Below, piece after piece: positions 1-34,551 of a DNA stretch of 34,551 bases (position 1 is the stretch's first letter; the number at the start of each line of letters is the position of its first letter). The position numbers were made by a program, and so were the translations under genes. The DNA lies in assembly GCA_017882705.1 (NCBI GenBank), contig JADGOZ010000097.1, positions 1 through 34,551 of the forward strand, given 5' to 3'. Below the pieces are notes generated by a model. That model saw only the letters and a list, made by a program, of their open reading frames with translations, did not search any database and was not told the origin of the DNA. Origin of the DNA: Candidatus Nanopelagicales bacterium (GTDB lineage: Bacteria; Actinomycetota; Actinomycetes; S36-B12; CAIYMF01).

Positions 1-97
1 GCGATCGGCGCGGCGGGACTGGCCGTCGCGTGGGGTCCGGGTCAGGATCCTGGCTCGGGAGTCGTCGGCTTGCTGCCGTATCTCCGCGTGTCTGCGT
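1..97. other. Window edge, no assignable gene
   Basis: A plus-strand frame is open from base 1 to a TGA at 109-111 and would encode a 36-residue tail beginning AIGAAGLAVAWGP. It could be the C-terminus of a gene lying mostly outside the window and converging on the DUF47 gene, but there is too little sequence to identify it, and it may be chance in GC-rich DNA. Confidence 0.25.
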
Positions 98-706
98 CTA
101 GGCCTCTTTGACGACGGCGTACCAGATGCGGTCGGCGACTCTGGCCAGTCGTTCCCCTACCTCGAGGGTTCGACGGTAGAACTCCCGGCGGGCGACGACT
201 TCGCGGAGGTCCTGCTCTGCGAGCAGGACCTGCATCGCGTGACGGTAGATCTTCTCCATCCGCCGCTCCGTGGCTACCGCCGCGTCCGCTTCGCGGGTGG
301 CCGTGTCGCCGTCCTTGACCAGGTGGTCCATCGCGGTGGACAGGTGCTGCACTCCCGAGAGGATCTCCTGGGCCATTGCGGCGATGGGCGCGTCTGGTTC
401 GAGGGCGGAGCTGTCGGCCTCGCGCACGACGTTCTTGAGGCCGTTGAGCACGGCGTCGAGTCGTTCGGACAGGGTGAACAGATCCTCCTGGTCGACCGGG
501 GTGCTGAATGCTTGGCGAAGCTGCCGGCTCAACCGGCGCCGGACGTCGTCGGCCCGGTGCTCGCAAGCTCTGACTTGTGCCTCCTGGGCGAGGTCACCAC
601 CGGCCCAGGCTGCGAACGCAGTCGCCCCCGCCAGCGTGATCTCGGCCTGCTCCCGCAGCGTGTGCACCACATCGGGGTTCTGAGGCAGGAACCAGTGCTT
701 GGTCAT
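98..706 (-). CDS. DUF47 / PhoU-like phosphate transport accessory protein
   Basis: This is a 202-residue, all-helical soluble protein starting MTKHWFLPQNPDVV. It shows the alternating charged helices of the DUF47 (PhoU-like) family, including the stretch LDAVLNGLKNVVREAD. Family members sit next to Pit transporters and are thought to modulate phosphate uptake or metal-phosphate balance at the inner face of the membrane. The ATG start (704-706) overlaps the stop of the upstream pit gene in an ATGA arrangement, so the two are translationally coupled. Length is normal for the family. The assignment rests on fold-level sequence character plus the pit neighbour. Confidence 0.85.
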   Translation of the reverse strand: MTKHWFLPQNPDVVHTLREQAEITLAGATAFAAWAGGDLAQEAQVRACEHRADDVRRRLSRQLRQAFSTPVDQEDLFTLSERLDAVLNGLKNVVREADSSALEPDAPIAAMAQEILSGVQHLSTAMDHLVKDGDTATREADAAVATERRMEKIYRHAMQVLLAEQDLREVVARREFYRRTLEVGERLARVADRIWYAVVKEA

Positions 707-1737
707 AGGAACATCCTCTCCACCAACGCCACCGACGCGCCCATGCCGGCACACGCCGGCAACGTCACCACCCAGGCGAGTCCGATCTCGCGGACCACGG
801 CCCAGCGCACATGCCTCCACCGGCGTTGCGCACCGACCCCGACGACCGATGATGCGACGACGTGCGTCGTGCTTACGGGCGCACCCAGCGCCGCGGAGCC
901 GCCGATGACCAGCGCGCTCGACGCCTGACTCATGAAGCCGTCCAGCGGGCGAATCCGGTAGATGCCGCGCCCGAGCGTGCGCACGATCCGCCACCCGCCC
1001 AGGGCGGTCCCGAGGGTAAGGGCGACAGCGCAGACCAGCTTGACCCACATGGGCACGACGAACGAGGGGATCGTGCCGGTGGCCACCAGCGCCAACGTGA
1101 TCAGTCCCATCGTCTTCTGGGCGTCGTTCGTCCCATGAGCGAAGGCGAGCGCGGCCGACGTCACCCACTCCCCCCGCAGGATCGAGCTCGTGACTCCACG
1201 TCGTGCCCGTCTCAACGAGCGCCGGACCGCGAGCTCCCCGATCCAGCCGGCGAGTCCACCGAGCAGTGGGGAGACTGCCAGTGCGACCAGGACACCAGCG
1301 ACCCCTATCGGCCGCCAGCCGTCGAAGCCTCCCCACTGGACCGCGCCGAGACCACTGACCACGACCCCAGCCCCGACCAGGCCGCCGACCAGGGCGTGGG
1401 AGGACGACGAGGGCAACCCCCACCACCACGTGACCAGGTTCCACGTCACGGCGGCGATCAAGGAAGCAAGCAGGATCGCCAGGGTGTTCGCGGTCCCGAC
1501 AGTGATCAGCCCACCGACGGTGTCGGCGACCGCCGTCCCCGCCAGGATCGGTCCCAGGATCGTGAAGACCGCTGCGACGCCCACGGCGACCGCCGGTCGC
1601 ATGGCACGCGTAGCGACGGGCGCAGCGACGGAGTTCGACGAGTCGTGGAACCCGTTGGTGACATCGAAGGCGACCGCGAGGAGCACCAGCACCGCGAGCG
1701 CGACCACGCCGCCCCCTACCTGGGCACGAACCCGCAC
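703..1737 (-). CDS. pit: Inorganic phosphate transporter, Pit family
   Basis: This is a 344-residue integral membrane protein with about ten hydrophobic segments. Both Pit family signatures are visible: FDVTNGFHDSSN at residues 24-35 and AHGTNDAQK at residues 200-208. These are the duplicated phosphate-binding motifs of the PiT superfamily, which moves metal-phosphate or phosphate with cations across the cytoplasmic membrane. The GTG start at 1737 is preceded by only a weak GAGTGGG ribosome site. It is first in a two-gene operon with the DUF47 protein (ATGA overlap). No Pho box is obvious in the 73-base gap upstream. Confidence 0.93.
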   Translation of the reverse strand: MRVRAQVGGGVVALAVLVLLAVAFDVTNGFHDSSNSVAAPVATRAMRPAVAVGVAAVFTILGPILAGTAVADTVGGLITVGTANTLAILLASLIAAVTWNLVTWWWGLPSSSSHALVGGLVGAGVVVSGLGAVQWGGFDGWRPIGVAGVLVALAVSPLLGGLAGWIGELAVRRSLRRARRGVTSSILRGEWVTSAALAFAHGTNDAQKTMGLITLALVATGTIPSFVVPMWVKLVCAVALTLGTALGGWRIVRTLGRGIYRIRPLDGFMSQASSALVIGGSAALGAPVSTTHVVASSVVGVGAQRRWRHVRWAVVREIGLAWVVTLPACAGMGASVALVERMFL

Positions 1738-1810
1738 CCCACTCAGACGCCACGGAAGTCACTCGACGGTGCACGCGCGGAGGATGTGAACGGGAGTGCG
1801 GGTTGGTGCG

Positions 1811-2185
1811 CTATCTCTTCGGTGCGGACGGCTTGGTCAGCGAGCGGTCAGCGCTGCGCACGACGCTCCGGAGGAACTCGTATTGCGTCGTGACGAGCTT
1901 GTCAGCCATCTCGAGTGCCGCGTCGATGACGGCCTCACGACGGGAGGGGTGGCCGCCAAGTGCGGGGAGAGCCTCGTCCACAGTGTCCACGAACTTGCGC
2001 ACCGCCTCGATGGCTGCCCGCTGCCCGGCCTCCACCGACTTCAGCACGTCGTCGGACATCTGCGCAGTCCGGTCCACGGCAGCCTTCCGCTGCGCGGCTG
2101 AACGTGGAGTGGATGCGCTCTTCTTGGCCGGTGCACGGGTACGAGCCGCCGGCGCCTTCGTCGTCTTCTTCGTGGTCTGGGCCAT
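1811..2185 (-). CDS. Basic, helical small protein (phasin-like or HbhA-like), function unknown
   Basis: This is a 124-residue protein. Residues 1-40 are a Lys/Ala/Thr/Pro-rich, probably disordered tail (TKKTTKAPAARTRAPAKK). Residues about 44-115 are predicted amphipathic helix with motifs such as VRKFVDTVDEALPAL and KLVTTQYEFLRSVVRSADRS. The layout resembles actinobacterial lipid-droplet or phasin-like proteins and the helical part of HbhA, but no family can be named firmly. A strong GAGGAGG ribosome site lies just before the ATG. It is separated from pit by 73 bases and could be its own unit. The link to storage lipid is speculative. Confidence 0.7.
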   Translation of the reverse strand: MAQTTKKTTKAPAARTRAPAKKSASTPRSAAQRKAAVDRTAQMSDDVLKSVEAGQRAAIEAVRKFVDTVDEALPALGGHPSRREAVIDAALEMADKLVTTQYEFLRSVVRSADRSLTKPSAPKR

Positions 2186-2587
2186 GATCGTCCTCCTCAG
2201 GTCGGCTGCGAACTCGTGCCGACAACGGCACTCGACCGCAGCAAGACCGTTCGGCTGGTCGCCCTGCTCTCCCGACCGTTCGGTCAGGGCAACCGCGCCG
2301 CTCCGGCCTCGGTCATCGGATCACCACCATCCTCCTGCGTTCAGCCCGACGATGTAAGGCTGAGACGTCCGCTCAGCGGTGGAGAACCAGACCGTGCGCC
2401 GGAACCTGCCACGCGAGCCGTACAGCCACGCGGACCATAGGCATGCCCCGATGGCGGAGGTACAACCAGAGCCCTCCGACACCGGCTGAATCCGCCCGCC
2501 CGAACCTCGTAGAATCACCCGCGCGGTGCCCACCAGCGCCGATCCGGCCACCCCGCCGGGTTCTCTGCACGCAAGTCCGCACGTCCC
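2186..2587. other. 402-base intergenic region upstream of the tRNA
   Basis: No frame here has convincing codon bias. The left end holds the ribosome site of the minus-strand gene ending at 1811. The only plus-strand signal I see is TAGAAT at 2510-2515, a good -10 hexamer about 72 bases before the tRNA; no clear -35 partner lies 17-18 bases upstream. The rest shows no repeat, hairpin or gene I can support. Confidence 0.5.
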
Positions 2588-2661
2588 GCCTCCGTAGCTC
2601 AGTCGGATAGAGCACCCGCCTCCTAAGCGGGTTGTCGCGCGTTCGATTCGCGCCGGGGGCA
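2588..2661 (+). tRNA. tRNA-Arg, anticodon CCT
   Basis: The full cloverleaf can be drawn. The acceptor stem GCCTCCG (2588-2594) pairs with CGGGGGC (2654-2660), with one G-U pair. The D arm is GCTC/GAGC. The anticodon stem CCCGC/GCGGG closes the loop CTCCTAA, giving anticodon CCT, which reads AGG. The T arm GCGCG/CGCGC closes the loop TTCGATT. The discriminator base is A2661, and CCA is not encoded. AGG is rare in this base composition, so this is probably a minor arginine tRNA. Confidence 0.97.
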
Positions 2662-2668
2662 CCGACGG

Positions 2669-3283
2669 TCAGCCGCGACGCACCAGGGCCGGGTGGCGCG
2701 GGTCGTCGGCGCGCACGACGAGGTCGGCCGCGCCCTCGGGGTCGCGCTCCGCGGCGTAGCGCTCGAGCGCCGGCAGGGTCCACGCCTCCTCGGGCGGCGT
2801 GCGCCGTGCGAGCGCGGCCGGCGACAGCCGCACGTGCACGGTCACGTCGAACGGCAACCACCGGCCGAGCAGCACGCTGCCCGACACGACGACCACGCCG
2901 TCGTCGGGCAGCTGCACGACGTCGGCGCGCAGCGAGCGGTCGGTGAGCGGGTCTCGCAGCTCGGGCAGCGCGCGACCGGTCTCGGCGAACGGGTCGAGGA
3001 CCTCGCGGCGCAGCGCGTCGTCGTCGAGCCAGCCGTCGAGGTAGGAGTCCTCGTCCTCCCGGCCGTACTCCAGCCGCAGCGACGCCGGACGCCAGAAGCG
3101 GTCGGCGCGCACGTTCAGCGCGCGACGCGGCGCGAGCGCGTCGACGACGCGTGCCGCCAGGCCGTGCGGGTCGGCCGCCGTGGCGCCGTCGATCGCGAGC
3201 CGCACGCGTCCGGCGTTCGCTGCGACGAGCGCCACGACCGCCGCCGCGACGCCCTCGGGGGTCGACGCCAGGACCGACGTCAC
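2669..3283 (-). CDS. Uridine-kinase-like P-loop family protein with degenerate Walker A
   Basis: This is a 204-residue protein of the actinobacterial uridine/nucleoside-kinase-like group. The N-terminal strand and loop VRLAIDGATAAD sits where a Walker A is expected, but the glycine-lysine-serine/threonine is absent (GATAADPH). The middle (RADRFWRPASLRLEYGRED) and C-terminal part (LERYAAERDPEGAADLVVRADDP) follow the family. It uses a GTG start at 3283 that overlaps the HMG-CoA lyase stop in a GTGA arrangement, so it is the last gene of the TetR-lyase operon. Without the phosphate-binding lysine it may not be a classical kinase; the substrate is unknown. Confidence 0.7.
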   Translation of the reverse strand: MTSVLASTPEGVAAAVVALVAANAGRVRLAIDGATAADPHGLAARVVDALAPRRALNVRADRFWRPASLRLEYGREDEDSYLDGWLDDDALRREVLDPFAETGRALPELRDPLTDRSLRADVVQLPDDGVVVVSGSVLLGRWLPFDVTVHVRLSPAALARRTPPEEAWTLPALERYAAERDPEGAADLVVRADDPRHPALVRRG

Positions 3284-4215
3284 CCGCCGAGCGCCTGCAC
3301 GACGCGCGACACCGGTGGACGACCGAGCTGCCCCGCCATCCAGAGCGACGTCGCGACGAGCGCCTCGAGGTCGACGCCGGTCTCCACGCCCAGACCGTCG
3401 AGCATCCAGACGAGGTCCTCCGTGGCGAGGTTGCCGGTGGCCGACTCCGCGAAGGGGCAGCCGCCGAGACCGCCCACCGACGAGTCGACGGTGGTGACGC
3501 CGTACAGCAGCGCCGCCAGGGTGTTCGCGAGGGCCTGCCCGTAGGTGTCGTGGAAGTGCACGCCCACCAGGTCCAGCCCTACGCCGGTCCGCACCAGCCG
3601 GTCGACGAGGGAGGTGACGTGCCCCGGGGTCGCGACGCCGATCGTGTCGCCCAGGCTCAGCGAGGTGCAGCCGGCGTCGAGCAGCTCGGCGCACACGTCG
3701 ACCACCTGCGCGGGATCGACGGCACCCTCCCACGGGTCGCCGAAGCACATCGAGACGTAGCCGCGCACCGGCAGGCCGTGCACGCGGGCCCTCGCGACGA
3801 CCGGCGCGAACATCGCCATCTGGTCGGCCATCGGGCGGCCGAGGTTGCGCTGCGCGAACGTGTCGGTCGCGCTCGCGAAGACGGCGACCTCCGTGACACC
3901 GGCCGCGATCGCGGCCTCGAGGCCGCGATCGTTCGGCACGAGCGCGGGATAGCGCACGCCGTCGACCCGCGTGATGCCGGCCATCACCGCGGGGGCGTCG
4001 GCGAGCTGCGGCACACGGTCGGGCCGCACGAAGCTGGTGGCCTCGACGACCGGGAGCCCGGCCGCGGCGAGCCGGTCGATCAGCTCGACCTTCGTCGCCG
4101 TGTCGATCACGGTCGACTCGTTCTGCAGGCCGTCGCGGGCGCCGACCTCCCAGATCGTCACGCGGTCCGGCAGGTCGTCGCGACCCACCAGCACCGGGGC
4201 ACGCATCGGGCTCAT
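3280..4215 (-). CDS. mvaB: Hydroxymethylglutaryl-CoA lyase
   Basis: This is a 311-residue TIM-barrel lyase of the DRE-type family that splits HMG-CoA into acetyl-CoA and acetoacetate, the last step of leucine breakdown. Visible features are the N-terminal VGARDGLQNE motif with the catalytic Arg-Asp, VEATSFVRPDRVPQLAD, the metal-binding HFHDTYGQA, and the C-terminal signature GLGGCPFAESATGNLATED containing the active-site cysteine. The start overlaps the TetR stop in an ATGA arrangement; an in-frame ATG three codons downstream is possible. It is the middle gene of a coupled three-gene operon, divergent from the acyl-CoA dehydrogenase. Confidence 0.95.
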   Translation of the reverse strand: MSPMRAPVLVGRDDLPDRVTIWEVGARDGLQNESTVIDTATKVELIDRLAAAGLPVVEATSFVRPDRVPQLADAPAVMAGITRVDGVRYPALVPNDRGLEAAIAAGVTEVAVFASATDTFAQRNLGRPMADQMAMFAPVVARARVHGLPVRGYVSMCFGDPWEGAVDPAQVVDVCAELLDAGCTSLSLGDTIGVATPGHVTSLVDRLVRTGVGLDLVGVHFHDTYGQALANTLAALLYGVTTVDSSVGGLGGCPFAESATGNLATEDLVWMLDGLGVETGVDLEALVATSLWMAGQLGRPPVSRVVQALGG

Positions 4216-4823
4216 GCTCGCTCCTTCGTCGACGCTAACGACCGTTCACGCGCGGGCTCGGCGCACGCGGCCTCGAGCGCGGCCCACGCCATGTCGTGCA
4301 GCAGGTCCGCCATCCGCGGCTCGCCCGCACGGAGGCTGTAAGGAGTGGAGTTCAGCAGGCCGAGGACTGCCTGCACGCTCGAGGTCGCACGCTCCCGTGA
4401 GACCTGAGGGTGCATCCGCTGCAGCACCTCGACCCAGACTCCGACGTAGGACCGCTGCAGCTGGCGCACGAGGCGGCGCTCGCGGTCCGGGGCGCTGCCC
4501 AGGTCGCGGAAGTGGACCGCGATGAGCTCGGGCTCGTCGAGGGCGAAGTCGACGTGGAAACGCAGGAGTGCGTCGAGCTGGTCGACCGCGGTGTCCTCCT
4601 GCGCGATGCGCCGCGTGGAGCCGTCGAGCAGGCGCCGGCTCACGTCGACGAGCATGTCGGCGAGGATCGCGTCCTTGCCCGGGAAGTAGCGGTAGATCGC
4701 GGGGCCGGAGATGCCGAGCTCGGCACCGAGGTCGTCGATCGAGACGCCGTGGAAGCCCGAGACGGAGAACAGGCGCGCGGCTGTGCCGAGGATCTCCTCG
4801 CGTCGGTCCCGTCGGGCTGCCAC
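4212..4823 (-). CDS. TetR family regulator of the HMG-CoA lyase / acyl-CoA dehydrogenase cluster
   Basis: This is a 203-residue TetR protein. The helix-turn-helix lies at about residues 5-50 (REEILGTAARLF ... GISGPAIYRYFPGKDAIL), followed by a helical ligand domain. A GTG start at 4823 is chosen because a TACCCT hexamer (minus strand, 4835-4830) ends exactly 6 nt before it, as expected for a leaderless transcript. It heads the operon with HMG-CoA lyase and the kinase-like protein. Context resembles the branched-chain amino acid regulators of actinobacteria such as mycobacterial BkaR. The probable ligand is an acyl-CoA, and the probable operator is the palindrome at 4882-4895. Confidence 0.88.
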   Translation of the reverse strand: MAARRDRREEILGTAARLFSVSGFHGVSIDDLGAELGISGPAIYRYFPGKDAILADMLVDVSRRLLDGSTRRIAQEDTAVDQLDALLRFHVDFALDEPELIAVHFRDLGSAPDRERRLVRQLQRSYVGVWVEVLQRMHPQVSRERATSSVQAVLGLLNSTPYSLRAGEPRMADLLHDMAWAALEAACAEPARERSLASTKERA

Positions 4824-4854
4824 ACGTCCAGGGTAGACCGACCCGCTCTCCGCC

Positions 4855-4895
4855 TTGTCGCGCGGCAGGGCACAGCGTACCTTAACGATCGTTAA
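4855..4895 (+). promoter_or_regulatory. Acyl-CoA dehydrogenase promoter with palindromic TetR operator
   Basis: A TTGTCG -35 (4855-4860), 17-base spacer and TACCTT -10 (4878-4883) drive the plus-strand acyl-CoA dehydrogenase. The perfect 14-bp palindrome TTAACGATCGTTAA (4882-4895) overlaps the end of the -10 and the expected transcription start, an ideal position for repression. It also lies 47 bases upstream of the divergent TetR -10, so the same protein may autoregulate. Operator role is inferred from symmetry and position. Confidence 0.75.
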
Positions 4896-4922
4896 CTGAT
4901 TCGCCGTACCACGAGGAGCGAC

Positions 4923-6089
4923 ATGAGCCGAGCACGCCTTCCCGAGGAGTACGAGGCGCTGCGCTCGACCGTCGAGCAGTTCGCGCACGACGTCGTCGCA
5001 CCGGTGATCGGCGAGCACGACGAGGCGCACACGTTCCCCTACGAGATCGTCCGCGAGATGGGGCGGATGGGCCTGTTCGGACTCCCCTTCCCCGAGGAGT
5101 ACGGCGGCCAGGGCGGCGACTACTTCGCGCTCTGCCTCGCCATCGAGGAGCTCGCGCGCGTCGACTCGTCCGTGGCCATCACGCTCGAGGCGGCCGTGTC
5201 GCTCGGGGCCATGCCGATCTACCGCTTCGGCACCGAGGAGCAGAAGCGCGAGTGGCTGCCGCGCCTGGTCACCGGCGAGATGCTGGGCGCGTTCGGCCTC
5301 ACCGAGCCGGGCGGCGGCTCCGACGCCGGCGCCACCCGCACGACCGCCGTCCTCGACGGCGACGAGTGGGTCATCAACGGCACGAAGTCCTTCATCACCA
5401 ACTCCGGCACCGACATCACCGGCCTCGTCACGGTCACCGCGGTGACGGGCACGAAGGCCGACGGCCGCAAGGAGATCTCCTCGATCATCGTGCCGTCGGG
5501 CACGCCCGGCTTCACCGTCGCGCCGGGCTACTCCAAGGTCGGGTGGAACGCCTCCGACACCCACGAGCTCGCCTTCGACGGCGTGCGGGTCCCCGCCGCC
5601 AACCTCGTCGGTGAGCGCGGCCGTGGCTACGCGCAGTTCCTGCGCATCCTCGACGAGGGCCGCATCGCGATCTCGGCGCTCGCCGTCGGTCTCGCCCAGG
5701 GGTGCGTCGACGAGTGCGTGCGCTACGCGGGCGAGCGCGAGGCGTTCGGCCGCCCGATCGGGGAGTACCAGGCGGTCGCGTTCAAGATCGCCGACATGGA
5801 GCTGCGTGCGCACACGGCCCGCCTCGCCTATCACGACGCGGGTGCCCGGATGCTGGCCGGCGAGCCGTTCAAGCACGAGGCCGCGATCGCGAAGCTCTAC
5901 TCCTCGGAGATCGCCGTCACGAACGCGCGCGAGGCGACGCAGGTCTTCGGCGGCTACGGCTTCATGAACGAGTACCCGGTCGCGCGGTTCTGGCGCGATT
6001 GCAAGATCCTCGAGATCGGCGAGGGCACCAGCGAGGTGCAGCGCATGCTCATCGCCCGGCACCTCGGAGTCGGTGTCACGGACTCCTGA
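4923..6089 (+). CDS. Acyl-CoA dehydrogenase (short/branched-chain type)
   Basis: This is a 388-residue flavoprotein that oxidises an acyl-CoA to the 2-enoyl-CoA and passes electrons to ETF. Family marks are FGLTEPGGGSDAGATRT, the ERGRGYAQFLRILDEGRI segment, EREAFGRPIGEYQAV, QVFGGYGFMNEYPVARFWRD and EIGEGTSEVQ near the C-terminus. The catalytic base is at the canonical C-terminal position (Glu367), unlike isovaleryl-CoA dehydrogenases, where it is relocated. A short-chain, 2-methylbutyryl or isobutyryl substrate is therefore more likely. GAGGAG at 4913-4918 is the ribosome site. Its promoter carries the palindromic operator shared with the divergent TetR/HMG-CoA lyase operon. Confidence 0.94.
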   Translation: MSRARLPEEYEALRSTVEQFAHDVVAPVIGEHDEAHTFPYEIVREMGRMGLFGLPFPEEYGGQGGDYFALCLAIEELARVDSSVAITLEAAVSLGAMPIYRFGTEEQKREWLPRLVTGEMLGAFGLTEPGGGSDAGATRTTAVLDGDEWVINGTKSFITNSGTDITGLVTVTAVTGTKADGRKEISSIIVPSGTPGFTVAPGYSKVGWNASDTHELAFDGVRVPAANLVGERGRGYAQFLRILDEGRIAISALAVGLAQGCVDECVRYAGEREAFGRPIGEYQAVAFKIADMELRAHTARLAYHDAGARMLAGEPFKHEAAIAKLYSSEIAVTNAREATQVFGGYGFMNEYPVARFWRDCKILEIGEGTSEVQRMLIARHLGVGVTDS

Positions 6090-6111
6090 TCCCGCGTGTC
6101 ATGACACCAGC

Positions 6112-6135
6112 GCGTCCTCAGGGGCCCGGGGACGC
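6112..6135. terminator. Possible bidirectional terminator hairpin
   Basis: GCGTCC (6112-6117) pairs with GGACGC (6130-6135) around a GC-rich loop, in the 65-base gap between the convergent acyl-CoA dehydrogenase and WhiB genes. There is no T-run on either side. A separate 12-bp palindrome, GTGTCATGACAC (6096-6107), lies just before it. Confidence 0.4.
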
Positions 6136-6154
6136 CATGACGTGAGCGGGGCGG

Positions 6155-6478
6155 TCAGGCGATGCGGACGTAGCGGTTGCCGCGCAGGCGCCCGCGCTCG
6201 ACCTCGTCGGTGCCGCCCCAGATCCCGACGATCGACGGGTCCTTCAGCGCGGTCTCGAGGCACTGCCGACGCATGTCGCAGACGCCGCAGAAGGACAGTG
6301 CCGCCCGGCGGGAGACGGCGTCGTGCGCGGTCAGCGGGAAGAAGACGTCGGGCGCCGCGCCTCGGCACGCCGCCAGCGACCACTCCGGCGCCTGCAGCGA
6401 GACGGCGTCGGCGGCGAAGAGGTAGTCGTGCTCCTCGTCGATGACTTCCTCGCGCGGACGCACCACGGGGACGGGCAC
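6155..6478 (-). CDS. WhiB family iron-sulfur transcription factor
   Basis: This is a 107-residue WhiB-like protein. The four cluster ligands are Cys38, Cys64, Cys67 and Cys73 (C-x25-C-x2-C-x5-C), followed by the GIWGGTDEVER turn at 85-95 and a basic tail (RGRLRGNRYVRIA) that contacts DNA or the sigma factor. It begins at GTG 6478, placed 4-5 bases after a strong GGAGGAGG site. WhiB proteins bind a 4Fe-4S cluster and region 4 of the primary sigma factor, reporting redox, NO or developmental state. The paralogue cannot be assigned from sequence alone. It is divergent from a TetR gene. Confidence 0.95.
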   Translation of the reverse strand: MPVPVVRPREEVIDEEHDYLFAADAVSLQAPEWSLAACRGAAPDVFFPLTAHDAVSRRAALSFCGVCDMRRQCLETALKDPSIVGIWGGTDEVERGRLRGNRYVRIA

Positions 6479-6502
6479 GATGACCTCCTCCAGCGCTGGC
6501 TT

Positions 6503-6536
6503 GCACTCAGTGCGGGGACATTAACACCTAGTGCAC
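6503..6536. promoter_or_regulatory. Palindromic elements between whiB and tetR genes
   Basis: GCACTCAGTGC (6503-6513) is an 11-bp perfect palindrome about a central C. AGTGCAC recurs at 6530-6536 as a second GTGC-type half site. They lie between the WhiB start and the TetR start, and could be the TetR operator. Assignment is by symmetry and position only. Confidence 0.4.
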
Positions 6537-6569
6537 ATTCCTGTCACCTACTCGGCTACCGTTCACGCT

Positions 6570-7283
6570 ATGAGCGTGCCGACGCCGATGCAGGCCGAAC
6601 CGACAGCCCGCCGCGGGGACTCGCGCCGGCGGATCACGCACGCCGCGATGGACCTCTTCGAGCGCCAGGGCTACGCCGCCACCACGGTCGACGCCATCGC
6701 CGAGGCCGCGGGGGTCGGGCGCCGCACGTTCTTCCACCACTTCGCGTCCAAGGACGCCGTCGTCTTCCCCGACCACGAGCACCTCGTCGAGCGGGTCGAC
6801 GCCCATCTGCGCGCCCAGCCGACCGACGACCCCATCTCCGCGGTCGGCAGCGCGCTGCGCCTCGTGCTCGCGAGCTACCTCGCCGACCCCGAGGTCGCGC
6901 TGCGCCGCTACCAGCTCACCCGCACGACGCCCGAGCTGCGCGCGCGGGAGATCGCCTGGGTGCAGCGCTACCAGCTCCTGTTCTCCCGCTACCTCGGCGA
7001 GTGCTGGGCCGACGCCCCGCAGGGCGACCTCGCCGCCGACGTCGTGGCGGCCGGCGCGAGCGCCCTGCACAACCACGTCCTGCGCCACTGGCTCAAGGGC
7101 GACGGGCAGGGCGACGCGATGGCCGACCTCGACGACGCGCTCGCCTGGTGGCGTCGGTCCGCGGTCGCCGAGCCGCGTGCCGACGCGCCACGTCGCGTCG
7201 TCGTCGCGGTGTTCGACGAGGACGTCGACCCGGCGGAGCTCGCCGCGCACGTGCGTGAGGCGCGGTCCGCGCTCGACTGCTGA
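6570..7283 (+). CDS. TetR family transcriptional regulator
   Basis: This is a 237-residue TetR protein beginning MSVPTPMQAEPTARRG. The helix-turn-helix spans about residues 15-65 (RRRITHAAMDLFERQGYAATTVDAIAEAAGVGRRTFFHHFASKD). The GRRTFF recognition helix is the type seen in regulators near mycofactocin and redox genes. The remaining helices form an uncharacterised ligand pocket, and the last about 40 residues (RVVVAVFDEDVDPAELAAHV) are an extra tail. TACCGT (6557-6562) ends 7 nt before this ATG and there is no ribosome site, which favours a leaderless start here over the ATG 39 bases upstream. Target and ligand are unknown. Confidence 0.88.
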   Translation: MSVPTPMQAEPTARRGDSRRRITHAAMDLFERQGYAATTVDAIAEAAGVGRRTFFHHFASKDAVVFPDHEHLVERVDAHLRAQPTDDPISAVGSALRLVLASYLADPEVALRRYQLTRTTPELRAREIAWVQRYQLLFSRYLGECWADAPQGDLAADVVAAGASALHNHVLRHWLKGDGQGDAMADLDDALAWWRRSAVAEPRADAPRRVVVAVFDEDVDPAELAAHVREARSALDC

Positions 7284-7321
7284 GCGGCAGGGCGGCGTAG
7301 CACTGGGGCTAGGGTCGCGTC

Positions 7322-7990
7322 ATGGCCTCGGTGTGGTCGGAGCTGCTGCCGCTCGCGCTCGCGAGCATGGTCGTGCCGGTCCAGTGGACGCTCACGATCC
7401 TCATCGTCCGCGAGTCTCGGCTGCGCGCGCTCGCGTTCGTGCTCGGCAACGTCACGGTCCGGCTGCTGCAGGGTCTGCTGTTCTTCGTGCTGGTGCCGAC
7501 GCCGGTCGACGGCGGGTCCGAGCAGAACGCCGTCGTGTCGTGGCTGCTGCTGCTCGTCGGCGCGCTGCTGCTGGTGAAGGCCGCCCGCTCGCTGGCGAAG
7601 GGCGCACCGGACGAGGACGCTCCCCCGCCGGGGTGGATCGAGTCCGCCACCGCGATGTCGGCGCCGCGCGCCTTCCTCGTGGGTGCGGGTCTGCTCGCGA
7701 TCGGCGCGAAGTTCTGGGTGTTCACGATGAGCGCCGTCGCCGTCCTCGACTACGCCGACCTCTCGACCGCCTCGACCGCGGCGTCGTTCCTCGTGTTCGC
7801 CCTGCTCGCCGTCCTGCCGCCGCTGGCGGTCATCACCATGACGGCGGTCGCGCCCACGCGCTCGGCCGCGTTGCTCGACTCGGTGTCCGCCTGGCTCACC
7901 CGCAACACGTCGAGGATCGTCATCGCCATCTGCCTCGTCGTCGGCGTCTGGTTCGTCGCGAAGGCCCTGACGCAGCTCGGCCTGTTCTGA
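7322..7990 (+). CDS. GAP (Sap, sulfolipid-1-addressing protein) family membrane protein
   Basis: This is a 222-residue membrane protein with about six hydrophobic segments in two halves and a charged cytoplasmic loop (LAKGAPDEDAPPPGWIES) in the middle. This is the organisation of the GAP/Sap family, related to LysE-type exporters. Known mycobacterial members help transport sulfolipid-1 or glycopeptidolipids across the cytoplasmic membrane; the cargo here is unknown. TAGGGT (7310-7315) ends 6 nt before the ATG and no ribosome site is present, so the transcript is probably leaderless. It stands alone between a TetR gene and the pilin leader. Confidence 0.82.
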   Translation: MASVWSELLPLALASMVVPVQWTLTILIVRESRLRALAFVLGNVTVRLLQGLLFFVLVPTPVDGGSEQNAVVSWLLLLVGALLLVKAARSLAKGAPDEDAPPPGWIESATAMSAPRAFLVGAGLLAIGAKFWVFTMSAVAVLDYADLSTASTAASFLVFALLAVLPPLAVITMTAVAPTRSAALLDSVSAWLTRNTSRIVIAICLVVGVWFVAKALTQLGLF

Positions 7991-8174
7991 CCCTCGAGCT
8001 CACGCCCTCGTCGCACGCCCCTCGCCGACCGGGCCCCGAGTGCAGTGGGGGTCTACCCGCACCGGTTGCGCGGTTGCTGGGCCATGTGAGTGACCTGGCG
8101 CACGGAGAGCGGCGAACGGCTCAACCTCGGCCGTGTCGCGTCGATGTCAGGGTCGTCATCGCAATCACTCTTCG
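7991..8174. other. Intergenic region upstream of the riboswitch
   Basis: With the riboswitch, this completes a 310-base gene-free gap (7991-8300). No open frame here shows coding bias. It should contain the promoter for the pilin leader, but I cannot pick out a convincing -35/-10 pair. Confidence 0.4.
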
Positions 8175-8261
8175 CTCCGACCAGAACGGGCACACCCATC
8201 GTGAGATGGGGTCGCAAAGCCGGGGGACTCTCGCGAGCCTGCCCTGCTGCCTCGGTTGAGG
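8175..8261 (+). promoter_or_regulatory. Cyclic-di-GMP-I (GEMM) riboswitch candidate
   Basis: The core of the class I c-di-GMP aptamer is recognisable. GGGCACACC is followed by a P2 hairpin CCCATC-GTGA-GATGGG (8195-8210) with a GNRA-type loop, then the near-invariant CGCAAAGCC (8213-8221). A P3 arm follows in which GGG/CCC and GG/CC segments enclose a small loop, and then a GGTT segment at 8254-8257. CTCCGACC (8175-8182) can pair with GGTTGAGG (8254-8261) with one mismatch. The first A of CAAAG, which stacks between the ligand guanines in the known structure, is present. The 3-prime boundary and the cytosine that pairs with the ligand are less clear. It lies 40 bases upstream of a pilin gene, a classic context for this RNA. 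Confidence 0.8.
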
Positions 8262-8300
8262 ACCTTCGTGTCGGCAGTGATCGTCCCGGAAGGAACGACC
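8262..8300 (+). promoter_or_regulatory. Pilin ribosome site and possible translational expression platform
   Basis: GGAAGGAA (8288-8295) is the ribosome site for the ATG at 8301. It is flanked by TCGTCCC (8281-8287) and GGAACGA (8292-8298), which can form a hairpin with one mismatch that buries it. CCTTC (8263-8267), immediately after the aptamer, is also complementary to GAAGG (8289-8293). There is no T-run, so control of translation is more likely than termination. The pairing model is inferred. Confidence 0.5.
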
Positions 8301-8723
8301 ATGCTCGCTCGCGTCCGCAAGTCCATGGAGGACAAGGAGCAGGGTTTCACCCTGATCGAGCTCCTCGTCGTCATCATCATCATCGGCATCCTCGCCGCCA
8401 TCGCCATCCCGGTCTTCCTCAGCCAGCGCCAGAAGGGCTGGGACGCCGCGGTGAAGTCCGACCTCCGCAACGCCGCCACGGCCGAGGAGACCTACCTCAC
8501 CGAGCAGAGCACCTACACCGACGTCTTCGCCGACCTCACGGCCAAGGGCTTCAAGCAGAGCGACCTGGGCAACTACAAGGTCGGCAACACGGCCATCGTC
8601 GCCACGTCGGACGTCGGCAACGCGTACTGCCTGACCGCCACCTCGAAGTCCGGCACGGCGTTCTTCTACGACAGCTCGGTCGGTGGCTTCACCACGAAGT
8701 GCCAGGCACCGAACCTCAAGTAG
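8301..8723 (+). CDS. Type IV pilin-like major subunit
   Basis: This is a 140-residue prepilin with a 15-residue charged leader and a class III cleavage site after Gly15 (EQG-FTLIE). The mature N-terminus is Phe with Glu at position 5, then a hydrophobic helix (LLVVIIIIGILAAIAIPVFL). A globular C-terminal head follows, with Cys110 and Cys134 able to form the usual disulfide loop. Such proteins are cleaved by a PilD-type peptidase and assembled into surface pili for adhesion or twitching. No pilus motor, platform or peptidase gene lies in this window, so the subunit is orphaned here. Expression is probably gated by the upstream c-di-GMP riboswitch, and a strong hairpin follows the stop. Confidence 0.93.
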   Translation: MLARVRKSMEDKEQGFTLIELLVVIIIIGILAAIAIPVFLSQRQKGWDAAVKSDLRNAATAEETYLTEQSTYTDVFADLTAKGFKQSDLGNYKVGNTAIVATSDVGNAYCLTATSKSGTAFFYDSSVGGFTTKCQAPNLK

Positions 8724-8746
8724 CCAGTCGCCGCTCCAGGGCAGGC

Positions 8747-8781
8747 ATCGAGCCCCCGGCCCCTCGGGTCGGGGGCTCGAT
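8747..8781 (+). terminator. Pilin gene terminator hairpin
   Basis: ATCGAGCCCCC (8747-8757) pairs perfectly with GGGGGCTCGAT (8771-8781), and the stem continues inward with further G-C and G-T pairs. It starts 23 bases after the pilin stop. No T-run follows, which is common for high-GC actinobacterial terminators. Confidence 0.8.
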
Positions 8782-8827
8782 CACGTCGTGACGCGCCCGG
8801 GGCGCCCGCAGCCGAGATCGGCAGCCG

Positions 8828-10267
8828 TCAGGACGTCGGCGCGGACGGGAGGGCGGCGGCGACGTCGGCGACGAACTGGCAGCCGTCGAAGTCGGTGTCG
8901 ATCGACCAGCCGAGGCGCACGATCACGGCGTCCTTGGACGGCACCATCGCCACGACCTGACCCCAGTGGCCCTCCATGAGCAGCGTGTCCTTCGGGTAGC
9001 CCGGCGTGCTCGTGCACTCGCCGCCGACCGACTGGCCGGGAAGCCACGTCTGCGCGCCGTAGCCGTGTCCCTCGCCGCTGGGCACGGCCGGGGTGCCGGC
9101 GAGCGCGACCCATCCGGGCTTGAACACCTGCGCGCCGTTCCAGCTGCCGTCCCCCAGCATGAGCTGGCCGAGGCGCGCCCAGTCGGCCGTGCTGGCCCAG
9201 AGGTACGACGACCCCACCCAGGTGCCGGACGCGTCCGTCTGCAGCGTCGCCGTGGTGACGCCGATGGGCTTGAACAGAGAGTCGTAGGAGTAGTCGACGT
9301 ACTCCTGATCGGTGGCGAACTGGGCGCGGGTCACGGCGGAGAGGATGTTGGCGGTGCCGCTGAGGTACTCCCAGCTGCTTCCCGGTGTGCCGTCAAGGGG
9401 GTGCTGCGCCGCCCAGGCGGACATGTCCGGCTCGCCGTAGAGCATCTGCACGACGTCGCCGGTCGGGCCGTAGCCCTCGTTCATGGCGAGCCCGTCGCGC
9501 ATGAAGAGCAGGTCGGCCACGGTGATGTTCCTGCGATCGTCCTTCTGCCAGTCGGCGACCCACGACGGAGCCCGGCCGGCGGGGAACGCCTTCACGACGG
9601 GCTCGCTGATGTCGAGCCCGACCTCGGAGAACTTCTTCCACGCCAGCATGGCCGTCACGGTCTTGGTCATCGACCAGCCGTGCAGCGCGGTGTTCGGCGA
9701 GATGCCCGTCCCGTCGCGCAGCACGAGCAGCCTGCCGCCCTGCACCACCGCGACGCCGCGGGCGTTGACGCCCGTGGGATCGCCGGAGTCGGCGAAGGCC
9801 TTGTCGAGCACGGCGGCGAGCTTGGCCTGGTCGACGCCGAGGGTGCCGAGCTCGCTCGCCGCGACCGGCGCGTCACCGGTCGGCCAGGGTGCCGGGTTCG
9901 CCGCCGCGGGGACGTAGGGCTTGGCCGACGGGTCCGGGTCGGCGTCGAGCACGCAGCCACGACGGGTCTGCAGGGCGGCGGTGCGCGAGATGATCCCGAG
10001 GAACCTGGCCGTCACGGTGTGCTGGTCGTGGTCGATGGACGCAGACACGACTCCGAGCACCGGGCTCTGCGGGGCGACGTCGGACGTGATCAGCTGGTCG
10101 ACCGGCTTGTCCCGACCGGAGACGAACGCAGCACTGCACACGGTCTGGGCCACGACGCCGGCCGCGTTCTGCGGGATGTGGAACCACAGCAACCCGCCGA
10201 CGACTGTGACGAGGAGCAGCAGAACCAGAGCGCCCAACCCGACGAGGATCCGCTTCACCCAGCGCAC
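8828..10267 (-). CDS. Membrane-anchored serine hydrolase, class C beta-lactamase-like
   Basis: This is a 479-residue protein of the beta-lactamase class C / penicillin-binding-protein-like fold. It has an N-terminal membrane anchor (residues 7-28, ILVGLGALVLLLLVTVVGG), so the enzyme acts outside the cytoplasmic membrane. The catalytic SxxK motif is Ser199-Met-Thr-Lys202, the second motif is YLSG, and EGHWGQ takes the place of the KTG/HxG motif. This set is typical of esterase, peptidase or amide-hydrolase members (6-aminohexanoate-dimer-hydrolase-like) rather than true beta-lactamases. GGAGGGAG precedes the GTG start. It is monocistronic, convergent with the pilin gene. Substrate unknown. Confidence 0.88.
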   Translation of the reverse strand: MRWVKRILVGLGALVLLLLVTVVGGLLWFHIPQNAAGVVAQTVCSAAFVSGRDKPVDQLITSDVAPQSPVLGVVSASIDHDQHTVTARFLGIISRTAALQTRRGCVLDADPDPSAKPYVPAAANPAPWPTGDAPVAASELGTLGVDQAKLAAVLDKAFADSGDPTGVNARGVAVVQGGRLLVLRDGTGISPNTALHGWSMTKTVTAMLAWKKFSEVGLDISEPVVKAFPAGRAPSWVADWQKDDRRNITVADLLFMRDGLAMNEGYGPTGDVVQMLYGEPDMSAWAAQHPLDGTPGSSWEYLSGTANILSAVTRAQFATDQEYVDYSYDSLFKPIGVTTATLQTDASGTWVGSSYLWASTADWARLGQLMLGDGSWNGAQVFKPGWVALAGTPAVPSGEGHGYGAQTWLPGQSVGGECTSTPGYPKDTLLMEGHWGQVVAMVPSKDAVIVRLGWSIDTDFDGCQFVADVAAALPSAPTS

Positions 10268-10358
10268 CGACCCGCTCCCTCCGCACGATCCGACCAGCTC
10301 GGACCCTACCCGCGCCGGAGCACACCCACGTCACGATCTGCCGGCGTCCCCCGCTCGG

Positions 10359-10845
10359 TCAGGCTGGTACGCCGCGCTGCGGGATCGTGACGTCCGCCTG
10401 GCGGAGCTGGCCCCAGCCGAAGCGCGTCTCGCACACCCAGTCGGCCACCTGGTCGGCCAGCCGCGTCGCCCAGCGTCGACGCCCCGGGTCCGCACGGCGA
10501 GTGCACGAGCCACTCGCCGTGCTCGTCGCCGCGGCCCTCGAGCACGACCCACACCTCGTCGACCGCCGCGTCGTCGCGGCCGACCTCGCTGCTGCCGTCC
10601 TCGCCGCTGCCGTCGCCGCCGACGGGCATGTCCGCGATGCTGAGAACCGAGAAGCAGACGCCCGGCTCGTCACGCACGATCGGCAGGATCATCGGTGCGG
10701 CACGACGGCGTACGACGTCGACCGAGACCAGTTCGTCGTCCGACAGCAGGCTCGACACGACCGGGACGACCACCCGCTCCCGGACATCCACGAGGTCGGC
10801 CGGATCGAGCGCGTCACCCGCGCCGGGACCGAGGTCCGGGACCAC
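10359..10845 (-). pseudogene. Conserved small protein gene interrupted by a frameshift
   Basis: Minus-strand coding bias runs in one frame from GTG 10845 (VVPDLGPGAGDALDPADLV..., ...DEVWVVLEGRGDEHGEW...) to about 10488. It then continues in another frame (RRRWATRLADQVADWV..., QADVTIPQRGVPA) to a stop at 10359. Removing one base from the C4 run at 10482-10485 fuses both into a 161-residue protein with consistent G/C third positions. The GTG start shares one base with the stop of the upstream Ser-repeat gene (TAGTG), so the two form an operon; ATG 10692 is a shorter alternative. The family is not recognised. It could be a sequencing error, a pseudogene or, less likely, programmed frameshifting. 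Confidence 0.7.
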
Positions 10846-11099
10846 TACGGCCGCGCCGGACGGTGCCCGGCGGTCATCACTCCGCGGCGAGAGCTCCAGG
10901 ACAGCACCGACCCGATCGACGCCGCGGAGAGCAGCGAGCCGACGCTCGCGAACGAGCCGGCCGAGAACGCCGACAGCGCCGACCCGGCGGAGCCGATCGA
11001 CAGGATCGAGCCGACCGACCCGATGGACAGGATCGAGCCCGTGCTGCCGATCGACAGGATGGAGCTCTCGGAGCTGATCGACCAGCGCGACGTGGGCAT
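10845..11099 (-). CDS. Serine-triplet-repeat small protein
   Basis: This is an 84-residue protein starting MPTSRWSISSESS. Residues 13-66 are six 9-residue repeats of the form S-h-L-S-h-G-S-x-G (for example SILSIGSTG, SILSIGSVG, SILSIGSAG), so serine recurs every third residue over about 54 residues. The tail is WSSRRGVMTAGHRPARP. There is no signal peptide or cysteine. GGTGGGAG lies 8-9 bases before the ATG. I recall similar short proteins in related actinobacteria but no function. The strict triplet pattern suggests a solenoid or tightly packed left-handed helix bundle. It is coupled to the frameshifted gene downstream. Confidence 0.72.
   Translation of the reverse strand: MPTSRWSISSESSILSIGSTGSILSIGSVGSILSIGSAGSALSAFSAGSFASVGSLLSAASIGSVLSWSSRRGVMTAGHRPARP
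10902..11063 (-). repeat. Six imperfect 27-bp tandem coding repeats
   Basis: The DNA behind the 9-residue protein repeats is itself repetitive: near-copies of CCGATCGACAGGATCGA recur at 27-base spacing on the plus strand. The first three units are most alike, while the last three have diverged, as expected from expansion followed by drift. Confidence 0.75.
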
Positions 11100-11202
11100 G
11101 CGCCGATGCTCCCACCTCGACGGTCGGGTGCGCCCGCGTCATCGCCCCTCGACGGCCGGGAGTGCCCGCCGTGTCGCCGCACCGTGTGGGAGGGTGACGC
11201 CG

Positions 11203-13155
11203 ATGTTCCCGAACCTGTTCTCGCCGTTGGCTCTCGGCCCCGTGACGATCCGCAACCGGGTCGTGTCCTCCGGGCACGACACGATCCTGGTCGATGCCGG
11301 CGTGGTGAACGACGCGCTCGTGGCGTACCACGTGGCGCGCGCGGACGGCGGCGTCGGCCTCGTCATCACGCAGGTGGCCGACGTCGATGCCGAGGAGCGC
11401 TCGGGCGGCGGAGTGCTGCAGGCCTGGAACGAGGACTGCGTGCCCGGCTTCGCCCGCCTCGCCGACGAGCTGCACGCGCGCGGCACGACGGTGTTCGCGC
11501 AGCTGCACCACGGCGGGCGCGAGACCCACCGGCTGCCCGACGGCACCCTGCCGGTCACCGTCGCACCGTCGGCCGTGCCCAACGAGCGGTTCCTCGCCTC
11601 CCCCCGCGCCCTCGACGCAGCGCGCATCCGACGCATCGTCGCGGCGTTCGGCGACGCGGCCGACCGCATGCGTCGAGCCGGCCTCGACGGCGTCGAGGTC
11701 GTCGCGAGCCACGGCTACCTCCCCGCGCAGTTCCTGAATCCCCACACGAACCGACGCGACGACGACTACGGCGGGACCCCCGAGCGGCGCCTGCGCTTCC
11801 TCCGCGACGTCCTCGTGGCGACCCGCGCGGGAGCCGGTCCCGGACTCGCCGTAGGGCTGCGGATCTCGATCGACGACGCGAGCTTCGACGGTCTCGGGCC
11901 CGACGTCGCGCTCGACGCGATCGGGGCGCTCGATGCCGACGGGCTCGTCGACTACGTCAGCGTGGTGAGCGGCTCCTCGTCGTCGTACGCCGGCTCGCAC
12001 CACATCGTGCCGTCGATGCACCACCCCGCCGCCTATGTCGCGCCACGCGCGGCCGAGGCGAAGCGGCGGGTCTCCGTGCCCGTGATGGTGGCCGGGCGCA
12101 TCAACCAGCCGCAGGAGGCCGAGGCGGTCATCGCCGCGGGCCAGGCCGACGCCACCGTGATGACGCGGGCGCTGATCTGCGACCCGCTCATGCCCGCGAA
12201 GGCGCAGGCAGGTCGCACCGACGACATCCGCGCCTGCATCGCCTGCAACCAGGCGTGCATCGGCCACTACCTCATGGGTACGCCGATCTCCTGCATCCAG
12301 CACCCCGAGACCGGTCGGGAGCTCACCTACGGGGTCGTCCCCCGCGCCGCCACGAGCCGACGCGTCCTGGTCGTCGGCGGCGGCCCCGGGGGCCTCAAGG
12401 CCGCGGCGGTCGCGGCGCAGCGCGGCCACGACGTGGTGCTGCACGAGGCGGAGTCCCGGGTCGGCGGCCAGGCGCTGCGGGCCGAGAAGGTCCCGGGCCG
12501 CGCGGAGTTCGGCGGCATCGTGACGAACCTCGAGCACGAGGCGCGCAGCGCCGGCGTCGAGATCCGCACCCGCTCGACCGTGACGGCCGAGACCCTCGAC
12601 GCCGAGCGCCCCGACGTCGTGGTCGTCGCGACCGGAGCCCGACCGCGCCGCCCCGACCTGGCGATCGAGGGAGAGCTGCCGGTGCTCGACGCGTGGGAGG
12701 TCCTCGACGGCGTCGAGTTGCCGAGCGGTCGCGTCGTCGTGGCGGACTGGCGAGGCGACTGGATCGGGCTCGGCACCGCGATCGCCCTGGCGCAGCGGGG
12801 CCGCCGGGTGACCCTCGCGGCGAACGGCCCGCACGCCGGGCAGTCGCTCATGCAGTACGTCCGAGACGAGATGACGGGCGAGGCGCTGCGCCGCGGCGTC
12901 ACGATCGTGCCGTTCGTGCGCCCGTTCGGCGTCGACGACGACACCGTCTACCTCCAGCACGTGCTCACCGGCGAGCCGCTGCTGCTCGAGGCGGCGGCGC
13001 TCGTCCTCGCGACGGGCCACGACCCGGTCGACGGCCTGCTCCGCGAGCTCGAGGCCCGCGGCGACGTCGAGGTCCACGCCGTCGGCGACTGCCTCAGCCC
13101 ACGTACGGCCGAGGAAGCAGTCCTCGACGGCCTGCGGGTCGGCTCAGCCCTCTGA
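11203..13155 (+). CDS. FadH/OYE family NADH:flavin oxidoreductase (2,4-dienoyl-CoA reductase-like)
   Basis: This is a 650-residue multidomain flavoenzyme. Residues 1 to about 340 form an OYE-type FMN barrel with QLHHGGRE and the signature LNPHTNRRDDDYGG. A 4Fe-4S site follows, CIACNQAC...SC, with spacing C-x2-C-x3-C-x11-C. Then come FAD (RRVLVVGGGPGGLKAA) and NAD(P)H-binding domains. Electrons run from NAD(P)H through FAD and Fe-S to FMN and an enoyl or dienoyl substrate. The subgroup resembles the FadH/OYE members often linked to mycofactocin, but no mft genes are present here. GGGAGGG about 9 bases upstream selects ATG 11203. Its last 12 bases overlap the convergent SRPBCC gene. Confidence 0.92.
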   Translation: MFPNLFSPLALGPVTIRNRVVSSGHDTILVDAGVVNDALVAYHVARADGGVGLVITQVADVDAEERSGGGVLQAWNEDCVPGFARLADELHARGTTVFAQLHHGGRETHRLPDGTLPVTVAPSAVPNERFLASPRALDAARIRRIVAAFGDAADRMRRAGLDGVEVVASHGYLPAQFLNPHTNRRDDDYGGTPERRLRFLRDVLVATRAGAGPGLAVGLRISIDDASFDGLGPDVALDAIGALDADGLVDYVSVVSGSSSSYAGSHHIVPSMHHPAAYVAPRAAEAKRRVSVPVMVAGRINQPQEAEAVIAAGQADATVMTRALICDPLMPAKAQAGRTDDIRACIACNQACIGHYLMGTPISCIQHPETGRELTYGVVPRAATSRRVLVVGGGPGGLKAAAVAAQRGHDVVLHEAESRVGGQALRAEKVPGRAEFGGIVTNLEHEARSAGVEIRTRSTVTAETLDAERPDVVVVATGARPRRPDLAIEGELPVLDAWEVLDGVELPSGRVVVADWRGDWIGLGTAIALAQRGRRVTLAANGPHAGQSLMQYVRDEMTGEALRRGVTIVPFVRPFGVDDDTVYLQHVLTGEPLLLEAAALVLATGHDPVDGLLRELEARGDVEVHAVGDCLSPRTAEEAVLDGLRVGSAL

Positions 13156-13584
13156 CTCGACGCGCTTCGTGAGGCCCTTGACGCGGTTGCTCGCCAGGTC
13201 GCCGATCACCTTGCGGCGCAGGAACCCCGGCAGCGGCAGGTTGTGGCTGATCTTCAGGTCGAACGTCACCTCGGTGTGCGCGTCGTCGACCGCCCGCAGC
13301 GTGTACGACGCGTCCTGGCCGGTCTGCAGCTTCCCGGAGACCATCGACCAGCTCAGCCCGTCGTCGCGGTGCGAGTAGGCCAGGGTGTACTCGTCGGTGC
13401 CGACGGGGGCGGCGGCCTTGAGGTGCGCCTTCAGGGGCAGCCCGTCGGCGTCGCTCTCCAGCACGTCGACCGTGCGGATCTCCTCGACCCACTCGGGCTC
13501 GTGCGCGATGTCGCGGACGGTCGCGAGCACGGTGTCGAACGGTGCTGCCACGGTCACGGTCCTGCTGGCCTCGTCGGTGGGCAC
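13144..13584 (-). CDS. SRPBCC (START/polyketide cyclase-like) family protein
   Basis: This is a 146-residue protein with the helix-grip fold pattern: TVTVAAPFDTVLATVRDIAHEPEWVEEI at the N-terminus, beta-strands with TDEYTLAYSHRDDGLSWSM and AHTEVTFDLKI, then a C-terminal helix. Such proteins bind hydrophobic ligands in a central cavity. GTG 13584 is preferred because GGAGG sits 5 bases upstream; a longer GTG start at 13605 would run into the terminator hairpin of the gene before it. It lies directly downstream of the WS/DGAT gene on the same strand, so a lipid-related role is plausible but unproven. Confidence 0.83.
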   Translation of the reverse strand: MPTDEASRTVTVAAPFDTVLATVRDIAHEPEWVEEIRTVDVLESDADGLPLKAHLKAAAPVGTDEYTLAYSHRDDGLSWSMVSGKLQTGQDASYTLRAVDDAHTEVTFDLKISHNLPLPGFLRRKVIGDLASNRVKGLTKRVESEG

Positions 13585-13607
13585 GACGGCCTCCCTCTCT
13601 GCAGACA

Positions 13608-13636
13608 CCGTCGTCCGCGTGGCCCGCGGACGACGG
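13608..13636 (-). terminator. Terminator hairpin after the WS/DGAT gene
   Basis: CCGTCGTCCGCG (13608-13619) and CGCGGACGACGG (13625-13636) form a perfect 12-bp stem with a 5-base loop, one base past the stop of the acyltransferase gene on the minus strand. No T-run follows. It may attenuate rather than block reading into the SRPBCC gene. Confidence 0.75.
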
Positions 13637-13637
13637 C

Positions 13638-15071
13638 CTAGAACGCCTTCGCCATACGGGCGAGCTCGTCGAGCTCCTCGTCGAACGTGGCGACGAGCCG
13701 CTCCGGGTCCGGCACGATCGTGGCGTCGGTCTTGAAGCCGACGCGCACCGTGCGGTTGTAGCTGAAGATGCAGACGCCGAGCGTCTGCTTGCCCGAGCCG
13801 GGGACCCAGCCGAGCACACCCTCGAGGTGGGCGCCGGCGACCCAGCGGTCGCTCGTGGGACCCATGACGTTCGTGGTCACGCCGATCGCCTTGCCGGAGA
13901 AGAAGCTCACGAGTGGCTCCTCGATCCGGGCGTGCGTGAGGCCGATCGCGTTGATGAGGCTGAAGGTGATCACGGCCTCGGGCGATCGCTTGATGCCGTC
14001 CATGCGGCGCTTGACCTCGGAGAGCCGCGCGAGCGGCGCGCGCGTCGCGCTCGGCAGCGGCAGCATCACGAGCGCGAAGCGGTTGCCGAGCTCGCGCGGG
14101 AGCGGCACGCCCGGCGGCCGGAGGTTGACCGGCACCATGGTCGTGACGTCGCGCGGCTCGTTGCCGTGGTGGATCAGGTACTCCGTGACGGCACCGGTGA
14201 TCGCGCCGACGAGCACGTCGTTCACCGTCGCGCCCGACAGCTTCGCGATCCGCTTCACGTCGTCGAGCGGGCGCGGGTGCGACCACACCGCGCGCTTGTC
14301 GATGCCGGGGGTACCGGTCAGCGGGGAGTCGGGGACCGAGCCGAGGACGAGCTTGTCGGCGATGTGGGTCGTCTGCTGCGCGAGGGTGAGGGCGTCCATC
14401 ACGAGGGACGGGCGGACCCGGCGTACGAGGTCCGAGACGAAGCCGGTCGTCGCGCCGAGGCCGGGGACCGGCGGGAGCTCGAGCCCGCCAGGGAGGGTGA
14501 ATCCGCTGCGCTTCGAAGGGTCGCGCTCGATGGCATCGGGGTAGGCCGAGTCGTCGAGGTCGCCGTCGGGCGTCGCGTCGGTGAGACGCAGCAGGACCTC
14601 GGCGAGCGCCATCCCGTCGGCGAGCGCGTGGTGGAAGCGCCCGACCACCGCGGAGTGGCCGTCGAACCCGTCGACGAGCAGGAACTCCCAGAGCGCGTGC
14701 GAGCGGTCGAAGGGCACCGACATCCGCTGCTCGACCAGGGCCGCCAGCTCGCCCTGGCCACCCGGTGCGGGCAACGTCACGCGGTGCAGGTGGTCGGCGA
14801 GGTCGAACTCGGGGTCGTCCTCCCAGTGCTGGCCGTTCAGCCCGAGGCCGGGGTCGGCGAGCCGCTGCCGGAAGACCGGGTAGTGGTCGACGATGCGACG
14901 CAGGAGCACCGCCTGGAACCGGTCCCACTCGACCGTGCCGTCGAACCACATGATCGAGTCGATGGCCATGAGGTTGTTCGGCCGGTCCATGTTGAGCCAG
15001 ATGTTGTCGACCGCGCCGACGGGCCTACGACCGCTCACCGCGACCACCCCGCTCCCGCTCCGTGACGACAC
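13638..15071 (-). CDS. Wax ester synthase / diacylglycerol acyltransferase (WS/DGAT)
   Basis: This is a 477-residue acyltransferase that makes triacylglycerol or wax ester from acyl-CoA, usually at the membrane or lipid-droplet surface. The catalytic HHxxxDG motif is His147-His148-A-L-A-Asp152-Gly153. The N-terminal VDNIWLNMDRPNNLM and the C-terminal conserved block (NVMGPTSDRWVAGA) also fit the family. The GTG at 15071 is the longest start; GTG 15038 (MSGRRPVGAVDN when initiated) matches the usual family N-terminus better. It is flanked by a MarR gene upstream and an SRPBCC gene downstream, all on minus. With BfaA/BfaB elsewhere in the window it indicates active storage and membrane lipid metabolism. 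Confidence 0.93.
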   Translation of the reverse strand: MSSRSGSGVVAVSGRRPVGAVDNIWLNMDRPNNLMAIDSIMWFDGTVEWDRFQAVLLRRIVDHYPVFRQRLADPGLGLNGQHWEDDPEFDLADHLHRVTLPAPGGQGELAALVEQRMSVPFDRSHALWEFLLVDGFDGHSAVVGRFHHALADGMALAEVLLRLTDATPDGDLDDSAYPDAIERDPSKRSGFTLPGGLELPPVPGLGATTGFVSDLVRRVRPSLVMDALTLAQQTTHIADKLVLGSVPDSPLTGTPGIDKRAVWSHPRPLDDVKRIAKLSGATVNDVLVGAITGAVTEYLIHHGNEPRDVTTMVPVNLRPPGVPLPRELGNRFALVMLPLPSATRAPLARLSEVKRRMDGIKRSPEAVITFSLINAIGLTHARIEEPLVSFFSGKAIGVTTNVMGPTSDRWVAGAHLEGVLGWVPGSGKQTLGVCIFSYNRTVRVGFKTDATIVPDPERLVATFDEELDELARMAKAF

Positions 15072-15171
15072 CCCGTGCCTTCGGAGAGTACGGCGCCTCC
15101 GCAGGTCACGCAGGTCGTGCGACCCCTTCGTGACGTGAGATCCACCGCACTCGGACCAGCGGGCGATCAGG

Positions 15172-15681
15172 TCAGAAATCGCCGGCGTCGCGGCGCATCC
15201 GGCGCAGCACCGCGACGAGCGACGCGACCGAGCTCGGGCTCAGCCCGGGGTCCGCGAACACCCCTGCGTTGAGGGCCGCGGTGGCCCGCTCGGCCACGTC
15301 CGCGCCCACGGGGGTCAGCTCCACGAGCGTGGCCCGACGGTCGGTCGGGTGCGGAGTGCGGGCCACGAGCCCGGCCGCCTCGAGCCGGTCCACCGCGTTC
15401 GTGACGCTCGTCTGGTGCACCTGGAGCCGCGACCCGATCGTGCGCATCGGGAGCGACCGGCGACGGCTCAGGAACAGCAGCATGAGGACCTCGTAGCGGG
15501 CGAAGGTCACCTCGAAGGGCCGAAGGACCGCCTCGACCCTCGACAGCGCGATCTGGTGCGCCCGCATCAGCGAGGTGATCGCCGCCATCCCGTCGGCGGC
15601 GTCGGCCCACCCGTGCTCGACCCACTGCCGGTGCGCCTCGGCGATGGGGTCCGCAGCGAGGCGGGGCGGCGACTCGGTCAC
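15172..15681 (-). CDS. MarR family transcriptional regulator
   Basis: This is a 169-residue MarR protein. The winged helix covers about residues 55-125: FARYEVLMLLFLSR, then LPMRTIGSRLQVHQTSVTNAVDRLEAAGLV as the helix-turn-helix, and the wing RTPHPTDRRATLVELT. MarR dimers repress nearby genes and release DNA on binding a small ligand. It is divergent from icmF, and the imperfect palindrome at 15723-15742 over the icmF -10 is its likely operator. TAGGAT (minus strand, 15693-15688) ends 6 nt before the GTG start, so its own mRNA is probably leaderless. The acyltransferase gene follows after 100 bases. Confidence 0.93.
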   Translation of the reverse strand: MTESPPRLAADPIAEAHRQWVEHGWADAADGMAAITSLMRAHQIALSRVEAVLRPFEVTFARYEVLMLLFLSRRRSLPMRTIGSRLQVHQTSVTNAVDRLEAAGLVARTPHPTDRRATLVELTPVGADVAERATAALNAGVFADPGLSPSSVASLVAVLRRMRRDAGDF

Positions 15682-15712
15682 GCGGTCATCCTAGCCGGGA
15701 GCGGACGGCCTA

Positions 15713-15742
15713 TGGTCATCAGATAGTCGGATGTCCTACTAT
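15713..15742. promoter_or_regulatory. Divergent marR/icmF promoters with MarR operator
   Basis: For icmF, TGGTCA (15713-15718), an 18-base spacer and TACTAT (15737-15742) form a promoter whose start point falls at the ATG. The same -35 read on the minus strand (TGACCA), with TAGGAT (15693-15688) 19 bases on, would serve marR. ATAGTCGGATGTCCTACTAT (15723-15742) is a near-perfect palindrome with one mismatched pair and covers the icmF -10, fitting repression by the MarR protein. Confidence 0.65.
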
Positions 15743-15749
15743 TTTCGCC

Positions 15750-18700
15750 ATGACCTCCCCGCGCACCGAGCCCGGCGTGAAGCCACCCCTGCACGTGCCG
15801 GTCCACCCGGTCCGCTTCGTGACGGCCGCGAGCCTGTTCGACGGCCACGACGCCGCCATCAACATCATGCGACGCATGCTGCAGAGCCAGGGCGCGGAGG
15901 TGGTCCACCTCGGCCACGACCGCAGCGTCGACGACGTCGTCACCGCGGCGCTGCAGGAGGACGTCCAGGGCGTCGCCCTGTCGTCCTACCAGGGCGGCCA
16001 CGTCGAGTACTTCACCTACCTCGTCGAGCGCCTCGCCGAGCGGGGCGCCGGCCACGTGCGGGTGTTCGGCGGCGGTGGAGGCGTGATCGTGCCCGAGGAG
16101 ATCGAGGCGCTGGCGGCCATCGGCGTACGCATCTTCTCGCCGGCAGACGGACAGCGCCTCGGGCTGCCCGGGATGATCAACGAGCTCGTCGTCGCGTGCG
16201 ACGTCGACCTCGCGCACACCGAGGTCGACCTCGTCGCACTGAGGGCCGGGTCCCAGTCGGCGCTCGCGCGCGCGATCACGGTCCTCGAGGCCGGCGCCGA
16301 CGCCGGTCTCGCCGTCGCCGTGCGCGAGGCCGCGGCCGGGCGCGACGTGCCGGTCCTCGGCATCACCGGCACCGGCGGGTCCGGCAAGTCGTCGCTCACC
16401 GACGAGCTCGTACGCCGCCTCCGCCGCGACAGCCAGGACAAGGTGCGCGTCGCGGTGCTCGCCATCGACCCGACCCGGCGTCGCGGCGGCGGAGCCCTGC
16501 TCGGCGACCGGATCCGGATGAACAGCATCGACCCCGACGTCGTGTTCTTCCGGTCCCTCGCGACCCGAGAGGCGGGCGCCGTCGTCCCTGCGGCGCTCGA
16601 CGACATCACGGCGGCCTGCGTCGCCGCCGGCTACGACCTCGTGATCGTCGAGACGCCGGGCATCGGCCAGGGCGACGCTGCGATCACCACGCACGCCGAT
16701 GTGTCCCTCTACGTCATGACGCCGGAGTTCGGCTCGGCCTCGCAGCTCGAGAAGATCGACATGCTCGACTTCGCCGACGTGGTCGCGATCAACAAGTACG
16801 AGCGCCGCGGCGCCGAGGACGCGCGTCGCGACGTCGCGCGCCAGCTCGTCCGCAACAGGGAGGCCTTCGGCACGCCGTGGGAGGACATGCCGGTCTTCGG
16901 GACGAGCGCCGCGCGCTTCGACGACGACGGCGTCACCGCGCTCTACCAGCACGTGCGCGGCCTGCTGCGCGAGAAGGGCCTGCCGCACTTCGACGGCGTC
17001 CTCCCGGCCGTGTCGGTGAAGGCGTCGACGAAGCTCACGTCGGTGCTTCCGCGCGGTCGCGAGCGCTACCTCGCCGAGGTCGCCGAGACCGTCCGGGCCT
17101 ATCACGCCGAGACCGGGCGCCAGGCCGCGCTGGCCCGTCGCCGCCAGCAGCTGCATGCCACACGGGAGCTGCTCGTCGACGACGGCGCGCACGACGCGGC
17201 CGCAGCGGTCGCGGCGCTCGCGGAGAGCACCGACGCAGCGCTCGACCCGGGTGCGCGGGCGTTGCTCGAGTCGTGGCCGCAGGTCCGCGCGTCCTACGAC
17301 GGCGACGAGCAGGTCTACGTCGTGCGCGGCAAGGAGGTCCACACTCCGCTGACCCGCACCACGCTCTCCGGCTCGCGCGTCCCGCGCGTGGCGCTCCCCC
17401 GCGACGACGACGACGCGACGCTCCTGCGCTTCCTCCGTGCGGAGAACCTGCCCGGCTCGTTCCCGTTCACCGCCGGCGTCTTCCCGTTCAAGCGCGAGGG
17501 CGAGGCACCGGCCCGCATGTTCGCCGGCGAGGGCGACCCCGCGCGCACGAACCGTCGCTTCCACCTGCTGTCGCAGGGCCAGCCCGCCACCCGGCTGTCG
17601 ACCGCCTTCGACTCCGTGACGCTCTACGGCCGCGACCCCGCGCCTGCGCCTGACGTCTACGGCAAGGTCGGGACGTCCGGAGTGTCGGTGGCGACGCTGG
17701 ACGACGTACGCGACCTCTACGCGGGCTTCGACCTCTGCTCGCCGACGACGTCGGTCTCGATGACGATCAACGGACCCGCGCCGACGGTCCTCGCCATGTT
17801 CTTCAACGCCGCGATCGACCAGCAGGTCGAACGCTTCCGCGCCGACGAGGGCCGCGAGCCCGACGCCGCGGAGCTCGGGGAGATCAGCGCGCGCACGGTC
17901 TCGACCGTGCGCGGCACGGTTCAGGCCGACATCCTCAAGGAGGACCAGGGCCAGAACACCTGCATCTTCTCGACCGAGTTCTCGCTGCGCGCGATGGCCG
18001 ACATCCAGCAGTGGTTCATCGATCACGACGTGCGCAACTTCTACTCGGTCTCCATCAGCGGCTATCACATCGCCGAGGCCGGGGCGAACCCCATCAGCCA
18101 GCTCGCGTTCACCCTCGCCAACGGCTTCACCTACGTCGAGGCCTATCTCGCGCGCGGCATGGACGTCGACGACTTCGCACCGAACCTGTCGTTCTTCTTC
18201 AGCAACGGGATGGACGCGGAGTACACCGTGATCGGCCGCGTGGCCCGGCGCATCTGGGCCGTGGCCATGAAGGAGACGTACGGCGCCGACGAGCGGGCGC
18301 AAAGGCTGAAGTACCACGTGCAGACGAGCGGCCGGTCCCTGCACGCGCAGGAGATGGACTTCAACGACATCCGCACGACGCTGCAGGCGCTCTGCGCGCT
18401 CTACGACAACGCCAACTCGCTGCACACCAACGCCTACGACGAGGCCGTCACCACTCCGTCCGCGGAGTCGGTGCGCCGAGCGCTCGCGATCCAGCTGATC
18501 ATCGACAAGGAGTGGGGGCTGTCGGCCAACGAGAACCCTCTCCAGGGCTCCTTCGTGGTCGACCAGCTCACCGACCTCGTGGAGGAGGCGGTGCTCGCGG
18601 AGTTCGAGCGCATCGCCGACCGCGGCGGCGTGCTCGGCGCGATGGAGACCGGCTACCAGCGCGGCCGGATCCAGGACGAGTCGATGACCTACGAGCACCG

Positions 18701-19010
18701 CAAGCACGACGGCTCGCTGCCGATCGTCGGCGTCAACACGTTCGTCGCGCCGCAGGGCAGCGACGTACCGCACGCGGTGGAGCTCGCACGCGGAACGGAG
18801 GAGGAGAAGCAGGCGCAGCTGCGTCGCGTCGCCGAGTTCCAGGAGCGCCACCGCGCCGAGGCGCCGGCCTCGCTCGAGCGGCTCCGCCGGGCGGCCACCG
18901 AGGGCGACAACCTGTTCGCAGCCCTCATGGAGGCGACCCGCACGTGCTCGCTCGGGCAGGTCACCGACGCCTTCTTCGAGGTCGGCGGGCAGTACCGGCG
19001 CAACGTCTGA
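15750..19010 (+). CDS. icmF: Fused isobutyryl-CoA mutase (IcmF)
   Basis: This is a 1086-residue three-part enzyme that interconverts isobutyryl-CoA and n-butyryl-CoA with adenosylcobalamin. Residues about 20-150 are the B12 domain, with the base-off motif FDGHDAAINIM (His33 as lower ligand). Residues about 200-480 are a MeaI-type G-protein chaperone with Walker A GTGGSGKS at 207-214 and an NKYE base-recognition loop. Residues about 520-1086 are the mutase barrel (TVSMTINGPAPTVLAMFFN, ILKEDQGQNTCIFSTEFSLR, FYSVSISGYHIAEAGANP). Fusion length matches known IcmF. There is no ribosome site; the transcript is probably leaderless. A divergent MarR gene likely controls it. The role is valine or branched-chain acyl-CoA use. 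Confidence 0.96.
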   Translation: MTSPRTEPGVKPPLHVPVHPVRFVTAASLFDGHDAAINIMRRMLQSQGAEVVHLGHDRSVDDVVTAALQEDVQGVALSSYQGGHVEYFTYLVERLAERGAGHVRVFGGGGGVIVPEEIEALAAIGVRIFSPADGQRLGLPGMINELVVACDVDLAHTEVDLVALRAGSQSALARAITVLEAGADAGLAVAVREAAAGRDVPVLGITGTGGSGKSSLTDELVRRLRRDSQDKVRVAVLAIDPTRRRGGGALLGDRIRMNSIDPDVVFFRSLATREAGAVVPAALDDITAACVAAGYDLVIVETPGIGQGDAAITTHADVSLYVMTPEFGSASQLEKIDMLDFADVVAINKYERRGAEDARRDVARQLVRNREAFGTPWEDMPVFGTSAARFDDDGVTALYQHVRGLLREKGLPHFDGVLPAVSVKASTKLTSVLPRGRERYLAEVAETVRAYHAETGRQAALARRRQQLHATRELLVDDGAHDAAAAVAALAESTDAALDPGARALLESWPQVRASYDGDEQVYVVRGKEVHTPLTRTTLSGSRVPRVALPRDDDDATLLRFLRAENLPGSFPFTAGVFPFKREGEAPARMFAGEGDPARTNRRFHLLSQGQPATRLSTAFDSVTLYGRDPAPAPDVYGKVGTSGVSVATLDDVRDLYAGFDLCSPTTSVSMTINGPAPTVLAMFFNAAIDQQVERFRADEGREPDAAELGEISARTVSTVRGTVQADILKEDQGQNTCIFSTEFSLRAMADIQQWFIDHDVRNFYSVSISGYHIAEAGANPISQLAFTLANGFTYVEAYLARGMDVDDFAPNLSFFFSNGMDAEYTVIGRVARRIWAVAMKETYGADERAQRLKYHVQTSGRSLHAQEMDFNDIRTTLQALCALYDNANSLHTNAYDEAVTTPSAESVRRALAIQLIIDKEWGLSANENPLQGSFVVDQLTDLVEEAVLAEFERIADRGGVLGAMETGYQRGRIQDESMTYEHRKHDGSLPIVGVNTFVAPQGSDVPHAVELARGTEEEKQAQLRRVAEFQERHRAEAPASLERLRRAATEGDNLFAALMEATRTCSLGQVTDAFFEVGGQYRRNV

Positions 19011-19112
19011 CCCCACCCCCTCCTCGGGATCTCGGCGCCAGGGGACCGGCCAACCTCTCGGGAGCCTCTCCTCGACCACGCATCCTCCCGGGCGCGTCCC
19101 TACCGTGAAACC

Positions 19113-20200
19113 GTGACGTCCACGGGCGAGCTGACCCCCGAGACGGTCCCGCTGCCGGGCGGCTCCGCCCTGCTACCGGCTGCCTTCGCAGCCGTGCTCC
19201 CGACCACCACGCTGAGCACGACCGGGCTCACCGCGTTCGAGTGGGACACCCTCGCCGCGACGATCACCACCGACCCGATGGGACCTCGGCTGCGGGGGTG
19301 GCCGCCGCCGCGGACCCGACGGCCCGAGGCGGACTTCCTCGCCGAGATTTCCCCCGCGCAGGCCGACTCCGTGAGGCTGCGCGCCCGCGCCGCCCAGGCG
19401 ACCGGCCAGCCGCTCGACGTGCAGATGTGGTACCCCGAGCCGGCGGCTCGCCGCGGCTGCTGTGGATGCACGGCGTACGGGAGCCGGCGTCCGACAGCGC
19501 GGCGCCGCTCATCGGGGCGATCATCGACATCACCGACATCGCCCGCAGCCTCAAGGTGGCGTCGGCCAACGACACCCCGTCGTCGGTCGATCCGACCCGG
19601 GTCGGCCGCTTCACCTGGGACCAGACCAGCGGCGTCATCCAGCTGTCGCCCGAAGCGGCGGCGATCATCGGCGTCGACGGGGCCGGGGCGCACACCCAGG
19701 CCGAGTTCGACCAGCTCGCGGTGCCCGACGATGTCGCGGAGCTCTCCCGTCAGGTGCGCCACGCGATGCCGGGCGACATCCTCGACCTCGGCATCCGGGT
19801 CGACCACGGCGACGTGCGGCGGAGCCTGCACCTGCGCGCGATCGCGAGCGCCGGAGACTCCGGGGGCCTCGCCCTCATCGGCACCATCCAGGACGTCGAC
19901 GACGAGGCCGCGGCGCGGCAGGCGGTCGTCAACGTGACGCGCGCCCTCAACACGCTCTCGCACGCGACGAAGGTGCTCAACACCGCACCGGACGAGCAGA
20001 CCCTCATCGAGGACATCTGCCGCACGGTGGTCCGCGACGGCGGCTACCACTTCGCCTGGTACAGACGGAAGGAGGACGACTCCGGACGGTCGGTCACGCC
20101 CGTGGCATCGGCCGGGTACGAGGACGGCTACCTCGACGAGCTGCGCTTCTCGTGGGATGGGCACGACCCCGCGGGCGGCGGCCCCACCGGTCACGCCTTG
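19113..20200 (+). pseudogene. Damaged PAS/GAF sensor gene, frameshifted and truncated
   Basis: GTG 19113 opens a reading frame (MTSTGELTPETVPL...) that runs to about 19445 (DVQMWYPEP). Coding bias and PAS-like sequence then continue one frame over (RLLWMHGVREPASDSAAPLIGAIIDITD). One missing G near 19444 explains it. After the PAS region comes a GAF domain (LNTLSHATKVLNTAPDEQTLIEDICR..., GGYHFAWYRRKEDDSG..., AGYEDGYLDELRFSWDG). Homology stops at GGGPTGHAL around 20197, about half way through a normal GAF, with no output domain. Such PAS-GAF proteins usually end in GGDEF/EAL or kinase modules; which one was lost is unknown. TACCGT (19101-19106) ends 6 nt before the start. Confidence 0.72.
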
Positions 20201-20397
20201 CCACGGCCTCCGACGTCGCGGACACGGGCGGCGGCACCGCGGCGGTACTGGCCGACGTACTTGCCACGGGTGCGGCGGATCCGCGTGTGCAGCTCGACCA
20301 GGGCATCCTCGTCGAGGGTGGCGAGCGCCGCCTTGTCCGTCTCGAGGACGAGCAGCGCCTCGGCGTCGGTGAGCACGTGCAGCTGGGCCTTGTTCAC
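20191..20397 (-). CDS. Small conserved actinobacterial protein, apparently C-terminally truncated
   Basis: This is a 68-residue protein from GTG 20397 with AGGAG 7-8 bases upstream: MNKAQLHVLTDAEALLVLETD, then LDEDALVELHTRIRRTRGKYVGQYRR, ending VGGRGKA. From memory, relatives of this helical, Lys/Arg-rich protein run to roughly 110-130 residues and continue after a similar GKA with more basic helices. Here the stop codon TGA (20193-20191) is formed by bases that belong to the GAF-encoding gene on the other strand. The gene therefore appears cut at the same point as its convergent neighbour. Function of the family is unknown. Confidence 0.65.
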   Translation of the reverse strand: MNKAQLHVLTDAEALLVLETDKAALATLDEDALVELHTRIRRTRGKYVGQYRRGAAARVRDVGGRGKA

Positions 20398-20685
20398 GTC
20401 GGTCTCCTGAGGTCGGACTCGGATCAGATCGGCCCCAGCCTGCCCCACGGCGCGCGGCTCCGACACCGGAGCCCCCCGAAGGTCTCGCCCGCCCTCGCCC
20501 GCACGCGGGCAGGCCCCTCGCTGCCATGACTCTTCGGCAGGAACCGGCGACGACTTGAGCGCTGCTGGGCCAGGAGTGTCGTGCTCCACATCACCACAGG
20601 CACAACGAGTTTCACCGGTAACCCATTTGGCCTAGATGGCCTCCCGGACCTCATGTTCACCCGGATGGGCGCCGAGACATGAAAG
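20398..20685. other. 288-base intergenic region before the sortase-like gene
   Basis: It holds the ribosome site of the minus-strand small gene at its left end and presumably the promoter of the secreted protein at its right. I see no frame with convincing bias. TTGGCCTAGATGGCC (20625-20639) contains a short inverted repeat (GGCC/GGCC), but no clear -35/-10 pair or riboswitch was recognised. Confidence 0.4.
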
Positions 20686-21390
20686 GTGACCAGCAACCGG
20701 CGCCTCCATCGCATCGCAGCCTTCGCCGCGGTCAGCGTGCTGTTCGGCATCACCTCCACGGTGTCGGCGCTCGCGACCCAGCACGAGACGGCGCCCGGGC
20801 CGACGCAGGTCGCCGTCGTCACGAACCTGTCCGCGACCGAGGACCTCGCCCTCTCCGGATCTGCTGCGCGTCACTACGCCGACGCCGTACGCGCCGTCAC
20901 ACCCACGGTCACGCCCACGGTCACGAAGCCCTCGCACCCGAAGGCCGCTCCGGCCAAGGCTGCGACGAGGCCCGTCGCGCAGCGGACGGTCACCGTCAAG
21001 CGCACGACCACGGTGAAGGTCACCGCGAAGCGAGCCAGCACAGGCGGGGCCGCCGCGACGCACGTGGTGAGCACTGGCATCCGCGTCATCTCGGGCTACA
21101 CCGACGCTCCCGGCTCCCAGAAGGCGATCGACTCCTGCAAGCTCGTGCTGTGGTCCCACTCGCCGCTGTGGCTCGCGGGTCACAACTGGTGCGGCTGGCA
21201 GTGGATGGCCTACGTGCCGAACGGCAGCACGGTGAAGGTCGTCGGCGGCCCGGCCGCCGGCACCTACGTCGTGACCGGGCACATGCACCTCGGCCGGCAG
21301 GGCGGCGCGATGCCGAGGGTGAACGCCGACCTGGTGCTCCAGACCTGCATCGGCTCCGGCACCGGCCTCGCCCTCCTGCACCGCGTCTGA
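20686..21390 (+). CDS. Secreted protein with sortase-like C-terminal domain
   Basis: This is a 234-residue protein. Residues 1 to about 30 are a signal peptide (RRLHRIAAFAAVSVLFGITS, cut near SALA). Residues about 75-118 are a Pro/Thr/Lys-rich linker. Residues about 125-234 resemble a small sortase fold: catalytic-type His in WLAGHNW, Cys in LVLQTC 55 residues later, and Arg in the terminal LLHRV, the His-Cys-Arg set of sortases. Two further cysteines (DSCK, NWCGW) may be disulfide-bonded. No sorting-signal protein lies nearby, so the substrate or even catalysis is unproven. The GTG start has only a weak GAAAG before it. A hairpin follows the stop. Confidence 0.72.
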   Translation: MTSNRRLHRIAAFAAVSVLFGITSTVSALATQHETAPGPTQVAVVTNLSATEDLALSGSAARHYADAVRAVTPTVTPTVTKPSHPKAAPAKAATRPVAQRTVTVKRTTTVKVTAKRASTGGAAATHVVSTGIRVISGYTDAPGSQKAIDSCKLVLWSHSPLWLAGHNWCGWQWMAYVPNGSTVKVVGGPAAGTYVVTGHMHLGRQGGAMPRVNADLVLQTCIGSGTGLALLHRV

Positions 21391-21399
21391 CAGCTGGGC

Positions 21400-21423
21400 C
21401 GTCCGGGTGACATGCCCCGGACG
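21400..21423 (+). terminator. Terminator hairpin after the sortase-like gene
   Basis: CGTCCGGG (21400-21407) pairs with CCCGGACG (21416-21423), an 8-bp stem with an 8-base loop, 10 bases past the stop. No T-run follows. Confidence 0.65.
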
Positions 21424-21520
21424 TCCCGCCCTGGCCCCCGCACGCCACGGTTAGCCTCGAACGCACGGTGATCGTCCACGTGCGCGCCGCGCGGGGTGGG
21501 ACTCGGGGCGGGGGTGTGCC

Positions 21521-21805
21521 ATGGCGACGGAACCGGTGATCTCCGTCCACGACGGCGGGCCTCGACGCGCGACGTACTACCCGGTCACGGCGCCGCCCTA
21601 CGACCCGGAGCTCGTCGGGCAGGACGTCACCCTCGGCTGGCCGCTCCTCATGCTCACCCTCATCCTCGTGCCACCGCTCGGTGCCCTTCAGCTGACGCAC
21701 CGCACCGACGTCCCGATCGGCCTGCGCGTGGCCATCGCGACGCTCTCCCTCGTGGTGGTGGGGATGGCCTGGGCCGTCGGGCTGCAGGTGCTCCCGCTGC
21801 CCTGA
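21521..21805 (+). CDS. Small two-helix membrane protein, unknown
   Basis: This is a 94-residue protein with a polar N-terminus (MATEPVISVHDGGPRRATYYPVTAPPYDPELVGQ) and two hydrophobic segments, WPLLMLTLILVPPLGALQL and VAIATLSLVVVGMAWAVGLQVL. A G-rich stretch (GGGGCGGGGGTG) lies just before the ATG as ribosome site. No family is recognised. It stands between the sortase-like gene and the BfaA/B pair, 76 bases before the latter, and may be independent. Confidence 0.65.
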   Translation: MATEPVISVHDGGPRRATYYPVTAPPYDPELVGQDVTLGWPLLMLTLILVPPLGALQLTHRTDVPIGLRVAIATLSLVVVGMAWAVGLQVLPLP

Positions 21806-21881
21806 CGCTCCCGCGGCGGGTGCTCCCGCCTATCCCGCGAATCCGACTGACGGACCCGGTGGCCGGAGCTACCGTCGGGGC

Positions 21882-23276
21882 GTGACCGCCGTCGCCGCCT
21901 CGCCCGACCACCGGGACTACGCCGCCGCCGTCGACGCCCTGCGCGACGGCTACGCCGCGATCCCCGCAGGGTCCCCCGTGCGCCTCGCGAAGCGCACGTC
22001 CAACCTGTTCCGCCCGCGGACGCCGACGTCGGCCCCCGGGCTGGACGTCTCGGCGTTCAGCGGCGTGCTCGACGTCGACGTGGCGAACCGCACGGCCGAC
22101 GTCCTCGGGATGACGACGTACGAGGACCTCGTCGCGGCGACGCTCCTGCACGGGCTCGTGCCGCTCTGTGTCCCGCAGCTGCGGACCATCACCCTGGGGG
22201 GCGCGGTCACCGGGCTCGGGATCGAGAGCGCGAGCTGGCGCAACGGCTGCCCGCACGAGTCGGTGCTCGACCTCGATGTCCTCACCGGCGACGGTCGCAT
22301 CGTCACCGCGTCGGCGAGCAACGAGCACGCGGACCTCTTCCACGGCTTCCCGAACTCCTACGGCTCGCTCGGCTACGCCCTGCGCCTGCGCATCGAGCTG
22401 GAGCCCGTGACGCCCTACGTGCGCCTGCGGCACGTCCCCTGCGGCGACGCCGCCGGCCTCGCCGCCACGATCGCGGAGGTGGTCGCCAGCGGCGAGCACG
22501 AGGGCGACCTGGTGGACTACGTCGACGGCACTGTCTTCTCCCGCACGGAGTCCTACCTCACCCTGGCGTCGTACGCCGAGACCGCGGACCAGGAGCCCAG
22601 CGACTACACCGGGCAGCAGATCTACTACCGGTCGGTCCGGCAGCGCCGCGGGGACGTCCTCACCGTGCACGACTACCTGTGGCGCTGGGACACCGACTGG
22701 TTCTGGTGCTCGCGGGCGTTCGGCGCGCAGAACGCGCTCGTACGCCGGCTCTGGCCGAAGGACCGGTTGCGCAGCGACGTCTACTGGAAGCTCGTCGCCC
22801 TCGACCGGCGCACGTCGTTCTCCGCCCGCCTGACCGCCGCGAGGAGGCAGCCGCCGCGCGAGCAGGTCGTGCAGGACATCGAGGTGCCGGTCGCCGCGCT
22901 GCCGGAGTTCCTCGAGTTCTTCCACCGCGAGGTCGGCATCGAGCCCGTGTGGGTGTGCCCGCTGCGCAAGCGTGACGCCACTGACCGCTGGCCGCTGTAC
23001 GAGCTCGACGCGGCGACGACCTACGTCAACGTGGGGTTCTGGTCCACGGTCGCCGTGCCGCGCGACGTCGACCCGGGCGAGGGTCGGGTGAACCGGCGTA
23101 TCGAGCAGGTCGTGACGGACCTCGGCGGCCACAAGTCGCTGTACTCGACCGCGTTCTACGATCGCGACGAGTTCGCACGGCTGTACGGCGGCCCGACCTA
23201 CGAACGGCTCCGGGGGGCGTACGACCCGCAGGGGCGTCTGCCGGACATGTGGACCAAGACGGTGGGACGTGGCTAG
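21882..23276 (+). CDS. bfaA: FAD-dependent oxidoreductase of 10-methyl fatty acid synthesis (BfaA/TmsA type)
   Basis: This is a 464-residue PCMH-type FAD protein. The FAD-binding half contains TTYEDLVAATLLHGLVPLCVPQLRTITLGGAVTGLGIES and HESVLDLDVLTGDGRIV; the C-terminal half (EVGIEPVWVCPLRKRDATDRWPLY) is the substrate domain. Immediate pairing with a cyclopropane-synthase-type methyltransferase is the bfaA/bfaB (tmsA/tmsB) arrangement, in which this enzyme reduces the 10-methylene intermediate to a 10-methyl chain such as tuberculostearic acid. TACCGT (21870-21875) ends 6 nt before the GTG start and there is no ribosome site, so it is probably leaderless. The stop lies 27 bases before the partner's ATG. 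Confidence 0.88.
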   Translation: MTAVAASPDHRDYAAAVDALRDGYAAIPAGSPVRLAKRTSNLFRPRTPTSAPGLDVSAFSGVLDVDVANRTADVLGMTTYEDLVAATLLHGLVPLCVPQLRTITLGGAVTGLGIESASWRNGCPHESVLDLDVLTGDGRIVTASASNEHADLFHGFPNSYGSLGYALRLRIELEPVTPYVRLRHVPCGDAAGLAATIAEVVASGEHEGDLVDYVDGTVFSRTESYLTLASYAETADQEPSDYTGQQIYYRSVRQRRGDVLTVHDYLWRWDTDWFWCSRAFGAQNALVRRLWPKDRLRSDVYWKLVALDRRTSFSARLTAARRQPPREQVVQDIEVPVAALPEFLEFFHREVGIEPVWVCPLRKRDATDRWPLYELDAATTYVNVGFWSTVAVPRDVDPGEGRVNRRIEQVVTDLGGHKSLYSTAFYDRDEFARLYGGPTYERLRGAYDPQGRLPDMWTKTVGRG

Positions 23277-23303
23277 CGACGCGTCGCCAGGAAGGTGGAC
23301 ACG

Positions 23304-24548
23304 ATGATGAAGCTCGCCGAGGTGGTCTCGCTGTTCGTCGGCCCCGAGGCCGACGTGGAGTTCACCGCCTACGACGGCAGCCACTTCGGCCGCAAGGGCA
23401 GCGACGTGCGCATCGACGTCGTCTCACCGCGGGCCGTGTCGCACCTCATGACCTCGCCTGGTCAGCTCGGGGTCGCGCGCGCGTTCGTGACCGGCGAGCT
23501 CGAGGTGCACGGCGACCTCTACACCGCGCTCGACCGCCTCGCGCGGCTCGGCATCCACCGCCCGACGGTCAAGGAGCAGGCGCGCCTCTACCGCGCGCTC
23601 GCGCCCTTCGCGCTCACCCGTCCGCCGACACCGCCGGAGGAGGTCCGCCTCGGCGGCTTCCGGCACTCGAAGAAGCGTGACCACGACGCCATCTCGCACC
23701 ACTACGACGTGAGCAACACGTTCTACCGCTGGGTGCTCGGCCCGTCGATGGCCTACACCTGCGCGGTGTTCCCGAAGAACGACGCCACCCTCGAGGAGGC
23801 GCAGGAGGAGAAGTTCGACCTCGTCTGCCGCAAGCTCGGCCTCGAGCGGGGCCAGCGCCTGCTCGACGTCGGCTGCGGCTGGGGTGGACTCAGCCTGCAC
23901 GCCGCGAAGCACTACGGCGTCACCGTCATCGGCGTCACGCTCTCGGAGCAGCAGGCCGCCTGGGGCGCCGAGGCGATCGAGCGCGAGGGACTCGGGCATG
24001 TCGCGCGGATCCGGCACCAGGACTATCGCGACGTGCCTGAGAAGGGCTTCGACGCCATCTCCTCGATCGGCCTGACCGAGCACATCGGGAAGGACAACTA
24101 CGGGTCCTACTTCTCGTTCCTGAGGTCGCGGCTCAACCCGACCGGTCGCCTGCTCAACCACTGCATCACCCGGACCGACACGACGTCGCGCACGACGTAC
24201 AAGAACGGCTTCATCAACCGCTACGTGTTCCCCGACGGCGAGCTCGTGCCGGTCGGCCGGCTCATCTCCTCGGCCGAGGACCAGGGCTTCGAGGTGCGGC
24301 ACGAGGAGAACCTGCGCGAGCACTACGCCCTCACGCTGATGCACTGGTCCCGCAACCTCGACGAGCACTGGGACGAGGCCGTCGCCGACGTCGGCATCGG
24401 CAAGGCGCGAGTGTGGCGCCTCTACCTCGCTGCGTCGCGGATGGGTTTCGAGCGCAACATGATCCAGCTGCACCAGGTGCTGCTCGCCTCCCCGGACGAG
24501 CAGGGTCATGCCGACGTCCCGCTCCGCCTCGGCTTCGACCGCGGCTGA
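23304..24548 (+). CDS. bfaB: SAM-dependent fatty acid methyltransferase (BfaB/TmsB type)
   Basis: This is a 414-residue member of the cyclopropane-fatty-acid-synthase family. The N-terminal region (residues 1-115) is the lipid-binding extension. SAM binding is at LLDVGCGWGGLSLHAAKHYG, followed by TLSEQQAAWGAEAIE and the family segment HEENLREHYALTL, where a catalytic glutamate lies in relatives. It methylates C10 of oleoyl-phospholipid chains to a methylene product that BfaA reduces. AGGAAGG 8 bases upstream selects ATG 23304; ATG 23307 is a close alternative. It forms a two-gene operon with bfaA and is convergent with the SDR gene after a 3-base gap. Confidence 0.9.
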   Translation: MMKLAEVVSLFVGPEADVEFTAYDGSHFGRKGSDVRIDVVSPRAVSHLMTSPGQLGVARAFVTGELEVHGDLYTALDRLARLGIHRPTVKEQARLYRALAPFALTRPPTPPEEVRLGGFRHSKKRDHDAISHHYDVSNTFYRWVLGPSMAYTCAVFPKNDATLEEAQEEKFDLVCRKLGLERGQRLLDVGCGWGGLSLHAAKHYGVTVIGVTLSEQQAAWGAEAIEREGLGHVARIRHQDYRDVPEKGFDAISSIGLTEHIGKDNYGSYFSFLRSRLNPTGRLLNHCITRTDTTSRTTYKNGFINRYVFPDGELVPVGRLISSAEDQGFEVRHEENLREHYALTLMHWSRNLDEHWDEAVADVGIGKARVWRLYLAASRMGFERNMIQLHQVLLASPDEQGHADVPLRLGFDRG

Positions 24549-24551
24549 GCG

Positions 24552-25370
24552 TCAGGCGGTGCCGAAGGCGCTGCCCGGACCGGACACGTCGAGGCCGCCA
24601 TCGACCACGATCGTCGTCCCCGTGACGTAGTCGCCGGCGGGCGAGGCGAGGAAGGCGATCATCGCGGCGACCTCGTCGGCCGACTCGAGGCGACCGGCGG
24701 GGATGACGGTGGAGACCTGCGCGGGATCCAGCCCGTAGCGGTTCCAGGCCTCCGTGTGCACGATCCCGGGCGCCACCGCGACGACCCGGACACCGTGGCG
24801 ACCCCACTCGACCGCGAGCGTGCGGCTCAGCGACTCGACGGCGGCGCGAGCGGCCGACGAGTGCGCCATGCCGGGCATCCCGCGCCGCGGCGACATCGTG
24901 ACGCTCACGACCTTGCCGTACCCCGACGGGATCATCGATCGTGCAGCCACCTGCGTGGTGACGTACCACGTGGCATCGAGGTTGAGGCGGGTGACAGCCC
25001 GGAACCCCTTGTACGACACGGACTCTGCGGGTGCCACGAACTGACCGCCGGCGTTGTTCACCAGGATGTCGATGCGCTCGAGCTCGGCCAGGACCACGTC
25101 GAGCATGGCGTCGACGTTCTCGGGCTCGCGTACGTCGCACGGCACCGTCACCACGCCGTGCACGGCTCCCGCGTCCGCGGCGATCGACGCCGTCTCCCTG
25201 AGGGCGTCCTCGCGGCGGCCGGTGACGGCCACCTGCGCGCCGAGCGACGCCAGCAGCAGCGCGGTGGCCCGGCCGATGCCGCTGCCACCACCGGTGACGA
25301 GCGCAGTCCGCCCGTCGAGACTGTGCGGAGCGAGGACGGCGAGGGCGTCGGGACGCGAGGGAGCGGTCAC
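24552..25370 (-). CDS. Short-chain dehydrogenase/reductase with unusual active site
   Basis: This is a 272-residue SDR with the Rossmann motif TGGGSGIG, NNAGG in place of NNAG, and the C-terminal PAGRLESADEVAAMIAFLAS / DGGLDVSG region. The catalytic YxxxK is absent: the sequence at that position is MAHSSAARAAVESLSRTLAVEW. This departure is seen in enoyl/dienoyl-CoA reductase-like and related SDR groups that act on acyl-CoA rather than simple alcohols. Cofactor preference is probably NADP(H), from GRR after strand 2. TAGCCT (minus strand, 25382-25377) ends 6 nt before the GTG start, so it is likely leaderless. The substrate is unknown. Confidence 0.86.
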   Translation of the reverse strand: MTAPSRPDALAVLAPHSLDGRTALVTGGGSGIGRATALLLASLGAQVAVTGRREDALRETASIAADAGAVHGVVTVPCDVREPENVDAMLDVVLAELERIDILVNNAGGQFVAPAESVSYKGFRAVTRLNLDATWYVTTQVAARSMIPSGYGKVVSVTMSPRRGMPGMAHSSAARAAVESLSRTLAVEWGRHGVRVVAVAPGIVHTEAWNRYGLDPAQVSTVIPAGRLESADEVAAMIAFLASPAGDYVTGTTIVVDGGLDVSGPGSAFGTA

Positions 25371-25398
25371 GCCCGAAGGCTAGCCGTCACGACGCCCG

Positions 25399-25452
25399 CC
25401 CGAGACGTGGCGTCAGCGCGCCTGGCACCTCGCGCTGACGCCACGTCTCGGG
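25399..25452. repeat. 22-bp perfect inverted repeat with 10-base loop
   Basis: Bases 25399-25420 and 25431-25452 are exact reverse complements (arm core GAGACGTGGCGTCAGCGC), separated by CCTGGCACCT. It lies 14 bases past the stop of the tandem RNase III gene and 17 bases upstream of the SDR promoter hexamer. It is probably the transcription terminator of the minus-strand gene, although no T-run follows. The long uninterrupted duplex would also be a good double-stranded RNA target. Confidence 0.85.
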
Positions 25453-25465
25453 GTTGGTCTGGGGG

Positions 25466-26356
25466 TCAGAGCAGGAGGTCGACGGGGCCGGGGGCGAACG
25501 AGCGGCCGAGGACGCTCGCGGCGACCTCGAGGCCGGCGCGCGTCCCGCCGTCCATCGTGACGGCGCCGACGAGCGCCTGGACCTCGTCCGCGACCGACCG
25601 TCGGTCGATGGGGTCGCTTCCCACCACCAGCCCGAGGTCGTGAGCGCGCGCCGCGAGAGCGGCGTTGGACGTCGACGCGCGGCGTTCCTCGCTCATCTCG
25701 GCCTCGGTGGCCCACGGGGCCTCGACGTACTGCGCCGTCGAGAACGCCGCCTCGAGCACGGCGTCGCCGACCACGGCGAGCCTGCGCCGGGCCGCTCCCC
25801 CGTCCGCGGCCGCGCCGTACCAGGCGTGGGTGACCGGCTCGTGGCCGCACACCCGCGCGGCGGTCTCGAAGCGGTCGTCCGCCCCGGCCTCGGGCACACC
25901 TGCGCGCAGGGGCACGTCACGGAGCCCCGGAGCGACGACGAGGTGGGTCGCGACCTCCTCGGCCGCCCCGATGCCGGAGTCGGCCCAGGCAGCTCCGATG
26001 GCGGCCTCGATCCGGTCGCCGAGCCGGTGGTTCGACGCCGAGAACGTCCGCACGTCCGGCAGACCGCGACGCGCGGCCACCCTGCCAAGCGCGTGGTCGG
26101 ACACCAGGGCCTGCTGCTCACCGCTGACCACGGAGAGATCCCCCTCGCTCCACGGCTCGATGCGGACGAGCGACTGCAGCAGCACGGCATCGAGGAGCGC
26201 GTCACCGACGTACTCGAGCCGCTGGAAGAGGTGGCCGCGCGGGTCGACGAGGGCGTCGACGTAGGCACGCTCGTGCAGCTCGAGGCCGAGGGCGCGGTCG
26301 AGGTGCGCGACGTCGAGGACGAGGTCGCCGTCGAGACGGTCGCGCCAGCCGGTCAT
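25466..26356 (-). CDS. Tandem RNase III domain protein, no dsRNA-binding domain
   Basis: This is a 296-residue protein with two RNase III-like halves. Domain 1 (about 1-140) has RLEYVGDALLD and GDRIEAAIGAAW. Glu48, Asp52, Asp114 and Glu117 align with the four catalytic carboxylates of bacterial RNase III. Domain 2 (about 165-285) has RRLAVVGDAVLE, EERRASTSNAALAARAHDLGL and VADEVQALVGAVTMDGG. It keeps Asp198 and Asp257 but has Ala194 and Gln260 in place of the two glutamates, so it is probably inactive. The protein may form an intramolecular pseudo-dimer with one cleavage centre. There is no C-terminal dsRNA-binding domain. It is not linked to smc or fpg, the usual neighbours of rnc. Confidence 0.78.
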   Translation of the reverse strand: MTGWRDRLDGDLVLDVAHLDRALGLELHERAYVDALVDPRGHLFQRLEYVGDALLDAVLLQSLVRIEPWSEGDLSVVSGEQQALVSDHALGRVAARRGLPDVRTFSASNHRLGDRIEAAIGAAWADSGIGAAEEVATHLVVAPGLRDVPLRAGVPEAGADDRFETAARVCGHEPVTHAWYGAAADGGAARRRLAVVGDAVLEAAFSTAQYVEAPWATEAEMSEERRASTSNAALAARAHDLGLVVGSDPIDRRSVADEVQALVGAVTMDGGTRAGLEVAASVLGRSFAPGPVDLLL

Positions 26357-26419
26357 GGGACCTCAGGGTGCCGTGCGGCGACCGGCGACCCGCGGCGGGA
26401 CACGCGAGTCGCGCACGCG

Positions 26420-26458
26420 GACGGCTCGCCGCCGTCGCGGCGGGAGGAGGGAGCCGTC
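26420..26458 (-). terminator. Terminator hairpin at the end of the NlpC/P60 gene
   Basis: GACGGCTC (26420-26427) pairs with GAGCCGTC (26451-26458), and a second GC-rich stem lies inside it. It overlaps the stop codon of the NlpC/P60 gene on the minus strand and lies before the RNase III-like gene. Confidence 0.6.
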
Positions 26459-27041
26459 AGGCGACGCGGACCCGCGCGAAGTAGACCGCCGAGGTCCAGA
26501 TCCGCTCACGCATGACGCGCTTGCCCGGATAGGGCGAGTGCCAGACGGTGTTGGCCCCTGCGTAGATCGCCGCGTGGTACACCCGGCCGTTGCCCGAGTG
26601 GAAGAACACGAGGTCCCCCGGCACGGCCTGCGCACGCGAGATGTGGACCATCGAGGAGTACTGCTGCCGCGAGACGCGCGGGATCGAGATGCCCAGCCGC
26701 GAGAACACGAAGCGTGTGTAGCCCGAGCAGTCGAAGCCCGTGCTCGGCGAGGTGCCGCCGGCGACGTAGCGGATGCCGCGATAGCGCGCGGCGACGGCGA
26801 CGACGAGCCTCCCGCGGGTGACGGGGTTGCGCAGGGCCGCGAGGCTCGCACCGGACCGGGTCGGGGCAGCTCCGGAGGCCGCCGTGGCGACCGACGCCAC
26901 GGCGACGCGAGCGGTCGACGGGGCCACGACGGCCGAGACGGGGGCGGACGAGGCCGAGGCCGGCGAGGTGACGGCGGGAGCGAGCGTGGCCGCCACGACC
27001 AGGGCCAGGGACGCGCCGAAGCGCGCGCGAGCAGACGACAT
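26457..27041 (-). CDS. Secreted NlpC/P60 peptidoglycan hydrolase
   Basis: This is a 194-residue exported cysteine peptidase. A signal peptide covers residues 1 to about 31 (FGASLALVVAATLAPAV, cut near ASA), then an Ala/Ser-rich linker to about 75 and the NlpC/P60 domain. The catalytic set is Cys105 (FDCSGYTRFVF), His156 (VYHAAIYAG) and His168 (VWHSPYP). Such enzymes cut D-Glu-diaminopimelate stem-peptide bonds during cell separation. GGAGG precedes ATG 27041. The long leader contains a c-di-AMP riboswitch, so expression should fall or rise with c-di-AMP, as described for actinobacterial cell-wall hydrolases. It is monocistronic. Confidence 0.94.
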   Translation of the reverse strand: MSSARARFGASLALVVAATLAPAVTSPASASSAPVSAVVAPSTARVAVASVATAASGAAPTRSGASLAALRNPVTRGRLVVAVAARYRGIRYVAGGTSPSTGFDCSGYTRFVFSRLGISIPRVSRQQYSSMVHISRAQAVPGDLVFFHSGNGRVYHAAIYAGANTVWHSPYPGKRVMRERIWTSAVYFARVRVA

Positions 27042-27052
27042 GGATCCTCCAC

Positions 27053-27222
27053 GACGCCTGCGAGGTGAGCTGTCGGGTTCGGGCCGGGAGATGGCCCGGC
27101 CGGTCGTGAGACCGGCTTCACCCCGAGGACTCGCCTGGTGCTGCTTCGGCGGGCCCGGAAGTGGGTCCCCCGCTCCTGCCAACAACGCCCCACACCCGTC
27201 GGCGTTGGCAGGACTCGGCGTC
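27053..27222 (-). promoter_or_regulatory. Cyclic-di-AMP (ydaO/yuaA) riboswitch
   Basis: Read on the minus strand, the leader of the NlpC/P60 gene shows the ydaO landmarks in order. GACGCC (27222-27217) starts P1; then GCAGGAGCGGGGGACCCA and GGGGTGAAGCCGG. The highly conserved 3-prime block is CCCGAACCCGACAGCTCACC, followed by CGCAGGCGTC, whose GGCGTC (27058-27053) closes P1. It ends 11 bases before the start codon, with the ribosome site just after P1. Location ahead of a cell-wall hydrolase is the typical actinobacterial setting. The match is strong by eye; a covariance-model search would settle it. Confidence 0.9.
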
Positions 27223-27259
27223 CACCGGCGGCGGCCCACCGGGAGGTGAACCAGAGGTG

Positions 27260-27303
27260 AACCTAGGGCACGATCCGCCCCGATGTCACGGATTCGTCAC
27301 GGA
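27260..27303 (-). promoter_or_regulatory. NlpC/P60 gene promoter with upstream direct repeats
   Basis: On the minus strand TGACAT (27288-27283), a 17-base spacer and TAGGTT (27265-27260) form a promoter that would start the leader near 27253. Overlapping and upstream of the -35, TCCGTGAC is repeated twice at 11-base spacing (27303-27296 and 27292-27285). GTGAC-type direct repeats one helical turn apart resemble sites of response regulators such as MtrA, which controls cell-wall hydrolases in relatives; this identity is a guess. Confidence 0.55.
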
Positions 27304-27441
27304 AAGTTCCGGCAGATCGTGACGAACCGGGCATCTCATCGCCCGATCGGACGCACGGGACCGGCCCGGAGAGGAGAGGGGTGGAGCAGATCGTGGGCCG
27401 AGCAGATCGCCGCACCGGTGAGCGGAGGGCGCAGTAGCGGG

Positions 27442-28125
27442 TCAGCTCTTGGCGACGAAGACGTGCGAGGCGGTGGCGACGTCGAGCTCGGCGTACTCGC
27501 CGGCGCTGCCGATGAGGAACCCGCCCGGTGACGTGACGACCTTGACCGTCGCGCCTGGCAGCGCGCCCGCACGCCGCAGCGCCGCCATCAGCCCCGCGTC
27601 GGTCTGGATCGGCTCGCCGATGCGCACGATGGTGACGCGGGTCGAGGAGTCGCGCACGACCTTGTCGAGAGTGGTGAGTCCGGCGAGGTCGGTGTCGGCC
27701 GACTCCTGGTCGAGCTCGACCAGGCCGGGGATCGGGTTGCCGTAAGGCGAGACCGTGGGGTGGCCGAGGATCTCGAGGATGCGGCGCTCGACCGTCTCGC
27801 TCATGACGTGCTCCCAGCGACACGCCTCCGCGTGCACGTCCTCCCACTGCAGACCGATGACGTCGACGAGCAGGCACTCCGCGAGGCGGTGCTTGCGCAT
27901 CACGCGGGTCGCCATGGCCCGGCCGTCGGCGCTCAGCTCGAGGTGACGGTCGCCCTCGACGGCGAGGAGGCCGTCGCGCTCCATCCGCGCCACGGTCTGC
28001 GAGACCGTCGGACCGGACTGGCCGAGGCGCTCCGCGATCCGGGCGCGCAGCGGCGTGATCCCCTCCTCCTCGAGCTCGAAGATCGTGCGGAGGTACATCT
28101 CCGTGGTGTCGATGAGGTCGCTCAC
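27442..28125 (-). CDS. ideR: Iron-dependent repressor IdeR/DtxR
   Basis: This is a 227-residue iron-activated repressor. The winged helix occupies residues 4-70 (LRARIAERLGQSGPTVSQTVARMERDGLL), dimerisation and metal binding residues 71-140, and an SH3-like domain the C-terminus. With the GTG at 28125 as residue 1, every IdeR metal ligand falls on its known number: Met10, Cys102, Glu105, His106 (site 2) and His79, Glu83, His98 (site 1). This confirms the start. AAGGACG precedes it. It represses iron uptake genes when Fe(II) is plentiful. It is monocistronic and divergent from the photolyase gene; no iron-box was recognised nearby. Confidence 0.96.
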   Translation of the reverse strand: MSDLIDTTEMYLRTIFELEEEGITPLRARIAERLGQSGPTVSQTVARMERDGLLAVEGDRHLELSADGRAMATRVMRKHRLAECLLVDVIGLQWEDVHAEACRWEHVMSETVERRILEILGHPTVSPYGNPIPGLVELDQESADTDLAGLTTLDKVVRDSSTRVTIVRIGEPIQTDAGLMAALRRAGALPGATVKVVTSPGGFLIGSAGEYAELDVATASHVFVAKS

Positions 28126-28382
28126 GGTCGTCCTTCGTCCTTGTCGATCCCGGGACGCGCACAGGGGTCCCCGGGCAACGCCGGGCCGCGCGTCTGACGA
28201 GGCCATCCTGTCCTACACCGTGCGCTGACGCAGCGAGCCACGAAGAGTCGCACTGTCTCTCACGTCACGCCGGATGCGCCTTGAGGTGGGATCAAGGGCG
28301 GTTTCGTCCATCGCAACGTCCCCGGCCCGTGACCGTGGTGCGCGAACGGGCGGTCGGAGCCGACTCGCCCTAGCCTCGCGGT

Positions 28383-29753
28383 GTGCCGAGCATCCTGTGG
28401 TTCCGTCGCGACCTGCGTCGGCACGACAACCCCGCGCTGGTCGCGGCGCTCGACGCCGCGCGGGACGACGGTGACGGGACGGTCGTGCCGCTCTTCGTGC
28501 TCGACCCACGTCTCTGCAACGCTGCCGGGGACACGCGCCGCGCCTGGCTGAGCCGGTCGCTGCACGCCCTCGACGCGACGCTCGGCGGCGCGCTCGTCGT
28601 GCGGCACGGCGACCCTACGCTGCTCGTGCCGGAGGTCGCCGCCGCGGCGGGGGCCGCGAGCGTGCACGTGGCGGCGGACTTCGGGCCGTACGGCGCCACC
28701 CGCGACCGCGCCGTCGAGAACGTCCTCGCGGCGTCGGGTCGCCGCCTGGAGCGGACCGGGTCGCCCTACGCCGTGGCCCCGGGGCGCGTCGTGAAGGGCG
28801 ATGGCACGGCGTACCGGGTCTACACGCCGTTCTACCGCGCCTGGGTCGAGCACGGGTGGCGCCCTCCCGCCGCCGACCCGGACGCGTGGCCGGACTGGCG
28901 CATGGACCCGAGCGGACCGCTCGCGTGCGACGGCATCCCCGACGCGCCGGACGTCGACCTCCCGCCCGTCGGCGAGGCGGCGGCGCTCGAGCGGTGGGAC
29001 GCGTTCCGGATCGACGGGCTGGCGGCGTACGGCGAGCTCCGCGACCGAGCGGACCTGGCCGGCACGTCGTCGCTCTCGGCCCACCTGCGGTGGGGCGAGA
29101 TCCACCCGCGGACGCTGCTCGCCGAGCTCGACGGCTCGCCGTCGCACACGGTGTTCCGCAAGGAGATCGCGTGGCGGGAGTTCTACGCCGACGTCCTGCA
29201 CCGGGCACCGGAGTCCGCGCACACCTGGCTCGACCCGAGGTTCGCCGCGATGGAGCACGACGACGGGCCCGGGGCCGACGATCGGTTCGAGGCCTGGCGG
29301 CTCGGGCGCACCGGCTTCCCGTTCGTCGACGCCGGCATGCGCCAGCTGCTCGCCGAGGGCTGGATGCACAACCGGGTGCGCATGGTGACCGCGTCGTTCC
29401 TCGTGAAGGACCTGCACCTGCCCTGGCAGCGCGGTGCGCGCTGGTTCATGACCGCGCTGCGCGACGGCGACCTCGCGAGCAACCAGCAGGGCTGGCAGTG
29501 GGTCGCCGGCTCGGGCACGGACGCCGCGCCGTACTTCCGCATCTTCAACCCGGTGACCCAGGGCCTGCGCTTCGACCCCGACGGCGACTACGTCCGCCGC
29601 TACGTCCCCGAGCTGCGCGGGCTGGGCGGCAGGTCCGCCCACGAGCCGTGGACCCAGGGGCAGCTCGCCCCCGACTACCCCGACCGCCTCGTCGACCACG
29701 CCGAGGAGCGCGACGAGTCCCTCGCCAGATACACCGCGATCAAGAACCCCTAA
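28383..29753 (+). CDS. phr: Deoxyribodipyrimidine photolyase (class I CPD type)
   Basis: This is a 456-residue light-driven DNA repair flavoenzyme. Residues 1 to about 130 are the antenna alpha/beta domain (ILWFRRDLRRHDNPAL). The helical FAD domain includes FRKEIAWREFY, GRTGFPFVDAGMRQL, EGWMHNRVRMVTASFLVKDL and the flavin-contacting DGDLASNQQGWQWVAGSGTDA, followed by RIFNPVTQG. Size and motifs match CPD photolyase; the antenna chromophore (MTHF or 8-HDF) cannot be decided. TAGCCT (28371-28376) ends 6 nt before the GTG start and there is no ribosome site, so it is probably leaderless. A hairpin lies 43 bases after the stop. Confidence 0.95.
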   Translation: MPSILWFRRDLRRHDNPALVAALDAARDDGDGTVVPLFVLDPRLCNAAGDTRRAWLSRSLHALDATLGGALVVRHGDPTLLVPEVAAAAGAASVHVAADFGPYGATRDRAVENVLAASGRRLERTGSPYAVAPGRVVKGDGTAYRVYTPFYRAWVEHGWRPPAADPDAWPDWRMDPSGPLACDGIPDAPDVDLPPVGEAAALERWDAFRIDGLAAYGELRDRADLAGTSSLSAHLRWGEIHPRTLLAELDGSPSHTVFRKEIAWREFYADVLHRAPESAHTWLDPRFAAMEHDDGPGADDRFEAWRLGRTGFPFVDAGMRQLLAEGWMHNRVRMVTASFLVKDLHLPWQRGARWFMTALRDGDLASNQQGWQWVAGSGTDAAPYFRIFNPVTQGLRFDPDGDYVRRYVPELRGLGGRSAHEPWTQGQLAPDYPDRLVDHAEERDESLARYTAIKNP

Positions 29754-29796
29754 GGCAACGCCTCCCAGCGGTCGATCCAGAGTGAGACGCGACGGG

Positions 29797-29823
29797 CTTG
29801 ATCGCCCCTAAGGGACGATCAAG
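29797..29823 (+). terminator. Photolyase gene terminator hairpin
   Basis: CTTGATCG (29797-29804) pairs with CGATCAAG (29816-29823), and CCC/GGG inside extends the stem. No T-run follows, although a short CTTTCCTTC tract lies downstream. The arm sequence GATCAAGGGC also occurs at 28289-28298 in the region upstream of the photolyase. Confidence 0.65.
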
Positions 29824-29983
29824 GGCACTTTCCTTCACCGAGGCGTCCAGAAGTCGTGATCTTGGTCTGGAGGCGGCCGCGATCACGCGAGGTGGTGCGT
29901 CCGTCCGAGCGGTCGCTTGTGCCACCATGACGGACAGCACGGCGCCAGGAGTACGACGGCGCCAGGAAGCAGGGAACGCCGAG

Positions 29984-30835
29984 ATGGGGCAGCAGTCCGA
30001 CGCACGGGCGTCGGTGACGTGCGCCGTCGTCGCCCAGAAGGGCGGCGTCGGCAAGACCACGACGCTGCTCGGGATCGCCGGCGCGGCGTGGGAGCGCGGC
30101 CTCAAGGTCCTCGTCGTCGACCTCGACCCGCAGGCCAACGCGACCGCGGCGCTCGACCCCGCGAGCATCCACTACACGACCAACGACGTCCTCGCCGACG
30201 CCAGGCCCGGCATCGCGGCCGACGCGATCGTCGCGAGCGGGTGGGGCCTGGGCGTCGAGCTGGTGCCCTCCGAGCGAGCGCTCGAGCACCGCGCCGTCCC
30301 CGAGGGCCGTGACTCCACGCTGCGGCTGCGCATCGCGCTCGAGGGCGTCGTCGACCAGTACGACCTGGTGCTCGTCGACTGCCCGCCGAGCCTGGGCGAG
30401 CTGACCCGCAACGCCCTCGCGGCCGTGCGCCTCGCCCTCGTCGTCACCGAGCCGTCCTTCTTCGCGCTCCCCGGCGCGGCGGCCGCGCTCGAGGCGATCG
30501 AGGTCGTGCGCGGGTCCAACAACCTCGTGCTGCGCGCGGCCGGCGTGGTCGTCAACCGCTCGCGGCCGAAGACCACCGAGCACGCGTTCCGGCTCACCGA
30601 GCTGCAGGCGGCCTACCCGGGGCTGGTCCTGCCCTTCACGATCCCCGAGCGCACCGCGGTGCAGCAGGCCCAAGGGGCGTGCGTCCCGGTGCAGGCGTGG
30701 CACTCCGCCGGTGCTGCCGACGCGGCCGACGTCTACGACGTGCTGCTCGACGTCATCCTCGCCCGTGGGGCGGAGACGGTGGCCGATCTCGGCCTCTCGT
30801 CGACGACCACCTTCTCCACCGGAACGGACACCTGA
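29984..30835 (+). CDS. Orphan ParA-like ATPase
   Basis: This is a 283-residue ParA/MinD-family ATPase with the deviant Walker A KGGVGKTT (residues 19-26), the switch I/A-prime region VVDLDPQANATAALD and Walker B VLVDCPPSLGELTRNAL. Such ATPases form patterns on nucleoid DNA to position chromosomes, plasmids or protein cargo. ATG 29984 has AGGGAA about 12 bases before it; ATG 29927 would add 19 residues. It is far from the usual parAB/gid context. The next gene starts within its stop codon (TGATG), so the pair is coupled; that partner is not ParB but a small basic protein with a ribbon-helix-helix-like end. Confidence 0.88.
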   Translation: MGQQSDARASVTCAVVAQKGGVGKTTTLLGIAGAAWERGLKVLVVDLDPQANATAALDPASIHYTTNDVLADARPGIAADAIVASGWGLGVELVPSERALEHRAVPEGRDSTLRLRIALEGVVDQYDLVLVDCPPSLGELTRNALAAVRLALVVTEPSFFALPGAAAALEAIEVVRGSNNLVLRAAGVVVNRSRPKTTEHAFRLTELQAAYPGLVLPFTIPERTAVQQAQGACVPVQAWHSAGAADAADVYDVLLDVILARGAETVADLGLSSTTTFSTGTDT

Positions 30836-31416
30836 TGACGAACCCCACTCCCCGACCGGCACTGCGCAAGGCCGCCGACGCCGGGATCCATCCTGCGGCA
30901 CCGCGACCCGCGCGGTCCCCGCGCGCCCGGACCGTCGCGCCCGCCGCGATCCCGGAGCCGACCGCCACCCCGGAGTCCGAGTCCGTCACGGTCGAGCCGG
31001 CCGCCGCGGCGCCCGCGCCGCTCACGCCGCCGAAGAAGCGCCAGGTCGACGCGGCCAAGCCCGTTCGCGCGACGAAGCGCAAGTTCTCCGGATCGACGAG
31101 CGACCACCTGCGCGTGCCCGAGGTCCCCGAGGTCACGTCGTCGCAGCGCAGCGCGCTCGACCATCTCTTCGAGAACGACGCCGACACGGCCAAGCCCACG
31201 GCGAAGGGCAAGGGTGCGAAGGCCGACGCCCCGAAGGCCAAGGCGCCCAAGGCGCCCAAGCCCGTCGACCTCATGGGCGGCAAGCTCGTCGACCTCGAGG
31301 CGAGGGTCCCGAAGACGATGCGCAAGGCCGCCCGCGACGAGGCGAAGAAGCGCGGCCTCGACGTCGACACCGTCGTGACCGACCTGCTGTTCGCCTGGCT
31401 CGTCGGACGGGACTGA
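30835..31416 (+). CDS. ParA partner with disordered Lys/Pro/Ala region and RHH-like C-terminus
   Basis: This is a 193-residue, strongly basic protein. Residues 1 to about 150 are low-complexity, rich in Pro, Ala, Thr and Lys, with KKRQVDAAKPVRATKRKFSG and a KAKAPKAPKP stretch. Residues about 153-190 (KLVDLEARVPKTMRKAARDE, then KKRGLDVDTVVTDLLFAWL) fit one strand and two helices of a ribbon-helix-helix domain. The ATG overlaps the ParA stop by one base (TGATG). RHH proteins are the DNA-binding partners of type Ib partition systems, and disordered partners load ParA-type cargo-positioning systems. Which applies here is unknown. Confidence 0.75.
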   Translation: MTNPTPRPALRKAADAGIHPAAPRPARSPRARTVAPAAIPEPTATPESESVTVEPAAAAPAPLTPPKKRQVDAAKPVRATKRKFSGSTSDHLRVPEVPEVTSSQRSALDHLFENDADTAKPTAKGKGAKADAPKAKAPKAPKPVDLMGGKLVDLEARVPKTMRKAARDEAKKRGLDVDTVVTDLLFAWLVGRD

Positions 31417-31440
31417 CCGGACGCTCCCCGCCGCGCTGGC

Positions 31441-32220
31441 TCAGTGCGGCGTCGTCGGAGCTCCGCTACGCCGCTTCCGCACGAGGATCACCACGGCGAC
31501 CACCATCAACGCGAGCCCGGCGGCCGACCCGGCCCGGACGATCGCATCGATCACGACCACGTGCATGTCCGGTCCGCCGTCCGCGGTGAGGGCCGGGATC
31601 GCACCCGTGACCGCGCCGAGGACGGTCGCGACCGCCACGATCGCCAGCGCGACCAGCGCGGAGGCGGGCACGTGCTTGTCGACGGGTGCGTGCGGCGTCG
31701 AGCGCCACCACCGCACGCACCAGACCAGCAGGACGACCGCGCCGATGACGCCGCTGGCGTACTGCGCCCAGAGGTAGCCGGGCAGTGCGCCGTGCTGCTC
31801 GCCGAGCCACGGCACGTGCCGTGCACCCCAGCGACCCTCGTGCGTGAAGGAGTCCCACAGCACGTGGGTCAGGGCGCCGACGGCGCACGCGACCGCGACG
31901 AGGAGCACGAGCCGCAGCGAGGAGACCCGGCGCCGCAGCCCGGGTGCGGCATCGGCCGGGAGCCGTCGGCGCAGCGACTGCGGTGCGACCGCGACGCCGG
32001 CCGGAGCGAGCAGGGCGTGCCACACGGCGTAGACCACGAGCGAGAGCAGGACGTCGGCGGTCACGACGCCGACCAGGGAGTGCGTGAACGTCGCGTCGAA
32101 CGGGCTCGGTGCGAAGTAGGGGATGTCCGGCGACATGCTGCCGATCACCAGGGCCGACGGCGCGAGGCCGAGACCGAGGAGCGGCAGCACGGCGGCTGGA
32201 TGGCTCCCCGTGAACGGCAC
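31441..32220 (-). CDS. DUF4184 family membrane protein
   Basis: This is a 259-residue polytopic membrane protein. The N-terminus VPFTGSHPAAVLPLLGLGLAP followed by GSMSPDIPYF and later ALTHVLWDSFTHEGRWG is the DUF4184 pattern; the conserved His and Asp residues resemble metal-dependent membrane hydrolases. About six transmembrane segments follow, and the C-terminus is basic (LVRKRRSG). TACGAT (minus strand, 32232-32227) ends 6 nt before the GTG start, so the mRNA is probably leaderless. It is convergent with the ParA operon after 24 bases. Function unknown. Confidence 0.82.
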   Translation of the reverse strand: MPFTGSHPAAVLPLLGLGLAPSALVIGSMSPDIPYFAPSPFDATFTHSLVGVVTADVLLSLVVYAVWHALLAPAGVAVAPQSLRRRLPADAAPGLRRRVSSLRLVLLVAVACAVGALTHVLWDSFTHEGRWGARHVPWLGEQHGALPGYLWAQYASGVIGAVVLLVWCVRWWRSTPHAPVDKHVPASALVALAIVAVATVLGAVTGAIPALTADGGPDMHVVVIDAIVRAGSAAGLALMVVAVVILVRKRRSGAPTTPH

Positions 32221-32276
32221 CCGCCCATCGTAGGAAGCGATCCCGCACGACGTGCGGTCGTGGCGACCGGGACGGG

Positions 32277-33527
32277 CTAGGGGACGGGGTGGCGACCGTC
32301 GTATCTCAGGAACGCGGGCATCGCGGCGATGAGCACGCCGGTGACGGCGATGCAGGCGATGCCGCCGGACACGACCGAGAACGTCTCGCCGAACAGCGCC
32401 GCGACCGTGCCGGACTCGACGTCGCCGAGGCGTGGCCCGCCAGCGACGACGACGGTGAAGATGCCCTGCAGCCGGCCGCGGAACTCGTCCGGTGTCGCGG
32501 CCTGCAGGATCGTCGAGCGGAAGACGGCGCTGACGTTGTCGGCCGCGCCCGCGACCGCCAGGAAGAGGCACGCGAGCGGCAGCCAGCTCACGAGGCCGAA
32601 CACGGCGATCGACAGGCCCCACGCGAACACCGACAGCACCACGGCGAGGCCCTGCCGTCGCACCTGGCCGAGAGGGCCGGAGAACACGCCGCTCACCGCG
32701 GCACCGATCGCGGGCGCGGCCGAGAGCAGGCCGACCGCCGTGGCCGCCATCCGCGGGTCGTTCGGGTACATCGCCGCCGCGATGGCCGGGAAGAGCGCGC
32801 GCGGCATGCCGAAGACCATCGCGGCGATGTCGACGTAGAACGACATCTGGAGGTTCTTCTTGTGCTTGAGGAACGTGATGCCGTCGCGCACCGCGGCCCA
32901 GCCGGCCTTCGTCGGCGACTCACCCTCGGGCTTGATCGGCCGGAGACGCCACATGGCGTAGACGACGGAGGTGAAGGCCACGAAGTCCACGGCGTACGCC
33001 GCGGAGAACCCGCCGGTCACAGCGATGACCACGCCGCCGAGCAGCGGGCCCAGCGTGAAGCCGATGCTCCACGCGAGCATCCCGAGCGCGTTCGCCGCGG
33101 GGAGCAGCTGGAGGGACACCAGTCGCGGGATGATCGACTGGCGGGCCGGGTTGCCGACCGCGAAGAACGCCGACTGCACGGCGACGACGGCGTAGAGCAG
33201 CACGACGCTGCTGAGCCCGGCGACGGCCTGCGCGAACAGCACGGCCGAGCAGGACATGAGCCCGACGGCCGTGATCAGGCCGAGGAGCCGTCGGTCGTGG
33301 ACGTCGGAGAGCATCCCGCCGTAGAGGCCGAAGCCGATGAGCGGGATCAGCTGGAAGAGACCGACCATCCCGACGGCGAACGACGAGTGCGTGATCGAGT
33401 AGACCTGGATGCCGACCGCGACGGCCGTCATCTGCTGACCGACGTTGCTGATCGACAACGCCGACCAGATCCGGCGGTAGTCCGCAGACACCCGCAACGG
33501 GGTCAGGTCTGCGAAGAGGCGAGCCAC
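32277..33527 (-). CDS. MFS transporter, EntS/exporter-like
   Basis: This is a 416-residue major facilitator with about 12 hydrophobic segments. The loop 2-3 motif is GMLSDVHDRRLLG (G-x-x-x-D-x-x-x-R-R), and GMLAWSIGFTLGPLLGG is the exporter-type segment; the layout matches the EntS/MefA-like (DHA3) drug or siderophore exporters. GTG 33527 (VARLFADLTPLRVSADYRRIW) is the first start that gives the usual N-terminus. A TAGGCT hexamer lies 8 nt upstream. The gap to the upstream PdxH gene is 23 bases on the same strand, so it may share that transcript. Substrate unknown. Confidence 0.88.
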   Translation of the reverse strand: MARLFADLTPLRVSADYRRIWSALSISNVGQQMTAVAVGIQVYSITHSSFAVGMVGLFQLIPLIGFGLYGGMLSDVHDRRLLGLITAVGLMSCSAVLFAQAVAGLSSVVLLYAVVAVQSAFFAVGNPARQSIIPRLVSLQLLPAANALGMLAWSIGFTLGPLLGGVVIAVTGGFSAAYAVDFVAFTSVVYAMWRLRPIKPEGESPTKAGWAAVRDGITFLKHKKNLQMSFYVDIAAMVFGMPRALFPAIAAAMYPNDPRMAATAVGLLSAAPAIGAAVSGVFSGPLGQVRRQGLAVVLSVFAWGLSIAVFGLVSWLPLACLFLAVAGAADNVSAVFRSTILQAATPDEFRGRLQGIFTVVVAGGPRLGDVESGTVAALFGETFSVVSGGIACIAVTGVLIAAMPAFLRYDGRHPVP

Positions 33528-33550
33528 GGTCCGCGAGCCTACGTCGCGGC

Positions 33551-34249
33551 CTACGGCGAGAGGCGTTCGACCGTCCAGGCCGACTCGTCGTCGAGCCGTG
33601 CTGGCTCGTCGCCGACCCGCACGAAGCGCAGCCGGTCGTGCAGGCGCGACGGGCGCCCCTGCCAGAACTCGACAGTCCGCGGGCGTACGACGTAGCCCGC
33701 CCAGCTCTCGGGCACCGGGACGTCGTCGTCGCGGCCCGTGTCGGGGAAGGCCGCCGCCAGCTCGGCGTAGCGCGCCTTCAGCACGTCGCGCGAGGCGATG
33801 ACGGTCGACTGCGCACTGGCCCAGTGCCCGAGCCGGGAGCCGTACGGACGCGAGACGAAGTAGGCGTCGGCCTCGCGCGCGTCGATCCGCTCGACGTCGC
33901 CGACCACCACGACCTGGCGCAGCATCGGGTGCCAGGGGAACACGAGGGAGGCGCGCGGGTTCGCCGCGAGGTCGCGGCCCTTGCGCGACTGGAGGTTGCA
34001 GTAGAACGCGAAGCCTCGGGCGTCGACCGCCTTGAGAAGCACCGTGCGCGCCGACGGGTCGCCGTCGGCGTCGGCCGTCGCGAGCACCATCGCGCTCGGC
34101 TCGGCGAGGCCGCCGAAGTCGGCAGCCACCGCCTCGTCGAACCACGCGGCGAACTGGCCGAGGGGGGTCGCGGCGAGGTCGGCCTCCAGCAGGCGACCCT
34201 GGTCATAGGTCCGACGTACTCCGGCGAGGTCGTGCGGCTGGTCGGTCAC
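33551..34249 (-). CDS. pdxH: Pyridoxamine 5-prime-phosphate oxidase
   Basis: This is a 232-residue FMN enzyme that oxidises PNP or PMP to pyridoxal phosphate, in vitamin B6 synthesis and salvage. Family marks are ARTVLLKAVDARGFAFYCNLQSRKG, LVFPWHPMLRQVVV, SRPYGSRLGHWAS and the C-terminal signature VEFWQGRPSRLHDR. GTG 34249 is selected by protein alignment length and a GGGAG about 9 bases upstream. It is divergent from citrate synthase, a common arrangement in actinobacteria. The MFS gene follows 23 bases downstream. Confidence 0.94.
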   Translation of the reverse strand: MTDQPHDLAGVRRTYDQGRLLEADLAATPLGQFAAWFDEAVAADFGGLAEPSAMVLATADADGDPSARTVLLKAVDARGFAFYCNLQSRKGRDLAANPRASLVFPWHPMLRQVVVVGDVERIDAREADAYFVSRPYGSRLGHWASAQSTVIASRDVLKARYAELAAAFPDTGRDDDVPVPESWAGYVVRPRTVEFWQGRPSRLHDRLRFVRVGDEPARLDDESAWTVERLSP

Positions 34250-34500
34250 ACGGCCAGTCTCCCAGCAGGCCGGCACCGACGGCCTGCTGGAACGCCCGGA
34301 GGGCCCGCTGGTGAACATCCGGTCCCGGGTGAGCGCCCGGAGGCGGCCTTTGCCAGGATGTACCGGTCGCCGAGTGCGCCCCACCGGGCGCGGCCGACGA
34401 CGGCGGGAGTCCGCGTGCCCGCCGACCGGGACGGCGTCCACCGACGCCACCCGCAGACCCGACCGGCGCGCCAGGCGTGCCACGAGCAGGGAGCACCGCA
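34250..34500. other. Divergent pdxH / citrate synthase intergenic region
   Basis: This 251-base region should carry both promoters. No frame has convincing coding bias. AGGGAG at 34489-34494 is the ribosome site for the plus-strand gene. I could not identify reliable -35/-10 pairs. Confidence 0.4.
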
Positions 34501-34551
34501 TGTCGGACTTCGTACCCGGCCTCGAGGGCGTCATCGCCTTCGAGACCGAGA
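34501..34551 (+). CDS. Citrate synthase, first 17 codons
   Basis: The last 51 bases encode MSDFVPGLEGVIAFETE, which matches the N-terminus of actinobacterial citrate synthases (MxDFVPGLEGVxAFETEIAEP). The gene runs off the window. The ribosome site AGGGAG sits 6 bases before the ATG, and the divergent pdxH neighbour supports the call. Confidence 0.85.

Follow-up and report, generated by a model that had tools for sequence, protein, structure and literature searches.

The window, by which we mean the whole 34,551-nt stretch of DNA analysed, encodes on its minus strand a 296-residue protein in which two RNase III domains follow one another in a single chain, the first with a complete set of catalytic carboxylates and the second with an incomplete one. 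We favour, with a probability of roughly 60%, the view that this is a second, specialised RNase III, namely a single-chain pseudo-heterodimer with one active half that would cut one strand of a structured RNA. Related proteins with the same division into a complete and an incomplete half are found in three genera of uncultured actinobacteria, which we designate g1 (the genus of the window), g3 (a second genus of the same family) and g63 (a genus of another family, f30). The features discussed below are collected in Table 1.

Table 1. Features of the tandem RNase III gene and its surroundings (window coordinates).
Feature	Position	Strand	Basis or remark
CDS of tandem RNase III protein P0002, 296 aa, ATG start	25466..26356	minus	ATG at 26356, stop codon 25466-25468
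RNase III domain 1, residues 25-145	25922..26284	minus	Pfam on half protein; 4/4 residues in 10/10 complete members
Domain 1 catalytic codons	E48 26213-26215; D52 26201-26203; D114 26015-26017; E117 26006-26008	minus
Domain 1 Q45		minus	Gln where the signature has its first Glu
Variable linker, residues 146-172	25841..25921	minus	low identity among 5 orthologues
Pseudo-RNase III domain 2, residues 173-290	25487..25840	minus	Pfam on half protein, AlphaFold, residue table
Domain 2 codons at the equivalent positions	A194 25775-25777; D198 25763-25765; D257 25586-25588; Q260 25577-25579	minus
NlpC/P60 peptidase gene, PF00877	26457..27239	minus	upstream, 100 nt before the RNase III start
c-di-AMP (ydaO/yuaA) riboswitch, RF00379	27040..27214	minus	before the NlpC/P60 gene; Rfam 63.2 bits
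Short-chain dehydrogenase gene	24552..25370	minus	directly downstream, conserved neighbour; Pfam and synteny
DtxR-type repressor gene	27442..28206	minus	upstream
Perfect 22-bp inverted repeat, 10-nt loop	25399..25452	none	follows the RNase III stop codon and ends before the next gene

Domain architecture, catalytic residues and predicted structure

Pfam searches recovered the PF00636 domain twice in the chain (whole protein E 3.8e-17). When the halves were searched separately, each exceeded the 27-bit cut-off of this model, residues 1-150 with E 2.9e-8 (34.9 bits) and residues 170-296 with E 5e-8 (34.1 bits); hence, neither match leans on the other. This bears out the sequence-only reading of this DNA, which had proposed one intact and one degenerate RNase III domain in the same polypeptide. 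Against the NCBIfam RNaseIII model the protein scores 59 bits, below the cut-off of 166.25, and the codon-position G+C of the gene (0.82/0.51/0.93) resembles that of the clear neighbouring genes. The absence of a dsRBD claimed in the same reading also stands: no Pfam match to this domain was obtained in the 296-residue protein up to E 1, and the AlphaFold model is all-helical, without strands. There was likewise no Pfam match to a helicase, DUF283 or PAZ domain, the chain stopping after domain 2. Across the family the chains are about 255-296 residues long, with a g63 homologue at 255.

The catalytic carboxylates E48, D52, D114 and E117 occupy the places in domain 1 that had been assigned to them; we take their E. 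coli RNase III equivalents to be E41, D45, D114 and E117. A survey of homologues for these carboxylates, which had been put forward as a check, showed that all 10 complete members from the three genera keep E-D-D-E in domain 1, while in none of the 10 is the domain 2 set complete (alignment A2). As a control, 73 of 74 distinct ordinary RNase III sequences read E-E-D-D-E (the signature Glu plus the four carboxylates), and the remaining one is a contig-cut fragment showing D-E alone; these sequences were picked from 86 loci by a profile of 28 rnc domains chosen by the motif ERLE..GD, which itself fixes three of the five compared positions. The first Glu of the signature is replaced by Gln in domain 1 of all 10 complete members, and the same is seen in an aligned Giardia Dicer sequence. 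In the g3 and g63 members, reading by eye further revealed a CxxC motif in domain 1 between the signature helix and the next helix (L048, L049, L050, L051, L010 and L012) that is not present in the window's genus.

Domain 2 has lost different residues in different lineages. It reads A-D-D-Q, A-T-D-Q or A-N-D-Q in g1, E-A-D-E in g3 (three of the four residues present) and R-S-S-E in g63, where the first letter depends on the alignment, being a gap in a separate domain alignment. The earlier claims on this domain thus hold for the window protein and have to be narrowed beyond it: both aspartates are kept there as D198 and D257, while position 198 is T or N in three of the six orthologues of the genus; and the replacements A194 and Q260 are fixed in all six but differ elsewhere. 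Since they are fixed in g1 alone, the alignments indicate that A194/Q260 is a genus trait, the family trait being the combination of one complete and one incomplete half. As the g3 version keeps three of the four residues, its second site may retain a weak activity.

It could be argued that both domains are non-catalytic in practice and that the protein serves as a factor that binds RNA or associates with ribosomes, for which mL44 of mitochondrial ribosomes and plant RNC1 serve as models. While the missing dsRBD match, the degenerate domain 2 and the Gln in the domain 1 signature would all suit such a role, the invariance of the domain 1 carboxylates in all 10 complete members, which come from three genera, even as domain 2 drifts, makes it unlikely, because a complete site is not expected to persist once catalysis has been given up.

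AlphaFold2 gave confident two-domain models both for the window protein (six-row alignment; pLDDT 87.7, pTM 0.90) and for a g63 member (ten-row alignment; pLDDT 90.9, pTM 0.91). In Foldseek searches of the PDB with these models, every match at E<=0.001 was to Drosha, Dicer or a Dicer-like protein (27/27 for the window protein and 22/22 for the g63 member), with alignments of at least 263 columns, gaps included, and TM-scores by query of 0.50-0.67. Because these superpositions have an rmsd of 4.9-12.1 A, the predicted two-domain arrangement appears alike rather than identical to that of Drosha and Dicer. Bacterial RNase III chains are found lower in the lists, from rank 31 and 30, with TM-scores by query of 0.32-0.40. 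Concordantly, a profile search of PDB sequences placed Drosha first (8.5e-15), the best-matching stretch spanning domain 1 into domain 2. Domain 2 is thus RNase III-like in structure prediction, as had been anticipated. Among predicted models of viral proteins, the four best matches are RNase III proteins (TM-score by query 0.59-0.61, two at E<=0.001) from a Satyrvirus, Bodo saltans virus, an ascovirus and a marseillevirus; the matches to the model are long, but the proteins belong to viruses of eukaryotes, are 539-728 residues in length and show 10-12% identity.

Pairing within the chain was judged from pTM together with these long structural matches, and AlphaFold may be biased towards the familiar RNase III dimer. 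An arrangement with a different stoichiometry has two chains dimerising through their first domains into an ordinary two-cut RNase III, leaving domain 2 as an outward accessory. Such a dimer would be in keeping with the homodimerisation of bacterial RNase III domains and with the presence of one fully equipped domain 1 in each chain; however, it sits poorly with a pTM of 0.90-0.91 across both domains of the single-chain models and with their best matches being two-domain chains of Drosha and Dicer, and we regard it as quite unlikely.

In the favoured reading, domains 1 and 2 of one chain would pair in solution as a pseudo-heterodimer. Domain 1 would constitute the catalytic half, with its four carboxylates holding the metal ions and cutting one strand, whereas domain 2, as the pseudo-enzyme half, would not cut but would supply the rest of the dimer interface and of the RNA groove. 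Since an RNase III active centre cuts a single strand, a pair with one working centre should cut once; accordingly, a chain would cut base-paired RNA once, in one strand, where ordinary RNase III makes two staggered cuts. Heterodimers of E. coli RNase III were reportedly studied by Conrad in 2002 and by Meng and Nicholson in 2008. A precedent comes from the trypanosome editing endonucleases, in which competent and incompetent RNase III proteins pair and one strand is cleaved (PMC9508840). As a dsRBD is absent, the choice of any specific substrate would have to come from the domain surfaces, a mode of selection proposed for Mini-III.

Phyletic spread, selection and descent

The family is present in 6 of 11 g1 genomes, two g3 genomes and four g63 genomes, and where compared between genera its complete members show 25-38% identity. 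A profile of the six g1 orthologues recovered it in 6 of 166 genomes of the order (1 of 40 genera; E<=1e-10) and did not find it in the other five g1 genomes; in a draw of 394 genomes of the class it added four genomes, all of family f30. The idea of an orphan of one genus, which the first profile had suggested, was dropped once rescoring of loci revealed two-domain proteins in f30 and in two g3 genomes (G012 and G015). With a ten-row profile, run on the 394 class genomes (a sample of a larger group) and the 166 order genomes with at most 6 or 14 candidates scored per genome, strong matches (best E <=1.7e-46) were confined to g1, g3 and g63; none of the other matches listed exceeds 55.1 bits, and they resemble ordinary rnc. 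The order to which the g63 genome G188 belongs has the tandem protein in 4 of 4 genomes.

On a wider scale, the family-profile search covered the window's own phylum and viral contigs. A phylum-wide draw of 281 genomes recovered the window's genome alone (E<=1e-17). PF00636 itself matched in 287 of 296 genomes of the phylum, with two matches in three genomes besides the window's (G565, G696 and G615, those of the last being on different contigs); this survey hardly detects degenerate second domains, and tandem proteins may have been overlooked by it. An exact-peptide-pattern scan of GTDB 220 contigs returned three loci, and two scans of viral contigs yielded no comparable protein. A phage or plasmid origin was considered and set aside, tblastn giving a single weak one-domain match in phages and another in plasmids, as was an anti-phage defence system, with 0 PADLOC families for the tandem protein and two neighbours.

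Two genes are incomplete. That of G007 (g1) is split across two contigs, and one of its two fragments was kept in alignment A1, while A2, A3, the selection test and the tree were made without the gene; the g63 gene of G223 is truncated at a contig end and does not figure in A2, A3 or the tree. All 10 complete genes are free of stops. For the 10 pairs formed by the five complete g1 genes, domain 1, the linker and domain 2 have mean amino-acid identities of 0.68, 0.36 and 0.62 and mean uncorrected pN/pS of 0.234/0.461, 0.436/0.623 and 0.252/0.496, respectively. These substitution patterns show both halves to be under purifying selection and, by the same measures, domain 2 is conserved almost as tightly as domain 1 despite its incomplete site. 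Outside g1, domain 2 is weak by sequence, its PF00636 matches falling below the cut-off in one g63 member (E 4.9e-4, 21.3 bits) and one g3 member (E 0.014, 16.6 bits); in the former case, the AlphaFold model supports its identification as an RNase III domain.

A quick maximum-likelihood analysis of 48 domains, for which the program warned of long branches, placed the first domains in one group of the tree (SH-aLRT 93), the second domains in another (79, with long branches) and rnc in a third (97); 28 of the 29 rnc loci tried were included, L054 having been missed by the motif and left out. This separation into distinct groups fits a single old fusion, with the domain 2 group weakly supported. 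Domain 1 of g3 groups with that of g63 (99) and not with g1, the other genus of its family, a placement suggestive of transfer or paralogy.

The tandem gene coexists with a canonical rnc. As the sequence-only reading had expected, the window's genome encodes a separate RNase III with a dsRBD on another contig (C147), where it adjoins fpg and smc. Of the 12 genomes with the tandem gene, 10 also have a full rnc match; the match is partial in G237 (73% complete), and none was found in G015 (78% complete). Separately, G009, given as 95% complete with 9% contamination, has no PF00636 match at all. Such coexistence is what one would look for if the tandem protein regulated the ordinary RNase III by pairing with it or by competing for substrate, but this is a highly improbable role for a chain that already contains its partner domain and conserves a complete active site.

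Gene neighbourhoods and riboswitches

In g1 the gene order is DtxR, c-di-AMP riboswitch, NlpC/P60, tandem RNase III and dehydrogenase. NlpC precedes the tandem gene in all six genomes that have it (in G007, on the contig bearing the 5' fragment), with a gap of 19-127 nt in the five where both genes were called (G001 19, G002 51, G007 64, G000 100 and G010 127), and DtxR precedes NlpC in all five whose contigs extend that far. The riboswitch was detected in five g1 loci (the window, L037, L038, L039 and L040), the sixth contig beginning inside NlpC. In the window, the called NlpC/P60 reading frame starts so far upstream that it runs through the riboswitch; the real start probably lies downstream of it, below 27040. 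Another riboswitch of the window, a c-di-GMP-I element (RF01051, 44.4 bits) at 8179-8254 on the plus strand, precedes an ORF at 8256-8723 in whose product we noted by eye the pilin-like stretch GFTLIELLVVI.

In the sister-genus genomes G013 (L140) and G016 (L139), DtxR abuts the dehydrogenase directly, and neither an NlpC or RNase III gene nor a riboswitch was matched there. From this adjacency, the NlpC and RNase III genes look like a single cassette that was gained or lost. No dehydrogenase match (E<=1e-60) was found in the five g1 genomes without the tandem protein, and an empty site was accordingly not observed in them. This conserved setting bears on whether the gene could be a decaying duplicate or an assembly artefact, a concern raised by the member genomes being drafts in many contigs and by the gene not being found in five of 11 genomes of its genus. 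We give this next to no credence in view of the same NlpC/P60 and dehydrogenase neighbours in six genomes (one with the gene split over two contigs), the constraint on both halves of stop-free genes and the homologues in two further genera.

In Corynebacterium glutamicum, nlpC is known to be preceded by a c-di-AMP riboswitch, which has been tested and seemingly affects translation of the first gene only (PMC9960051). c-di-AMP might control the RNase III gene too, although this does not follow.

The contexts differ between genera: in g3 the tandem gene neighbours MaoC, SSB and an ABC-F-like protein, while in g63 it is found with sbcD, sbcC and an acyltransferase, the sbcC stop overlapping the RNase III start (GTGA). 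An example of the latter is G188 (L108:7719-12639, minus strand), in which the tandem gene comes after sbcD and sbcC. With NlpC and the short-chain dehydrogenase as the g1 partners, no common partner emerges, and a common functional neighbourhood was discarded as an explanation. The same holds for the idea that the substrate is a conserved structured RNA close to the gene: the 22-bp hairpin is missing at that place in other genomes, and hairpins between NlpC and the RNase III gene vary from genome to genome. In the window, this hairpin is the longest perfect inverted repeat and the sole one with arms of at least 13 and a loop of 3-24; it is a possible terminator or substrate candidate.

Relationship to known RNase III systems

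Drosha and Dicer typically have both active centres complete. They constitute classes 2 and 3 of the RNase III classification, as defined in PMC5141509, and likewise combine two RNase III domains in one chain, an architecture known chiefly from such eukaryotic enzymes. The window protein differs from them in being bacterial, in having no helicase, PAZ or dsRBD match and in the incompleteness of one active centre; the echo of Dicer and Drosha pointed out by the sequence-only reading thus holds for the domain layout but not for the accessory domains or the second site. Ordinary rnc (class 1) has the same catalytic domain and the same four carboxylates as domain 1; however, it comprises one domain plus a dsRBD and is a separate gene in the window's genome. 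Mini-III (class 4) is a bacterial RNase III fold without a dsRBD (PMC5141509), as here, but with one domain per chain acting as a homodimer. Hence, the window protein fits none of the four classes as given there: it lies outside class 1 because it has two domains and no dsRBD, outside class 4 because it has two domains, and outside classes 2 and 3 because it has no further domains and one of its sites is incomplete.

Two trypanosome systems offer further parallels. The KREN endonucleases with their KREPB partners combine a competent and an incompetent domain into a unit with a single catalytic site (PMC9508840), and the window protein also has one complete and one incomplete site per unit; nevertheless, the KREN and KREPB halves are separate proteins with zinc fingers that operate within a eukaryotic editing complex, whereas here they are fused. 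The trypanosome Dicer-like RNase IIIs have two RNase III domains without helicase or PAZ (PMC2837639), a domain layout like that of the window protein, but are eukaryotic. The mode of action of the window protein would come closest to that of a two-domain chain of the Dicer kind whose halves divide the labour as KREN and KREPB do. In PMC4571572 the paired RNase III domains of Dicer are linked to eukaryotes, and among the papers listed in searches of an open-access library we found no example of a bacterial two-domain RNase III.

A broader proposal, which we advance tentatively and at somewhat short of even odds, is that these proteins form a bacterial RNase III class, of an origin separate from that of Dicer and Drosha, in which a fused active/inactive pair nicks one strand of a defined structured RNA; in one genus the gene would share a cassette with a cell-wall peptidase gene and its c-di-AMP riboswitch, and its product would perhaps process that transcript. 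The fused pair with one complete half means that two RNase III domains per chain exist in bacteria too. At about 255-296 residues, it offers a minimal chain for testing strand selection by one active centre and an inactive partner, and it could be a source of a small natural dsRNA-nicking enzyme.
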